Source: Hyaloraphidium curvatum (Eukaryota; Monoblepharomycota; Hyaloraphidiomycetes; Hyaloraphidiales; Hyaloraphidiaceae). From it: a stretch of 64,000 nt of DNA. A program made the position numbers and the translations under genes. Positions within the stretch are counted from its first letter, which is position 1. Each line of letters begins with the position of its first letter. Shown piece by piece: positions 1 to 64,000 of this stretch. Under the pieces are notes generated by a model. The model saw only the letters and a list, made by a program, of their open reading frames with translations, was not told the DNA's origin and ran no database searches. Where the stretch lies: positions 186,001 to 250,000 of the forward strand of contig JAIVFI010000029.1 in NCBI GenBank assembly GCA_025558095.1, given 5' to 3'.

Positions 1-127
1 ACGGAGTTCCGACGGAGCGATGTCCCGATCGAAGAACAACGAAACGCGTGATGAAATATCCATGTCCCCTGACACCCAGCGACAAAGATAGCGAAGGGAC
101 AACTAGACAGCCCATGTCGCAAGCCCC

Positions 128-856
128 TCACAGCTTCGCCCTCGCCGCCTCCTCCGGCCCGTCCACGCTCATGTAGTGATTCAACCCCTCCGCTCCCAGC
201 CCCTCCGCAAACTGCAGCCACGCGATCCTCTTCTCTGCCCCCGCGCCGGGCCCGGCCTCGTGGTTCTCGAACAGGATCGACCCCACCCCATCCTCCCGCC
301 CCGGATCCCGTACGAACACGCGAAAGGGGCAGCGGTACGCCCGCGACGCAGCGGCGATCGCAACGGCGTCCCCCAGGAACCCGGGTCGCCTCAGCAGCGA
401 CACGTAGTCCGCGAACTCGTCGCCGCCGGGGGATCGGGAGCCCGACCGCGTCCGGGAGCGCTCGATGCCCTCGGACATGATCACCGCCACGTCGTCCTCG
501 TAACGTTTGCGGTCCCCCTCGATCTCGTCGGCCACCTTCTGGCGCACTTCTAGGTGGCGAGTGGGCGTGCGGTGCAGCTGGTGCGAGAGGGCGCGGAACA
601 GGCAATCGCCGCCTCCCCCGGTCTCGACGGGCACGAAGCCCTTGGCGCGAAGGGCAGATATGAGGTCGCGTGGCGGCGGTGACCTCGACGAAGAGCGCGT
701 TTGGGCGAGGTGCAGCATCGGGGCCGGCGACGCGACCGACGCGCGCTGGCCGAGGTAGATGGCCGCCGCGGCGAGCGCGGTCGCGGAGGAGAGCACGGCA
801 ATCTTGTAGCCGAGCGACGCGCCGGGCGGCGGAGGGGCTGGCCGCGGAGGCGCCAT
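128..856 (-). CDS. OTU-family cysteine protease, membrane-anchored
   Basis: Single-exon 242-residue protein. A predicted transmembrane helix lies at residues 17-36, followed by an OTU domain from about residue 62 to 232. The active-site block reads GGGGDCLFRAL with Asp84 and Cys85, and the catalytic His is in LNHYMSV (His227). The family are deubiquitinating thiol proteases; a single N-terminal helix suggests attachment to an organelle or ER membrane with the protease in the cytosol, which is inference. It lies downstream of transketolase on the same strand, 155 bp from that gene's stop. The domain is compact (about 170 residues) as usual for OTU. Substrate and membrane are unknown. Confidence 0.85.
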   Translation of the reverse strand: MAPPRPAPPPPGASLGYKIAVLSSATALAAAAIYLGQRASVASPAPMLHLAQTRSSSRSPPPRDLISALRAKGFVPVETGGGGDCLFRALSHQLHRTPTRHLEVRQKVADEIEGDRKRYEDDVAVIMSEGIERSRTRSGSRSPGGDEFADYVSLLRRPGFLGDAVAIAAASRAYRCPFRVFVRDPGREDGVGSILFENHEAGPGAGAEKRIAWLQFAEGLGAEGLNHYMSVDGPEEAARAKL

Positions 857-1011
857 CGGAACTGGCGACGTGTCGCAGATGGAGGTTGCGACGCGATCGA
901 TCCACCTTCTGGACCTTGTGTCAACCCAAAGATCTATGGTCCTCGAGAAATCTCAAGAGATTCTACGACTTTTTCTCCCCCGGCCGCGGTCCCGATCGCC
1001 CCCCGCGCCGC

Positions 1012-3055
1012 TCAAAGCAACTTGGCGGCCTCGACGACCTTGGCAGCCGTCATCCCCAGCTCCTCCATCACCTTCCCGCCGGGCGCGGAGATGCCGAACC
1101 TGTCGATCGCCACGACCTTGCCGTCGAGCCCGACGTACTTGTACCACGCCAGGCTGACCCCGGCCTCGATCGCCACCCGCTTGCGGCACGCCGAGGGGAG
1201 CACCTGCTCGCGGTACTCGGCCGACTCGCGGTCGAACGCCTCGAAGCAGGGCACCGAGACCACGCGGGCGCCGGGGCCGAGCTCCTTGGCCGCCGCGACG
1301 GCGTGCTGCACCTCGCTGCCCGACGCGAGCAGGATGACCTGCAGGTCGGCCTGCTCCTTGACGAGCACGTACGCGCCCTTCAGCACGCCGTCCCTGCGCA
1401 CCGAAGCGGGGTCGAACGACAGGTTGGGGACCACCTGCCGCGTCAGGGCGATCAGGGTGGGTCCTGTGAGCCTCGCGGCGGCGTGGGCAAAGGCGCCGGC
1501 GGTCTCCTCGGGGTCCGCGGGGCGCACGACGTCCAGGTTGGGGATCACGCGCAGGCCCGAGACGGTCTCGACGGGCTGGTGCGTGGGGCCGTCCTCGCCC
1601 ACGCCGACCGAGTCGTGCGTGAAGATGTAGATGACGGGCAGGTGCGAGAGCGCCGCGAGGCGGATGGCGGGGCGGCAGTAGTCGGCAAAGACGAGGAAGG
1701 TGGCGCCCGAGGGGCGGAAGACGCCGTCGTATGCGATGCCGTTCATGATGGAGCACATGGCGTGCTCGCGGATGCCGAAGCGGATGTTGCGGCCGCCCCA
1801 GTTCGTGGGGGTCCAGTCCTTGGACGAGTTGATGTAGTTGAGCGTCGAACCTGGAATGGGAGGCACAATGAGCGCGTGCTTGACGAAGACGGGGGCGCCC
1901 AGAGTGCGACAACCCACCGTAGAGGTCGGCGGACCCGCCGATCAGCAGCGGTAAGGCCTCGGCGACGGGCTGCAGCGCGTCGGAGCCGGCCTTGCGGGTG
2001 GCGATCTTGGCATCGGCCGGGAACTCGGGGATGGCCTTGAGCAGCGCGGCCACGTCGACCTTGTCGCGGTTCTCGAGCACCGCCGCCAGCTCGGCGTTGC
2101 CGGCCTTCCACTTGGCGTACTCGGCGTCCCACGCCTCGCGCTCGGCGGTGCGGGTCGCCTTGAGCTTGCCAAAGAAGTCGCGGGTCTCCTTGGACACGTA
2201 GAAGTGATCCTCGGGCAGGCCGAGAGCCTTGCGCGCGGCGTCGACGAACTTGGCGCCGCCCTCGCCGTGCGCCTTCTGCGTGCCGGCGACCTCGGGGATG
2301 CCCTTGCCGATGGTGGTCTTTGCGATGATGATGTGCGGCTTGCCCTTGACCTCCTTGGTCTTGTCGAGCGCGGCGGCGAAGGCGGCCATGTCATGGCCGT
2401 CGATGGTCTGCACGTGCCAGCGCAGCGCCTCGAAGCGCATCGCGGCGTCGTCGTCCTGCGTGGCGTCGGCCATGGCGTCGAGCGTGACGTCGTTCGAGTC
2501 GTAGATCAGCACGAGGTTGTCGAGCTTGGCGTGGCCGGCGAACGAGATGGCCTCGAGCGCGACGCCCTCCTGCATGCAGCCGTCGCCGGCGAGCACCACG
2601 ACGCGGTGGTCGAACAGCGGGCCGAACTTGGCGGCTGCCATCTTGCCGGACACGGCGTAGCCCACGCCGTTAGCCACGCCCTGGCCCAGCGGGCCGGTTG
2701 TCGCCTCGATGCCGGGCGTGTCCTCGAACTGCTCTGGGTGGCCGGGCGTCTTGGAGTGCAGCTGGCGGAACGCCTTGACGTCGTCGAGCGACAGATCGTA
2801 CCCGGCGAGGTGCAGCCACGCGTAGATGAACATGCTGCCGTGGCCGGCCGACAGGATGAAGCGGTCGCGGCCGAGCCACTTCGGCGCCGCCGGGTCGAAG
2901 CGCAGCGCGTTGCTGCCGAACAGCACGGCGCCCATCTCGGCGCACCCGAGCGGCAGCCCGAGGTGGCCCGACGCGCACTTGTGCACCGCGTCCATCGCGA
3001 GCCCGCGCGCCTCGGCCGCGGCCCGCGCCAGCGCAGGAGTGTCCAACGATGCCAT
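1012..3055 (-). CDS. TKL1: Transketolase
   Basis: Two exons, 3055-1918 and 1850-1012, joined across a 67-nt intron (1851-1917); 658 residues, the usual length. Transketolase moves two-carbon ketol units between sugar phosphates in the non-oxidative pentose phosphate pathway, using thiamine diphosphate and Mg2+ in the cytosol. Visible signatures are the N-terminal SGHLGLPLG block, the thiamine-binding GDGCMQEG...N motif, [10 protein letters not shown] across the splice site, and the pyrimidine-domain FGIREHAM...FADYCRP region. The joined reading gives the smooth sequence [12 protein letters not shown]. The N-terminal Met shown has no competing upstream start. Dihydroxyacetone synthase is a related alternative but the length and motifs fit ordinary transketolase. 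Confidence 0.95.
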
Positions 3056-3726
3056 GCTGCGGATCAGGCGGCGGAGGGCGATGGCGGAGGGCGAATGGCC
3101 GTGGGCGACGAGGGCAAGAAGCCTGTTTCAAAATGCCGACGCCGGAGCCGACCCGGCCGATCTTCCGTTGGCGCAAGACGTTCCGCGGCACACGGCACAT
3201 CCGCGACCACCGATCTCCCATTCTACTGCCTGGAACAAACGTGTATTCATCCTCCATGTACAGTCGGCCCAGACGAAGGCCGATTCACAATCAATGTCGG
3301 TAGCAGCCCCACGATATCCCCCCACAAGGGCGCAATGCCTCTCGGTGTCCATTCTCGGTCTCCAACAAGTTCCTCCCACTGAATCATGCGATAGAGTGAC
3401 ACGCTGACTAGACTCGGTCTACCGGAGCAGCACCGAGCAGCTGCTTCGCAAGAGCGACACCCGAAGATCCGAACATCGGTGTCCAGTTCTCCCTGGTCGC
3501 CGATGTCGAGCCCGTTTCGCATCAAGCCCACGAGTCCCGTGAGGAACGTTCTTTCGGGGCCGCGAAATCGGCCCGCGGCTTCTCCGCAAGGAACCCAAAA
3601 GCGTCGCAGAAGCCCGCTACCAAAGTCCGCGCCGAGGAAGCAAACGAACCTCAGAGGCCGATTGGAACCAAGCTCCGATAAGGCGGGGCAACAAGGACAG
3701 ACCAGAAGCCGAACAGTAGCCGGCGC
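3056..3726. other. Intergenic region upstream of transketolase
   Basis: About 670 bp between the transketolase start and the 3' end of the next minus-strand gene. Open frames here are short and have no family resemblance. It presumably holds the transketolase promoter; no TATA-like or other element stands out to me. Confidence 0.5.
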
Positions 3727-4266
3727 TCAGGTCCCCAGCTTGCCGAGGGTATCGAGAGTCGCTGCGAATGAGCCCTCGAACTCCTTCCTGGCCTTCTGCT
3801 CCGTTTGGATGTGGGCAGCCTCCACGGCGATGGAAAGGGCGGTCCCGGAAAGCTGTTTCGGCTAGAAACAGAGGTCGTTCAGTCGTCTTCAGGTAAGAGA
3901 GTCTGCAGGGGAACCAACCTCTGGTTTCCCCTCCTCCTTCCCGTTCACCAGCCGCACAAGGTCCACCATGTCCACCTCCGTGGCCAGCTGCTCCTTTAGC
4001 CGCTCGTCCTGGCCCGTCCTTTTGGGTTTGCCAGCGGCCTTTGCCGACGCCCCCTTGCCGTCCTTGGCATGGCCCGAGTAGGGCGAGAACCGGCCGGCCT
4101 TGCCCTTTCCATACTGCTGGCCACTACCGTGGGCTTTTTTGCCCTTTTGCGGCCCCAAGGACGCCGGAGTGGGGCGGGACATGTCGACCGGCTCGTTGTT
4201 GATTTTTGGCGTCGCGGCCGACTCAAGCGTTTTGCACCTCTCACTCATCGCTCTCTTCCGCGCCAT
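3727..4266 (-). CDS. Unknown small basic protein with C-terminal helix
   Basis: Proposed as two exons, 4266-3919 and 3861-3727, with a 57-nt intron (donor GTTGGT, acceptor TAG), giving 160 residues. I do not recognise the family. The N-terminal two thirds is rich in Gly, Lys and Ser (for example GKGKAGRFSPYSGHAKDGKG) and looks disordered; the end (KEQLATEVDMVDLVRLVNGK, then SIAVEAAHIQTEQKARKEFE) looks helical or coiled-coil. The start is chosen at MARKRAMSE because an earlier in-frame Met would overlap the RLP24 start codon; MSERC or MSRPT are alternatives. It is divergent from RLP24 with about 70 bp between starts, so both may share one promoter. A nuclear or ribosome-related role would be a guess. 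Confidence 0.5.
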
Positions 4267-4336
4267 CGGAGCCTCTTCAGGCAGTCTCATACACATCGCG
4301 GCGGAAAGGTCCCCCTGACGTGCCGGACGCGCCGCC

Positions 4337-4946
4337 ATGCGGCTCGAAAAGTGCTTCTTCTGCTCGTCGACGGTCTACCCGGGCCACGGGATCCAGTTCG
4401 TTCGCAACGATGCCAAAATCTTCCGGTTCTGCCGGTCGAAATGCCACAAGAACTTCAAGATGAAGCGCAACCCCCGCAAAGTGCGGTGGACCAAGGCGTT
4501 CCGGAAGGCGGCGGGGAAGGAGATGACGATTGTGAGCACCGCTGCGTGCCGGCGGGGGAGGAGGGTAAGCTGACGATGGGACGCAGGATTCGACGTTCGA
4601 GTTCGAGAAGCGGCGGAACGTGCCGGTCCGGTACGACAGGGACCTCATGCACACGACGCTGTCGGCCATGAAGCGGGTCACGGAGATCCGGCAACGTAGG
4701 GAGCGGATCTTCACCCTGCGACGGTGGGTCGCCATCGTCCTTCATTCCGAGGCGATTGCTGAGGTTGCTTTCCGGCGCCGCAGAATCTCCAAGGCGAAGG
4801 TCCAGGAGCGGGAGGCGGCGGCCAAGGAGGTGGAGAAGAACATCGACATCATCCAGGAGGCGCCGCTCAAGCAGCGCAAGAAGCTGCTGGAGAAGAAGCA
4901 AAAGTCCAAATTCATCGAGGAGACGAGGGACATGGAGATTGCATGA
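4337..4946 (+). CDS. RLP24: Ribosome biogenesis protein RLP24 (eL24-like)
   Basis: Three exons: 4337-4531, 4587-4723, 4784-4946; 164 residues. RLP24 is a placeholder for ribosomal protein eL24 on pre-60S particles and is swapped out after the AAA ATPase Drg1 acts on it in the cytoplasm. The N-terminus [20 protein letters not shown] with the later [10 protein letters not shown] gives the two CxxC pairs of the eL24 zinc ribbon, followed by [16 protein letters not shown] and, after intron 1, [20 protein letters not shown], all strongly conserved in RLP24. Ribosomal eL24 itself lacks the long Lys/Glu-rich C-terminus seen here. Intron 2 is 60 nt and in frame, so retention would not stop translation. 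Confidence 0.93.
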
Positions 4947-5136
4947 GCTGGCGGCGGCGGGCGCTGTTGGGTGTGCAGGCACGGAGCTTCCTTATACCCC
5001 CATTCGAGGTTGTATTGCCTTTCTTTGACGAACACGGACGATTTGTTGCGCCGGTGAATCAAGCCCTGCTTGGGGTCCAATAGGGTATCATTGAACAAAT
5101 AGCGACAGAGGCACATGAGACAAAGCTAATCACTAA

Positions 5137-7601
5137 TCATCGTGACGTTTCCGAGTATTCAGATGTCGGCGTGGTCACGGACTCGGGGTCCGAAGGCGTT
5201 GGGGGCGTCCGCCCAGCCCCGAGCTTCTCCAAAACTTCGAAAAGCTGCGTCCGATCGATCGGTTTCGGGAGCCAATAATCGTATCCCGCCTCGAGGCACA
5301 TCTCCCGATCGCGATCCAGCGCGTGCGCCGTGAGCGCGATGGCCGGCAAGCGCGGGCCGGAACCCGCTTCGGATTCCTCTGCCGCACGGACCCGCTTGAT
5401 GACCTCGATGCCCCCGACCTCGGGCATCTGTAGGTCGCTTATGAGCACGTCGTACTGGGCCCCGTGCGCACGCCATTCCTCGAGTGCCTCCCGCCCGTTG
5501 TTGCAGAGGTGGATTTGGTGGCCGAACTGCTTGAGCAGGCGTTCGATTAGGAGCTGGTTGACCTTGTTGTCCTCGGCCACCAGGACCCGGAACGGTATGG
5601 TGTTGGTTCCAGGCCTGCCATTGGCACGCTTCGAGGAGCGTCCGGATCGTCGTCCGCGAGCTGCACTCTGCGTTTTGAGGCCAAAGTAATCGCCGTCCCC
5701 GTTGGCACCTCCGCTGCTCCGCCGTCTTTGCAAGTCCGAGGCGTCCCCATCCTGCGGCGGAGACGCCTCGGAATACGCCGGCGGCTGCAAGGAGAATGTA
5801 AAGGCCTGCCCCTCCAAAATGAGCGGCGAGTCCTCCATCGTGTCCATCGTTTCCACGCTCCTGAAGATCGGTGACGCATCGTCGTCGTCGTCGTCGTCCT
5901 CCAGCCCGAGACCAACGAGAACCGTGAAATAGAACTCGCTGCCCTCCCCCTCCGCAGACCAAGCGATGCCGAGCGTGCCTCCCATCATCTCGCAAAGCCG
6001 TTTGGAGATGGTCAGCCCGAGTCCGGATCCGCCGTGTTTGCGAGTTATGGACCCTGATCGGCGGAAGGTCAGACTTGCCATGCAAGAGGATCAAGAGAGA
6101 CTAACCATCGGCCTGGCGGAAAGCTTCGAATATGACAGGCTGCTTCGCTTCCGGAATGCCGATTCCCTGCGCGCTGCGGGATCAGAGCGTTTCGTTTCCA
6201 TCGCAAAGTGGAACCCACGGTGTCGCGGACACTGAACTTGAGGCACGTGGGCACGGTCAGATGAGCATCAGCCAAGGTTTCAGCCGGCACGGCGTCGACG
6301 GTGACGCGTATTGAACCTTTCGAGGTGAACTTGACTGAAGCCAACGATCAGGAATACAAGTAGAGCAGCGATTCGGCGACCCAGACCCACCGGCATTTCC
6401 GATCAGGTTCAAAAGGACCTGATTAATCCGCTGCTTGTCGCCGATGACCATCTCAGGCACCTCCGGCGACACGTGGATGGTGAAATCGATGCCCTGCTGC
6501 TTGGCCTTCATTTGCAGCGGCTTGAGGACCGCTCGAACGTTCGAAGCGACGGGGAAGGGGTGCGGCCGGATCTCGAGCTTGTTGGCCTCGATCCGCGAAA
6601 AGTCCAGTATGTCCGATATGATCCCTAGGAGCGTCTCCCCGGAGCTCCGAACGGTCTCGAGGAGCTCGCGTTCCTCCGCCCCCATCTCCCCGTTCCGGCA
6701 CAGCTCCTCGGTGAGGCCCAGGATCCCGTTGAGAGGTGTCCTAATTGGAGCCAGAGTTTAGCTAAACGGAACGAAGGAGAATGACAGTTCCTTACCTGAT
6801 CTCGTGCGACATATTTGCGAGGAACTCGCTCTTGGCCTGGCTCGCTTGGCTGGCGACGGAGGCCATTTCGGCGTAGCGAATACGAAGCTGTTCCTCCGTG
6901 CTGACCAGAGAGATGCGCGATTGGAACACGACGTAGCTGATCGTCGTCGAAAAGATCAAGCCAAAGGCAAAGTGGCCGGTCAATGGGTCCTGAGCAAACG
7001 GCTCGATAGGTGCGCCGTCCCTGTACCAAGGGAAGAACGTCCGAAAAATCCACGTCCAGGCCGAGTCCGAGTAGAACGCAATCCACCACCAGCTCAGCCA
7101 TGCCGCAGCGAGGAAGCCAAGCAAGTAGTTTCGGTCTAGAAACATGGCACCCGCCAAAATCACCAGGATCATGGCGTTGCTCGACTGCTTCATATCGCGT
7201 TCAAGGAACAGATGGCACATCGAGTTGAGCATGAGAAGGCCCGTGATGACAGCCACTAAGGGTTGGGCGACGCGGTGGTAGGTCCGATTGAACCGCTGCG
7301 GGTTTCCTCTCCTCTTCCTGTGGATCAGGAGCTGGCCGACGGCGATGAAGAGGGTGGTGAACCCGGCCAAGCCTGCCATGAGCCACGAAAGAGGCGCGGG
7401 AAGCGCGAACAAGTGGGCCACGCAGAGGAAAGCATAGTTCGCGCCTGTGAGCCACAGCATCGAGGGCACGGAAGCCATGGTCGAGACGTCTGCGGCAACG
7501 CGGAGAAGCTCCGGAGGCGGGGGAGGTAGAGTCTCGGTCTCGTCCAGGCCATCGACATCCAAGATCCCGCTTGGTTGACGATGCGGCGCCAGTAGCGCCA
7601 T
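5137..7601 (-). CDS. Hybrid histidine kinase with multi-pass membrane sensor
   Basis: Five exons: 7601-6796, 6740-6391, 6334-6219, 6166-6106, 6053-5137; 749 residues. Five to six hydrophobic helices lie between residues 47 and 228, followed by a short coiled segment and the dimerisation H-box (SNMSHEIRTPLNG, His266). The ATPase core shows the N box (NQVLLNLIGNAVKF), DTGIGIP and GGSGLGLTISKRL. A receiver domain occupies about 600-720 with acidic Asp606, phospho-acceptor Asp651 (LISDLQMP) and Lys708. Such proteins autophosphorylate and pass phosphate to an HPt protein feeding a MAP-kinase pathway in fungi. The sensor is entirely in the membrane, with no extracellular, PAS or HAMP domain that I can see. 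The ligand is unknown. It is convergent with RLP24. Confidence 0.9.
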
Positions 7602-8065
7602 GGCGGCGGCCGGCGCCCTTCAGGGCGCACCTGTCGACCCGAGGCGGGACCGGGATCGGAGTGTTTTGGCTGCGGTTGCGCAGGATTCCGGCATCCCCCA
7701 TCAAGGCCGATTACGCCGTCCCTAACAAGCAGTGCTTCGTCGATCCGAGGGGAGAAGTCGTGAAGCAGAGTTGCTGGAAACGGATGCAATCAAGGCCGAG
7801 GGCCGAGGGACAGGATTGTTGAGTCGATCTACAGCAATGGAGGCAATGAGAAGTGACTGCAAGAGCCATCGTCCAAAGAGATAGATAGAAAAGTGTCTCG
7901 CCCCTCTTTACCAGCACTCTCAATCATCAAACTCCCGCCTCTGACGGTGATGGTGCGGGGGGTGCGTAGTTTGATCAACAGTTGGGGGGGAGGATCGACG
8001 GTCGATTCACCATCTGCCCCGCATCCACGACTACAGCCCGTCCGGGACGCGGCGCCGGAGCGAAA
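7602..8065. promoter_or_regulatory. Divergent promoter region, histidine kinase / RRM protein
   Basis: About 460 bp between two divergent starts. No gene is supported inside. A GGGGGG-containing tract lies around 7980-7995. No other element is recognisable. Confidence 0.45.
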
Positions 8066-10316
8066 ATGGCTCAGGAGGAGTTCGATTTGTACGCTGACTT
8101 CGGCGGCGACGACTACGACCTCTACGGCGACACCGAGTTCGGCGGATCCTCGGCTGCCGGCCCGAGTTCGACCGCGGCCGCAGATCCGCCCCCGAAAGAG
8201 CAAGCGGCACCATCCACCGGCGCAGCAGACTCCGCAGAGAAGAAGGAGGAGAGAAAGGAACCCCCGCCGGTCGAGGGCGCTCAGCGGATCCAGACTTTGG
8301 AGGAAGTCCAGTACGCGTCTGGCGGAGATGCTGGCGGCCCCGAAGAGACCAATCAAGCGTGAGTCTCGTGTCGAGGACATTTTGGAAGGGTCGAACATTC
8401 GGGACGGCGGGTGTTGGGCCTTCTTTGTGCGGTTGCGGACGAGGTAACGTCGCCGTGGAGTCGGAACGCGTTCCTCGCTGAAGTGAGCTCAATCGCAGGC
8501 TCGCACAATGCTTGCGGCTTGGCACCATTGTCTTATCCGTTTCTGGCCCGGCGAGCCCGCTGGCGCCGTGTTCCTTTGTCTCGCGCCTAACCTTCGTCGT
8601 CCCCTTGCCATGCCCGCCGCTTCCCCACTTTGATCGACAACGTAGCAAAATATTCGTCGGCGGGCTTAGCTGGGAAACTTCAGAGGGTGAGCGTTAGCTT
8701 TCGTAGCCTGAGGCGCACGAGCCTGCGCGCGGACGGCCTTAGTCGCACGGTAGCGAGTTCTGGACGCCCCGGCCTAGACTTCTTAGCCGACAGATCGGAG
8801 AACGACCTGTGCGACACTAAGCCTAGACCGCGCCTGGAATAAACCTGCCTGCTGCGAACTTTGGCTGCCGCTGCGCGGGCTCGTGCTGATCTGAGGATCG
8901 CCGGTCACGGGAAGACGATGGCGAGATTCCTTGCTTTCGATGGAGCTCGTTTGGGCTTGCTATATCCCCTGGAGGAGACCGGCCTCGGTACCGCATAGAT
9001 CGGTGTTGGTGCATGGAACAATCGCTCAGCCTGAGAACGATCTGTTCGGCCAGGCCGCGAACCCGTTCATTTAGGAGCCGCCGCGGTTGAGGCGGCTTAG
9101 TTGACGGCATTGCGCCCGTGTTTTAGGGCCGCCACATCGGCGGTTGTTCGAATGCTGAGCTTACCATTCCTTTCTTCTTCCTTTCATGTTGGCCTTCAGA
9201 TGGCATGCGAGACCATTTCGCGCAATGGGGCCCCGTGCGCGAGTGCATCATTATGCGAGATCCCGCGACTGGTCAATCCCGGGGTTTTGGCTTCGTCATT
9301 TTCGAGAGCGCGGAGACGATCACCGAGGCGTTGAAGGTCGAACACTGGCTCGATGGCAAGCTCGTGAGTTACCTGTGGATCAAATCTGGATGACACGCGT
9401 AGGCTAATCGTCGTCACGATTCAGGTGGACGCGAAAAGAGCTACGACGAAGCCGTCGGCGGAAAGGACCGAGAAGATCTTTGTGGGCGGGGTGCATCCCG
9501 AGGTCACAGAGGACGAGTTTCAAGAGTACTTCGGCCAGTTCGGAAAGGTTGGTCGCTGTAGTTTTGTGCGGTGCTCATTGCTCATGTTGATCGGTCCTTC
9601 AGGTCGTTGAAGCTCTGCTCATGTACGACCGCGAAACCGGGCGGGCTCGAGGTTTCGGGTTCATCACTTTTGACAATGCGGACGTCGTGGACATCGTGCT
9701 GGAACAGCAAGGACATCTTTTCTTCCGCGGAAAGCCGGTGAGTGTGGCTGCTTGCCTTGGAGAAAGCTTAGTTCTAAATGCGTTTGGGAAGGTCGAGGTG
9801 AAACGTGCAGTACCGCGACACAAGGCCCCGCCCCCGACCGCATCTTTCCCGCGTCGCAACGTCCCTCCAGCGGGTGCGGCTCCGGCCGCGGTGCCCTCCT
9901 ACTCCGGAGCGTACCCCGACCCTGGGTACGTCGACACTCGCGCCTCGTACGCCGGCCCGATCAGGCAAGCAAGGCCGCCCCCGCAAGCTTATGGCTATGG
10001 CCCTCGCCCTTACGGATACGGGCCGCGTCCCTACGGCGCCGGCCCTCCTCCTCGTTACTACCCAGGCCCTTACGGCCCTCCTCGCCCGTACTATCCGGAG
10101 TACGGCTTCGCGGGCGGATATGGCCCTGGCGGGGTCTACTATCCGGGAGGGGGAGCGGCGCCTCCGCGGCCTGTGCCTGGTGGACCAGGTTGGGGTAGCC
10201 CGCCGGGTCCCCAACGAGGAGGAGCATCCCCGCCGGCCCCTACGACGCCTCCGCACAACACGGGTGGCGGTCAAGGGAGGAACAACCATGGATACCATCC
10301 ATACTCGCGGCCTTAA
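8066..10316 (+). CDS. Two-RRM hnRNP-like RNA-binding protein (Hrp1/Musashi/DAZAP1 type)
   Basis: Six exons: 8066-8358, 8646-8686, 9200-9363, 9425-9547, 9603-9737, 9792-10316; 426 residues. Residues 1-98 are acidic (DLYADFGGDDYDLYGD). RRM1 begins KIFVGGLSWETSEDG and contains the RNP1 block RGFGFVIF; RRM2 begins KIFVGGVHPEVTEDE with RGFGFITF. The C-terminus is a Pro/Gly/Tyr-rich low-complexity tail (repeats like GYGPRPYG), typical of hnRNPs that bind pre-mRNA for 3'-end processing or nuclear export. The first two introns (287 and 513 nt) are far longer than others in the window; the 54-nt last intron keeps frame if retained. The exact orthologue (Hrp1/Nab4 versus Musashi or DAZAP1) cannot be fixed here. 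Confidence 0.88.
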
Positions 10317-10637
10317 TCGCGAGCAGTACCTTCTTTTCTGGAGCATGGTGCGGGACTGTGGAAGGGCAGCGTAGATCGGATGTAGCGGCAATTACGGAGG
10401 GTATACTAATGCATCAGACGGAGCATGGACATCTCTAGGCAACGATCGGTCCTCGGCACGGCATTTACGCCCCAACCTCGCGCCACGGGCAGAAATGACG
10501 TGGTCCGTTGGTTACGTTGGGGTCCAATGCAGGCCGTGGGGGCCCCTGCGCCTGCCCCCGGCCCTTCCAAACACCCCATCGCGGCCAGCCCTCTCCGGCC
10601 GCCAGCTCCTTCCCGCCCGCCGCAAAAGGAGCGAGAC
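10317..10637. other. Intergenic region between RRM gene and acidic-protein gene
   Basis: About 320 bp, presumably the 3' UTR of the RRM gene and the promoter of the next. I see nothing coding or structured that I can support. Confidence 0.4.
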
Positions 10638-11705
10638 ATGTCGGAGGCCAAGAGGAAGAACGTCGAGGGTGGGCATCGCCGCCGGACTCGCGCCCGCGAG
10701 GCGGGGCGGGGACAAGGGGACGGACCGGCCATCGCGCGCACCAGCGGCCTCAACCGCTCGGAAAATGCTGCCACGGCGGAAAGCAACCAGAGCTCGCATT
10801 CGGCAGCGCGCTATGGCCGTGACGTGCTGTGCGGCTTGGGGGAGCCGTGCCTCCGCTTGGCCTCGGGGAAATTGGCCCTTCGTGTCGCCTGAACGCGCCG
10901 AAACCGCTCCTATTGACTCGCCTGGCTCTCCGCTTCCTTTTTCCTCCTTTTGTCACGTGCAGCCGAGGACCCGGCCGCGAAAAAGGCCAAGGTGCGCGGG
11001 ATGCGGCCTGTTTGCCTCCCGCCCGCCTGCTCACTCTCGTGTCCTGCCCGGTTGCTCCCGCCTGCGTTACGCGCCGCGCGCCGATAGACCGACGAGGAGG
11101 AGAACGAAGAGGAGCCCGAAGAGGATGCCGAGGCCAGCGGTTCGTAGACGGTCGGCCGTCAGCATTCGTGCTGGTGCTCATTCGTGCACTTCTCGCTCCC
11201 TCGACTATTCAGAGGACGTTGAAGAGGCCGAGGGAGCCGAAGCGGCCGTAGAAGTCCTGGAGGACGACGAGGACGACGAAGAAGGTCCGTTTCTGCGCAG
11301 GATGCCGGGACCATTGCTCACCGCGGTCCAATCTACTTTCGGCTTCGTGATTTCGCTTTCGTCGTTCAGACGGCGACTTCGAAGCCGGAGAAGACGACGA
11401 AGACGACGGTTAGTCCGCATTCCCGCGATGCGGGTAGTCGCCTCCAGGTGGCGTCTCTGACTTGTGCGACCTTAAACCCAGACGGCGAAGGCGAAGATGG
11501 AGAGGACGGAGATGAGGACGAGGGTGGTGAAGGCGAGGAAGGCGAGGAGGGCGGCGAGGTCAGTGCTCTCCCCTGGTTTGTTCCGAAGGTCGCCGCTGAC
11601 AAGGATTGTTCCTACCCGCAGGGCGAGGACGGCGAGGACTACGGGGAAGATGGTGGCGAGGAGGGTGGCGATGATGAGGAGGGCGGCGAGGAGGACGAGG
11701 AGTAA
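10638..11705 (+). CDS. Highly acidic prothymosin-like nuclear protein, seven small exons
   Basis: Exons 10638-10668, 10963-10991, 11088-11139, 11213-11284, 11370-11408, 11482-11558 and 11622-11705 join in frame to 127 residues. The start MSEAKRKNVEAEDPAAKKAK carries basic clusters that could serve as a nuclear signal; from residue 21 onward nearly every residue is Glu, Asp, Gly or Ala (for example DEEENEEEPEEDAEAS and GEDYGEDGGEEGGDDEEGGE). Length and composition recall prothymosin alpha or acidic histone chaperones, which bind linker or core histones. Orthology cannot be claimed because such sequences align by composition. Confidence that it is coding rests on six clean donor/acceptor pairs that all preserve an acidic frame while the intervening sequence is not acidic. 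Confidence 0.72.
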
Positions 11706-12175
11706 ACGCCGAGGATCTTGTGCCGATCCCGACGGTCGATCTTGCCTAGTTTATATCTGCAGCTAATGTTTGACCTTCGGTCATGGATATGCGCTGCTTG
11801 TGACGCATGTACGCTACTCGACGTTCTTGAGTTTTCCGGCGCGAATGAAGGGATGAAGGAAGGGGAATGGGCCGTGTGGAGGGAAAGGGAAAGGGGATGG
11901 GGGAGGTCGAGCGCTGACGCTGCGGTCTGCGCGACCGGATGCAACTGGATTCCTCCACAAAGGGCTCGAACCGTTCTCTAGCGGCGTTGAGAGACAGACG
12001 CGGGACTTGCCGGACGCCGTCACGTTTCGTTTGCGGCGGCCCGCCTCGGACGGAGCGTGGCACGGCCCTGGTTGATTTGGACGGGCGTCCCACTCGGTCC
12101 CACGGAGTCTCTAGAGCTGCTCGAGGGTTTCTGCCGAGTCGTGGCTCTGTCGGAGAGGCCGAGTGACTTTGGACA
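11706..12175. other. Intergenic region upstream of SET gene
   Basis: About 470 bp without a supported gene. A purine-rich stretch (GAAGG/GGGAAAGG) lies around 11848-11905. It presumably carries the promoter of the methyltransferase gene. Confidence 0.4.
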
Positions 12176-14605
12176 ATGTCGGACCGTGTGGTCTTTGACC
12201 TTGACAGCGACTCCGAGGAGGGGCCGCATGCTTCGAGCGACGAGGACTCGGTGGAAATCATTTCTGCGGCGCCGAAGCGGCAGAAGGTTTCCAATGGCGC
12301 CGCTGGCAAGGTCGTTGTCGTTAAAGCGGCTCAGATCAAGCCGGTGCTGTATAAGAGCACCAGTGCTCATACCAAAGATGCCCGCGTTTCAGACGTGGCC
12401 TCACGGGACCGGCCGGTCCATCGACCCAAGGAAGTCATTCCTCTCGAGCGGACTTCGCTCACGCCGACACCGAACGCAGCGAGCAATGCGGAAGATGTGC
12501 GTTCGATTGATTTGCTGACGAAGCCCGGGAAGCTGGCTTCCGCGGTTCCCAAACCGAACTCGACGGCCAGCGAGGTCGAGAAGATTCTCTCCGCCAGCAG
12601 GCTCTCGAAGGAAAAGGACGCGGTGACCGCGGCGCCGAAGCCTTCGGCGTTGACCGACGTTTCGGATCGGCCTCGAGAGCCTTCGTTTGCAGCTTTGCAC
12701 TGTGCAAGGCCAGAAGCATTGCATGAGAACGACGAGCTCGCAAGCTCGGCTGGATCGCAATCTCCGAGCCTTCCGCCCTGTCAGAGATCCGCTGCCGAGA
12801 TGGACGTGACAGTTGCTGCCTCAAATGCCCTACGCTCTCATCGAACGGGAGACGAAGCTGGAACGACGGGTCCGGCTTCCCCGCAATCGATATCTTCATC
12901 CGGTGCTCAACGGCGGCCCGAGATGAAGGCGGTGTCGAAACCTGCGAAAGTCGAGTCGCTGAAAGCGCCACCGCCGAAAGCACCACCGCCGAAAGCGTCA
13001 CCGCCGAAAGGGAAGGGGCGGCAGAAAACTGCGCCTGCACCTCCGCCGGAGGAGGATAGCGGCGAGGAATTTACCGTGGAGAAGATCCTGGGCAAGAGAA
13101 TCAACAAGAAGGGCAAGACTGAATACCTCGTGAAGTGGTGCGTGTCTGCTGCAATACGCTTTGTTGGTACGAAACCTCAACTGCTTTCTAGGCTCGGATA
13201 CGATGACCCAAAAGAAAACACCTGGGAGCCCGAAGAAGGCTTAGGCAACTGCAAACGGGCGATCAGGGATTACGAGCGGGAGGAGGCCGCGAAGCTGAAG
13301 TCCAAGTCTGCCCCCGCTGCCGCACCCTCTTCGAAGGTGCAAAGCAAAGGACGGCCAGCGGACGCCGGCACTCGGAGCGGCGCAGGTTCCGGCGCTCAGC
13401 CTGGGAAAGAGTCGAGGCAAGGCGGCCAGAAGCGACGCCTCTCCGAGGATTCGGAGGACACCGTTGTCAAAGCTGACAAAGGAAAACGGGTGGGTGTTTC
13501 TTGATGGCAGCAAAGCCGCTTTGGCGTGACTGGATGCTCCCAGAGAGCTTCCGACCCCGCATCCTCCACGGCCACGAGCCCTTTGCTTCCCTATCCATTT
13601 CCCACGCCTGCCAACCAAGTCATCTACTCGCACGTGGTCGGGACCGAGGAGCGTTCCTCCGACGCGGCGGCGGTACGGCAGTGGAGAACGGCCCTTGCCG
13701 GCGCGGTTGCGGAGTGTGTTCGCCTTGAGGTCGAGAACTCGGTCGACTTTGACGGCCCGCCTGCCGGTTTCAGGTACACCATCGAATCGGTGTACTCGGA
13801 CGTCAGCAAGCCCGATGCGGACGCGCTGGTTGCCTGCTCTTGCGAGGTCAGCTGCGTGGATTCCACAACGTGCGAATGCGCGCAGTACGACGACGGAAAG
13901 ACGCACCGCGCGTACGACTCTCGGGGCCGCGCCGTTGACCCGGACTTCAGGGTGATCAAGGAGTGCAACCAGCTTTGCGGATGCGGCAAAGACTGCAGGA
14001 ACCGCGTGGTGCAGAACGGCCGGCAGATCCCCATGCAAATCTTCAAGACGAAGAACCGCGGATGGGGCGTCCGGCCCCTCGTTCCCATCGAATCCCGCAC
14101 CTTTGTGGCCGAGTACGTCGGTACCGTGACGAGGATCGAGGACGTGATGGCGCTCGAGGAAGACCGCAGCGTCGACCAGCGCCGTAAGGAATACTTCTTC
14201 GACCTTGACCTTGCGGACAGCGACAGGGACGGCGGAGAGACGAAATTCAGCATTGATGCCTTCAAGTACGGCAACGTGACGAGGTTCTTCAATCACTCGT
14301 GCAGGCCGAACCTGGACACGTACAGCGTCTTCATCGACAGCCAGGACGGGCAGCTCTACCGCATCGCATTCTTTACAAACCGGGACATTGCTGCGGGCGA
14401 GGAGCTGACGTTTGATTACCAACCCGGCCAGGAGGAGCGGGAGGAGGGCAAGAAGACGGGTGCGACGAAGGGGCAAAGGAAGAGGAAGCGCGGTGCGGGC
14501 CCGGGGCAGGGATTGGCGAGCCCGCGCCGCAGGAACAAGTTGCGATGCTACTGCAACTCGGACAACTGCCGCGGGACCGTCTGGACCCAGGAAGGAGACA
14601 ACTGA
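12176..14605 (+). CDS. Histone H3K9 methyltransferase, chromodomain + pre-SET/SET/post-SET (Clr4/SUV39 type)
   Basis: Three exons: 12176-13137, 13192-13489, 13544-14605; 773 residues. The order is an acidic, disordered N-terminus, a chromodomain (about 297-350: EEFTVEKILGKR...YLVKWLGYDD...NTWEPEEGL) whose Phe/Trp/Tyr positions match the methyl-lysine cage, a Lys-rich linker, a nine-cysteine pre-SET zinc cluster (about 517-571), SET with RFFNHSCRPN (Asn670, His671, Cys673) and ELTFDY, and a post-SET CYCNSDNC zinc motif at 755-762. Family members write H3K9 methylation and bind it to spread heterochromatin. Both introns are 54 nt. The N-terminal 290 residues are longer than in yeast Clr4. All catalytic residues that I can check are present. 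Confidence 0.93.
12966..13011 (+). repeat. Three-copy 15-nt tandem repeat inside SET gene
   Basis: Three imperfect copies of a 15-nt unit encode APPPK-APPPK-ASPPK just before the chromodomain. It reads as a Pro/Lys linker that may vary in copy number between strains. Confidence 0.7.
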
Positions 14606-14657
14606 TTTGGCGATCATTGATCGATACCCGCCTCTTCCTGTACATACGTGGGGTTTT

Positions 14658-17600
14658 TCATTTGGAGAACAGGCGCCTTTTGCGGCCCCGGCCCTTTTGC
14701 TTGAGTGCCGCGTCGGCCGCCTCGGCAGAAGCGTCGACTACCTCTGCCGTCTCGCTGTGCGATTCCTCCGCTTCAGCTGCATCCGCTGCCACTGTCTCCG
14801 CCTCTCCTTCCGCTGCCTCCGCCTCCACGGTCTCCGATTCCGATGCGCTAGGCTGCCATTTCGCAGCACTGTCCTGAGCGGCGCGCTGCGTCACCGTGAA
14901 CGCAAACGGTTTCGGCGTAACCGCAACTCCTTTGGCGTTGACCACAAAGTTTTCGAAGTACCCGACCGCTCCCTCTGCGATCAGCCCCTCGTAGTAGCCT
15001 GCCACGGCCTTCTGCAGCTGGGCGGCCGAGATCCCCCTCTCCTCGCCCCACGGGACCCAATCCTTGGGCAGCGCCGCCACGACCGTCGTCCCTTCGACGG
15101 TCAGCCTCGAGCAATGCAGGCACAACCCGAAGCGCTTGGCCCGCGATTCGCGGTTGAACTTGCGGTCGCCCATCACAGGGGTCCGGAGCACGTTGGCCGC
15201 GAAGGCGCGGACCTGGTGCTTGCGCCCCGTCTCGGGGACGAAGAGCACTACCGACCCCAGCGGAAAGCGAGCGAGCACGCGGTAGGAGGTGACGGCCTCG
15301 CGGGTGCCGGGTGCTGGGTCCTCCCGCATCCGCATGACCTCGTGGCCCGGCGCGCCGACGAGCCCGATGTAGTTGCGCACCGTGTCCGAGTCGGGGATGT
15401 CCGCGTCCAAGGGCCCGTTCAGGAAGGCGAGGTACTCCTTCGTCAGCCCCTCCGGGACGCCGTCCCAGTCCTCGCCGTCCTCGTCAACCTCGCGTGCCGC
15501 AGCTTCTTCGCCTTCGGCAGACGCCGCATCGGCAGCCTGTCCAGCTTCGTCGACGGCTTCCGTGCTGGCCTCGTCGACAACCTCCTCGACGGCCTCCTTT
15601 CTGGCTTGTTCGATCGCATCCGAAGTGTTCTTCGCGAAAGCGTCCCCGAGCCTCCTCGCCGCCTCCTCGCTCCTCGCCAGCACCACCACCCCCGTCGTGT
15701 CCTTGTCCAGCCTATTGACGGTCCGCAGCTGCTCACCCGGGAACGCCAGCGCCAGCCGCTCCGTCAGCGGCAGCACTCTTTCCGGGTTCCCGTAGCCCGG
15801 ATGCATGGGGCACCGCCCGGGCTTGTCCAGGAAGAGCAGTTCCTCGGTCGAATGGAGCTCGCGGCCGCGCAGGTCGTCGGCGAGCTCGTAAAGTAGCGCC
15901 TCGCGCTTGGCGGCGGCTCGGGCGGCCTTGCGCGCCTCCTTGCGCTCCATCTTGCGCTCGGCCCTGCTCTTTGGGGGGGCGGCGGGGCCGGATGGACCGG
16001 CGGATCCCTGCTCCGCGGCGCCTTCCATCGCGTCGACCGCGCTCTCCTCCTTCTTCCCTTTCCCGACCGCCTTCGACTGCGGTCCCTTCCCGCCCACGCC
16101 GGCGGCGGCCTCCTGCGCCGCCAGGTCGGGCACATAGCGCTTCTTCCACTCCTCGAAGTCCACCAGCTCGGCCACCCTCCCGCGCACCGTGCCTTGCCCC
16201 GTCTCGCGCCGCGTCATAAACACCTGCACCACCTCCCCCTTGCGCAGCTTATCCGAGGGGTGGTGCACCTTCCTCCTCGTGTTGTCTGCCTGCAGCACAA
16301 ACACCCGCCCGGAAAACACCAGCAGCCGCATCGTCGCCCGCGTGATCGTGGGCAGGAAGCGCTTGTGCACGTGGGTGAAGTCCCTGCCGTCGTCCTCCCT
16401 GCCCACCTGGTGGCTGACGAGCTGGGTGGGCGCGTTCGGGTCCAGCTTGTTCTCCTCGAGCGTCGCGCGGTCCCGCGACATGCGGGAGTCGCGCTCGCGC
16501 TCGCGCCGGGCGTCGTCCTTGCGGCCCTGCCACCACGGGCCGTCCTCGGGGTCCGCGCGGGAGGGAGGGCGGCGGTCGGAGTCTTTGCCGCCGCGCCTGT
16601 CGCGCAGCGGAGGCCTTGCGTTCTCCCCTTTGGGATCGAGGGCGCCGGAGCCCTCCGACCTGTCCCGCCTGAGTGGCGGCCTTTCCGGGTCGGATCGGGC
16701 ATCCCGGCCAGCGTATCCTTCGGACCTGCTCCTGAAGGCGCCCCGGTCGCCGTCCCTGCCTCCGTAGGCTTCAGACCTGCCCCGGGACGGGGCGCGTTCC
16801 GAAGAGGGTTCCCTGTTTGGCCGAACGGGTCCGCCATGGTCCCTCGTGGAGGCACGCGCAGGGCGTCCGCCGTCCTCTCGTTCCCTGCTACGCGGGGCGC
16901 GGTCAACGGGGGGATCGAAGAAGTCGTCGTCGCCCTCGTCTCTTTCGAAGGATCGGCGTGGCGGGCGGTCGGAATCGCGGCTGAAGGGCGCGCGGGCAGA
17001 GTCGCGGCCACCGAAATCGGCGCGCGGTGGGCGTGCGGAATCGCGGCCACCGAAATCTGCGCGTGGCGGGCGGGCAGAGTTCCTGTCGAAGGTGGGACGC
17101 GGCGGCCGCTCGAAGTCGCGGTCAAAGCTCGGCCGCGCAGGCCGCTCGGTGTCGAAGCTGGACCGCTGCGGTCTGTTGAAGTCGCGGTCAAAGCTGGAAC
17201 GCGGCGGCCTCTCCATGTCGCGATCGAAGCCGGTCCGCTGAGGGCGCGCCGTTGGCCGATCGTAGTCCGCGCGCGGAGGGCGGAAAGGCTCGCGGTCGGT
17301 GTCGAAGCGCGCCGGCCGTGAAGGCTCGCGATCGAAGCCACGATCGCGGGCGTCAAAGTCGCGCGGCGGGCGGCTGCGCTCCCGCGGCTCAAAGTCCCGG
17401 TCTTCGCTGCGCCAGCGCGGGGCAAAAAGGCCCCTCTCGGGGCGTCCCTCGGGCCTGCCCTGCGCGACGCGGCCCCGCTCGGGCGCCCAGTCCCGCTCCC
17501 TTTCCGGGGCTCGTCCCGCGCGCTCCCGCAGAGCGTCCGCAGACCTGCTGCCGGGGCCGCCGTCCAAATCGTCGACCATTTCGCGCACGGCCGCGTAGCT

Positions 17601-17903
17601 CGTGCGGCCGGAGGCGCGCTGCGAGCGCAGCAGGCCGTCCCCGCCGTCGCGCGGCCGCTGCGGCCGCCTCTGCGGGCCGGCGAGGTCGTCGCGGAGATAC
17701 CATTTTTCCTGCGGCTGCGCGGGCGCCTCGGTCGGCTCGGCCGCCGGGGCCTCCGCGTCGCTGCGCAGCCGCGCCATCCGCGCCGCAGAGAGCCCTCCGC
17801 GCTGGCGCCCGCGGCCACCAGTCGATTGCGCGCGCGCAATTGGGGCCCATGGAGGACGCAGAAGCGCCGCGACGCGCGCACGGATGATCGCGGGGGGGCG
17901 CAT
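14658..17903 (-). CDS. RluA-family pseudouridine synthase with giant disordered N-terminus, probably mitochondrial
   Basis: One 1081-residue open frame without introns. Residues 1-35 (MRPPAIIRARVAALLRPPWA...) look like a mitochondrial presequence. Residues about 40-510 are an Arg/Asp/Pro/Phe repeat region (for example RPPRADFGGRDSARPPRADF). An S4-like RNA-binding segment follows (THVHKRFLPTITRATMRLLV), then the catalytic domain with VNRLDKDTTGVVVLARSEEA, Asp733 being the expected catalytic aspartate. An acidic insert (about 780-835) interrupts the catalytic domain, and the tail RGRKRRLFSK is basic. The family converts uridine to pseudouridine in rRNA or tRNA. The length is two to three times that of ordinary relatives, all from low-complexity sequence. 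It is convergent with the SET gene, 52 bp apart. Confidence 0.85.
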   Translation of the reverse strand: MRPPAIIRARVAALLRPPWAPIARAQSTGGRGRQRGGLSAARMARLRSDAEAPAAEPTEAPAQPQEKWYLRDDLAGPQRRPQRPRDGGDGLLRSQRASGRTSYAAVREMVDDLDGGPGSRSADALRERAGRAPERERDWAPERGRVAQGRPEGRPERGLFAPRWRSEDRDFEPRERSRPPRDFDARDRGFDREPSRPARFDTDREPFRPPRADYDRPTARPQRTGFDRDMERPPRSSFDRDFNRPQRSSFDTERPARPSFDRDFERPPRPTFDRNSARPPRADFGGRDSARPPRADFGGRDSARAPFSRDSDRPPRRSFERDEGDDDFFDPPVDRAPRSREREDGGRPARASTRDHGGPVRPNREPSSERAPSRGRSEAYGGRDGDRGAFRSRSEGYAGRDARSDPERPPLRRDRSEGSGALDPKGENARPPLRDRRGGKDSDRRPPSRADPEDGPWWQGRKDDARRERERDSRMSRDRATLEENKLDPNAPTQLVSHQVGREDDGRDFTHVHKRFLPTITRATMRLLVFSGRVFVLQADNTRRKVHHPSDKLRKGEVVQVFMTRRETGQGTVRGRVAELVDFEEWKKRYVPDLAAQEAAAGVGGKGPQSKAVGKGKKEESAVDAMEGAAEQGSAGPSGPAAPPKSRAERKMERKEARKAARAAAKREALLYELADDLRGRELHSTEELLFLDKPGRCPMHPGYGNPERVLPLTERLALAFPGEQLRTVNRLDKDTTGVVVLARSEEAARRLGDAFAKNTSDAIEQARKEAVEEVVDEASTEAVDEAGQAADAASAEGEEAAAREVDEDGEDWDGVPEGLTKEYLAFLNGPLDADIPDSDTVRNYIGLVGAPGHEVMRMREDPAPGTREAVTSYRVLARFPLGSVVLFVPETGRKHQVRAFAANVLRTPVMGDRKFNRESRAKRFGLCLHCSRLTVEGTTVVAALPKDWVPWGEERGISAAQLQKAVAGYYEGLIAEGAVGYFENFVVNAKGVAVTPKPFAFTVTQRAAQDSAAKWQPSASESETVEAEAAEGEAETVAADAAEAEESHSETAEVVDASAEAADAALKQKGRGRKRRLFSK
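16820..17300. repeat. Imperfect tandem repeats in pseudouridine synthase N-terminus
   Basis: Degenerate units on the minus strand encode runs such as RPPR(A/P)(D/S)F(D/G)..RD. Two near-identical copies (ARPPRADFGGRDS) lie around 17000-17080. The result is a long RNA-binding-like, positively and negatively patterned disordered segment. Confidence 0.7.
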
Positions 17904-18011
17904 GTCTGCTTTGTTTGTGCTGGCGTCTGTTTACTGGCCCGGCCGCGATCGAGGCGTCGCGATTCACTAGAGGTTTCGTTCGCAACGACAGACCGACATC
18001 CGCTCTCGCAT

Positions 18012-19926
18012 TCACGCCGCCGATACTGACACCACGCTCTCCCTCCTTTCGAGCTCCGGAATCCGCAGCCCGAGCAGCACCCGGCCCCACGGTATCGCAT
18101 CCTTCCTCTCGACGGCCGCCCGCTGCCCCGCGGCGTCACTCCCGCTCGCCCACGGCTCCTTCCCTAGCCTGTCCATAGCAAACCAGGGCAGGAACGCCGC
18201 AAGGAGCATTCCCGCGGCGCAGGCGGCATTCAGCGCCGAGATGATGGTGTAGAAGGGCCCGACACCGATCGAGTACCCCGGTACGACGATCAGGGGCGCC
18301 GCGGCACCGAACAACCACCGCATGGCGTTCAGCAGGGACACGATCGCCGCCGGCCGCTGCGGGAAGCAGTCCACCAGGTAGCTGGTCACCACGGTTTGAA
18401 CGAGGAAGTTTGAAAATCCGAGGAGCAGGAAGGCCGGAATCACGACGGGCCAGGGCAGCAGCGCGATCGTCCAGCCGTACAGCAGCGGCCCCAACGGGCA
18501 AAGCAATGCGCCCAGCCAAGACGACTTGAGCCGGTCCTCGCACAGAGCGGCCCGCCGCAGGCGGCGCAGGGAGATCACGGTCCGGTCCGCCAGCAGCCCC
18601 CCCACAAGCGAGCCGATGATCATGCCCGCGCATATCGGGAGCGACATGTAGCCCGCCGAACTGACGCTCAGCCCGTAGACGGCCTGCAGGTCCCGCGAGT
18701 AGGAGCTGGCCAGCGCGTAGTAGGTCGCGTAGCCGACCGCGGGGGCGATCATGGCGAGGAGCAGCGCGGGGGTCCGGAAAGCGACCAGGGCGCCGAACCG
18801 GGCCGCCCTTTGCGCGGCAGCCGCGGGAGCGGGCGCGGGATCCGGCGTTGCAGCCGGAGCAAGACCATCCTTCGGCTTCGCTTTCACGTCCTCCGCCCTC
18901 AAAGCGGCGGTAGCCGGGATGCCGAGCGCCGCGCGGCGCTTCTTCTCCAGCGTCTCGGGGAGAAAGGCAAAGGCCACGGCCACCATCAGAAAGTTGCAGA
19001 TCGAAATGAACGAAAACACGTGGCGGAAGCCGAGGTGCTCCGCCACGACGCCCGCAACCACCGGAGCAATGAGAGGCCCGACGAGCATCAGCACGTTCTG
19101 GGTTCCCAATGCGCGGCCCCGCTCCTCCCGCGGAAAGACGTCGGAGATGACGCCCGCCCCGATCGAGATGCACGCGCCTGAACCCGCCATCTCCACGAGC
19201 CTGGATACCAAGAAAGCGGCGTAGTTTGGCGAAAAGATGCAGCCCACGCTGCCGAGCAGGGCGACCATCTGGGATCCCAGCAGGATCATCCTGCGCCCCG
19301 CGCGGTCGCTCCACGGTGCCCAGACGAGCGGTGCCACGGCAAACAGCACGATCGACAGGGCGAGAACCAGGTTGGTCTGAATCTCCGAGACGCCGAACTC
19401 GGTGCCGATCTCGGGCACGACCGGGACGATGACGGAGGAGTTCATGCTCGCGGTGAGCGCCGAGACGCCGCACTGCGCGGCGATGAGGGCGCGACGGCGT
19501 CGGGACATGGTCGGGAGGAGGGAGGGCGGCACGGGTGGTTCGTCGAAGGCCGATTGCGGGCCCATAGCCATGAAGGCCAGTAGAGGGTGCTTCGTCCGTG
19601 TCGGGGGCGAGGCTTCCAAAGCATTCCCGGTGCCCGATTCCGGCGAGGGCGGTTCCAGTGTTTCCTCCGTTCCGGGCTCCGAGATGCCCCCGTCCTGTCC
19701 TTCCACGGGACCGGCCGGGCTTCGGCATTCGCTCCCGATGGCCTGTCTCTCCGGCCCCTCGCCCGCCGAATCGGTCCTTTCCGGCAAAGGCGGCGACAGC
19801 TCCCGGTCCTCGCCGTCTTCGGCCATGGCCGGAGATGGCGGCAACGGCGGCTGCGCTGGCAGCGGGAGACCTCGGTCCGTGTTTACTCGGCGGGTGGCAA
19901 ACGTCACCGACCCGCAATTCGACGCC

Positions 19927-19928
<2 letters not shown>
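18012..19928 (-). CDS. Major facilitator superfamily transporter (DHA1 drug:H+ antiporter type)
   Basis: Single exon, up to 638 residues. About 145 residues of hydrophilic N-terminus precede 12 predicted membrane helices with a large central loop (about 345-380, Lys/Ala-rich). The loop 2-3 motif WAPWSDRAGRRMI is the MFS signature A, and VGPLIAPVVAGVVAE resembles antiporter motif C, so export of drugs or metabolites with proton exchange at the plasma membrane or vacuole is likely. The annotated first Met lies on the same bases as the katanin start on the other strand; MAEDGEDREL, starting at 19826, is a more likely initiation site and would give 604 residues. The substrate is unknown. Confidence 0.85.
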
Positions 19929-21892
<1,964 letters not shown>

Positions 21893-21904
21893 TCGACTGT
21901 TGTT

Positions 21905-22486
21905 CTACGGCCGCCAGCACTCGCTGGGAGGAGCACCATGGATCGCGACGTGCCACAGGTCCTCGGGGACCAGCCACCGACCGGCAGCGCAATCGGCGTA
22001 GGAGCGGTAGCGTCCAAACGCATAGTCTGCCGCCCGAAGGACCGGGGCAGGCGAGACGTCCAGGCAGACCTCGATGACGTCCACCGACTCGGGCAAGTTC
22101 GTGGCAAGCGCATCTTCGCCCTCGACATCCTCATGCGAATCGTACTCCTCAGGAAACCCCAATCCCCAGTCCTCGTAGTGGATGTCGTCGTCCTCGAAAC
22201 GCTCCCACTCCATGGGCCAGACCTTGCCCGGCCTCGAACCCCCCCTGCAGATCCCGCAGTTGGTATTGCCGTTGGAGCATTTGGACGTGAACCGGCTGCG
22301 GTTGGTCGGAACGGGCTCCGCACGCCGGTCGTCGACCTGTGCGCGACCGAAGCCAAGGCCATCATCGCGGGTCCCCAAAAGTGCACGCCTGCTGTAGACG
22401 TCACGCCGCGCGTCCTTGCGCAGGTTGGCCCGGCCGAGGCGGCGCATCGCGAAGGACGGTCGCCGCTGTTGTCGAAAAGACAGCAC
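21905..22486 (-). CDS. Unknown acidic protein
   Basis: An open frame of 193 residues immediately downstream of the OTU-like gene on the same strand and 12 bp beyond the katanin stop. I do not recognise it. The last 110 residues look protein-like (EWERFEDDDIHYEDWGLGF, then SVDVIEVCLDVSPAPVLRA and a Trp/His-rich end). A short cysteine motif CSNGNTNCGIC precedes that part. The first 60 residues are Arg-rich and may be non-coding or belong to another exon; MRRLGRANLR (22447) is an alternative start. It could be the end of a spliced gene rather than a complete one. Confidence 0.4.
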   Translation of the reverse strand: MLSFRQQRRPSFAMRRLGRANLRKDARRDVYSRRALLGTRDDGLGFGRAQVDDRRAEPVPTNRSRFTSKCSNGNTNCGICRGGSRPGKVWPMEWERFEDDDIHYEDWGLGFPEEYDSHEDVEGEDALATNLPESVDVIEVCLDVSPAPVLRAADYAFGRYRSYADCAAGRWLVPEDLWHVAIHGAPPSECWRP

Positions 22487-22648
22487 CTGCGCTCTCCGTG
22501 TGGAGATTCAAAAAGCTGCTCCACAGGCCGCATGCGCCACGGACGAGGGTAGTGCACACTCAGCTGGCTCAAGGTCAAACCGTCTCCAACTCGAGGACAA
22601 GCGATCGGCCCAGAATACATTCGGCGACTCAACGGGAAAGAAGCCGCG

Positions 22649-23203
22649 CTACCAGCTCGCCGGAACCAGCAACGCGTAGTGGCCGCGCCCCGAAAACTTC
22701 AACGCGATGTCCGACGCCCCGCCGTACCACAGGAGGCGCACCGGTTCGCTCCCTGCGTACTCCTCGCCGTACCTCTTCCCCGGCCGGTTGCGCCCGAGCT
22801 CGTTGGTCCTGTAAACCCAAATCGGCCGGCGGAAGAGCTGCGCCGCGGCGGACAGCTCCGGCCTTCCCCCTGGAACCCAATGGTTCCGCATTTCCGCCAG
22901 GTACGCGTCTATTTTGCCGCCTCCGATGCCGTCGCCTGCGCCGGCGGCGAGCAGGGACTCCAGCTCGGTCCGATGGGATGCCATCGCGTCGACCACGCGA
23001 GTTCTCAAAGAGTCCGCGCGCACGGCACGCGATTCATCGTCGCCGAGCTCGTCCAAGCGAGCCCACGGGTCGGAATCCGGCGCGGGCGGGTGCTCGGCGA
23101 GGTAGTCGGCCGCGTCCAGCGCGCGGAACAGGGACCGGTCGTCGGCCATGACGCGCACGAGGTCCAGCTGCGTCTTTGCGGCGGGCGCGAGGGCGTTGCC
23201 CAT
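22649..23203 (-). CDS. OTU-like protein with Ser in place of catalytic Cys
   Basis: Single exon, 184 residues from MGNALAPAAK. The sequence LVRVMADDRSLFRALDAADY aligns with the OTU active-site block (D-x-x-C-L-F-R-A-L), but the nucleophile position is Ser24. The rest fits the fold: PIWVYRTNEL in the middle, LLWYGGASDIALKF, and the histidine motif GRGHYALLV with His175. Length is right for an OTU domain. A Cys-to-Ser change normally abolishes thiol-protease activity, so a ubiquitin-binding or regulatory role is the best inference. The upstream in-frame extension to 23425 looks like 5' UTR. It differs strongly from the active OTU gene at 128-856, so it is not a recent duplicate. Confidence 0.7.
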   Translation of the reverse strand: MGNALAPAAKTQLDLVRVMADDRSLFRALDAADYLAEHPPAPDSDPWARLDELGDDESRAVRADSLRTRVVDAMASHRTELESLLAAGAGDGIGGGKIDAYLAEMRNHWVPGGRPELSAAAQLFRRPIWVYRTNELGRNRPGKRYGEEYAGSEPVRLLWYGGASDIALKFSGRGHYALLVPASW

Positions 23204-24115
23204 GGCGGCGGGCTTCCGGACGTCCCGGGCGCCGCGTGGACTAGCGCCCGCAGGGTCGCGCACGTCGAGAGGGAGTGAGATTCGGCGGACACGCTCTCCA
23301 CGTCCACTCTCCGCCTGATGACTGGGCACTGGCATGCCGCCTTTCCTCCACCGCGATCGGGACGGTGCGACGCAGCATTCAAATGGGATGAAGTGTCCCA
23401 GGGCCACAAGTGACAACAAGAACATTAATTAGTCATCGATCGCGGTCCTTGAACAGCAAAAGGTGGGGTTGTGGCAGACTGCCGTGCGTAGAAGGCGGCC
23501 GCGCGGCGGAAGCCTGACAGGGACCATTGATGATCTAATGCCGTTGGATGCTTTCGAGTGCTTTGTTCGTTAGAGCTGATTCGACACCTCTTTGTACCAT
23601 TGGTCCGAGCTGGGAAGGGCATGGTCGCCAGGGCACTGTTCAGGGTCCGCGCAACAGCTCCGCAACCCGCCCTCCTCTCGGCCCATTCATTCGAGCCGCC
23701 GCCGCGTCAGACAAGGTACGCTGTCGCTCACCGCGGTCTTTGCACGCGCAGCGATGCGCGCGCCGCCCCGCGCTCTCCCCGATGCCGCGGTTAACGGACC
23801 CTCGTTCCGCCCGCTCCCTGCCGCTCGCCCACTCCTCCATCACCCGTCCTGCCGCATTCCTGCGCGTGTGTCGTGCTTGTGTTCCTCTTCTGCTCCCGGT
23901 TTGCTCGCGCCGCGCTGCTGCGCGTGCGCCGTGACGCATCCCGGCACCCTCCACTGGCTCGTGGTCTTCTGCCGCCTTCCCCAACCCCCTTCGACACCCG
24001 TGTCACTTTGCTGCACGTCGATCTTCTGCATCTGTGTCGCTACTCTGCTGTCACGCTGTCGCCGTCCTCGGACACCGCCCTGCCCCTCTCCCCCGCCCTC
24101 CGGCGTCGGCTCCAG
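23204..24115. other. Intergenic region, OTU-like / glyoxalase-like divergent pair
   Basis: About 910 bp. Overlapping frames on both strands are Ser/Pro/Arg-rich and read as GC-rich noise. Pyrimidine-rich stretches just upstream of 24116 resemble a promoter and leader. No other gene is supported. Confidence 0.4.
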
Positions 24116-25044
24116 ATGGTTCCGGACCACGTTGTCATTGTTACCGCCGACCTCACGGCTTGCTATGCCGAGTGGACCAAGAACGGCTTCATTGGTGGGA
24201 AATACAGAGGCTCGCCGTCACAGGACGTCACTGACATCCACTTCTACAGTCTCTCCGCAGCCGCAGGACCCCAACAGCCCCATTGGTGAGTGCCGAAGCT
24301 CGTCCCTGGCATCCCATGAGCCTTTCCTGACCTTCAATTGGCTATTTCAGACGTTATGAATGTCTATTTTGCGGACGGGACCTACATCTCGCTCGTCTAC
24401 TGGAAGCAGCCTGGATCGGGGCCTTGGGCTTCTGGGCCCGGGTTCCAGTCGTTCGCGCTGCTGGCCAACAACCCCGATGTCAACCTGACGAGGGAGTGGC
24501 TGGCCACCCAGTCGCCCGCGCTGGTCTACCACGGCCCCTACGCGACCGACGCCAGCAAGACCGTCTACCCGACCACCGAGACCTCGGCGAGCCAGGGCCT
24601 GCCCTACATCGTGCAGTACAAGGACCGCGCTGCTGTCGTGCCCTCCACCGGCGCCCCCGTCGAGCACCCCAACGGTGCGACCGGCATCAAGGACATCCAG
24701 GTCGTCGTCAACGATGTGCCCGCCACAACCGCCAAGTACCAGGTGCTCGCCGAGTCCGCGCCGATCGAGCAGCACGGTGCTTCGGCCCGCTTCCAGGTTC
24801 GTCCAGCTAGTTGGTGCATGGATGAGCTGCAGCTGATTCGATCTCCATCCACCTCGACTCGATCTCCATCCGTCGCCAGGTTGGCCCTTCTACGGTCACC
24901 GTCATAAACGCCTGGAGCCCTGCCCTCGAGGAGCGCCTCAAGACCAAGGGCGAGGGTGTCTATGCCCTTCACCTCAAGTCGAACACCCCGCTCGAGGCCC
25001 CGCTCGTCATGGACGGCGCCGAGATCTCGCTGGTTGCGGCCTAG
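24116..25044 (+). CDS. Glyoxalase-like domain protein (VOC fold, Glyoxalase_3 type)
   Basis: Four exons: 24116-24194, 24250-24285, 24351-24796, 24880-25044; 241 residues. The N-terminus MVPDHVVIVTADLTACYAEW and the strand DVMNVYFADGTYISLVYW match the first beta-alpha-beta-beta unit of Glyoxalase_3 proteins; a second unit starts IKDIQVVVNDVPATTAKYQVL. Exon 2 is only 36 nt and reads VSPQPQDPNSPIG. It was recovered because the uninterrupted reading shifts frame before the conserved DVMNVYF strand. The fold binds metal and small metabolites; the reaction is unknown in most members. The start Met is the only one directly before the conserved strand. It is convergent with the TBC-DM9 gene. Confidence 0.78.
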
Positions 25045-25200
25045 ACGCAGCGCGTAGCTTGCCTGTAGCTGAGCTGTCCGGCAAATCTGAATCTGGACCA
25101 CCAGAGCGCGGTGTTCTCAATAGTCCCCGAATCCGATCTCATTTCATCCAGTACAAAAGCCCACAACCGTGCAAAAGCATACATATTGCAAAACGCAGCA

Positions 25201-28200
25201 TCACTTTTCCAGCAGCTTCTTTAGCGTCGTGACCCAGTGCACCTTCAGTTCGCCCGTCTCCACGCGCAGCGCCTCCTTGTTCTTGCCTTCCGTCGCGGCG
25301 TCCAGCTCGACGAGCTTCTCCTCGACGGGTTTGTCGTCCTCCTGCGGAGGTCCCTGGACCTTGAGTATCTCATATTCCTCGCAGCGGACCTCGTGGCCGC
25401 CCCATCCAATCGAAATGCCTGCGCAAGCGAAGCCGCCTTAGCAACCCAGTTTCGCGTCGAGACTGTCCGCATGCCTCACCCCTCTCGTCGCCCTCCTTGA
25501 CCCAACCGACGTGCACGCCGTCCTTGTAGAAAGCCCGCGCCACGTACAGCGGCTCGCCGTCGGCATCCACGCACCCGCCGCTGACGCATCCCGTCGTGTC
25601 CACCAGGGCGCCCGACGAGGGCATCCAGTCCAGCACGCGGTGCATGGCATAGTCCCTGATGGACGCCACGGGGTCCCCGCTGCCCCGCAGCATCGCGTTG
25701 CGCCGCAGCTTGGCATCCAGGCAGAGCACCTCGTATGCGGCGGACGAGAGCTCCTTGCCCCCGCACGAGTAGTTGCATCCACCGAGGAGGTAACTGCCCA
25801 GCGGACCCTTGCCCGGGTACAGTCCTCTCCGCCCGCCAGCGCGGCAGATAAAGAGCTGCCGGCCCTTCTTCCGGCCCTGGTCCATGTACTCGCCGCCCGA
25901 CTCGATGGCGCCGTCCGGAACGAGCCAGTTGTTGGCCTTCTTCCAAACCAGACCACACTTCGACAGGAGCTTGGCGTCGAGCACCGGGCCGTCGAGCTTC
26001 GGGAGGGTGAACTCGGTCTCGGTCGGCGCGCGGCGCGGTTCGGAGCGAGCCTTTTCCCTCGCGCTGATCTCGCTGTTGCCTTCGCTGTCGAAGGGCAGGT
26101 GTACCGAAGATGGATCGCGCTCCCATTTCGCAAGCTTGAAGCGGAACTTGAAGAAGAGGAGCTCGGCAAGCTCCAGGGTTTCTTCCATGGGAATCTTGCC
26201 GTTGAGCTCATTGATGCACTTGAGCAGCTCGTCAAAGGCCTTGCAGGCCAGCAGCTCCTCGCGCTTCCACTGCAGGATGGCGACGGCAAAGAAGAGGTGG
26301 AAGTGCGCGGTGAGGTGGCGCGACCAGAGGACCTCCCACAGCCGCATGATGTCGGTAAAGTCAAACTCGCGCTTGAACCAGATGAGCAACCAACGGAAGC
26401 AGAAGAAAAAGTTGAGGCCGTCGATGCGCTCGAGGTGGTTGTGCAGCTTCGGGTCCAGGAACTTGACGAGCCGTTCCAGGTCCAAAAGCTGGGTCCGCAT
26501 CCCGACCTGGTCGCGCGCAAAGTTTGCTTTGACGAACTCCATGAACCCAACGAAGCACCAGAAAGCCTCGACCTCGTCGCGCACGACGGCCAGCACCGGC
26601 GCGAGCAGGTCGGACATTCCCTGCACGTATCCGAGCGAGAACTCGCGGTAAGCGTACGTCACGAGGATGTCGCGGAGGATGGCCAGGTTGGTGTTCCAGC
26701 CGGCAACGCTGACGCCGGGGATGTTCGGGGGCGCCTCGTCCTCGTCAAACTCGGCAAATGCCGAGGACGCATCGCTCGCGTCTCCAGCGCCCTCCTCACG
26801 ACCGCCTTCGATCACTTTGGTGCGATCGCCGGCGAAAAACGGAATGTTCCGGTCGGTCCGCACCACGTCCTTTTCGATCCGGTAGCGGCGCTCGCGCAGT
26901 GCGGAAACCAAGTCCTGCCCTTCCGCCTCATCGCCAGCGGTGGGGCTGCGCACCGTTCCGGGTGCTTGCAGCTCCGTCTTGAGCTCACTCAGGACCGCAT
27001 TGGCCGAGGTCGAGGGGATTGCGGGGAGCTGTTCGCCGTTCAGGGCGGGCGACGAACCCGCCGATGGTGACGGACGCAAAAGCGCCTTCCACTGCCGCTC
27101 CAGCTCAAAGTACTCCTCGTTGTGCTTCGTCTTGACCTCTAGCCGCTCCGCCTCAGTTGAGGTCCACTGCAAAAGCTCGTCAGCGGATTAAGGCAGCACC
27201 AGATGACCAGCCAACCTTGTAGACGCCAAGCAGGAAAGGCCACAGGCTGGGGCGGATGTCCATGTCGATGCCCGAGTAGAAGACGTGCTCCCGTATTTTC
27301 TCCTCGCTCTTCTCCAGCCTACCCTCCTTGTCGAACCACGACAAGAAATCCTCCGGGGCAATTGGCATGCCGGTGCGATGGTGGTTCCGCCACTCCAGAG
27401 GCATGTCATCGAACTCGACCACCTCGAAATCGCCAAGCTCCGTTTCCTCAGCTGGCAAGTCCTCCATCTGGAAGTCCGAGCCGTCCTCCCGCTTCGTTTC
27501 CTTGCCTTTGCCCAGAAGTACATCCTCGGCGAAATGGTTGATGTAGTTGCGGGCAGGCTCGAAATCTTCTGCAATCTTCGCGGCTTCCTGTGCGGCACAA
27601 GTTTAAGTTAGTAATCGTTCAAGGTTCGCCAAACACTACCAACTTCAGCGGGAAGGACCTTGGCGACGTACTCCTGCGGCAGCAAGCCCACGGCTTGCCG
27701 TGCAGCGGGAACAGCTTCAAGCAGGTCTACGGCACGGTTCTGTGTGCTCTTCGTGATCTTTGCGAAGCGCTCCAGAATGCCGAACTGGAAGTCGCCCAGA
27801 ACCTTGCCGATGCCGCTCTGCGACGGTTTCCGTCCATGCTGGGTGGAACCTGCGGCAGCTGGCTCCTCCGAGGAAGAGCCACCGGCGGACTCGGACCTGG
27901 GAGGCGGTTCCGGCGCCCCCGACGGAGTCTGTGCGTGAGAAGCCTGGAAAGCCTCATCACGCGGCGCAGGTGTGGCCGGTGGAGACGCAGCCGCGGGGGG
28001 CGGCCCGGGCGGCGGTGCGATGTTTCCCCGAGAAACCTCGTGGTGTGCCCGGAGAAGGGCAATCTCGGCGTTCTCGGCGTCAGATCGTTTCGGCGGCGGG
28101 GCGTCGGGGCGCCGGTACTTTGGCGCCGGTGGGGTGTACGAGCCGCCAGCCAATGGGGAAGACGCGGGCAGAACAGTGTAGGTCGGGTTCTGCGCCGTCG

Positions 28201-28663
28201 CGATGTGCAAGATGTTCATGCCAGCCTCTCGGAACCAAGACGTGAGCAAGTCAACCACTCGCTGCCGCGGTTCGCCCCGCCTCGGCAGGATCCACAAAAT
28301 GGGCAACGCCGCGCTGCTCGATGCCGGGTCGTCGCCTACGTAGAGGCTGAGTCCGACGTACGGCGACGTGTCGGGCAGCTGAAACGAGAAGAGCCGCAGG
28401 TCCAGCAGGGGGAACGACATGGCGTTCTGCAGCGCGGCCGACGACAGCTCCAATGGCTGCATCGCGCGCGGCGGGTTCTTCTGCGCCGCCGCATCTGCCC
28501 GGTCGATCGCAGTCGCGTCTGAGCGCGGGAGGCCCGTCGGGAGGAAGCTGAACAGCGTGAGGTCGTCCGACGCGACGAGCGCAATGCTGCCGACTGTGGG
28601 CGACGCGCCGTCCGCCGGTCGGATAAGCACGCCCGTGCGAGCGTGCAGCAGCCGTAGGCTCAT
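25201..28663 (-). CDS. GYP7-type TBC RabGAP fused to DM9 repeats
   Basis: Four exons: 28663-27644, 27587-27216, 27166-25480, 25418-25201; 1098 residues. The N-terminal part (MSLRLLHARTGVLIRP...) and the LPQEYVAKVLP region resemble TBC1D15/GYP7, which stimulate GTP hydrolysis by Ypt7/Rab7 at vacuoles. The TBC domain has the arginine finger IEKDVVRTDRN (Arg567) and glutamine finger YVQGMSDLL (Gln646). After the TBC domain the same open frame continues into two DM9 (DUF3421) repeats: WLVPDGAIESGGEY...LFICRA...LYPGK...GGKELSSAAYEVL (873-946), and DWMPSSGALVD...GEPLYVARA...GWGGHEVRCEEYEIL (977 onward, across the last intron). GYP7 proteins normally lack DM9. The exon 3 reading frame covers both domains without a break. 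Confidence 0.87.
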
Positions 28664-28830
28664 CGCGGCGACCGGGGATATATGGCGGAGTTTGAACGGG
28701 ACCCTGATTGGAGGCGCCGGCTCGGCAGCCAGCGCAGAGACGCCCTCAGCCCTCAGCTCCGGCCACGCAACCTGCTCATCTCCTTCGATTGGGTATCTAA
28801 TCAGATCGACACAGAGCCTCGCAACTACAG

Positions 28831-30415
28831 CTAATAGACCAGCGAAACCAGGCCATAGCGAATGAACGCCGCAATGCACGTCCCCACTGCTTGCAGCACC
28901 ATGACCGCAATCGTTGTCCGTTCCTCGCTAAGCGGGCCCAGTTTGACGAGCACGAGATTGATCAGCGTCAGGTTGTTGACGTGCGTCCAATCTCCCGTCT
29001 TGGGATCCTTGCGGATGTCCGCGAGGCCGAGGATCCGGAGGATGTTGAGGAACAAGCGGCCCAGCCCCTTGATCTTCTTGGTTCCTTCCTCCGACCCATC
29101 CAGGCACGCGTACGAAGGCTCCAGAAGTCCCGTCTTCGGATTCAGCTTCGGCATCCTATGCCGCGGGCAGTGCACGAAGCCAAACACCTGCGGGCAGGAG
29201 TAGAGGAAGTTGAAGATTTGAGGGATATGGAATAGCAAGATCGTCTTGCTGATGTGCGACAGGATGCCAACCACGGCAAAGGTCATCCCGGCAAAGTAGG
29301 CATAGGTGTCGCCTCCAAAGACGGCGGCGGGGAACCTAGAGGCGCCAGCAATGGGCTACAGGTCACGACAGACGACCCGAAACTCATGGACACCTACCAG
29401 TTGTGCCACAGGTACCCAACTGTCACGCCGATGAAGGGCAGAATAAAGTAGAGGCTCATTAGATGTGCTTGCATCGTGGCCGGGTTGTGTTGCCCAGTCG
29501 TCGCCATTTGGTAGAGGTCGTTGGCAAGGATGGAGAGGGCGATGACGAGCGACTGGCCGCCCTCGATGCCGTTGATCCCTGCGAGAATGTTGACGGCGTT
29601 CGTGCAAAACACGCAGAGCGCGACCATGTAGCAGTAGTACAAGAAGCCTGAAAGAGTCGGTGTTCAGGAATTGGCGACACTTATTCTTTTGCGCTACCAA
29701 CCGAGGTCAACGAGGTCAGTGCCCAGCAGTCCCCGCAGCGGCAGCGGAACTTTGATGTCCGTCACTCCGTACGTGACGTAGTAGACTGTGAGCAGCGGAA
29801 TCGAGGCAAAGACGGGGAACCAGATCTTGACCCGCCACCGAATGTCGAAGACGTCGTCCGCGAAGCCCAGGAACAGCATGGACTGCAGCGCAAGCAGCCC
29901 GGAAAGGAAAGAGGCGAGCTGCAATGTGGAGACTCCGTGAGGCAAGGAAGCCAAGTCCGTCCGACGTTCCGACCTTGTCCAGTGGAAAGTCTCCAGCCAG
30001 AATGATCCCGTCGCCCGTTTCGAGAGCGTTCAGCTTCTCTCCCTCTTCATCTCTCAACCGCACGCCAAACCATTGCGCGAAAGGCACGGGAATGAACAGG
30101 AACATGGCCACGAAGTAGACTGCGCCCGCCACGACGCCCATCGACTCGGCCCTGCATTCCGGCGTCAGCGTTCCCGAATCTTGTCCCTGCAACGCTTCAA
30201 GATACTGACCGCACGGGCTTGTCGTTCTTCTGGACATCCTTCCCGCTTTGGCCCGCCTGGATGAAGATCGGCGCCGCGAGCGGGATGATGCGGTGCGTCG
30301 CGTAGGCGGCCAGAACCGAGACCGCAAAGGAAACGAGGACCGGGGAGTGGAAGAGCGCCGTCACGGCTATCGCTACCGATATTGGAACCGGCAGCGAAGA
30401 CGCCAGATTGGGCAT
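28831..30415 (-). CDS. ALG7: UDP-GlcNAc:dolichyl-phosphate GlcNAc-1-phosphotransferase
   Basis: Five exons: 30415-30210, 30151-29974, 29918-29702, 29647-29398, 29335-28831; 451 residues. ALG7/DPAGT1 makes the first lipid-linked sugar of N-glycosylation in the ER membrane and is the tunicamycin target. Visible signatures are AESMGVVAGAVYFVAMFLFI, the acidic catalytic loop LFLGFADDVFDIRWR, CTNAVNILAGINGIEGGQ, the spliced HNWFPAAVFGGDTYAYFAGM, and KTILLFHIPQIFNFLYSCPQ. About ten hydrophobic segments are present. MPNLASSLPV is chosen as the start because the first helix follows directly; an upstream Met (30469) is possible. Intron boundaries are firm since each join restores a conserved block. 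Confidence 0.94.
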
Positions 30416-30675
30416 ATTGGTGGTGGCCGACGTGGCGACTTCTGAGAAGTGACTCCTCGACTCGCGCAATGCATGTGCGTCCCAATTTTACGTCGGGACT
30501 TTCGAATCGCGATACGTGGATTGATGATATTAAACAGTCTAATGTGTTGTAGCTCAGTGAATCACTGCACTCAAGTTGCACAGATGAATAGTTGCGCAGA
30601 GGATGTCAAGTCAAAGCCACGCCGGCCAACGGCCTCCGCCAGCAAAGTCCGCCGGCCGGAAACCCAGTTGCTTGC

Positions 30676-32652
30676 TTAAATCTTGTAGGTGCTGGGCACG
30701 TAGACGCTGACCTGCCCCGCGCCGACCTTGCACTCCACAAACCCATCGCTGTTGACGACCGATGTCTCGACAAGGTTCAGAGCGTTCTTCCACGTCTCGC
30801 CAGCGTGGTGCTTGCCGACAAACATCCACTTCGAGCCACCGGCTTCCTTGGACAGCAGGCAGGCCAGGCCCGAGCCCGGATGATCGGCGTCGCCCTCCCG
30901 AGTCCAGCCGACGACGTTGGGGTCCGGGTTGGGCGTCTTAAGCAGCGGATCGTCGAAGTGGAAGTACTCGTGCTGGAAACCCCATGCAACGTCACGCCGG
31001 AGCTGAAGGAGGAGCGGAAGCGCCTGGACGGGCGCGAGGTTGATCGTGAACTTCTCGCTGGTGCCGGGCTTGACGTCCGTATACTCGGCGCCATAAACAT
31101 CAGGATAAAAGACGCACGGATATCCCTCTTCGCGCAGGAGAATAAGGGCGTAGCCGTGTGTCCGCATCCAGAACTCGATGTACGTGTCGTGAGCCTCCCG
31201 CTGCAGTCCGACGTCAGACACCACCCGGAATACTACAACACATAGCGCTTACCAAAGGCTGGACATCGTGATTATCCAAAAACGTAACAACGTTGGTCGC
31301 GGCCCTCTCCACGAGGGTCCCGTCGATGAGGTTCCGCATGTCGTAGCCGGGCTGACGGCATGCCGCGGCCAGGTTGTTGCGGAGGGCGAAACCAAAGACG
31401 CTCATGACGTAGTTGGTTGCGCCGAGGTACCATTGGAGCTCATCCACAGCGTTGGAATAGTACTCGCCCACGGCGAAGACCTTGCGTCCCAGCCTTTCGT
31501 TGATGGTGTACTGGCGAGGGCCACCCGTCAGATCCAGCCACGGGATTGTCAAACAATGCCAGAACCCACGATGAAATCGCGGAAGAATGTTGCGTCTATA
31601 TGCTTCACCGCGTCGATGCGGAAACCGTCGATCCCGATCTCTTTGACGACCCAGAGCGTGAAGTTTATCAGTTCCTGCACCACGGCAGGCGAGCTCATCC
31701 GCAAATCGTCCGCGCATAGGAAGTCGTAGTTGCCGGATTCGAGCGAGACGTTTTGCTCCGTCTCCGTGCCGACGATCTTGAACACTCCCTCGCGGCCAGA
31801 CCAGGACCCGTCTTCGTTCTGCCACTCGACCCATCCGACGGTGTCGAAAGAGTCCTTCGTGAACTGGTAATTGGTGTCCTTGCCGAGGGATTTGCAGTTG
31901 AACTTGGTCCTGTCGTGTCCCGAGTCAGTTGCCGTTGATTCTGAGGCTCGGCTCGTGACGCTCACCAAATCCATCCCTCGAAGGCGTCCCCGATCGGCTG
32001 ATTCCTGTTATCCTTGGCGTACTCCTGGATCTTGACGAGCTCCCGCTCGTCGGCCCCCTGCCGCTGGTTGAAAACGATGTCCAGGTAGGCCTGGATGCCG
32101 TTGTCGTGCAGCGCCTTGACCGCCGCCTTGAGCTCCTCCTTGGTGCCGTACTTGGTCCGCACCGCTCCCTTCTGGTCGTAGTTGCCGAGGTCGTAGAGGT
32201 CGTAGACGGCGTACCCGACGTCGTCGACCCCTCCAGCGCCCTTCGAGGCGGGAGGAAGCCAGACGGAGGTGATCCCGAGCTTGGCGAGCTCGGGAGCCTT
32301 CTGGGCGATCTCCTTCCACAGCGTCCCGTCGTTCTTGGTCCACCAGTGGAACGACTGGTGTGTGAAGGAATGCCGATGTCGGGCGGTATGAGTGGCCGAT
32401 CTCGGCAACCGGGCTCTGCGGGAACCTGCCTGGAACAGGACGCCGTTCACCCGTGGCGGCGGCTTGGCGGCCGCGGCGTCGGCGTCCGCGGCGTCACTGC
32501 CGGCCTTGAGCGGGTGCGCCTCGTCCTTGCCGTAGTACTGGAGGTCCGAAAAGCGGAAACCGCGATGGCGCGCACGGGAGGCGGGGTCAGCGCGAATCTC
32601 GGGCCAATGGAATTGCGCAGCCACCCACCTTGTTGAAGATGCGGGCGAACAT
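30676..32652 (-). CDS. Intracellular GH13 alpha-amylase (bacterial-like GH13_5 type)
   Basis: Six exons: 32652-32629, 32537-32430, 32354-31966, 31909-31570, 31510-31253, 31200-30676; 547 residues. The catalytic barrel has GIDGFRIDAVKHID (nucleophile Asp273), VFAVGEYYS (acid/base Glu303) and FLDNHD (Asp369). Blocks such as QSFHWWTKNDGTLWKEIA, GYAVYDLYDLGNYDQKG and GYALILLREEGYPCVFYPD are those of liquefying bacterial amylases and their intracellular fungal relatives, not of secreted TAKA-amylase. There is no signal peptide (MFARIFNKYYGKDEA). Region I reads DIVFNQ with Gln141 where His is usual. The 75-nt intron 32355-32429 uses a GC donor. It would cleave alpha-1,4 glucans, possibly glycogen, in the cytosol. 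Confidence 0.88.
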
Positions 32653-32801
32653 TGTTCTCGACGTCTCTTCTGGTGTTTGCAGACAAGAACTCAGGGCGTG
32701 GCCGACAGGGTTCTGCACCGCCCGAGCGCTGAGCCGCCGATCGTCACCGGCCCCACCCACTGATCGGACCTCGTGCTTCCGATTCCCCCCGTGAATCCGC
32801 G

Positions 32802-33443
32802 ATGGGCGGCCTCTTCTCCCGCATCGCCTCGCTCTTGGCCCCGCGGCGTCACCTGGCGCTCTTTGGCGGCTCCCGGACCTGGTCCGAAGTCAAAACCGTC
32901 GCCGTCGACGACGCGATCCGCGGCGGGAAGAGCCGATCCGAGTTCGACGTGTCCCCCGACGCCCAAACGGCGCGATTCAGCGGCGTCCTCGTGACCGAGA
33001 TCCTGGGCGCGGGATTCGCGTCGCGGAACCTCGTCCCGGCGGGGCTGCCGCTGCCGTTGGACCTCTCGCGCTACTCGGGGCTCGAGATCACCACCGAGGC
33101 CGCGGACGGGATGGTCTACTCGGTCAACCTGAAGGACAGGGTGGCGCCGAGACGGCCGGACGGGAGGCTGGAGTCGGTCGTGGAGCACAAGGCGTTCCTG
33201 AGCCCGCCCGCGGGGGCCGGCACGCGGACCGTGTTCATCCCCTTCTCCGACTTCAAACCCTACTACCGGGGGCGGCCGTACGAAGGGGACGCCGGGCCGC
33301 TGGACGCGGCCAACATCTGCACCGTGAACCTGATGTGCGCGAGCCTGTTCGAGAAGCAGAAGGGCCCCTTCTCGCTGACTGTCTCGGAGATCGCGGCGTC
33401 GACGGGGCCGAGCTTCTGGTCGCGGCTCATGGCCCGGTTATGA
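32802..33443 (+). CDS. CIA30/NDUFAF1-like protein
   Basis: Single exon, 213 residues, with no competing start. The CIA30 domain covers almost all of it: TWSEVKTVAVDDAIRGGKS, ARFSGVLVTEI, a central GLEITTEAADGMVYSVNLKD, and the C-terminal FSLTVSEIAA. CIA30 proteins adopt a jelly-roll, galactose-binding-like fold; the mitochondrial member assists complex I assembly, while shorter cytosolic paralogues have unknown roles. The N-terminus MGGLFSRIASLLAPRRHLALF could be a weak presequence, so mitochondrial assignment is inference. It is divergent from the amylase gene (150 bp between starts) and convergent with the CorA gene. Confidence 0.85.
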   Translation: MGGLFSRIASLLAPRRHLALFGGSRTWSEVKTVAVDDAIRGGKSRSEFDVSPDAQTARFSGVLVTEILGAGFASRNLVPAGLPLPLDLSRYSGLEITTEAADGMVYSVNLKDRVAPRRPDGRLESVVEHKAFLSPPAGAGTRTVFIPFSDFKPYYRGRPYEGDAGPLDAANICTVNLMCASLFEKQKGPFSLTVSEIAASTGPSFWSRLMARL

Positions 33444-33531
33444 GTGGTGACCAAAACCGCGATGTATGCCATTACAGAGCTACATGTCCAGAATCGGATT
33501 AGCAGATACCCGCGACCCGCCGCCCGCGACC

Positions 33532-35794
33532 TCAGAGGTACCCCCGGTGCCTCGCGTAGCTCAGCACCGCAACGGTCCAGACGGTCATGAACCCGACGAT
33601 GGCGTAGAAGGGCACGATATTGACCTCGGTGGGCTCGTGCTGGTACGGCACCGTGACGTTCATGCCGAAGGCCGAGGTGATGATGTTGAGGGGGACGAGG
33701 ACGGCGCCGACGACGGATCTGTGGGTATCCACGAAGGCACGTTCGTCAGAGCTGTTTCCACTGACTCAGCCAGGCAACGACCCACATCCTCATGACGACA
33801 TCCGAAGTCTTGTGGCTGGAAATCGTGATCTCCACTGATGAGAGCAGCAATCAGCAAAGCCGCGACGGCACCGCGGATGTTGGCCACCCACGGTTGATTG
33901 TGGCCAGGTAGTTTGCGTGTGCCCTCGTCAGCGTGCTGTCGTAGTGCTGCAGGTTCGCCACGGCCCCCTGCACGTGGTCCTGCACGTCGCCGAGGTACAC
34001 CCCCACCTCCGAGTCCCCGTGCCGTATCCACCTTGCCGACCCCCGTTTGACGAGCGTCTTGATGACGTCGCTCTTGACCGTCAGCAGCCTCAGCAGGGTG
34101 GTCACCCTCCTCCGGGCCTCCCCGATCCGCTTGAGCATGTCGCTCTGCTCGGCCTCGTTGAGGATGAAGACGAGGTCGTCGATGCTGTCCACCTCGTACT
34201 CGAGCATGTCCAGTATCGGCAGGAAGTGGTCCACCACGTCGTCCACCAGCGCGTAGCTGATCCAGTCCGCGGTGATGTGCAGCCCGTACGCCCGCAGGAG
34301 CTCCATCCGCCGGAGCACGTTGGCGGGGTGGTGCACCTCGGTGGGGTGGAAGGTGATGATCCAGCCGGGCTCGCGGGTGCCGTCGTCGCGCTGGTTGGCG
34401 CCGCCGACGAGGTAGTGCAGCGTCAGGGGCTCGAGGTAGTCCTCGCTGTTTTCGTCGGCGTCGAAGGAGCGGAGGACGACGAAGTAGTAGCCGAGGAAGA
34501 ATTCGACCTTTTCGCGGCCCGTGCGCTCCTCCGTGGCGGAGAGGATGTCCTCGCACGTGAGCGGGTGGATCGAAAAGACCTGTCCCGCCACCGGCGTCAG
34601 CTGGTGAAACCCCGGAGCGCTCTTGAAACCCACCCTTGCCAGCGTCCTCATCGTCTGCGCGTCCAGGTTCTCCACGTCGATCCAGAACCAGCTCCCCGCC
34701 GGGTCCTGCATCACCTCGGGCAGCGTCTTGCCGAAGGCGGAAAAGTCGAGGCCGCCGATGGACGACGCCGAGGCCGAATAGCCGGGCGAGTGGAAGCTGA
34801 CGGTGGTCTTGGCGGGCAGGCGGGGTTGCGGCTCGAAGTGGTTCGTGTGGGTCGTCGAGCCCGTGTCGGCGGAAACGAGCCCCCGCAGCATCGACGACCC
34901 GGACCTGCTCTTTCTCCGCCGAAAGTTGCTGCTGCTGGTGCTGCTGGACGTGTTGGCGTGCTCCAGCTTCCCCGCCGCCTGGTCCGCGAGGTGCTTCAGC
35001 AGGTAGTCAAAGTCGATCCCGAACCGCGGCTCCTCGGCCGCCCCCGCGGCCTGGTCCAGCATCATCGTGTCGTACACCTGGGCGTCGGGCACGTCGCCGT
35101 TGACGCTCTCGAACGACACGTTGCGGCCCGGCGCCTCGTCCTCGCCGGGGTGGTCCGCGCCCTCGCGCGGGGTGGGCGACTCGCGCAGGCCCGCGCTGAG
35201 CAGCGGCCTGCTCTCGGCGTCGGCGTCGTCGCCGTAGTCCGACTCCGAGACGGAGGAGGGCGCGCCGCGCCGGGGGTGCGGGCCGCTGTCTGTCCGCGAG
35301 ATCGGGGCGACGGTGGCCACGGTCCGCCTGCGGTCCGCCAGGAAGCCCTGGTTGAACGGCCTGTCGTCGGCGTCGGGCGAGCGCGAGTATGCGCCCCGTG
35401 CGCCGGCGGGGCCCTCTGGGAAGTACGAGCCGGCCATGGACGACAGGTGCCTGTAGCGCAGCTCCCTCTGCTGCAGGTCCCACGGCTGCACGTCCTCGGG
35501 CAGCGGCGACTCCGAGCGGCGGTTGAGCACGTGCTCCATCGACAGCGAGCCGCGGCGGCCGCGCAGCCCGGACGAGGCGGACGCGAGCGGCGGCGTCGGC
35601 GTGCCGCCCTCGGTGCCGCGCGGGGTCGCCGGCGAGGGCGCGGCGGGGGGCGACGCGTCGCCGCGCATCATCGACGGCCCGAGGTTGAGGCTGAGCGCGA
35701 CGGGCGCCTCGGGCGTCGGCGGCCGCGGGATCGCGCGGGGCGTCGCGTCCGGCGACCCGGCCACGTCGGCCCCGCCGGCCCCGCCGCCGCTCAT
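33532..35794 (-). CDS. MNR2: CorA-family Mg2+ transporter (MNR2/ALR type)
   Basis: Three exons: 35794-33892, 33834-33786, 33718-33532; 712 residues. A long Ser/Pro-rich cytosolic N-terminus is followed by the CorA funnel domain (SWFWIDVENLDAQTMRTLARV, FHPLTCEDI-like IHPLTCEDIL, YYFVVLRSFDA, DDLVFILNEAEQSDMLKRI). Two C-terminal helices follow, the first ending in the pore signature GMN (669-671). The 49-nt middle exon reads LEITISSHKTSDVVMR, completing the conserved stalk helix. MNR2 releases Mg2+ from the vacuole and ALR1 imports it at the plasma membrane; length and extended N-terminus fit either. MSGGGAGG is chosen as start; an ORF Met at 35887 is an alternative. Confidence 0.9.
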
Positions 35795-35831
35795 CGCCGC
35801 CGCGGAGCGCCAATCGATGCGCGCGGGCTGC

Positions 35832-35856
35832 CCGGCTCCGAAGACCCGAGTCGCGG
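35832..35856 (+). promoter_or_regulatory. 25-bp sequence shared with position 42021
   Basis: These 25 bases, containing GGCTCCGAAGACCCGAGTCG, are identical to 42021-42045. The site sits 38 bp upstream of the CorA start (minus) and 72 bp upstream of the C2H2 gene start (plus). The second copy is 107 bp upstream of the beta-mannosidase start in the same plus-strand orientation. It may be a regulatory element or a small dispersed repeat. Confidence 0.5.
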
Positions 35857-35928
35857 GCACAGGGGGCGCGCGCCTATCTCCACCCAATCTCCACCCGCGG
35901 GATCGTCACCGCCCGCCGCGCTCGCACA

Positions 35929-38227
35929 ATGCAGTGCCACGTCTGCGGAACCACGTTTTCCAGGTCGAATGAGCTGCATCGGCACCTCCGGCAGCAGCAC
36001 TCGACGCCGCAGTCCCACTGCGGGTCGTGCGGGGCCGCCTTTGCGTGGGTCGCCCGCCGCCGTCTTCGAGGAGCTCCCGGGCTGACTGCCCCGCAGCCGC
36101 AAGGACGCGCTGCTGCGCCACGAACGCGCCAAGCCGAATTCGTGCGCGCGCTGGGAGGCGCGCAGGGCCGCCGGGAACGGGGCGCCGACCCGCCGCGGCC
36201 CGGCCAGCCCGCCGACGTCGCCGTCGCCGCCGTCGCCAGCGTCAAAGCACCCGACGCCGCCGCTGTCGCAGGACGGCAGCATGGTTGGCGACGGGGGCCC
36301 GGACTACCTGCTCGGGGGCGCCGCCGGCGAGAGCCACGGGCCGCCCCGTGTGCCGCCCGCAGCGGACCTCGCGGAGCTGCTCGACGGCTACTCGTCGTGC
36401 ATGTGGGTCCTCACTGCGGTCCACCACATGCCCACGCTCAAGAGCCGTCTGATGCGGCTGGCCGAGGCGACGAACCAAGCACCGGAGGACTATGCGGCGC
36501 TGAACTTGTGCCCGCACTTGGTCCGGGCCGTCCTTTGGGGCGCATACATCGTGTTCGACAGGAAGCAAGAGGCAAAAGTTTGGGGAGACGCGTGTCGGGA
36601 GGGACTGCTGAATTGGGCAACGTGGTTGGGCCTGTTCGACGATCCGGCAACAATCAAGGCACCTTCGGCCGAGCTCTTCAGCTTTGTCAAGGCAGGCGTC
36701 ATTACGTTGACGCCTCACTACCTCTCGGACCTGGCGGAAGAGGGTGTGAAGCTCATGGGGCTTTTGATTGCTGCCCACCGACTGGCACGGTTCGGTTCGG
36801 AAGCGAAGGACGTGGTCTACCTTGCCAAAGGGGATGCAGGGACGGGGAGCGGCAAACCGGGTGCTTCTGGACAGCAACGATTTTCCACGCAACCCTGCCT
36901 CATTGTCGCGCGAGATGCCTTGGACCTTGCTGCATGGATCGATGCCGAGGAACGTGCGCGAGCCTCCTGCCAGCTCCTCGCCTTTGCGCAGATGACGTCG
37001 TACCTGCAAGGCATCCCTTGTCCTGTGCACTCGGGAGGGTACGAAACTTCCCGTGGATTCGTCCCGGGCTTCTACAATGCGGCGCCACTCCCGTGCCCCG
37101 ACCTCCTATTCCGAGCCCTCCCGCCGGCACCCGAATCTGAGGACGATGTGCTTGCGTGGTACCAGATGGCGCCTTCCTTGCTCACGGCGCACGTGCCGCT
37201 GTCTTACGGTGATGCCGTCTCGTGGCCAGACCTGCCCGCGGGCAGCCCGCAGCGCAAACGGCTCGTCAAGCTCTTGTTTGGAAACTACTTCCAGAACGGC
37301 TTCTCCCGCAACTGGGTCGTGTTTGCGGGATCCGCACTTGCGCGCGTGGTGGCGTACAGGGATTTCGTCAAGGTGCGCGAATGGCGGCTCGATGACCCGT
37401 TGCCCGGGGGTTCCCCAGACAAAGTGCGGGCACGGGAAATGTACCAGAGCCTGTTGCTCCAGATCAACGAGTTTTTCTCGGGCCTGCCCGAAGAGATTCA
37501 GGCGGCCAATTCGGCAGGCAGCGGGCTCGCGATGCGGGCAATGGCAATTGAGCATTGGGGCCAGGACTACTTTTTCGGGATCTGCACGTCGCTGGTGCAA
37601 TGGCACGGCTTGGCGGTCACGCTCCACTCGCCTCGTGACTGGCTCACTGCGTTTGCATCCTTTCCGTCGACCGACGACGCGGAATGGATGAAGTCGCGAT
37701 CGTTCATGGTGGCACTTTCCCACGCCCTCGTCTCGGCGCGGATCGTCAGCAGCGCGCTCTCCGGCCTCCTCCGACAAACCGACGCGGCTTCACCGGAAAA
37801 CCCGCCCCCTTTTCCTCCCGAAAACGACGGCAACCTCCTCGGCTGGAACGGCTGCGCAAGCTTGCGCAACCCCCTCTGGCCCGGCGCCGTCCTCCGCATT
37901 GCCCTCCCCAATGTCTACTGCCTCCGCCTCCTCCAAACGATATCGATCGACCAAACTCTCTGGACCCCCGATGCGAACCTGCTGCGCGGGGTCGCAAGGG
38001 AGCTTCTTTCGCCGGACGTGGTGTCGAGGGTGCTCGAAAACATAAAGGACTGCATCGAGTCGATCGCCATGTCGCAGAGGGGTTTTTTGGACTCGTATTC
38101 GCATCTGGCGCAGACGATTGTGCTCAAGGTGCTTGGAGGGGTTGATGTGACCCGGCATGAGTCGGAGATGGTCAGGTTGCTCAGGAGGGACAAACCCGGT
38201 GGCGTGATTGGAGGTGGATTGGCATAG
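35929..38227 (+). CDS. C2H2 zinc-finger transcription factor with fungal-type regulatory domain
   Basis: Two exons, 35929-36044 and 36097-38227, with a 52-nt intron inside the second zinc finger; 748 residues. Finger 1 is CHVCGTTFSRSNELHRHLRQQH; finger 2 is CGSCGAAFARKDALLRHERA followed by KPNSC, giving a C2HC variant. A Pro/Ser-rich stretch leads to a long helical region (about 150-700) with blocks such as LAAWIDAEERARASCQLLAF and the hydrophobic YYF-like segments seen in fungal-specific transcription-factor middle homology regions. Such proteins bind DNA through the tandem fingers and integrate metabolic signals. The direct target is unknown. The 5' exon is firm because the splice completes the second finger exactly. 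Confidence 0.75.
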
Positions 38228-39301
38228 AGAGCTAGCTTCTCGTTAGTGCATGCGCAACGTCTGGATATTGTGAGCCTGAGCCGCTTCGATGAGCGAGCTG
38301 CCGCTGCCGGAGCAAAGACGACCTCGTCCTCACCCCACTTGGCACCGTGGCGCTTCTTCAGCTCGGTCCAAAAGGTCTTTTCGTCTTCCGTCGTGGTCAT
38401 TGCGTCGACGATCGTGCCGCGAGGCTCCTATCATCTGAGCAGCCAAAGGCACCTAACACGCCTTGGATCGCACCTTGAATCACACGGGATGGACAGTTTG
38501 ATCACAGCGTGTGCCACGGAATTGGCATTGGCAAGGGAAACCGATCTGATTCAACCGGACACAAGGTGCTTTCATCCCACCCCTGCTGCCCGCTGCCCGC
38601 TGTCTTCGTGCCGGCGGGCACCGAGGAGGTCCCCCCGCTCGTGTTCGCGCCCTTCGACCGGTCCTCGCCGTCATCCAATCCACGTCCTGGCGGCTCCTCG
38701 GCGTCCCCGCTCGCGCGTTGGGTGCGGCCCATCCTTGTCCGCCGCCTCGGTCTCCACCGCCCAGCCGCCCGCCCACCCCCGCTCAGCCGCGCGGGCGCCG
38801 TCCAACTTGCCGCCCTCCATCGTGCCTGCGCCGCCGCCGATTATCTGGCCCCGCCGCAGAAGATGGGAGGGGCGGGGTGGGCTACCGCCGGGTGCCGCCC
38901 ACCTCCGCCCCCCTCCCGGCACGCCGCCCGCGCCCGCCCGCCCCCGCACAGCCGCGCCGCCACGCGTCCTCCGAGCCACGTCGGGGGGTCTGCGGGCCTC
39001 GGACGCGGTCGCCGGGGCGGTTCCGCGCGTCGGGGTTTTGGGCGCCGCTCCACCCTGGCGCCCGCCGGACCACCCGCCCGCGCCATCTCAATGGGCAGTG
39101 GCTATTTTTCGATTCTGACACCACTTTTGGCGTGGAACCCACCTCTTCCGATGTCGCTGGCGGGTCGTCCGGCCCGATCCGGTCCCCCCCGGCCGAGCAT
39201 TGCACGGTGCACGCCACACGCACGCTGCTACTCGACGTTGACGAACTAACCCTAATGAACTACACACGGAGTGCCGATCTTTCGCTCTCGCGCCTTGCCA
39301 A
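38228..39301. other. Unresolved 1-kb region, possible small minus-strand gene
   Basis: No confident gene. Minus-strand fragments look coding: MTTTEDEKTFWTELKKRHGA starting at 38400, which can be spliced over a 35-nt intron (38304-38338) to SSLIEAAQAHNIQTLRMH and a stop at 38243 (40 residues), and an open stretch at 38502-38732. I could not join them into one model with consistent phase. The rest (38600-39150) is very GC-rich Pro/Arg-coding noise on both strands. Confidence 0.3.
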
Positions 39302-41045
39302 TCACGCTGCGCTCCTGTCAAACACCACCTTGCCCTCGAACGTCGCCATCTCGACCACCGTCTTGGAAATGTCCATGGGATCGATGGCGAAGATGTCCCG
39401 GTCAAGGACGGCCATGTCGGCGCTCTTGCCAACTTCGAGCGAGCCGCACTGTGCTGCCTTGTTGAGCACCGCCGCGCCACCGCTCGTGAAGATCATCAGC
39501 GCCTCGGTAACCGAGACTCCTTCGTCGTTAAGCAAGCTTTCGGCCGTTTCGCCGTAAGGGTTCTGCCGGGTGACCATGGTGCCCAAGCCGATCCACGGGT
39601 TGATCGATGGCGACGCCGACGGCCAGTCGGATCCGGCAGCGACCAGGATCCCTTCTTGGAGGAAAGAACGGATAGTGTAGTAGGTTTTCATCCTCTCCCG
39701 ACCGATGCAACCGTTCAGCTCGTCCGTCCCGGGCGAGTTGAACCACAGGTACGGAGAAACTTCAGCCACCACGTTGAGCTTCTTGAACCGGAGGCGGTCC
39801 GATTCCGTCACAAACATGGTGTGACCGACCTCGTGAAGCGGTCCGGACCCGCCATTGGCGACGCGGGCGGCTTCGTAGGCGTCGAGACTGGCCCGAACGG
39901 CGCCGTCACCGATCGAGTGGACTTTGACGGTAAAGCCGCGGCGATCGAGCTCGATGAGGTCCTGATTAAGGATCTGTGGAGAAGGTTTCAGAATCGTAGA
40001 CGTGCGATTCATCGATGCGTTTGAAGCCTACCGCGGGAGCACACAGTAGCGAGCCGCGGTGATCCTGGGCAAACTTGCCCGAGTTGCCAAGGTATGGGTC
40101 GACAAAGCAAGACGTGCGCGACTCGCACATCGGCACTCCGTCAATGTACATCTTGACGTTGCTGGTATCAACATGAGGTGCCGTGTAGTCGGTCCGCCAC
40201 TTCTCAATCCTGACGTAATCAAGAGGCTTGTCGCGATGACCAAACGGGGTTCCAAAGCACGCAGACACGTGAAGTGTCAGGTCGCCAGCGCGATCAGCGT
40301 CCCGAAAGGCGCGGACAATGTCGTCCGAGACGTCGGCGTCCTTGATGCCCGTGATGCCGAACGAGTTGGCCAGCTTGCACACCTCGCGGACCGCCTGATC
40401 GTATTGCTGCGCCGACCAATCGGGCCACTTCCGCCTGCTCATCATGTCTGACTCCCCAAGAAGAATGCCCGTGAGCTCGCCCGTGGTCTCGTCCTTGACG
40501 TTCTGACCGCCGTTGGGCACGGGCGAGTCCTTGGTGATTCCAAGAAAAGAAAGGGCCTTGCTGTTTGCCCACGCGCCGTGACCAGAAGCTTCGCGAATGT
40601 AGACTGTTTTGTCCTTGGAGTGTTTATCGAGCCATTCGCGCGGGGTGGGCTCGAGCACGTCGGCGTATTGGTGCAGAAATGAGTGGGCGTAGCGGCCGCC
40701 CATGACGAACTCAGCGTCCGGGTTCTTGTCAATGAATTCGCCGAGTTTTTCGGCAATCGTTTCGGGCGAGTCGGAAAAGCCGAGCTTGACGGCAAAGAGG
40801 GACGCCGCGACGCCGCGGACGGGGTGGCAGTGGGCATCGATGAGTCCCGGCACGCATCTGCGACCCTGCAGGTCGACGACCTTGGTTGCCGAGGATTTGT
40901 TCTTGAGAAGCTCTTCGGAGGTGCCAAGAGCTGCGACTTTGCCGTCTTTGACAGCCAAAGCCTGCACATCGCCGGTCGCCTGCGCCGAGACGCGGATGGC
41001 GCCGTTGATAAAGATGGTGTCGTACTCGGGCGCCAAAGATGCCAT
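39302..41045 (-). CDS. Amidohydrolase family protein (YtcJ/Amidohydro_3 type)
   Basis: Two exons, 41045-40032 and 39973-39302, 58-nt intron; 561 residues. The metallohydrolase HxH is in LIDAHCHPVRG, further metal ligands lie in KVHSIGDGAV and GSDWPSASPS, and KMYIDGVPM precedes the splice site. The C-terminal EVGKSADMAVLDRDIFAIDP is the second half of the composite beta-sandwich. Relatives hydrolyse exocyclic or N-acyl amide bonds on varied substrates; the substrate here cannot be inferred. MASLAPEYDTIFING is the start, since the beta-sandwich begins there. No secretion signal. It is divergent from a VOC-fold gene (222 bp). Confidence 0.88.
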
Positions 41046-41267
41046 GCCGACCGAGGACCAAAGTCGATGAGGAGACAGATCGACTGAACGGGACGAATCT
41101 ACAGCGGCGCGTGGCTGGGGCAATCATTTCGGCAGCCGTGTGTGTGGCTCCAGAGCCTTGCAGCTGTGGCTGTGTGTGGCTCCAGCGGTCCCGCAAAAGC
41201 CGAACCCTATCGCGAGCGACGCCAATCGCTTCCGCGCACCAGTATTCTGTTCTGCGCAAACACCAAC

Positions 41268-41861
41268 ATGGTCGTTGGCTACGCCTGCATCGGCACAAAC
41301 GACCTGGCCAAGGCCAAGGCCTTTTACGAAGAGCTCATGGAGCCCCTGGGCATCAAGAACTTCATGGACACGGCTCGTGGCCATATGTTCCAGGGGGACC
41401 AAGGCGTGGGGCTCCTCGTCACCCTTCCGCTTGATGAACAGCCTTGCCACCCCGGAAACGGCATGAGTGGGGACATACTGCGCTGGTTTCGCATGCAACC
41501 CCATGCTGACGTACTTGCTGCCTCCTTGTCTCCCTCGTTCTCCGCCACTCAATACAATGGGAAATATCAGCTACTGGGTTCATCTGCCCTAGCCGCAAGA
41601 TCTGCGACCAAATCTTTGCCAAGGCGCTCTCAATGGGCTGCAAAGACGAAGGCACGATGGGTCTCCGTGGCCCCGATGGCCCAAACGCTCTCTACATCGG
41701 GTGAGGTCACGATAACAAGCAATGCACTCTTATTAGGGTGTTGTCTAGTTCGTGTTTGCGGTCGCTGACCCGCGGTTTCCTTTCCTCGATCGATCAGCTA
41801 CGTCCGCGAGCCCGAAGGCAACAAGCTCGCTTTTTACAGGATCGGCGGACCTGACGAGTAG
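41268..41861 (+). CDS. VOC/glyoxalase-fold protein
   Basis: Three exons: 41268-41466, 41571-41700, 41798-41861; 130 residues. The reading VVGYACIGTNDLAKAKAFYE, EQPCHPGNGMTTGFICPSR, AKALSMGCKDEGTMG and YIGYVREPEGNKLAFYRI is the typical single-domain vicinal-oxygen-chelate protein, with His, Tyr and Glu at metal-ligand positions. Introns of 104 and 97 nt are longer than the local norm, but both joins restore conserved blocks. Proteins of this size often belong to lactoylglutathione-lyase-like families with unproven activity. It is unrelated in sequence to the Glyoxalase_3 gene at 24116. Confidence 0.83.
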
Positions 41862-42020
41862 GGTGGCACCGCCTTTATCCATCAGCGAAATACACTCCGT
41901 CTCCATTCGCTTATTGATTCGTTCAGATCTCCGGCAAGTGCCCCGTGGTGTGGCAGCAAGCACTTCGTAAGCTTGCACCTACGCCAATCCACTTCTTGGC
42001 GATGCTCGAAAGCTCCAGAA

Positions 42021-42045
42021 CCGGCTCCGAAGACCCGAGTCGCGG
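42021..42045 (+). promoter_or_regulatory. 25-bp sequence shared with position 35832
   Basis: Second identical copy of the 25-bp element described at 35832-35856. It lies 107 bp upstream of the beta-mannosidase start and 159 bp after the VOC gene stop. Flanking bases differ, so the match is limited to the 25 bp. Confidence 0.5.
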
Positions 42046-42152
42046 TGAAAGAGAGGTTATGCACCCTATCTGTGACTGAGGGTCGAGTCGCCGAGTCGCA
42101 CTGCGGGGGATCGGACATACTCTTCAGCACGCAAGGCGATTCCGGTCACCCG

Positions 42153-44963
42153 ATGGAGCGCGTCTCCTTGGCCAGCGGCTCGCCGCACGCGTCGCCGTGG
42201 CGCGTCAGCCTGGCCGCCGAGGCGAATCCCCCCGGGTACCCGCCGCCGCCGGCCGTGCCGCCCGACATCTCGCTGGCGGACGTCCCCGTCGCGGTGCCCG
42301 GCGACGTGCACTCGGCGCTCCTGGCCGCCAAGCTGATCCCGGACCCGTTCTGGGACCGCAACGAGCTCGCCGTGCAGTGGGTCGGAGGAAGGGAGTGGGC
42401 CTTCGAGACCGAGTTCGACGTGGGTCTCCCGACGCGGGCCGCCCGGGACGCGTCGTTCGTTCCGGCGGCACCAGAGACGCGTTCCAACCCAGTATTCCCC
42501 TCCTTACAGGCCTCGTCGCTCGCCGGCTGCGCGTTCGTCGACCTCTGCCTCGACAAGGTCGACACCTTCTCCACCATCTCCGTCAACGGCCACGTCGTCG
42601 GCACCACCTCGTCCGCCTTCCTCTCGTACCGCTTCCCGCTGCGCCCCTCCCTCCTCTCCTTTGCACCGGGCGCGCGCAACGCCCTCAGGATCCACCTCCG
42701 CTCCGCCGAGCGCGAGGCCGCGCACCTCGCCTCCGGACTGGAGTTTCCCCTCCCCACGCAGATGGGCAACGGGACCATCAAGGAGCACTGGAACCTCGTC
42801 CGAAAACCGGCGTGCCATGCGGGGTGGGACTGGGGGATCGCGCTGATGGTCTGCGGGGTGCTCGGCGACGTTGTGCTGGTCGGGTCGGACGGCAGGGGGG
42901 AGGTGGAGAGCGTGGTGGCGAGGCAGCGGTGGGAGGGCAAGGGGGCGGATGTGGACCTGGGGAGGGTGGAGCTGGACGTGGAGGTGCATGCGCTGTCGAG
43001 GACGGGGATGGAGGGCGGGAAGCTCCGGCTGGAGCTGCGGCCGCACGCCGCGTCGGGGCCCGACGAGGAGGCGGTCGTGGTCGAGGCGGACGACGTCTCT
43101 CTGCCGCGCGGCTCGGGGGTCATCGCGGCCACGATGGCAGTTGAAAAGCCCCGGCTCTGGTGGCCCAACGGATTGGGGGCACAGCACCTCTACCAGCTCA
43201 CGGCGACGCTCTATGGCGCGGATGGACACGAGCTCTCCTCGCAATCCACCTCGCTGGGCCTGCGCTCGCTCGAGGTGGTCAACGAGCGCGACGCCCTGGG
43301 CGCCTCGCTCTTTTTCCGCGTCAACGGCGTCGACGTCTTTTGCAAGGGGGCCAACTGGATACCCTGCAGCCCGCTACCGTCGCTCATGACCAAGGAGCGC
43401 TACGACCTGTTCCTCAAAGGCGCGGCCAAGGCCAACATGAACATGATACGGCTCTGGGGCGGCGGCATGTACGAAAACCCGCCCTTCTACGACGCCTGCG
43501 ACCGCCTCGGGCTCATGGTCTGGCACGACCTCCCCTTTTCGTGCTCGACCTACCCGTCGAGCGACGACTTTGTCGCGCTGGTGGTCCCGGAGCTGCGGCA
43601 GAACCTGCGGCGGCTCTCGTCGCGCGCGTGCGTCGCGCTGTGGTGCGGGGACAACGAGTGCGTCGGCGCGCTCACCTGGTTCGACGAGACCAAGGCACAC
43701 CGGGACCTGTACGTGACCAACTACGACCGGCTGAACCGGAAGGTGGCGGACGTTGTGCGCGAGGAGTGGGTGCCCTTCTTCTGGCCCAGCAGCCCCTGCG
43801 GCGGCCCGTCCATGGCCGACGTCTGGCGGGACAACTGGCACGCGGACGGCTTCGGCGACATGCACTTTTGGAGCGTTTGGCACGAGCAGGCGCCCTTTTC
43901 CGCCTTCCTGGGCGTGCACCCGCGCTTCTGTTCCGAGTTTGGTTTCCAAAGCATACCCAGCCTCGACACCATCGCCGCCTTCTGCCCGCCCGGGGAGGAG
44001 AACCCGTACTCGCCGAGCATGGAGTTCCACCAGAAGAACGAGGGCGGCAACGGGCGCATCATGGGCACCATGGAGCGGTACTTCCGCTTCCCCGAGGGAG
44101 GCATCCGCACCGTCGTGTACCTGTCGCAGCTGCAGCAGGCCGTGGCGATCAAGACCGCCGTGGAGTACTGGCGCACGCTGCGGCCGGCGTGCATGGGGAC
44201 GGTCTACTGGCAGCTCAACGATATGTGGCCCGTGTGTTCGTGGTCCTCGGTCGAGTGGGACGGGCGGTGGAAGATGCTGCACTACTTTGCACGGTCGTTC
44301 TATGGCGACGCGGTGGTGGTCGCGCTGCCCGGGCACGCGACCAAGCGGCGGCGAGACGACGAGAAGCGCACGGATTCGAGGCGGGGAGAGGAGACGGTCG
44401 AGGTGTGGGTCGTCAACGACAGGGTGCAGCCCATCTCGGTGTCGATCAACGTGGAGCTGTGGGACCTCCGCGCGGGCAGGCTCGTGAGCACGTCGACGCT
44501 GGCGCGGACTGTGCCGAAGCTGGGGTCGGAGATGCTGGCCTCGTACCTCTTTTCGGACTTTTGCGGGACGGAGGAGCACCGGCAGACCCGGTTCCTCAAC
44601 TTGGAAATGACTTATTCGGACGCTTCGGGCGTCGTTGTGAACTCGGGCCATCGGCAGGCCTCGACCTATTTCTTCTTTGTCCCGTACAAGCACCTCTCGC
44701 TGCCAAAGAGCGGGCCCGTGGTGCCCCAGATCACGACCGGGGAAGGCTCCACCTTCCACGTCAAGATCACCTCGCCCGTGATCCTCGTGCACCTCTACTT
44801 GGCGGTGGAAGGCGCCGACGGCGAGTTCGAGGGCGCGAACGGCGACCGCATGGTCTTCCCGGGCAGGGAGACCTGCCTCAAGTTCGTGCCCAGGCGACGG
44901 CTGAGCCTCGACGAGTTCCGGGAGCGGCTCAAGGTATCGCATCTGCGAGACACGTTCGCATAG
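42153..44963 (+). CDS. Beta-mannosidase, GH2 family
   Basis: Two exons, 42153-42419 and 42510-44963; 906 residues. The 90-nt intron keeps frame, but removing it gives FETEFDASSLAGCAFVDLC, the normal GH2 sugar-binding domain. The order is a jelly-roll domain (PGDVHSALLAAKLIPDPFWDRNE), an immunoglobulin-like domain and a TIM barrel with acid/base Glu472 (WCGDNECVGA) and nucleophile Glu565 (FCSEFGFQSIPS), plus a C-terminal beta domain. It removes terminal beta-mannose from mannan or N-glycan fragments. There is no signal peptide, so it is probably cytosolic or vacuolar. Its stop is 2 bp from the stop of the convergent Med11-like gene. Confidence 0.92.
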   Translation: MERVSLASGSPHASPWRVSLAAEANPPGYPPPPAVPPDISLADVPVAVPGDVHSALLAAKLIPDPFWDRNELAVQWVGGREWAFETEFDVGLPTRAARDASFVPAAPETRSNPVFPSLQASSLAGCAFVDLCLDKVDTFSTISVNGHVVGTTSSAFLSYRFPLRPSLLSFAPGARNALRIHLRSAEREAAHLASGLEFPLPTQMGNGTIKEHWNLVRKPACHAGWDWGIALMVCGVLGDVVLVGSDGRGEVESVVARQRWEGKGADVDLGRVELDVEVHALSRTGMEGGKLRLELRPHAASGPDEEAVVVEADDVSLPRGSGVIAATMAVEKPRLWWPNGLGAQHLYQLTATLYGADGHELSSQSTSLGLRSLEVVNERDALGASLFFRVNGVDVFCKGANWIPCSPLPSLMTKERYDLFLKGAAKANMNMIRLWGGGMYENPPFYDACDRLGLMVWHDLPFSCSTYPSSDDFVALVVPELRQNLRRLSSRACVALWCGDNECVGALTWFDETKAHRDLYVTNYDRLNRKVADVVREEWVPFFWPSSPCGGPSMADVWRDNWHADGFGDMHFWSVWHEQAPFSAFLGVHPRFCSEFGFQSIPSLDTIAAFCPPGEENPYSPSMEFHQKNEGGNGRIMGTMERYFRFPEGGIRTVVYLSQLQQAVAIKTAVEYWRTLRPACMGTVYWQLNDMWPVCSWSSVEWDGRWKMLHYFARSFYGDAVVVALPGHATKRRRDDEKRTDSRRGEETVEVWVVNDRVQPISVSINVELWDLRAGRLVSTSTLARTVPKLGSEMLASYLFSDFCGTEEHRQTRFLNLEMTYSDASGVVVNSGHRQASTYFFFVPYKHLSLPKSGPVVPQITTGEGSTFHVKITSPVILVHLYLAVEGADGEFEGANGDRMVFPGRETCLKFVPRRRLSLDEFRERLKVSHLRDTFA

Positions 44964-44965
44964 CG

Positions 44966-45558
44966 TCACCCCTCGGCCGAGGCATCCATGGGATCGTCCT
45001 CCGGGGCTGGAGGTTCCCCGGAAACGGCGGCTTCCAGGTCCTGTATCACCTCCTGGAGCTCCTCCTTCACGACGTGGAGCGCCTTGGCGCGCAGCTCGAG
45101 GTCCATCTCCTCGCCGTACAGGTTGGGCAGGAACGGGATCGACGGCTGGTTCGCGACGTGCGGGAGGATGCCCATGGCCAGGACGGCGTCGATGCGGGAG
45201 CGGAGGGTGCCGGAGATGATCTGCGGAGCGCGGTGAGGGGCCATCGCGGGGGCCAGGACGCGTCGCCGGACCTGGAGGAGTTTGTAGTACTCGGACGCGT
45301 TGGAGGTGAAGCTCGAGAGCGCTTCCTCGCCGGTTTCGGACGCGTCCGCGAGCGCGCTGAGGGTTGCCGCCCCGAGATCGAGGACCTTGAGGATCCGCTG
45401 GGGGTTCGTGGAGTGAGCGGAGAACGACGCGTTCTCCGGCGGTAGAGGCCCCGTACGTCCTCAATCCTCTGCAGTTCCTGAAGGAGCTTGGCCGATTGAT
45501 CCGAAACCGGCTTCGCCGGCTCCGATGGCACGGTTTCGGCTTCCGTTTCGGCTTCCAT
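44966..45558 (-). CDS. Probable Mediator subunit 11-like protein
   Basis: Two exons, 45558-45457 and 45397-44966, 59-nt intron; 177 residues. The helical segment LLQELQRIEDRILKVLDLGA...FTSNASEYYKLLQ resembles the four-helix core of Med11, which pairs with Med22 in the Mediator head. The C-terminal 110 residues (ISGTLRSRIDAVLAMGILPH...ELRAKALHVVKEELQEVIQ) are longer than in animal or yeast Med11 and end in another helix plus an acidic tail. The family call rests on helix pattern only; another small Mediator or coiled-coil subunit (Med8 for instance) is possible. It is divergent from the methyltransferase gene (71 bp). Confidence 0.5.
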
Positions 45559-45629
45559 GTTTGAGCACCGCGAGATGATGTTCGCACTTACCACTCTCTC
45601 GCGTTCTTCCCCCTCTCTTCCGGAGCTCA

Positions 45630-46987
45630 ATGGCGCACCATCACGGACCGCACGGGGGTCATTCTCATTCTCATTCGCACGGTCATCACGATCACTTGCA
45701 TGGCGGTGGCGTGCCCGGGACCTTGGCGCACGACGGCGCGTGGGAAGAGGGCGACGCGGCCGGGGAAGCCGCCTTTGAGAACGAGGAGGAGCAGCGCCAC
45801 TTTCTCAAGGTGGTGGACGCCTTCAACCACTACAAAGTGAACTCTTTAGCCGCCAACGCCAAGCGGAAACGCGATTGGGAGCAGTCGATCGCCGACCGGC
45901 ACCGCAGCGTCGTCGGACCTTCCTACGGCGAACGGCTGGACCGTATCGACTGTCTCATCGAGCAAAACTACGGCTTCATCCGCCGGATCATAGAGGAGGA
46001 GAGCCCCTTTCCGTTCGACGACGCCAAGAACCAGCATTTGGTGGGCGTGGGAGACGTTCGGGGCGATCCGGTTACGGAGCAGGACATGGACAAGTGCCGC
46101 ACGACGCTCCGCCAGTTTGTCCGCGATTGGAGCGCGGAAGGTGTTGTGGAGCGGGAGACTTCGTACGCGCCCATGATCCAGGCGCTCGAGCGCTACTTCT
46201 CCGACCTGGACGTCGACGAGCGCGGTTCGATCTACGTGCTGGTCCCGGGTGCCGGACTCGGGCGCTTAGCCTACGACGTCGCGAAACGCGGATTCTCTTG
46301 CCAGGGCAACGAGTTTTCGTTCTTCATGCTCTTGGCGTCCAACTTTGTCCTCAACAAGTGTTCCGAGGCCGAGCAGTTTACGATATACCCCTGGATTCAC
46401 TCTTTGTCGAACTGTTTGAAGCCCGAGGATGTACTCCGCGGTGTGTCGGTCCCGGACGTGCTGCCGGGCGACTTGCTGGAGACTGGTGTGTTTTGTACGA
46501 CCCGCTACGCTGTTTGTCTCTGCTCACTCCATACGGCGTTGGGCAGTCGATTTTTCAATGGCCGCGGGCGACTTTGTCGAGGTCTACGGCAGCCCGGCGC
46601 AGGCGGGGAAGTGGGACTGCGTCATGACCTGCTTCTTCCTCGACACCGCAAAGAACGTCGTCGAGTACGTGGAGATCATTAACAAGTGTCTCGTCCAGGG
46701 CGGACTCTGGATCAATTTGGGTGCGTTTCGAGCTTCGCTCCGATCTGCATGCTTCTTAACCCGACCCTGTACATGCAGGCCCGCTCCTTTACCACTTTGA
46801 AGGCATGGTGAACGAGCCCTCGATCGAGTTAAGCTACGAGGACCTCCTGCGGGTGGTGGACGCCTACGGCTTTTCCATCCTCGAGGAGAAGGGCATCGAT
46901 ACGACGTACTCGAACAACCTGCGATCGATGATGACGTTCACGTACCACGCTCGCTTCTTTGTCGCTCGAAAGCAGCCGGGTACCTGA
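45630..46987 (+). CDS. Carnosine N-methyltransferase family protein (N2227 domain)
   Basis: Three exons: 45630-46485, 46547-46720, 46779-46987; 412 residues. The core has the SAM-binding VLVPGAGLGRLAYDVA, GNEFSFFMLL, and the family block WDCVMTCFFLDTAKNV...YVEIINKCLVQGGLWINLG, then LLYHFEG and ELSYEDLLRVVDAYGF. Relatives methylate the imidazole of carnosine-like dipeptides to give anserine; in fungi the true substrate is uncertain. The first 27 residues are histidine-rich (GHSHSHSHGHHDHLHGG), which is unusual for the family and may bind metal. The start codon is unambiguous, with stops upstream in frame. Confidence 0.88.
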
Positions 46988-47125
46988 ATAGAATGTCGTC
47001 GATTGAGCTGCTCGCCGTCAGCAGCCGTTGACCCAGATTTGAGGGACCTCGGTTGTCGCAGCAGCGGGTCAGCGGGTCCGTCGGCGCTCAGGCGCACCAA
47101 ACAACGTTTTCAAAGCAACCCTCCG

Positions 47126-49169
47126 ATGGCCTCCGGGCCGGCGGCTCCCTTGTCGGCGCCCGTCGTAACGTTGTCTCTCGACACTAGTTACGACGATGTA
47201 GAAGTGCCGGCGCGGCAGGAGCGGTCGCGGGTTGTGCAGACCATGGTGACATTCCTCCGACAGTGGGAGCTTCCGCGCCTGCCCCACCCCCGCTTCCGCC
47301 TAACAGCACCCTCCTGTTACGACGCAGCGGAGAAACGGACTTGGGTAGTCGAAGACCGCGGGTGCTGGCCGGACAGAGCGGTGAGCAACGGGCGATCGGC
47401 TCGGGTACCTGTCGGATTGACAGTCGCTCTTCCCAGATGTGCCGCTCAACGCGGCCGGTATCCGGCAAGCGCGACTCACGGCATGGCGGCTGCGGAACCA
47501 GAAGTTTGATGCCATCGTCTGCTCGGACCAGCGCGCGGCGAAACAGACGCTCGACGAGATGCTCCCTTGGATGCCCCAGAACCGCTCCGCTGCAATTGTC
47601 TACGACGCTCGATTGCGCGAGAAGGTGACCGGCATGCTGTCATTAAGCAGACCGCAGTTTAACGAACCTTCACCCCAGAGCTGTTCCGACCTCGGTGGCA
47701 TGCCATGGACGGAAGTGAAGCAGAAGCTAAAGGCCGAGGCCAAAACTCTGGACCATTACCTGCGCGAGCGAGCAGACGGCGAAACGATGGCAGCTTTTGA
47801 AGGCAGAGTCTTGGACTTTTACGCCGAGCAAATCATCGAAAAGGGGCTCCTGGAACCGAGCGGACTGCGGCTGACGCCGACGATGTCTCCTTCGGAACCA
47901 AAGCCCCCGCTGGCCGCGCACGGCACTGTAGAAGCCGGCGTTGCTTCTCCAGCTGCAAGTCCTACAGCACCAATGACATCACACGGTAGCGCATCCAAAT
48001 CGGATCCAGCTTCGCCGCAGGAACTGTCGCCAACCTCCGCGACCAAGGAGCAAGCTCGGAAAGCACTGACCGCGAACCTCCATGTCGACGTCGCAGCACC
48101 GCAGCAGCTCTCGGTTGGAAGCTTCCAGTCATCTTCCTCTTGGAGGCAGATCACGAGCCCGGAGAACTCCTCGGCCCTGTCTCCGGACGACCGACGCGCA
48201 CTCGCCGTTCTCCCTTCCCCGCTCAAATCCACCGGGACGAGCTCGGCACCTCAGAGCCCGTCCCTGAGATCCATTGCCGGCCAGCGCAGTCTCAACCAGA
48301 CGCCGAAGCTCGGATCGAACGCTTCCCTTGCCAGCAACAGGAGCGGAATCTCAAAAGGTTCCATACGTGCGCTGATCGAGGACTTCGAGCGGCTCAGCGC
48401 TGCGTCGTCGCCGATCACTCCCGAAAGTGCATCGGTCCGAAAGAACTTGCAAACGCCCGTCGTCGAACGTGTTCCGGACACGGTATTCGAGGAAGCCCCG
48501 GAGCTCGAGGCTGTGATGCAGGAGCCTGAATCTTCAGTGGAGATCGTGCCGGAAGCAAGATCTGTCGAAGTGGTTCGGACCCAGCACGACGCGCCGCGGC
48601 GAAACATTCTCGTGATCGCCCACGGCGGGGTTCTGCAGCTTCTCTTTACGCACCTCCTCAACGATCTGGACTTCGACATCTACGGCGAGATTCAGACCGG
48701 GTTTCCAAAACACTGCGGATTGTACCGATTGCAGCTCCAGAAGGTCGTCTACGGGCCACCGGACGGTGCAACGGACTGGGAGTGGCTGGGAGTGATCTCC
48801 CTGATGAACTGTGTCGCGCATCACGCACTGGTTTCGAACGAATCCTGGCATCAGTGGAATCCCGACGCCGGAAAGCGGAAGAAGGAGTTCTTGGAGCTCA
48901 AGGCCGCAGCCTTTGCCCCCACCGGCAGCTCTGCCTTGCGAAAGGCCGAGGATGCGCAGCTCACTTCGTCTCCTGTGGCAAGCAGCAGCGCTGATGCAAA
49001 TGACAAACGATCGAAACCCAACTCCGCGGGGGAGTCTTTCCGAATGGCCCTGGAGAAGTTCGGCGGGATCGTCCGGCACTTGAAGGACAAAAGGGGATCG
49101 GACAAGGAGGCCGGGCTGCCGCCTCTGAAAAAGGCTGCGGACATCAAGCTGGAGATCACTCTCGCCTAG
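47126..49169 (+). CDS. Histidine-phosphatase-fold protein lacking the nucleophile His
   Basis: Proposed exons 47126-47186, 47264-47380 and 47437-49169; 636 residues. The first exon is the least certain. The phosphoglycerate-mutase-like fold is seen in LLLRRSGETDLG, DVPLNAAGIRQARLTAWRLR, FDAIVCSDQRAAKQTLDEML and, after a Ser/Pro-rich insert of roughly 250 residues, NILVIAHGGVLQLLFTHLL (His455) and LMNCVAHHAL. The normal nucleophile motif RHGE reads RSGE (Ser42), so phosphatase chemistry is not expected. The C-terminal 100 residues are basic and disordered. A scaffold or phosphohistidine-like binding role is inference. It is convergent with CDC24, 35 bp between stops. Confidence 0.72.
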
Positions 49170-49204
49170 GGCATGCACCATTACCCTACCGAAGCTGTAT
49201 CGTG

Positions 49205-52200
49205 CTATTGTGACACATACAGTGTGATTGTAGGCACGTTCCGTGTACGCTTCGTGCCATCCTCCGGCTGTCTGTCCGACCATTCCGTCACCACGGACTC
49301 GATGAGCATCGCCACGTCCTCGTCGCTCCCCAAGTTGACCATGTCGCCTTCCTCGTCCTTGAAGCGGATCTTTGCATCGGAGGCTTCATTCGAGTTCAGG
49401 CCAATTTTGTTGACAACGAGCCGCCTCACTTCCTCAAAAGGAGGGGCATCAAACGGATCCTTGGGCAGCGGCAGCTGAAGAGCAAAGACCTCCGACCTGT
49501 AGTGGATCTTGACGCGCAAGCAAGGCTGTCCGCTTCGAATAGATGCGACGGAAAACCGGTTGGAGGATGCATCAAACTCCCGTGCGGACGGTGCGGCGCT
49601 AGCGATCGACGGTGACCGATCCCGCGTCGGTTGCCCGGGTGCCACTGCGAAGCTCTCCAGAACAGACGATATCCGCCTGACCCATTCCGTCGTATCGGCA
49701 GTAGGACCTGCGGACGTTCCAGCGTTGACGTCCTGCAAGATTGCGAGCGCGTCCTTCAGGCATTCTTGTATCTGCAGATCGGGGACTGCACTTGTCGGTG
49801 ACATCCCGCCCCTCATGCGCTCATCACTGGCCCCTGAAAATCCACCCATCTGGATTGGCCTGGCAAGAGGAGGAAGGGATCGCGACGTCGCAGGCTCGAG
49901 CGTGCTGGAAAGCAGAGCACTCCGGCGTGGTCCAAGGGGTTGCCCGTTCGTGGCGCCTTCAACAACAGGCAAGCTTGCCGCCGACCACGAAGCCGTGCTC
50001 GGATTCGAATCGCCGTAGCTCATTGCGGCTTGGATGGTCCCATGAGCCGACACTGTGCTGCCGCGGCTGCCGCGCCTCGCCGAAGCTCCAAGAGTCTCCT
50101 CGGTAGCCGAATTCCTTTCGGGTTCACCTGGTCGATACGACAAGGAGCTTGTGCTGCCGACCGCAACACCCATGGATGCATCGAAGCCAAACATCTGCGA
50201 GCCTCGGCCAAGCGGATGGTCCGCCGTGCCTGCCTCGGCCGCATTGACCTCCGAAGGGAGATTCAACTTCTCAATGTCCATGTGCTGGGCGGCAGGTTGG
50301 TCGCGGAGCTGTCGCTGCCGCGTGATGGCATCCCTTCTTCTCCGCTCCTCTACCATGATGCCCGTAAGGCGGTCCTTCCAGAGGCGACATTGCTCCGCAT
50401 CCTTACAGCGCAGCTCAAAGTTATCTCCCGAACCTGCGTCCATTGCGTTGCCAGCAGACGGTTCGCTGGTGCGAATCCCCGGCTGTCGCCAAAACACCTT
50501 GAGCAGCGGCTTCTCCGGGGGCTTCGTTGGCACCTCGTGGACCGCCGTCACGCACTCCATGAAGACGTGGCCCTTAATGACGGCCGTCCCGCGCACGCTT
50601 TGTTCTTCCGGCATGTTCTTCTCCGTCAGCCCGAGCATCCGCGCAGACTTGCTCGCCGTTGACAGTGGGATCATTTGGCAGCAGAGGAGGATGCGGTCGA
50701 AGAGGTAGATGGCGTACGGTTTCTCGACGCCCGAGAGCGAAGGCATGAGGAAGTTGTCGTAGATCTGCAAGGAGCCAAACTCGAAAGGTTGCAAGCCCTG
50801 CAAGCGGTGGTCAGCAAGCAGTTACCAACCAAAATGAGCTCGGCATGCCTTCCAATCCACAACGCGCCGCTGCAAGTCCTGCATCGCCGGCGTGTTTTCG
50901 GATTCGCGCCTCTTTTGGTTGACATCGTCGGCTATTCTCTTGGAAGCCTCGACGCCGAGAACGAGTTCGCCGTAGTACGCGTAAGATCCGCGGTTGGTGT
51001 TCTTGAGAAGCTGTTGAAGAAGCAGTGGATAGCGACAAATGCGTTGTACCGGCTTTATGAGGAAGGATGGGAGCTCGTACCGAGGCTCCATGACGGAGAT
51101 GGCCTGCGGTGAAAGAAGGTCAAAAACCCGCTGGACGAGTAAAGCACATTGCCTCACCGCCAACTGTGACGACTTCTCGAGGACAAACTTTGTCGCTTTC
51201 TCGAGATTGATGCACATGGGCGAGTACACGGAGACGAGAGACGGTTCCTGCGGGCCGTCAGCTTTGAGAGAGACGGAGGAACAAGCAGCCTCACCAGCTT
51301 TGTAAACACGAGTCCAACCCTCTCGTATGATGCGGCAATGGACGCTTCGAGCTTGGAGAGAAACCGGTGCTGGTACTCCGCAAGCTCCTCAATGTTCGAA
51401 AAGATGGTCTGCACTTCCTCGGCCGTGCAGATCCTGCTTGCTTTGAGGGCGATTTGGTACTCCTGAAAAGACGTCAGGACTGTCGTGCAACTGTCACTGC
51501 CTAACGCGAAGCCTCACAAGGAGCAAATCCAAGTCCGCGACGTATTTCCGCTCCGTATCCAAGAGCTCTTTTAGGAGTCGAAGCCGCTTCAGGTCCGCGG
51601 GATTCTGGGGGTTCGGGAGAGTTCCCGATTCGACAAAAGCATTGAGGTCGGGAATGAAGACGGGCAGGGGTTTCAGCTTCTCGGGAGCGAGTCCCATTTC
51701 CTTCATCCTCTGAAGTACCGTCTCGATCGTGCTCAGGACCTTGGCATTTACGTGAGCATGGTGGGCGAAAGGAGCAGCAATGGAGCGCCTACCTTAATCT
51801 TCTGCCTTTCGCTTACATCTTCGCGAAAAAGATCGCCGGTCTGGAACAACTTCTGGTCTGGTATCTGGAGCTCCTGTGCGGCGAGACGTGAGAAAGACTC
51901 CCCTGCTTGGCCGGCATTGCGCACCTGCTTGCACGCCTTAAGAAACTCGAACGTTGCCCTCTTCCGCCGCGTCAGATCGGCATCATCCTTCTCGACAAAA
52001 AGATTCCCCGTACTCGCACTCAGCAGGCTTTGGAAACCGGACGGAGCCGACGTAGCAGGTCCCGGCATCTCTAGTCTGTCCCTGGGCCGCAAGGAATTAT
52101 ACAAGGAGCACAGCGGCGCTCCTTGTTTCAAAGTCTCCATGAGGATACGGGTAGGATCGGTGACATCGATCTGCCACGAGTTGCGCGGGTCGATCTTGGG

Positions 52201-52533
52201 CCAGACCAGGAACTCCGCGACCTCGGGCAACGAATTGAGCTGCTTCAGCACGTCCAAGGATCTTTGGTAGATCGATCTCGGAGGTGCAGAAGACAAACCA
52301 GCCCGCGACGTCGGAGCAGCGCCGCCCGGGACTGGCTCCGTCGCGTCGAATGCGGGTCCGGCGTCGTCGGAGTTTCCTCCCTCCCGGCGAGGTAGTGCTC
52401 CCACATCCGCGACTCCGGCACTGTAGGGCGATGCCACTGCGCTCGTCGGAGAGCCCGCTGTGATGGTGGATTCCGAGCGCGCTTTGCCCCTGAGCGAGGT
52501 CAGGTTCGGGAGATTGGAGAAAATGGAGGGCAT
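49205..52533 (-). CDS. CDC24: Rho guanine-nucleotide exchange factor CDC24
   Basis: Six exons: 52533-51793, 51739-51518, 51462-51295, 51247-51158, 51103-50849, 50797-49205; 1022 residues, all introns in phase 0. The N-terminal CH-like domain (SIYQRSLDVLKQLNSLPEVA...) is followed by the DH domain (LKELLDTERKYVADLDLLLE, PSFLIKPVQRICRYPLLLQQ), a PH domain (RRVVDWKGLQPFEFGSLQIYD...LTGIMVEERRRR), a Ser-rich linker and a C-terminal PB1 domain (CLRVKIHYRSEVFAL...IRFKDEEGDMVNLGSDEDV). This is the complete CDC24 layout: it activates Cdc42 for polarity and docks on Bem1 through PB1. The last intron (50798-50848) requires a GC donor to keep DWKGLQP intact. Confidence 0.93.
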
Positions 52534-52850
52534 TGCCCAGGAGGCGGCGACTGCCGCGACCGTAGCGAGCGACGCTCTAAGACGCAGGGAGCTTTGCCGA
52601 ATGGATAGCAGATAGGACGGATCCGCCGTCGCCGTGTGCGGAGTTCAGAATTTGGACGATCTTGTTTCCCGTCGACGACCGTCGCGGCGGTATGGCTCAC
52701 CACTCTGAATCTTCCGGTCCTTCCAAACTCAAATGCAACGGTGTCCAAGCATTCAGCATTGAGAAGATGCCACCAACAGAATCACAAGCTCCCATCCTAC
52801 GCCCTAAGCCACACGCCGACGCCGCCTCCGTTCATTCCTTCGCCCCAGTT
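52534..52850. other. Intergenic region upstream of CDC24
   Basis: About 317 bp between the CDC24 start and the end of the hydroxylase gene, both minus strand. No supported coding sequence; presumably the CDC24 promoter. Confidence 0.4.
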
Positions 52851-53905
52851 TTATTCACTCTTCTTCCCGACAGCTTGCTGTGCTTGCTGATAGGGAAGGA
52901 CGTCGCACCATCCAAAGAGACGGTCAAGATAGCCCCAATAGAAGGTCTGGTAGAAACTGGATGCAGTCGAGTTAGCCATGCCCCTTCCACGTGCAACGAG
53001 CTCACCGACCCTTTGTGCTGCGCTTCGTGGTGCATGTCGTGCCAATCGACATACCGGAAGACGAAATTGAGGAAGTCCCACGGAAATGCGTACCCCGCGT
53101 GATTGTGGATGCCAACCCAAGCGAGGAAGACGCATTGGAAGAAGAAGCAGCCAAAGAAGCTCATCCCGGCAAACGCACAGCCAAGGTAAACGGGGTAGGT
53201 GGTTTCGAGAATGGCGTCGACAAGCGTGAACTGCGAGGCTGCGAGGATGTTGACAACGCCTGCAAGGAGCTCGTTAGTCAAAAGCCTCGTGTTGCGCCGA
53301 TGCCCTTGCTCACGGTTCTCATGATGATGCCATTTGTGATATCGCTTGTACAGTACCGGGACAGTGTGCTGCAAGACGTGGCCTAACCAGATGATGAGGT
53401 CCCACCAGAATATCGCGATGGGGAGCCTCCAAGCAAAATCACGCCAGCCGGAGCTGCGGTCGTGCATGTTCATCCCGAAATGCTTCTGAATCCAGTAGTC
53501 GCTCAAAGACATCGGCAAAGCGACCATGAAGAGGCCCGGAATGCTCTTCAGCCCGTGCGTCCGCTCCCACATCTACACAACAGCGATCAGCACGCCACAG
53601 GTGCTTCTGACGGCATGATCACTCACCTCTTGGACTTGCGCTTCCGGAATGTACACGTTCTTCTGGATCTTGTACTGCTCGAACCACCGATTCCTTTCGA
53701 TCCAAAGGAAGGCCAAAGTTGCCAGTATAAGTTCGATTTTCAGAATGCCGTAGGTGAAGAGGACGTAGGTGGGAGCTTCCCCAATGTGAGCGGCCACCAG
53801 CTCCGTTATATCGTAGAAGCCGTCTGGGTTTCCAAGAAGCCAAGAAGGAAACCAAGTTGGGGCCCCGGAGATGGCCCCGGCGGCAGAAGTGCCGTTCAAT
53901 GCCAT
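52851..53905 (-). CDS. Fatty acid hydroxylase superfamily protein (sterol desaturase-like)
   Basis: Three exons: 53905-53627, 53572-53010, 52956-52851; 315 residues. Three histidine clusters for a di-iron site are visible: HVLQH, HKWHHH and HDMHHEAQH, spaced as in C-5 sterol desaturases, C-4 methyl oxidases and alkylglycerol or sphingolipid hydroxylases. Four or more membrane helices place it in the ER. The join in the third cluster (AQHKGFYQTFYWGYLDRLFG) restores the family's DRLFG ending. The final PYQQAQQAVGKKSE has no clear KKxx signal. Substrate class is undecided from sequence alone. It is divergent from HMCES (190 bp). Confidence 0.82.
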
Positions 53906-54094
53906 GTCCTCCTGAGCCAAACTGTGCGCGCGGAGCTCTGGTTTCCTTCCGCGAGTGACGGGAGACGTGCGTGGCAACTGTGGCGAAGGCCGCCGCGTCC
54001 AATCACCGCCCTGTCTGGAACCCCCTGGGACCTCCCCTCAGCCTCATGCTGCGCTTTTGAAAGCTCTCACTGCTCGGGCTGAGGCAGCACTACG

Positions 54095-55330
54095 ATGTGC
54101 GGCCGCTTCTTCCTCGCTGCCGAGCCGGACGCGCTCCGGACGCGTGTCCGCGCGACGAGGTTCGAAGATCCAAGCCAGCGATACCGGAAGAGCTGGAACG
54201 TCGGGCCGACGCGGACGGAACCGGTCTTAATTGCGGAAAGGAGATCCGACGCGGGAGATCCGGGGCCCAGCAGCTCTCCGAGGTCGAGCGGGACGAAGGT
54301 CGAGAGAGTCCTGCGCTGCATGAAGTGGGGCTTGATCCCGTCGTGGAGCAAGGAGATGCCGGACTTCGCGGCGACGCGGAACACCATCAACGCGCGAGAC
54401 GACACCGTGTCGGGCTCGAAAAGCATGTGGTCGAGCATGAAGGACAAGAAGCGCTGCGTCGTGCCCATTCAGGGCTTCTTCGAATGGCAGAAGATGCCTG
54501 CGGACGAAAAGATCAAGATCCCGCACCTCGTCACTCCCGCGGAGACCAGAGCTGGCTCGCCGAAGGAAGGAGACCTGCCGCTGCTGCTGTGTGCCGGCCT
54601 CTACGACATTGCTCGGCTGCCTGATCGGGAAGACAAGTCCAACAAAGTCGAGGTCTATAGCTTCACTATCATCACGACGAACAACTCGAAAGATCTCGCA
54701 TTCCTTCACGATCGAATGCCCGTCATTCTGGACGAGTCGGACGTCGATCTCTGGCTGGATCCCACGGTCCCTTTCGAAAAGGTCCGGCACCTGCTGCGGC
54801 CGCGGGAGGGGTTGCATGTTGTGCCCGTCACGAGCTTCGTCTCCAAGATCGGCCAGGATTCCGAAGAGTGCATCAGGCCTGGTGGGGAATTCCCTGTCAA
54901 TGTTTCATTTCACAAGCTAAGCCACGAAATCTTTGCAGCTACAGCCGACGAGCTGAGGATCATGAAGCTCGGCAAGAAGGCTTTGGGAAACGAAAAAGGC
55001 TTGCAGAGCGTCGCCAGCTTTTTTGGGGCCAAGCCGGACGGCAAGGCGGCAAACGCGGAGGGCTTGGAATCGGCAACACAGGCGGTGAAGAGGTCCGCGG
55101 ACAACCTATCTGACGCCGACGGCGACATCGAAACTGCCGTGGCAGACGCCGAAGTACCGAAGCGCGAGGCAAAGGAGCCGCGTTCTCCAGCGCCTGCTGC
55201 CCCGGCCAAGGGGAAAGGACTGGCTTCGCCAGCTCCGGCCAAGAAGGCCAAGAGCGCGGCAGCTTCCCCGGCAAAGAAGCCCGACCCGAACCAGAAGTCG
55301 CTCACGTCGTTTTTCGGGAAGAAGGCTTGA
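54095..55330 (+). CDS. HMCES: HMCES / SRAP-domain DNA-protein crosslink protein
   Basis: Single exon, 411 residues. It starts MCGRFFLAAEP, so the catalytic Cys2 is exposed after Met removal, and continues with the SRAP blocks WNVGPTRTEPVL, MKWGLIPSWSKEM, NTINARDDTV, RRCVVPIQGFFEW-like RCVVPIQGFFEWQK and FLHDRMPVIL. HMCES covalently shields abasic sites in single-stranded DNA at replication forks. The C-terminus is Ala/Lys-rich and ends QKSLTSFFGKKA, a textbook PCNA-interaction box; a second degenerate copy, LQSVASFFGAK, lies about 80 residues earlier. In bacteria the same domain acts in the SOS response. No intron is needed. Confidence 0.93.
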   Translation: MCGRFFLAAEPDALRTRVRATRFEDPSQRYRKSWNVGPTRTEPVLIAERRSDAGDPGPSSSPRSSGTKVERVLRCMKWGLIPSWSKEMPDFAATRNTINARDDTVSGSKSMWSSMKDKKRCVVPIQGFFEWQKMPADEKIKIPHLVTPAETRAGSPKEGDLPLLLCAGLYDIARLPDREDKSNKVEVYSFTIITTNNSKDLAFLHDRMPVILDESDVDLWLDPTVPFEKVRHLLRPREGLHVVPVTSFVSKIGQDSEECIRPGGEFPVNVSFHKLSHEIFAATADELRIMKLGKKALGNEKGLQSVASFFGAKPDGKAANAEGLESATQAVKRSADNLSDADGDIETAVADAEVPKREAKEPRSPAPAAPAKGKGLASPAPAKKAKSAAASPAKKPDPNQKSLTSFFGKKA

Positions 55331-55579
55331 GTTCTCGTCTTGGTGCATGGTGATAGTGTACATATCGTTCATTCCTGAACTCCAGCTTCTACGCACTGCA
55401 TTGGTTGAATCTTGAGCATTGATGTCGCCAGAACGTTCTTGCATCCGGATCGTCCCGTGTTTGAGTCACCCTCCAAAGTCCGCCTTCCCGACCGCTGTAG
55501 TCACACAACACGAGTCACAACTCGAACTCACTCCGAAGCTCACCTCAAGCACTATTCAAAACACTTCGAAGTATCCACA

Positions 55580-56151
55580 ATGTTCACCACCGAAGGGCTG
55601 ATGAGGTTCACCGGTGCGGACGCGCAGTTTTAAAGGTGGTCGCGAGCGGCGACTCACAGCATCCTCCTCCATCTCGGGTTGCTCGCCGCAACCTCCGGGC
55701 CGCAACTCGCGACCCGCGTCCTTCATGTCGTGTATTCGCAGGCGCCTGTAAGTTGCATTGGGCAGGACAGTCGCTCGTGCGACGGTTGACGCCGCTGTCT
55801 CCCCTTGCGTGCAGACACCACCGCCACGGGGCTGGCATTCCTATTCGCTCCGTGGATCGTCGAGACGATCTACAACCCCCCGGCGGAAGTTTTGGGCCTC
55901 GCACCGACCAAGTTCGACGTCGCTACGCAGGCGTTCGTCGGTCCCGTTATCGTGAAGCTCGGCACGTACTGTGGGCTTCCAGCTAGAGTCTTAAAGCCAG
56001 CGCGATCGGCCGCGTCATCATGGCGGCCGGATGGCTGTACGGATACCGCCGCGGGCTCGTTTCTTCGGGCGCGCTCGTTCTCGTCAGCGCCCAGGAGCTG
56101 CTCATGGGCTTCCTTACCTACCAAGCCATGCAGAAGGAGGGCATGCTCTAA
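55580..56151 (+). CDS. Unknown small membrane protein with a 6-nt micro-exon
   Basis: Proposed exons 55580-55613, 55742-55747, 55815-55965 and 56001-56151; 113 residues. I do not recognise it. Three hydrophobic segments are visible (TATGLAFLFAPWIVETIY, IGRVIMAAGWLYGY and SGALVLVSAQELLMGFLTYQ), with a polar loop NPPAEVLGLAPTKFD between the first two. Exon 2 is just six bases flanked by TTCGCAG and GTAAGT; skipping it leaves the frame open (FTGAYTT becomes FTDTT). The last intron is 35 nt. Organelle membrane location is a guess from size and composition. Confidence 0.55.
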
Positions 56152-56390
56152 ACTGTCCTCGGTCATCCGCACAATCATCCGGCAGAGCTCTTGGACCTTG
56201 ACATACGGCACAGCCCTCGAAAAGTCCTTTGACATGTACATACGGCTCATCTGGCCTGCGAAATCTTGGATCATCTTACATGGGTTTGGGGCTGGTGCGG
56301 CGCAGCAACCGCGCGATGATGATGGCCGGGGTCCGTGATCGGCTCGCATTTCTCCCGGCCGTCCTGTCTGGGCAACACCGAGCGAATGAC

Positions 56391-57380
56391 ATGGCCGCCC
56401 GCGTGCTCGGACGCCGCTTTATTGAGTCGGCGGCGATTTCGCCCCTGACGACTCCGCTTCCCCCGTGGGCCGCGCGCGACCTGTCCCCCGGAGCCTGTTG
56501 CTGACGTCCCGCCAGTCCCCCCGGCAAGATTTCCGACCGTGTGCCCGCCGTCGCCCCCAATCCCGCCGTCTCGCCGCTCAACAAGCCCGCCCCGGCCCCG
56601 CCGCCGCCCCGCCCCGCCAGCCTGAACCTCGTCCCGAACGTTTCCCCCCTGGTGGACTTGCACGAGCTCACTGTGGACGAATGCCGGCCGTTCAACCTCC
56701 AAATCCTCCCCACGGACCGGATTCTCGTGTTGGGGCCGAATCGCGAGGTCAAGGAGAAGGTCATTGAAATCGTTTTGACCGAGGATCCCGTGGAAACGCG
56801 GGCCAGCATTTCGGGCTACATTACCCGGAGCAACCGGGCCAACGTCCTGCGCGTCGAGCCGTCTCCGGTTACAATGACGCTCAGGGAGAGCGCGGGCCGA
56901 CTCGTCGGGAGGAAGCCGACGGACCAGGAGTTTGACGCACTGCTGGAGAAGCTCGAGATCGCTGAGTGGTTCGACTTTGTTCGGTCCCGCTACCCCAAAG
57001 TCTCGCTGGACGCGGATTTCGGCGCCCTGCCCGAGAACGCCCCCGGAAACGCCACCCTGCTCCGTGCCTGGGCCCCGCTTATGTTCAAATACGCCGAGGG
57101 CGGATTCAAGGAAGCGCCGCCGTTCCACGTCTTCTTCAAGGGCAGCTTCGCGGGGATGATCGAGGAGGAAATCATGACCACGCTCGGCTTGCTGCCCGAA
57201 AACGTCGGGTACCTGCGCGTGGCGAGCACCGACCCCGCCGAGGTGCTCGAGGACGGGATCGTGCACTCGGCGCGGTGCGGGCGCGGCTCGAGGCGGAAAG
57301 ACGAGCAGATCTGGACCTTCTGGCGGGACCGCGTGATCCTGACGCCCGTCCTCTATGGGCATTCCTACGAGGTGGACTAG
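56391..57380 (+). CDS. Unknown protein with mitochondrial-type N-terminus
   Basis: Two exons, 56391-56464 and 56516-57380, 51-nt intron; 312 residues. I do not recognise the family. The start MAARVLGRRFIESAAISPLT is Arg/Ala/Ser-rich with no acidic residue before Glu12, as in mitochondrial presequences. A Pro-rich spacer (PAPAPPPPRPA) leads to a folded-looking domain from about residue 85: LTVDECRPFNLQILPTDRIL, VIEIVLTEDPVETRASISGY, LLEKLEIAEWFDFVRSRYP, FHVFFKGSFAGMIEEEIMT and a Trp-rich end. The intron join is supported because without it a stop separates the presequence from the domain. It is convergent with RMI1. Confidence 0.62.
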
Positions 57381-57517
57381 CGAAGGGTCGTCGGACGGGC
57401 GCCGTCGAAAAAGTAGACGCGATAGAGCATGCCATACAGAAGTGATTATGCGCCGGCGCAGATGTGTACATGGCAGAACGGAATCGTAGTGGTATCGCGA
57501 AAGCACCTTTCCCGCCG

Positions 57518-59940
57518 TCACGCGAGATGGCACTCGAGCGCCACGGGGAGGTACTTGTACTCTTCCGACGGCGATCCCTCCGCGCTGAACCTCAGGTTCA
57601 CCGCCGGCCACGTGGGCCGGATGTCCAGCTTGACCGACATCCGGATGCTGAGCATGCGGTCCTGCAGGGCAAAGACGTTCTGCGGGGCGATCGGAGAGAT
57701 GAGCCAGAGGACCAGCTGCCAGCAAACGCATCCACCCACTTCCCACATCTGTTCCTTTGCCGCGGCGTTCGATACCGTCTGCTGCACGTCGCGCAGCGAA
57801 AAGCCGACCCACTGCGCGAGTATCTGCGGCAGACGTCAGCTTCCTTGCAAACATCCACGCGACCAACCCACCCTCTCGGGCAGCTTCACGGCGAGATCCC
57901 CGGAGCCGTCGCGCACGATCACGATCAGCTCCAGCTCCGAGCTGCCCTTGACGATGCGGAACGGGGAGTACCACACGATCGCGACGTTGTCGAGCCAAAC
58001 CGTCGCCGCCAGGCGTTCGCGAATGACGTTCGGAAGGTCGCCGATCGCATGCGTTTCCCGTGGAAGCAACGGTTGGGCAAATGGCAGTCCCGGTTTCGGC
58101 GCCTGCTTCGACGACGCGGGCGGCGGCGGCCTGGCCTGCACCAACGTCCTCCCCCTTCCCGACCCAGCGGTCTCCTCCTCGTCGTCGACGAGGTTCACCA
58201 CCGGCCTCGCCTGCGTCCCCGCCGGCGCCTGCGGCGCCTTCTTCTGCGAGAGCTGGTCCATGGCCAGCAGCAGGTCATCCGGGATGTCGTCAAGGTCCAC
58301 GTACGACTGCGACGCCGTGCCTCCCCTGGGCCCGAGCGGCGTCGAGGGGACGGCTGCGGGGCCGCCGGGGCCGGGACCGCTGAGCGCCAGGGCGTCCGGG
58401 TCCAGCTCGTTCCAGAGGCCGTCATCGGCGTCGAATTCCCATTCGGGCGGCTGGCGCTCCTGTACCGGCGTCCTTTGCTGCGATACAGGCAGCGAGCTCG
58501 GGGGCAAGGGCTGCGCGGGGGAGTGGGATTGCTCGTTCTGGAAGCCCCATAGCCGGGCACAATCCCGCTGCGGCGTCTTTTGGCTCCCGGGCGCGGCTTT
58601 CGAAGGCGTCCGGTGCCGATCGGGCGGTTGAGGTTGCCGCTCGGGGGGTTGAGGCTGCCGGGGCATTGGCGCAGGTTGCCGCGGGGGAGGTGGTTGGCGA
58701 ACCGGCGGTGCGGCCTGCCGAACAGGCGGTGGAGCCCGCGGCGGAGGTTCATCCTCAATGTCGAAACTGTCGTCGACACCAAAATCGTCCAGCGGGAAGT
58801 CTTCGAACCCGGGTGTCCCAATCCGAGGATGTTGGGCCCCGGGAGCGAGCGGAGGGCGGTTGTTCTGTGGGAAGGGAGGCGCCGGTTGCCGGGGAGGCGG
58901 TTGGGGAGGAGGTTGGCGGTTGTGCTGGGTGGCCGGGGGAGGATTGCCCGGAGGGCGAGCCGCGGCATTCCGCCCCGCTTGCGGCGCAGCAGGTGCGACG
59001 GGATCCGGAGGAGGTGGAGGAAGGTTCATGGGTCGGGAGACGGCGTCGTCGTCCGTCGCAGGAGGTTTCCTGCAAATGGATAGCGTCAACCGAGCTCGAG
59101 CCCCATTCGCACGAGCGTAGCTACCCAAGAGCGGCGCGCAGCTTGCGCCGTATGTCGACGAGCGGGTCGGGTCCGTTCATTCCTTCGATGAAGCCGCCGA
59201 GAAAGGCAAAGTTGTTTGGCGTCAGTTCCAGGACGCCGCGGCGCAGCGTGGCATTCGTGATCGCGACCTGCGCGTTCAGACCGGTGAGTACACATGCCAG
59301 GTGTCCACCAACTCGATACGGCGCCCACCTTGGAGCCCAGGGGTGTGTACATGCTGACGTCGGGCAGTCGCTTCATCTCCATGCCCTCGATGACCTGGTG
59401 CCCGTCCGTGAGCGTGAGCCGCAGCATGCCGCGCGGAAAGCTGATGAGCTTGGCCTGGTGCGTCTGCGTGACGTTGTGCACCACGGCCTGCGACGGCGCC
59501 GGGTTTTGGGTCGGGCCGGGCCTGGCGGGCCCGTTTGCGTCAGCGTTCTCGTTGCCCTCCTGCTCGTCGACGTTGAGGTAGATGCGCTGGTATCCGCCGT
59601 ACTTGCGGCCCTCGAGCTCCTTCTCGACGTCGTCCAGCATGGCCTGCTTGGAGTGCTGCACCTCCATGACGTCGATCACCTGCAGCACCAGCGTGCCGGG
59701 CAGGGCGGCGCGCGCCAGGCCGTCCGCGCCCGGCGGCAGCGCGGGCAGCGCGACGTCGCGGAGGTCCGACTCGAGCAGCTGCAGCCACGCGTGGCGCGCG
59801 AGGCCGTCGTCGGTCGCGACGTCGCGCGGCACCTCGGCGAGCAGGAACGCCGCGCACGCGGACACCCACTCGGGCAGCACGCGCGCGCCGCGGCCAGCCA
59901 AGTACCGCGCAACGCCCGGCGCTCGCCGCTCGGCGTCCAT
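57518..59940 (-). CDS. RMI1: RecQ-mediated genome instability protein RMI1
   Basis: Four exons: 59940-59329, 59267-59125, 59069-57872, 57823-57518; 752 residues. The N-terminal helical/OB part (ERRAPGVARYLAGRGARVLP, LPGTLVLQVIDVMEVQ, LRRGVLELTPNNFAFLGG) stabilises the topoisomerase III-RecQ dissolvasome that resolves double Holliday junctions. A Pro/Gln-rich linker of about 300 residues follows, then the C-terminal OB domain (ELIVIVRDGSGDLAVKLPER-ILAQWVGFS). Animals and some fungi have this second OB fold; budding yeast Rmi1 does not. Intron 2 begins GTAG, so its retention adds an immediate stop after LRAALG and would yield an N-terminal-only form. MDAERRAPG is chosen as start. Confidence 0.85.
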
Positions 59941-60127
59941 CGCGGGAACCGGGGCTACGCCGCTGCCCGGCACCGTCGGCAGCCCATCCTCGATTCGGGG
60001 GAATGGCAACGGGACATCGGTCCCTGGCATCACGCTCCGCGGAAGCACGGCGGACTTCAACACCTTCCGATCTCTTATGCGGCCAAATAAATGAATATGA
60101 CATTGACAACTTTGCTCGGCAGATTGA

Positions 60128-62345
60128 TCACAGCTTCGCCCTGCCCGGCGCCCGCGCCATCGCCAGCAGCTCGTCCTCGTCCTCCACGGACGCCTCCGCC
60201 GCCTCGCGTCCGATCCCGTTGGCGAGCAGCGGCCCGCCCCACTCCTCCTTGCCCGCGCACCAGCGCCTCAGCGCCGCGAGGTCGGCCCGCGCGTCGGCGG
60301 CGTCGGCGGGCCGCCCGCAGCTCCAGATCGCCTGCTCGAACAGCAGCGCGGCCGAGGTGATGCGGCCGAAGGACATGAGGAGGTCTCGGCCGCCACGCTC
60401 GGAAAGCCGCGAGGGGAGGGCCGGCATGCGGGTGATGTAGGCGACCAGCTGCGATGTCGCCGAGAGGATGGCGGCGCGGGACGAGGAAAAGATCTCGGGG
60501 GCGTTGGCCGGGGCCGATGCGGGAGGTTGCGCCGACACCATCCTCTCCATGGCCTGCAAAGCGAACCGGATGTGAGATTCTGACACTCTCCAAACCCCGC
60601 CGCCGCTTGCCCCACCTTTGCCCAGACCTGCAGCGCCTTGGGCTGTCCCCGCAGCACGCGCAGCAGGTCGTGCGCGAGGATGTTGGAGGTGCCCTCCCAG
60701 ACGATGAGGACCATCGAGTCCCGCCACAGCCTCGCGATCCCGACGTCCTCGATGTACCCCTGCCCGCCGAGCGCCTCGATGCACTCGGAGATCTGCTGCG
60801 TCGCGTTGCGGCTCGCAAAGACCTTCGTCACCGGGGTGAGCAGGCGCAGGAGCAGCGCCTCGTCGGCGTCCTCCCCGCGGCCCTGGTGCCACGCGTATTC
60901 GGTGCTGCCCAGCAGCTTGATCGCGTGGAAGGTGAGCTGCGTGATGGCGCGCAGGTACAGGTCAACCTGCGCAAGGGCGAGGAGGTGCATGGGGTGCTGC
61001 GAGATGGGCTTGCCGAAGGCCACGCGGCGGTCGGCGTAGTCGCGGGCGATGGCAAGGCTGCGGCGGAGGAAGCAGCACGCCGAGACGGCGGTGTGAATGC
61101 GAGTAATGTTGAGGACCGTGGCGATCGTAGCGGTGCCGCGGTTTTGCTTGCCGATGAGCTCGGCCTTCATGCCCGACAGCTCGAGCTCGGCAGTCGGGAG
61201 CTGCATAATCAGCGACGTGTGAGACCGGGCCACATGGAGGGGTGGCACTCAACTTACCGGCTTGGTCCCGAGCTTGTTCTTGAGCTTCTGGATCCGCACG
61301 CCGTTGAGCTGCCCAGTCTGCGGGTCCCGCATCTCGGCGAAGAAGAGCGACAGTCCGCCCGACCCCGGGACCATCCTCCCGGCCCCGTCGTGCATCCTCG
61401 CAAGGAGGACGGTCATGTCGGCATCTGTCGCGGACGAGAACCACTTGAAACCGTACACGCGGTAGGTCCCGTCGCCGGCGGGCACCGCCTCGGTCTCGGT
61501 CATCGAGACGTCTCCACCTGAAGCCAAAGGATGGTGAGTTTCCGCCACCGTTCCGTTTGCTTCGCGACCCCACCTCCGGGCCTCTCAGTCATCCACTGTC
61601 CAGCCGTCCGGAACAGCGCCGGTTCGCGAGACTTGAGCCTCCTCTCCGCCTCCTTCTGCGCCGGCGTGACCGCGCCGTTGAGCTCAAACAGCCGCGCCGC
61701 CCCGTCGGTCATGGCCAGCGGGCACCCGAACAGAGCGGCCGAGGGCCCGTAGAGGTACTGCTTCGCGAACTGGTAGGTCCGCGAGTGCTCCCGCCACTGG
61801 TTCCGCTCGTAAGCAATGGCGATGAGCCCCTCGCTCGCCGCGATCGGACGCATGAAACGCCAGCCCTCCGAGGTGACGAGGCGGTCCACGCGGCGGCCCC
61901 AGGCGTCGTGCTGCTCCAGGCGGGGGAGCTCCTGCTCGGCGCGGGCGCAGGCGTCGAGCATGTCTTCCTGGACGACGCGGGCGCCGAAGCGGGAGAGGTC
62001 GGCGTCGATTTCGGCGAGGAGGGGGGAGGCGTCGAGGTGGCGGCGGACGATGTTGCGGAGGACTGGCGGTAAACGGGGTGGAGGGCAGGCGGTAGACAGG
62101 ACGTTCAAGTCCGCAGTTCCGAGACCACGTTTCGGCGTCGTTCAGAGCACGGAGGACATCAGACGCCCCGTCTATCCTTCATTGGCATTGCGACACGCAC
62201 CATTGTCGTCCTCGTACTGGTTGCCAAGCTCCGGAGGGGCTTGCAGGAAGCCGTGGGTCCCCGAGGCAAACTGGCGTGCCTGGGCTGGGGGAGCCTGAAG
62301 AGCCGGCGCCGGTGCCGGAGCCGACTCGTGCGCAACTGCCGCCAT
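60128..62345 (-). CDS. AidB-type acyl-CoA dehydrogenase
   Basis: Five exons: 62345-62201, 62062-61574, 61517-61258, 61200-60616, 60553-60128; 634 residues. The characteristic N-terminus HGFLQAPPELGNQYEDD, QWMTERPGGGDVSMTETEAV at the FAD site, YGFKWFSSATDADMTVLLAR, AELIGKQNRGTATIATVLN, QQISECIEALGGQGYIED and VLIVWEGTSNILAHDLLR place it with bacterial AidB and fungal homologues rather than with mitochondrial beta-oxidation enzymes. FAD-binding residues look intact. AidB binds DNA and is induced by alkylation; the fungal function is unproven. The first intron is 138 nt, the others 56-62. It is divergent from the SDR gene (173 bp). Confidence 0.88.
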
Positions 62346-62518
62346 GCTTTCCGGACTGGAGCAAGGAGCCGAGGAAGCGCGGGAGACGAGTGAGCTGCAC
62401 GTAAGTCCCCCAAGAGGACGTTTGGCAAGCCGGACTTGGGCCGGACTTCGCAAGTCCGGACGCCACCCAAACATTCGGCTTCGGCACAATCCTCGAATCG
62501 GTTCCGCGATCTAACAGA

Positions 62519-63511
62519 ATGAGCAAGCCCAAAACCGCGTTCATCACGGGTGCCAACGGCTTCATCGGCAACGCCGTGGCCAAAGCCTTCCGCCGCGCCG
62601 GGTGGACGACGTATGGCCTCATCCGACGGCAGGAAGATGCAGCGGACCTCGCGATGCACGAGATCTACCCGATCATTGGAAATCCCGGATATCTCTCGTT
62701 CTTCGACGCGTTGGACGCGCTCGGAGCTCCTGCGTTCGACGTGGTCGTCTCGAACACCGAGGACTGGAACGACCTTGGGGGACACCTCGCACTAGTGCGG
62801 GCCATGCTCCAGGCGCTCCTCAGCCGTGACGTACAGAAAACAAGTGGAATCACGCGTCCCTTGGTCATGTTCACCAGCGGCTGTAAGGACTACGGGGAAA
62901 TGGCCGAGGTGGACGGGGATCCTGGCCTTGCTCCACACACGGAAGACAGCCCGACCAACCCTCCCGAGGCCCTCGTCCCGCGGTGCTCGTTCGGACTGTC
63001 GCTCCTGCAACAGCGCAACGAGCTCTACGACACCACAGTCTTGCGTCCGACCATCGTCTACGGCCATTCCTCGAGCCTTTACGGCCTCCTCTTCAAGCTC
63101 GTATCCCAAGCCGACTCAATCTTGATTCTGAGGGCGAATCCAAAGGCCATCATGCACTCTCTTCATGTGGATGATTGCGGCGAAGCCTACGTTGCGCTGG
63201 CGGAGCATTCCGATCGCGCCGCCGTGGCCCAGCAGGCCTTCAATCTCTCGAACGCAACCTACGAGACGGCAAAGCAAGTCGGCGAAGCGCTCGCGCGCAT
63301 CTACGGCTTGAAAGTCGAGTTCAGAGCCCCGGATGCCACTTTCGGACTCGGTGACGTCGAGGGGTTGTTCAATTTCTCGCAATGGGTTGGGTCCGACAAG
63401 GTGCGGGCGCTAACGGGGTGGAAGGAACGGCGCCCGAGTTTCGTGGACGGGATTCGCGAGTACCGGCTTGCTTCGGAGGCGTTTGCAGCGGCCAAGCAGG
63501 GTCGCCGTTAG
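62519..63511 (+). CDS. NAD(P)-dependent epimerase/dehydratase-like protein (extended SDR)
   Basis: Single exon, 330 residues. The Rossmann motif TGANGFIGNAVAKAF opens the protein, with FDVVVSNTEDWNDLGGH and LVMFTSGCKDYG following as in extended short-chain dehydrogenases. The usual catalytic Tyr-x-x-x-Lys is not evident (CSFGLSLLQQRNELY lies where it should be), so it may be an atypical or regulatory member. The C-terminal half has HSLHVDDCGEAYVALAEH and AFNLSNATYETAKQVGEAL, which suit a substrate domain. The start codon directly precedes the Rossmann strand. The substrate is unknown. Confidence 0.83.
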   Translation: MSKPKTAFITGANGFIGNAVAKAFRRAGWTTYGLIRRQEDAADLAMHEIYPIIGNPGYLSFFDALDALGAPAFDVVVSNTEDWNDLGGHLALVRAMLQALLSRDVQKTSGITRPLVMFTSGCKDYGEMAEVDGDPGLAPHTEDSPTNPPEALVPRCSFGLSLLQQRNELYDTTVLRPTIVYGHSSSLYGLLFKLVSQADSILILRANPKAIMHSLHVDDCGEAYVALAEHSDRAAVAQQAFNLSNATYETAKQVGEALARIYGLKVEFRAPDATFGLGDVEGLFNFSQWVGSDKVRALTGWKERRPSFVDGIREYRLASEAFAAAKQGRR

Positions 63512-63549
63512 ATTGCTTCGGACGCCTTTGTAGTTTGCACCCTTTGCGA

Positions 63550-63592
63550 GGGGAGAGGGAGAGAGGCAGAAAGAGAGAGAGAGAGAGAAAGG
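63550..63592. repeat. GA-rich microsatellite
   Basis: A purine tract of GA dinucleotides and variants just 3' of the SDR gene, the longest uninterrupted (AG)n block being at about 63571-63588. It probably lies in 3' UTR or intergenic DNA. Confidence 0.85.
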
Positions 63593-63740
63593 CACTCCAC
63601 AGTTTGGAGGGGTGCTTCACCAGCTTCCGCCGTGCTTGGGAAAGCTAGGGAACCTTCGATGACGCCGCCTGTCAACAAGCGGTCTCGCCCATCGCTTCCC
63701 CCGGAGCCGCATCGCTGCCGCTCCCCGCCCTCCGACCGCG

Positions 63741-63945
63741 ATGCACGCCCTCCGCCGCCTCCCCTCCCTCTCCCGCGCCCTCGCCCGCCCGCTCTCCTCG
63801 ACCGCCGTCGCGCGGGACCGCCCTTCCCCGGCCCCGGTCTCCCCGCCCCCGGACGCGTCCTACGACCCGCGGGAGCGCGCTATCCACGAGAAGCTGGCAA
63901 GGGAGCTGGAGCCCGTCACCCGTCTCGTGGTGCAGGACATCTCCG
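63741..63945 (+). CDS. BolA-like protein, mitochondrial (first exon, cut by window end)
   Basis: Exon 1 encodes MHALRRLPSLSRALARPLSS..., a clear mitochondrial presequence, then RAIHEKLARELEPVTRLVVQDISG, which is the first helix and strand of BolA proteins (consensus I..KL...L.P..L.V.D.SGG). The splice donor GTGGGC follows the first base of the Gly codon; the remainder lies beyond the window. Mitochondrial BOLA3/BOL3 helps deliver 4Fe-4S clusters with glutaredoxin 5. BOLA1 is possible since the distinguishing C-terminal half is absent here. Confidence 0.72.
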
Positions 63946-64000
63946 GTGGGCCCTCTTGCGCCGTCGTCCCCCGCGCGAACGGCTGACGGTCGGGAAAGGC

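Follow-up and report, generated by a model that had tools for sequence, protein, structure and literature searches.

A GYP7-type RabGAP of Hyaloraphidium curvatum carries a CGL1-like DM9 doublet, a candidate cytosolic targeting module that may have been copied onto other proteins

Hyaloraphidium curvatum encodes a RabGAP of the GYP7/TBC1D15 type that ends in two tandem DM9 repeats. The gene lies in the window, by which we mean the whole 64,000-nucleotide stretch of DNA that was analysed. On balance, we think it probable that this CGL1-like doublet is a cytosolic targeting module of the GAP and that related doublets were copied onto other proteins. The TBC part would promote GTP hydrolysis by Rab7/Ypt7 on late endosomes and the vacuole. 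The doublet would adopt the fold of the oyster mannose lectin CGL1, its two pseudo-symmetric repeats forming ligand pockets where they meet. It would serve as a cytosolic targeting module, bringing the GAP to a subset of endomembranes. Within the lineage, a related one-pocket doublet would have been copied onto a PI-PLC, an SMP-C2 protein, an SH3 protein and possibly an R-SNARE-like protein.

H. curvatum is an early-diverging fungus of the class Hyaloraphidiomycetes, phylum Monoblepharomycota. Splice modelling by eye placed the gene at 28663-25201 on the minus strand, with four exons encoding 1098 aa and a stop at 25201 (Table 1). These are exactly the ends, 25201..28663, that the initial annotation had given. 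Exon 3 lies in a single open frame of 605 aa that holds the TBC core with both fingers, the whole of repeat 1 and repeat 2 through residue 1026, while exon 4 completes repeat 2. The catalytic core and DM9 sequence thus share one exon, as first described. When this frame alone was compared with Pfam, it matched RabGAP-TBC (5e-35), RabGap-TBC_2 (4.3e-14) and DM9 (4.3e-12, 3 stretches). The N-terminal region encoded by exon 1 had no Pfam match. The highest mean hydropathy over any 19 residues of the protein is 1.37, so the GAP is consistent with a soluble protein.

NCBI already holds this protein as hypothetical protein DFJ74DRAFT_710868 of Hyaloraphidium curvatum (987 aa; here P0001). The two models share the start and parts of exon 1 and are identical in the TBC-DM9 part and at the end, including residues 850-1098, the DM9 part. 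P0001 omits two N-terminal stretches of exon 1, the first of which has a counterpart in the environmental protein P0002.

Table 1. Exons, introns and protein features of the RabGAP-DM9 gene (positions in the window)
Feature	Positions	Strand	Description	Basis
Exon 1	27644..28663	-	N-terminal region, 340 aa	Splice model, Pfam, NCBI model P0001
Intron 1	27588..27643	-	56 nt, GTTGGT...ACTAAC...CAG	Splice model; same join in P0001
Exon 2	27216..27587	-	Residues 341-464; GYP7/TBC1D15-like region begins here	Splice model, TBC1D15 match
Intron 2	27167..27215	-	49 nt	Splice model; same join in P0001
Exon 3	25480..27166	-	TBC core, linker, DM9 repeat 1, most of repeat 2; one frame	
Arginine-finger motif YRIEKDVVRTDR	26849..26884	-	Residues 559-570	Aligned with TBC1D15
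Core TBC stretch	26144..26695	-	Residues 622-805	Pfam, TBC1D15 alignment
Glutamine-finger motif GYVQGMSD	26609..26632	-	Residues 643-650	Aligned with TBC1D15
DM9 repeat 1	25718..25957	-	Residues 868-947, wholly in exon 3	Pfam, alignment
DM9 repeat 2	25357..25636	-	Residues 975-1047, broken by intron 3	Pfam, alignment
Intron 3	25419..25479	-	61 nt, phase 1, before ISIGWGG	Splice model
Exon 4	25201..25418	-	End of DM9 repeat 2 and charged tail ending LKKLLEK	Same end in P0001

The full model matched the Pfam family RabGAP-TBC at 6.3e-35 (121 bits, against a curated cut-off of 25.2). The best structural matches among PDB sequences were TBC1D15 (2e-61) and TBC1D17 (4e-60). Four TBC1D15/17 sequences fell at 2e-61 to 2e-58, and the next subfamily was TBC1D22 at 1e-16. 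Residues 410-494 and 622-802 align with TBC1D15, the alignment with TBC1D17 starts at 412, and IEKDVVRTDR and YVQGM of the window protein align with the TBC1D15 finger motifs. We take YRIEKDVVRTDR to be the arginine finger and GYVQGMSD the glutamine finger of TBC catalysis. The GAP domain, both finger motifs and the pre-TBC region are shared with GYP7, TBC1D15 and TBC1D17 (PF00566, PF23436). The difference is the C-terminal DM9 doublet, which is absent from 118 of the 120 relatives listed in the search described below.

Many GYP7/TBC1D15 members have the N-terminal domain PF12068, for which the window protein gave no match. The stored lists of the chytrid-type GYP7s P0005-P0010 and P0023 do not contain PF12068 either, indicating that it is not required there. 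The genome contains 14 TBC-profile matches, some of which are pieces of one gene. Elsewhere in the genome, the best TBC match to P0001 had 32% identity over residues 550-632; therefore, a second GYP7-like gene was not found. On these alignments, the gene is the one GYP7/TBC1D15-type RabGAP found in Hyaloraphidium, and the GYP7-like reading of the TBC domain made at the outset holds. GAP activity on Rab7/Ypt7 would be expected from family membership.

The TBC-DM9 part was used as the query in a word-based protein search, in which 7988 candidates were scored and the best 120 of 1458 matches were listed. The nearest relatives among the matches listed include GYP7s of chytrid-type fungi. PF11901 was stored for only two of these 120, P0001 itself and P0002, suggesting that the architecture is rare among those listed. 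No PF11901 is stored for the GYP7s listed from Geranomyces, Cladochytrium, Rhizophlyctis, Mucor and others. The initial annotation knew of no GYP7 protein with DM9 repeats. The stored Pfam list of DFJ74DRAFT_710868 already has both PF00566 and PF11901.

A search for the TBC-DM9 architecture had been proposed, and it brought up one further protein with the same order of parts among the matches listed. This protein, P0002 (1055 aa), is 77% identical over 92% of the queried TBC-DM9 part and 69% identical to P0001 across the whole alignment. Compared by region, using the protein sequences only, P0001 and P0002 are 65% identical in the N-terminal region, 69% in the pre-TBC region, 88% in TBC, 59% in the linker and 69% (112/163) in DM9. 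The DM9 tail is somewhat more conserved than the linker and far less conserved than the catalytic core. This faster divergence of DM9 than of TBC (69% versus 88%) speaks against the targeting reading.

At the position of intron 3, P0002 ends in sequence that resembles an unspliced intron. The same is true of P0122, an environmental DM9 fragment of 150 aa with 73% identity. When the DM9 part was the query, the search returned the protein itself only and missed P0002; absence from these word-based searches is therefore weak evidence. A literature search, which left most subscription-journal papers outside its range, found neither DM9 paired with a TBC domain in fungi nor DM9 in Hyaloraphidium.

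DM9 (PF11901) matched the full model at 1.6e-13 (51 bits, 3 stretches) and the C-terminal 240 aa alone at 1e-19 (71 bits, 4 stretches), with a Pfam cut-off of 26.2 in each case. The profile check thus bears out the two DM9 repeats that had been read by eye. As a single query, the window doublet matched none of the DM9 structures in the PDB. Only a five-row profile built from doublets of the Hyaloraphidium type did so, matching CGL1/CgDM9CP-1 (5id8 and others) with an E-value of 9e-12 over positions 4-161 of 163.

CGL1 is reported to bind mannose and high-mannose N-glycans through two sites. Site A consists of Asp22, Lys43, Glu59 and the Ala127 backbone, and site B of Lys114, Glu130 and the Ala56 backbone (PMC4932603). 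The substitutions D22A and K43A are reported to abolish binding (PMC5712788). At the site-A positions D22, K43 and E59, the window protein has Glu, Lys and Glu. The K43 equivalent lies in the PGK of repeat 1 and the E59 equivalent in its GGKE. In repeat 2, the K114 equivalent is Trp (GVHVGWV).

We aligned 19 doublets, taking in 12 of the 16 DM9 proteins found (P0121 as L023) and leaving out P0128, P0131, P0132 and P0136. All 19 have the lysine of repeat 1. The lysine of repeat 2, corresponding to K114 of site B, is found in all nine doublets from elsewhere and lost in all ten Hyaloraphidium-type doublets, which have Trp, Tyr, Phe or Asn instead. All ten keep the site-A Lys and Glu, and the Asp22 position is acidic in five of the nine that cover it. 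In a separate alignment, P0128, P0131 and P0132 have lysine in both repeats. Judged by these residues, one CGL1-type pocket is kept in part and the other is without its lysine.

Two tandem DM9 repeats are common to the window protein, oyster CGL1/CgDM9CP-1, Anopheles PRS1 and the Coemansia doublet proteins. With CGL1, the window doublet is alignable end to end by profile and has the site-A Lys and Glu. CGL1 (143 aa) and PRS1 (144 aa) are described as containing little beyond their two DM9 repeats (PMC4932603, PMC2902509), whereas the window doublet sits at the C-terminal end of a large enzyme. It also differs from the CGL1/PRS1/Coemansia type by residues inserted within repeat 1 and between the two repeats, and by Trp for the site-B Lys. 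DM9 is likewise a module of a larger protein in the natterin-type DM9-aerolysin proteins described in PMC8402412 and in the insect proteins that join DM9 to PF12248 or are farnesoic-methyltransferase-like (PMC2902509; P0127). There the partner is a pore-forming module or PF12248, whereas in the window protein it is a RabGAP.

A DM9 family search found seven DM9 loci in the genome, and two more protein searches added none that stood up. All seven carry doublets as modelled, and so do Coemansia proteins, which contradicts the initial statement that DM9 occurs singly in fungi. In the gene models, the doublet is joined to another module at five of the seven loci. These are the window RabGAP, a PI-PLC (L025), an SMP-C2 protein (L024), an SH3 protein (L026) and, weakly, a protein with an R-SNARE-like tail (L022). 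The fusions at L025, L024 and L026 are gene models made by eye, and that at L022 is one open frame with a weak partner match.

At L025, two DM9 repeats precede the PI-PLC. The DM9 stop falls inside a splice donor, and removing a 58-nt intron carries the reading into the frame of the PLC. The joined sequence aligns with the start of a PLC paralogue that lacks DM9, with 22 of 64 positions identical (two-sequence E-value 4e-6); one further PLC intron was picked after seeing the paralogue. PLC-X lies farther on (6.5e-55), and the model covers the join from DM9 to the PLC N-terminus, not the stretch from the PH-like start to PLC-X. The genome has three PLC-X loci. At L024, SMP (7e-10) and C2 (5e-7) occupy separate open frames upstream of a second C2 (6.7e-13), which is joined to DM9 by a 52-nt intron. 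Both DM9 repeats together score 4.5e-20, and the model covers the C2-to-DM9 join, not the joins between the SMP and C2 domains.

At L026, two DM9 repeats are joined to SH3_1 at 1.5e-6 with introns chosen by eye. The unspliced frame reaches only SH3_2 at 0.25, and the SH3_1 match depends on the splice choice. The weakest of the five fusions is L022, where two DM9 repeats and the R-SNARE-like tail share one 523-aa frame. This tail matched Synaptobrevin at 7.4e-4, under the Pfam cut-off; in the PDB it matched YKT6 and tomosyn with E-values near 0.1. L023 (P0121) has the doublet only, and no second domain was found at L027 with Pfam. What is new here, as far as the gene models go, is the fusion of the doublet to several other modules in one genome.

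Reading L024 and L026 by eye shows an intron that matches intron 3 in position and phase. In a tree of the 19 doublets, for which seven of the outside sequences were trimmed at the start of a motif that we chose, the Hyaloraphidium-type doublets form a group with moderate support (82.4 SH-aLRT, 74 bootstrap), and the inner branches are weak. The shared intron position and phase, the common loss of the repeat-2 lysine and the moderately supported clade together suggest that one ancestral doublet was copied onto several partners.

The most likely role of the doublet is that of a portable cytosolic recruitment module. We infer recruitment by the doublet from the kept ligand-site residues and the nature of its partners. 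Domain co-occurrence by itself is no demonstration of recruitment. The recruitment reading, which the initial annotation also put forward, gains weight because the gene models join the doublet to other membrane or signalling modules in the same genome. Most of the partners in these models belong to protein classes that work on the cytosolic side of membranes. If a related doublet was copied onto several such proteins, its ligand may be common to the membranes on which they act.

The intracellular role of DM9 is poorly understood. CGL1 acts as a mannose lectin, whereas PRS1, with two DM9 motifs, is reported to be cytoplasmic and to move to vesicle-like structures in highly infected cells (PMC4932603, PMC2902509). 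A doublet on a Rab7-type GAP and, in gene models, on PI-PLC, SMP-C2 and SH3 proteins would, as evidence from gene fusion, tie DM9 to membrane traffic, and these fusions name concrete partners for DM9. The same kind of tail on other membrane-handling proteins hints at an intracellular job for DM9. The GYP7-type GAP would in turn gain a built-in candidate targeting module that is missing from 118 of the 120 listed relatives.

Explanations with and without a sugar ligand are sharper versions of the targeting-module explanation, and their likelihoods overlap with it. Without a sugar ligand, the doublet would bind a protein or lipid and serve as an adaptor for constitutive placement or oligomerisation. 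The cytosolic-face partners and the loss of one sugar site both fit such an adaptor. So does the report that CGL1 is a dimer (PMC4932603). Against it, every one of the ten Hyaloraphidium-type doublets aligned retains both the lysine and the glutamate of site A. We regard an adaptor as a serious candidate that falls short of being probable.

Glycan or damage reading by the doublet, as suggested in the initial annotation, is a possible hypothesis. Galectins are reported to read exposed luminal glycans on badly damaged lysosomes (PMC12128658). In a similar way, the doublet could bind luminal high-mannose glycans at broken vacuole or endosome membranes and recruit the Rab7 GAP. The sister PLC and SMP-C2 proteins would likewise be recruited, and repair or membrane recovery would start. 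The mannose and high-mannose N-glycan binding of CGL1 (PMC4932603) is consistent with this sensor, as are the site-A Lys and Glu kept here, the Glu aligned with Asp22 in the window protein and the movement of PRS1 in highly infected cells (PMC2902509). Two observations weigh against it: all ten Hyaloraphidium-type doublets have lost the lysine of site B, and only five of the nine that cover the Asp22 position are acidic there. We consider a damage sensor unlikely.

A broader version makes the one-pocket doublet a portable cytosolic sensor of a shared membrane signal, possibly damage-exposed luminal glycans, on all five partners. If this were true, one signal would switch Rab identity, phosphoinositides, lipid transfer and fusion together. 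Such a system would parallel galectin-based damage sensing in a fungus, and each effector would sit on one polypeptide with its sensor. We hold this version to be rather unlikely.

It is quite improbable that the DM9 tail is a neutral passenger of a fusion, functionless in the GAP. The lower conservation of DM9 than of TBC and the 118 of 120 listed relatives without DM9 would suit a passenger. However, in P0002, at 69% overall identity to P0001, the frame is intact and the two repeats are retained with Lys and Glu at site A, and the gene models place the doublet on other proteins at four more loci. That two adjoining genes were read as one is very improbable and largely refuted at the sequence level by the uninterrupted frame across the TBC-DM9 junction, the agreement of the independent NCBI model and the same order of parts in P0002.

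Three other candidates were rejected. An eighth DM9 locus at C11:628580 (E 0.0036), which the DM9 family search had missed, lies in another frame over what is presumably a gene of the Oxa1 type. The oddly high score of P0003 (Heliothis TBC1D15) reflects a tandem duplicate of its own TBC region, and DM9 is not in its stored Pfam list. Finally, the LKKLLEK tail was likened to the ELWELVGLLERR end of chytrid GYP7s, as if DM9 had been inserted into an older GYP7 C-terminus. In 11 comparisons of these ends with 1000 shuffles each, between 122 and 989 shuffles scored at least as high as the real sequence.

Other H. curvatum loci carry DM9 doublets (two tandem PF11901 repeats) in fusions that we modelled by eye. 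At the SNARE-like locus L022, one open frame of 523 aa covers both the doublet and the R-SNARE-like tail, the latter having a SNARE match under Pfam's cut-off. In the PLC locus L025, the gene model joins the doublet to the PI-PLC N-terminus by an in-frame splice, and a PLC paralogue without DM9 lies on the opposite strand approximately 10 kb away. A 52-nt intron connects DM9 to the final C2 domain in the L024 model, whose SMP-C2-C2 stretches are MUG190/tricalbin-like. The SH3 domain of L026 scores only with the splice sites chosen in the model.

Features flanking the window RabGAP gene and DM9 doublet loci elsewhere in the genome
Feature	Location	Strand	Basis
Glycos_transf_4 gene, next upstream of RabGAP gene	window 28831-30600	minus	Pfam 2.5e-9
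Convergent neighbour gene, weak Glyoxalase_3 match	window 24320-25045	plus	5e-5, just under cut-off
L022: DM9 doublet + R-SNARE-like tail	G000:C24:414500-419500, 1678-3246	plus	single open frame
L024: SMP-C2-C2 stretches, then DM9 doublet	G000:C6:382500-389500	minus	gene model
L025: DM9 doublet, then PI-PLC	G000:C30:192000-198500, from 2836 in reversed locus	minus	gene model
L026: DM9 doublet, then SH3 domain	G000:C34:490000-496500	plus	gene model

Judging by its Glycos_transf_4 match, the upstream neighbour seems to encode the enzyme that begins N-glycan assembly, putatively GPT/ALG7.

Among the listed relatives of the window RabGAP, the Heliothis virescens TBC1D15 entry (P0003) contains its own sequence as a tandem repeat, probably a gene-model artefact.
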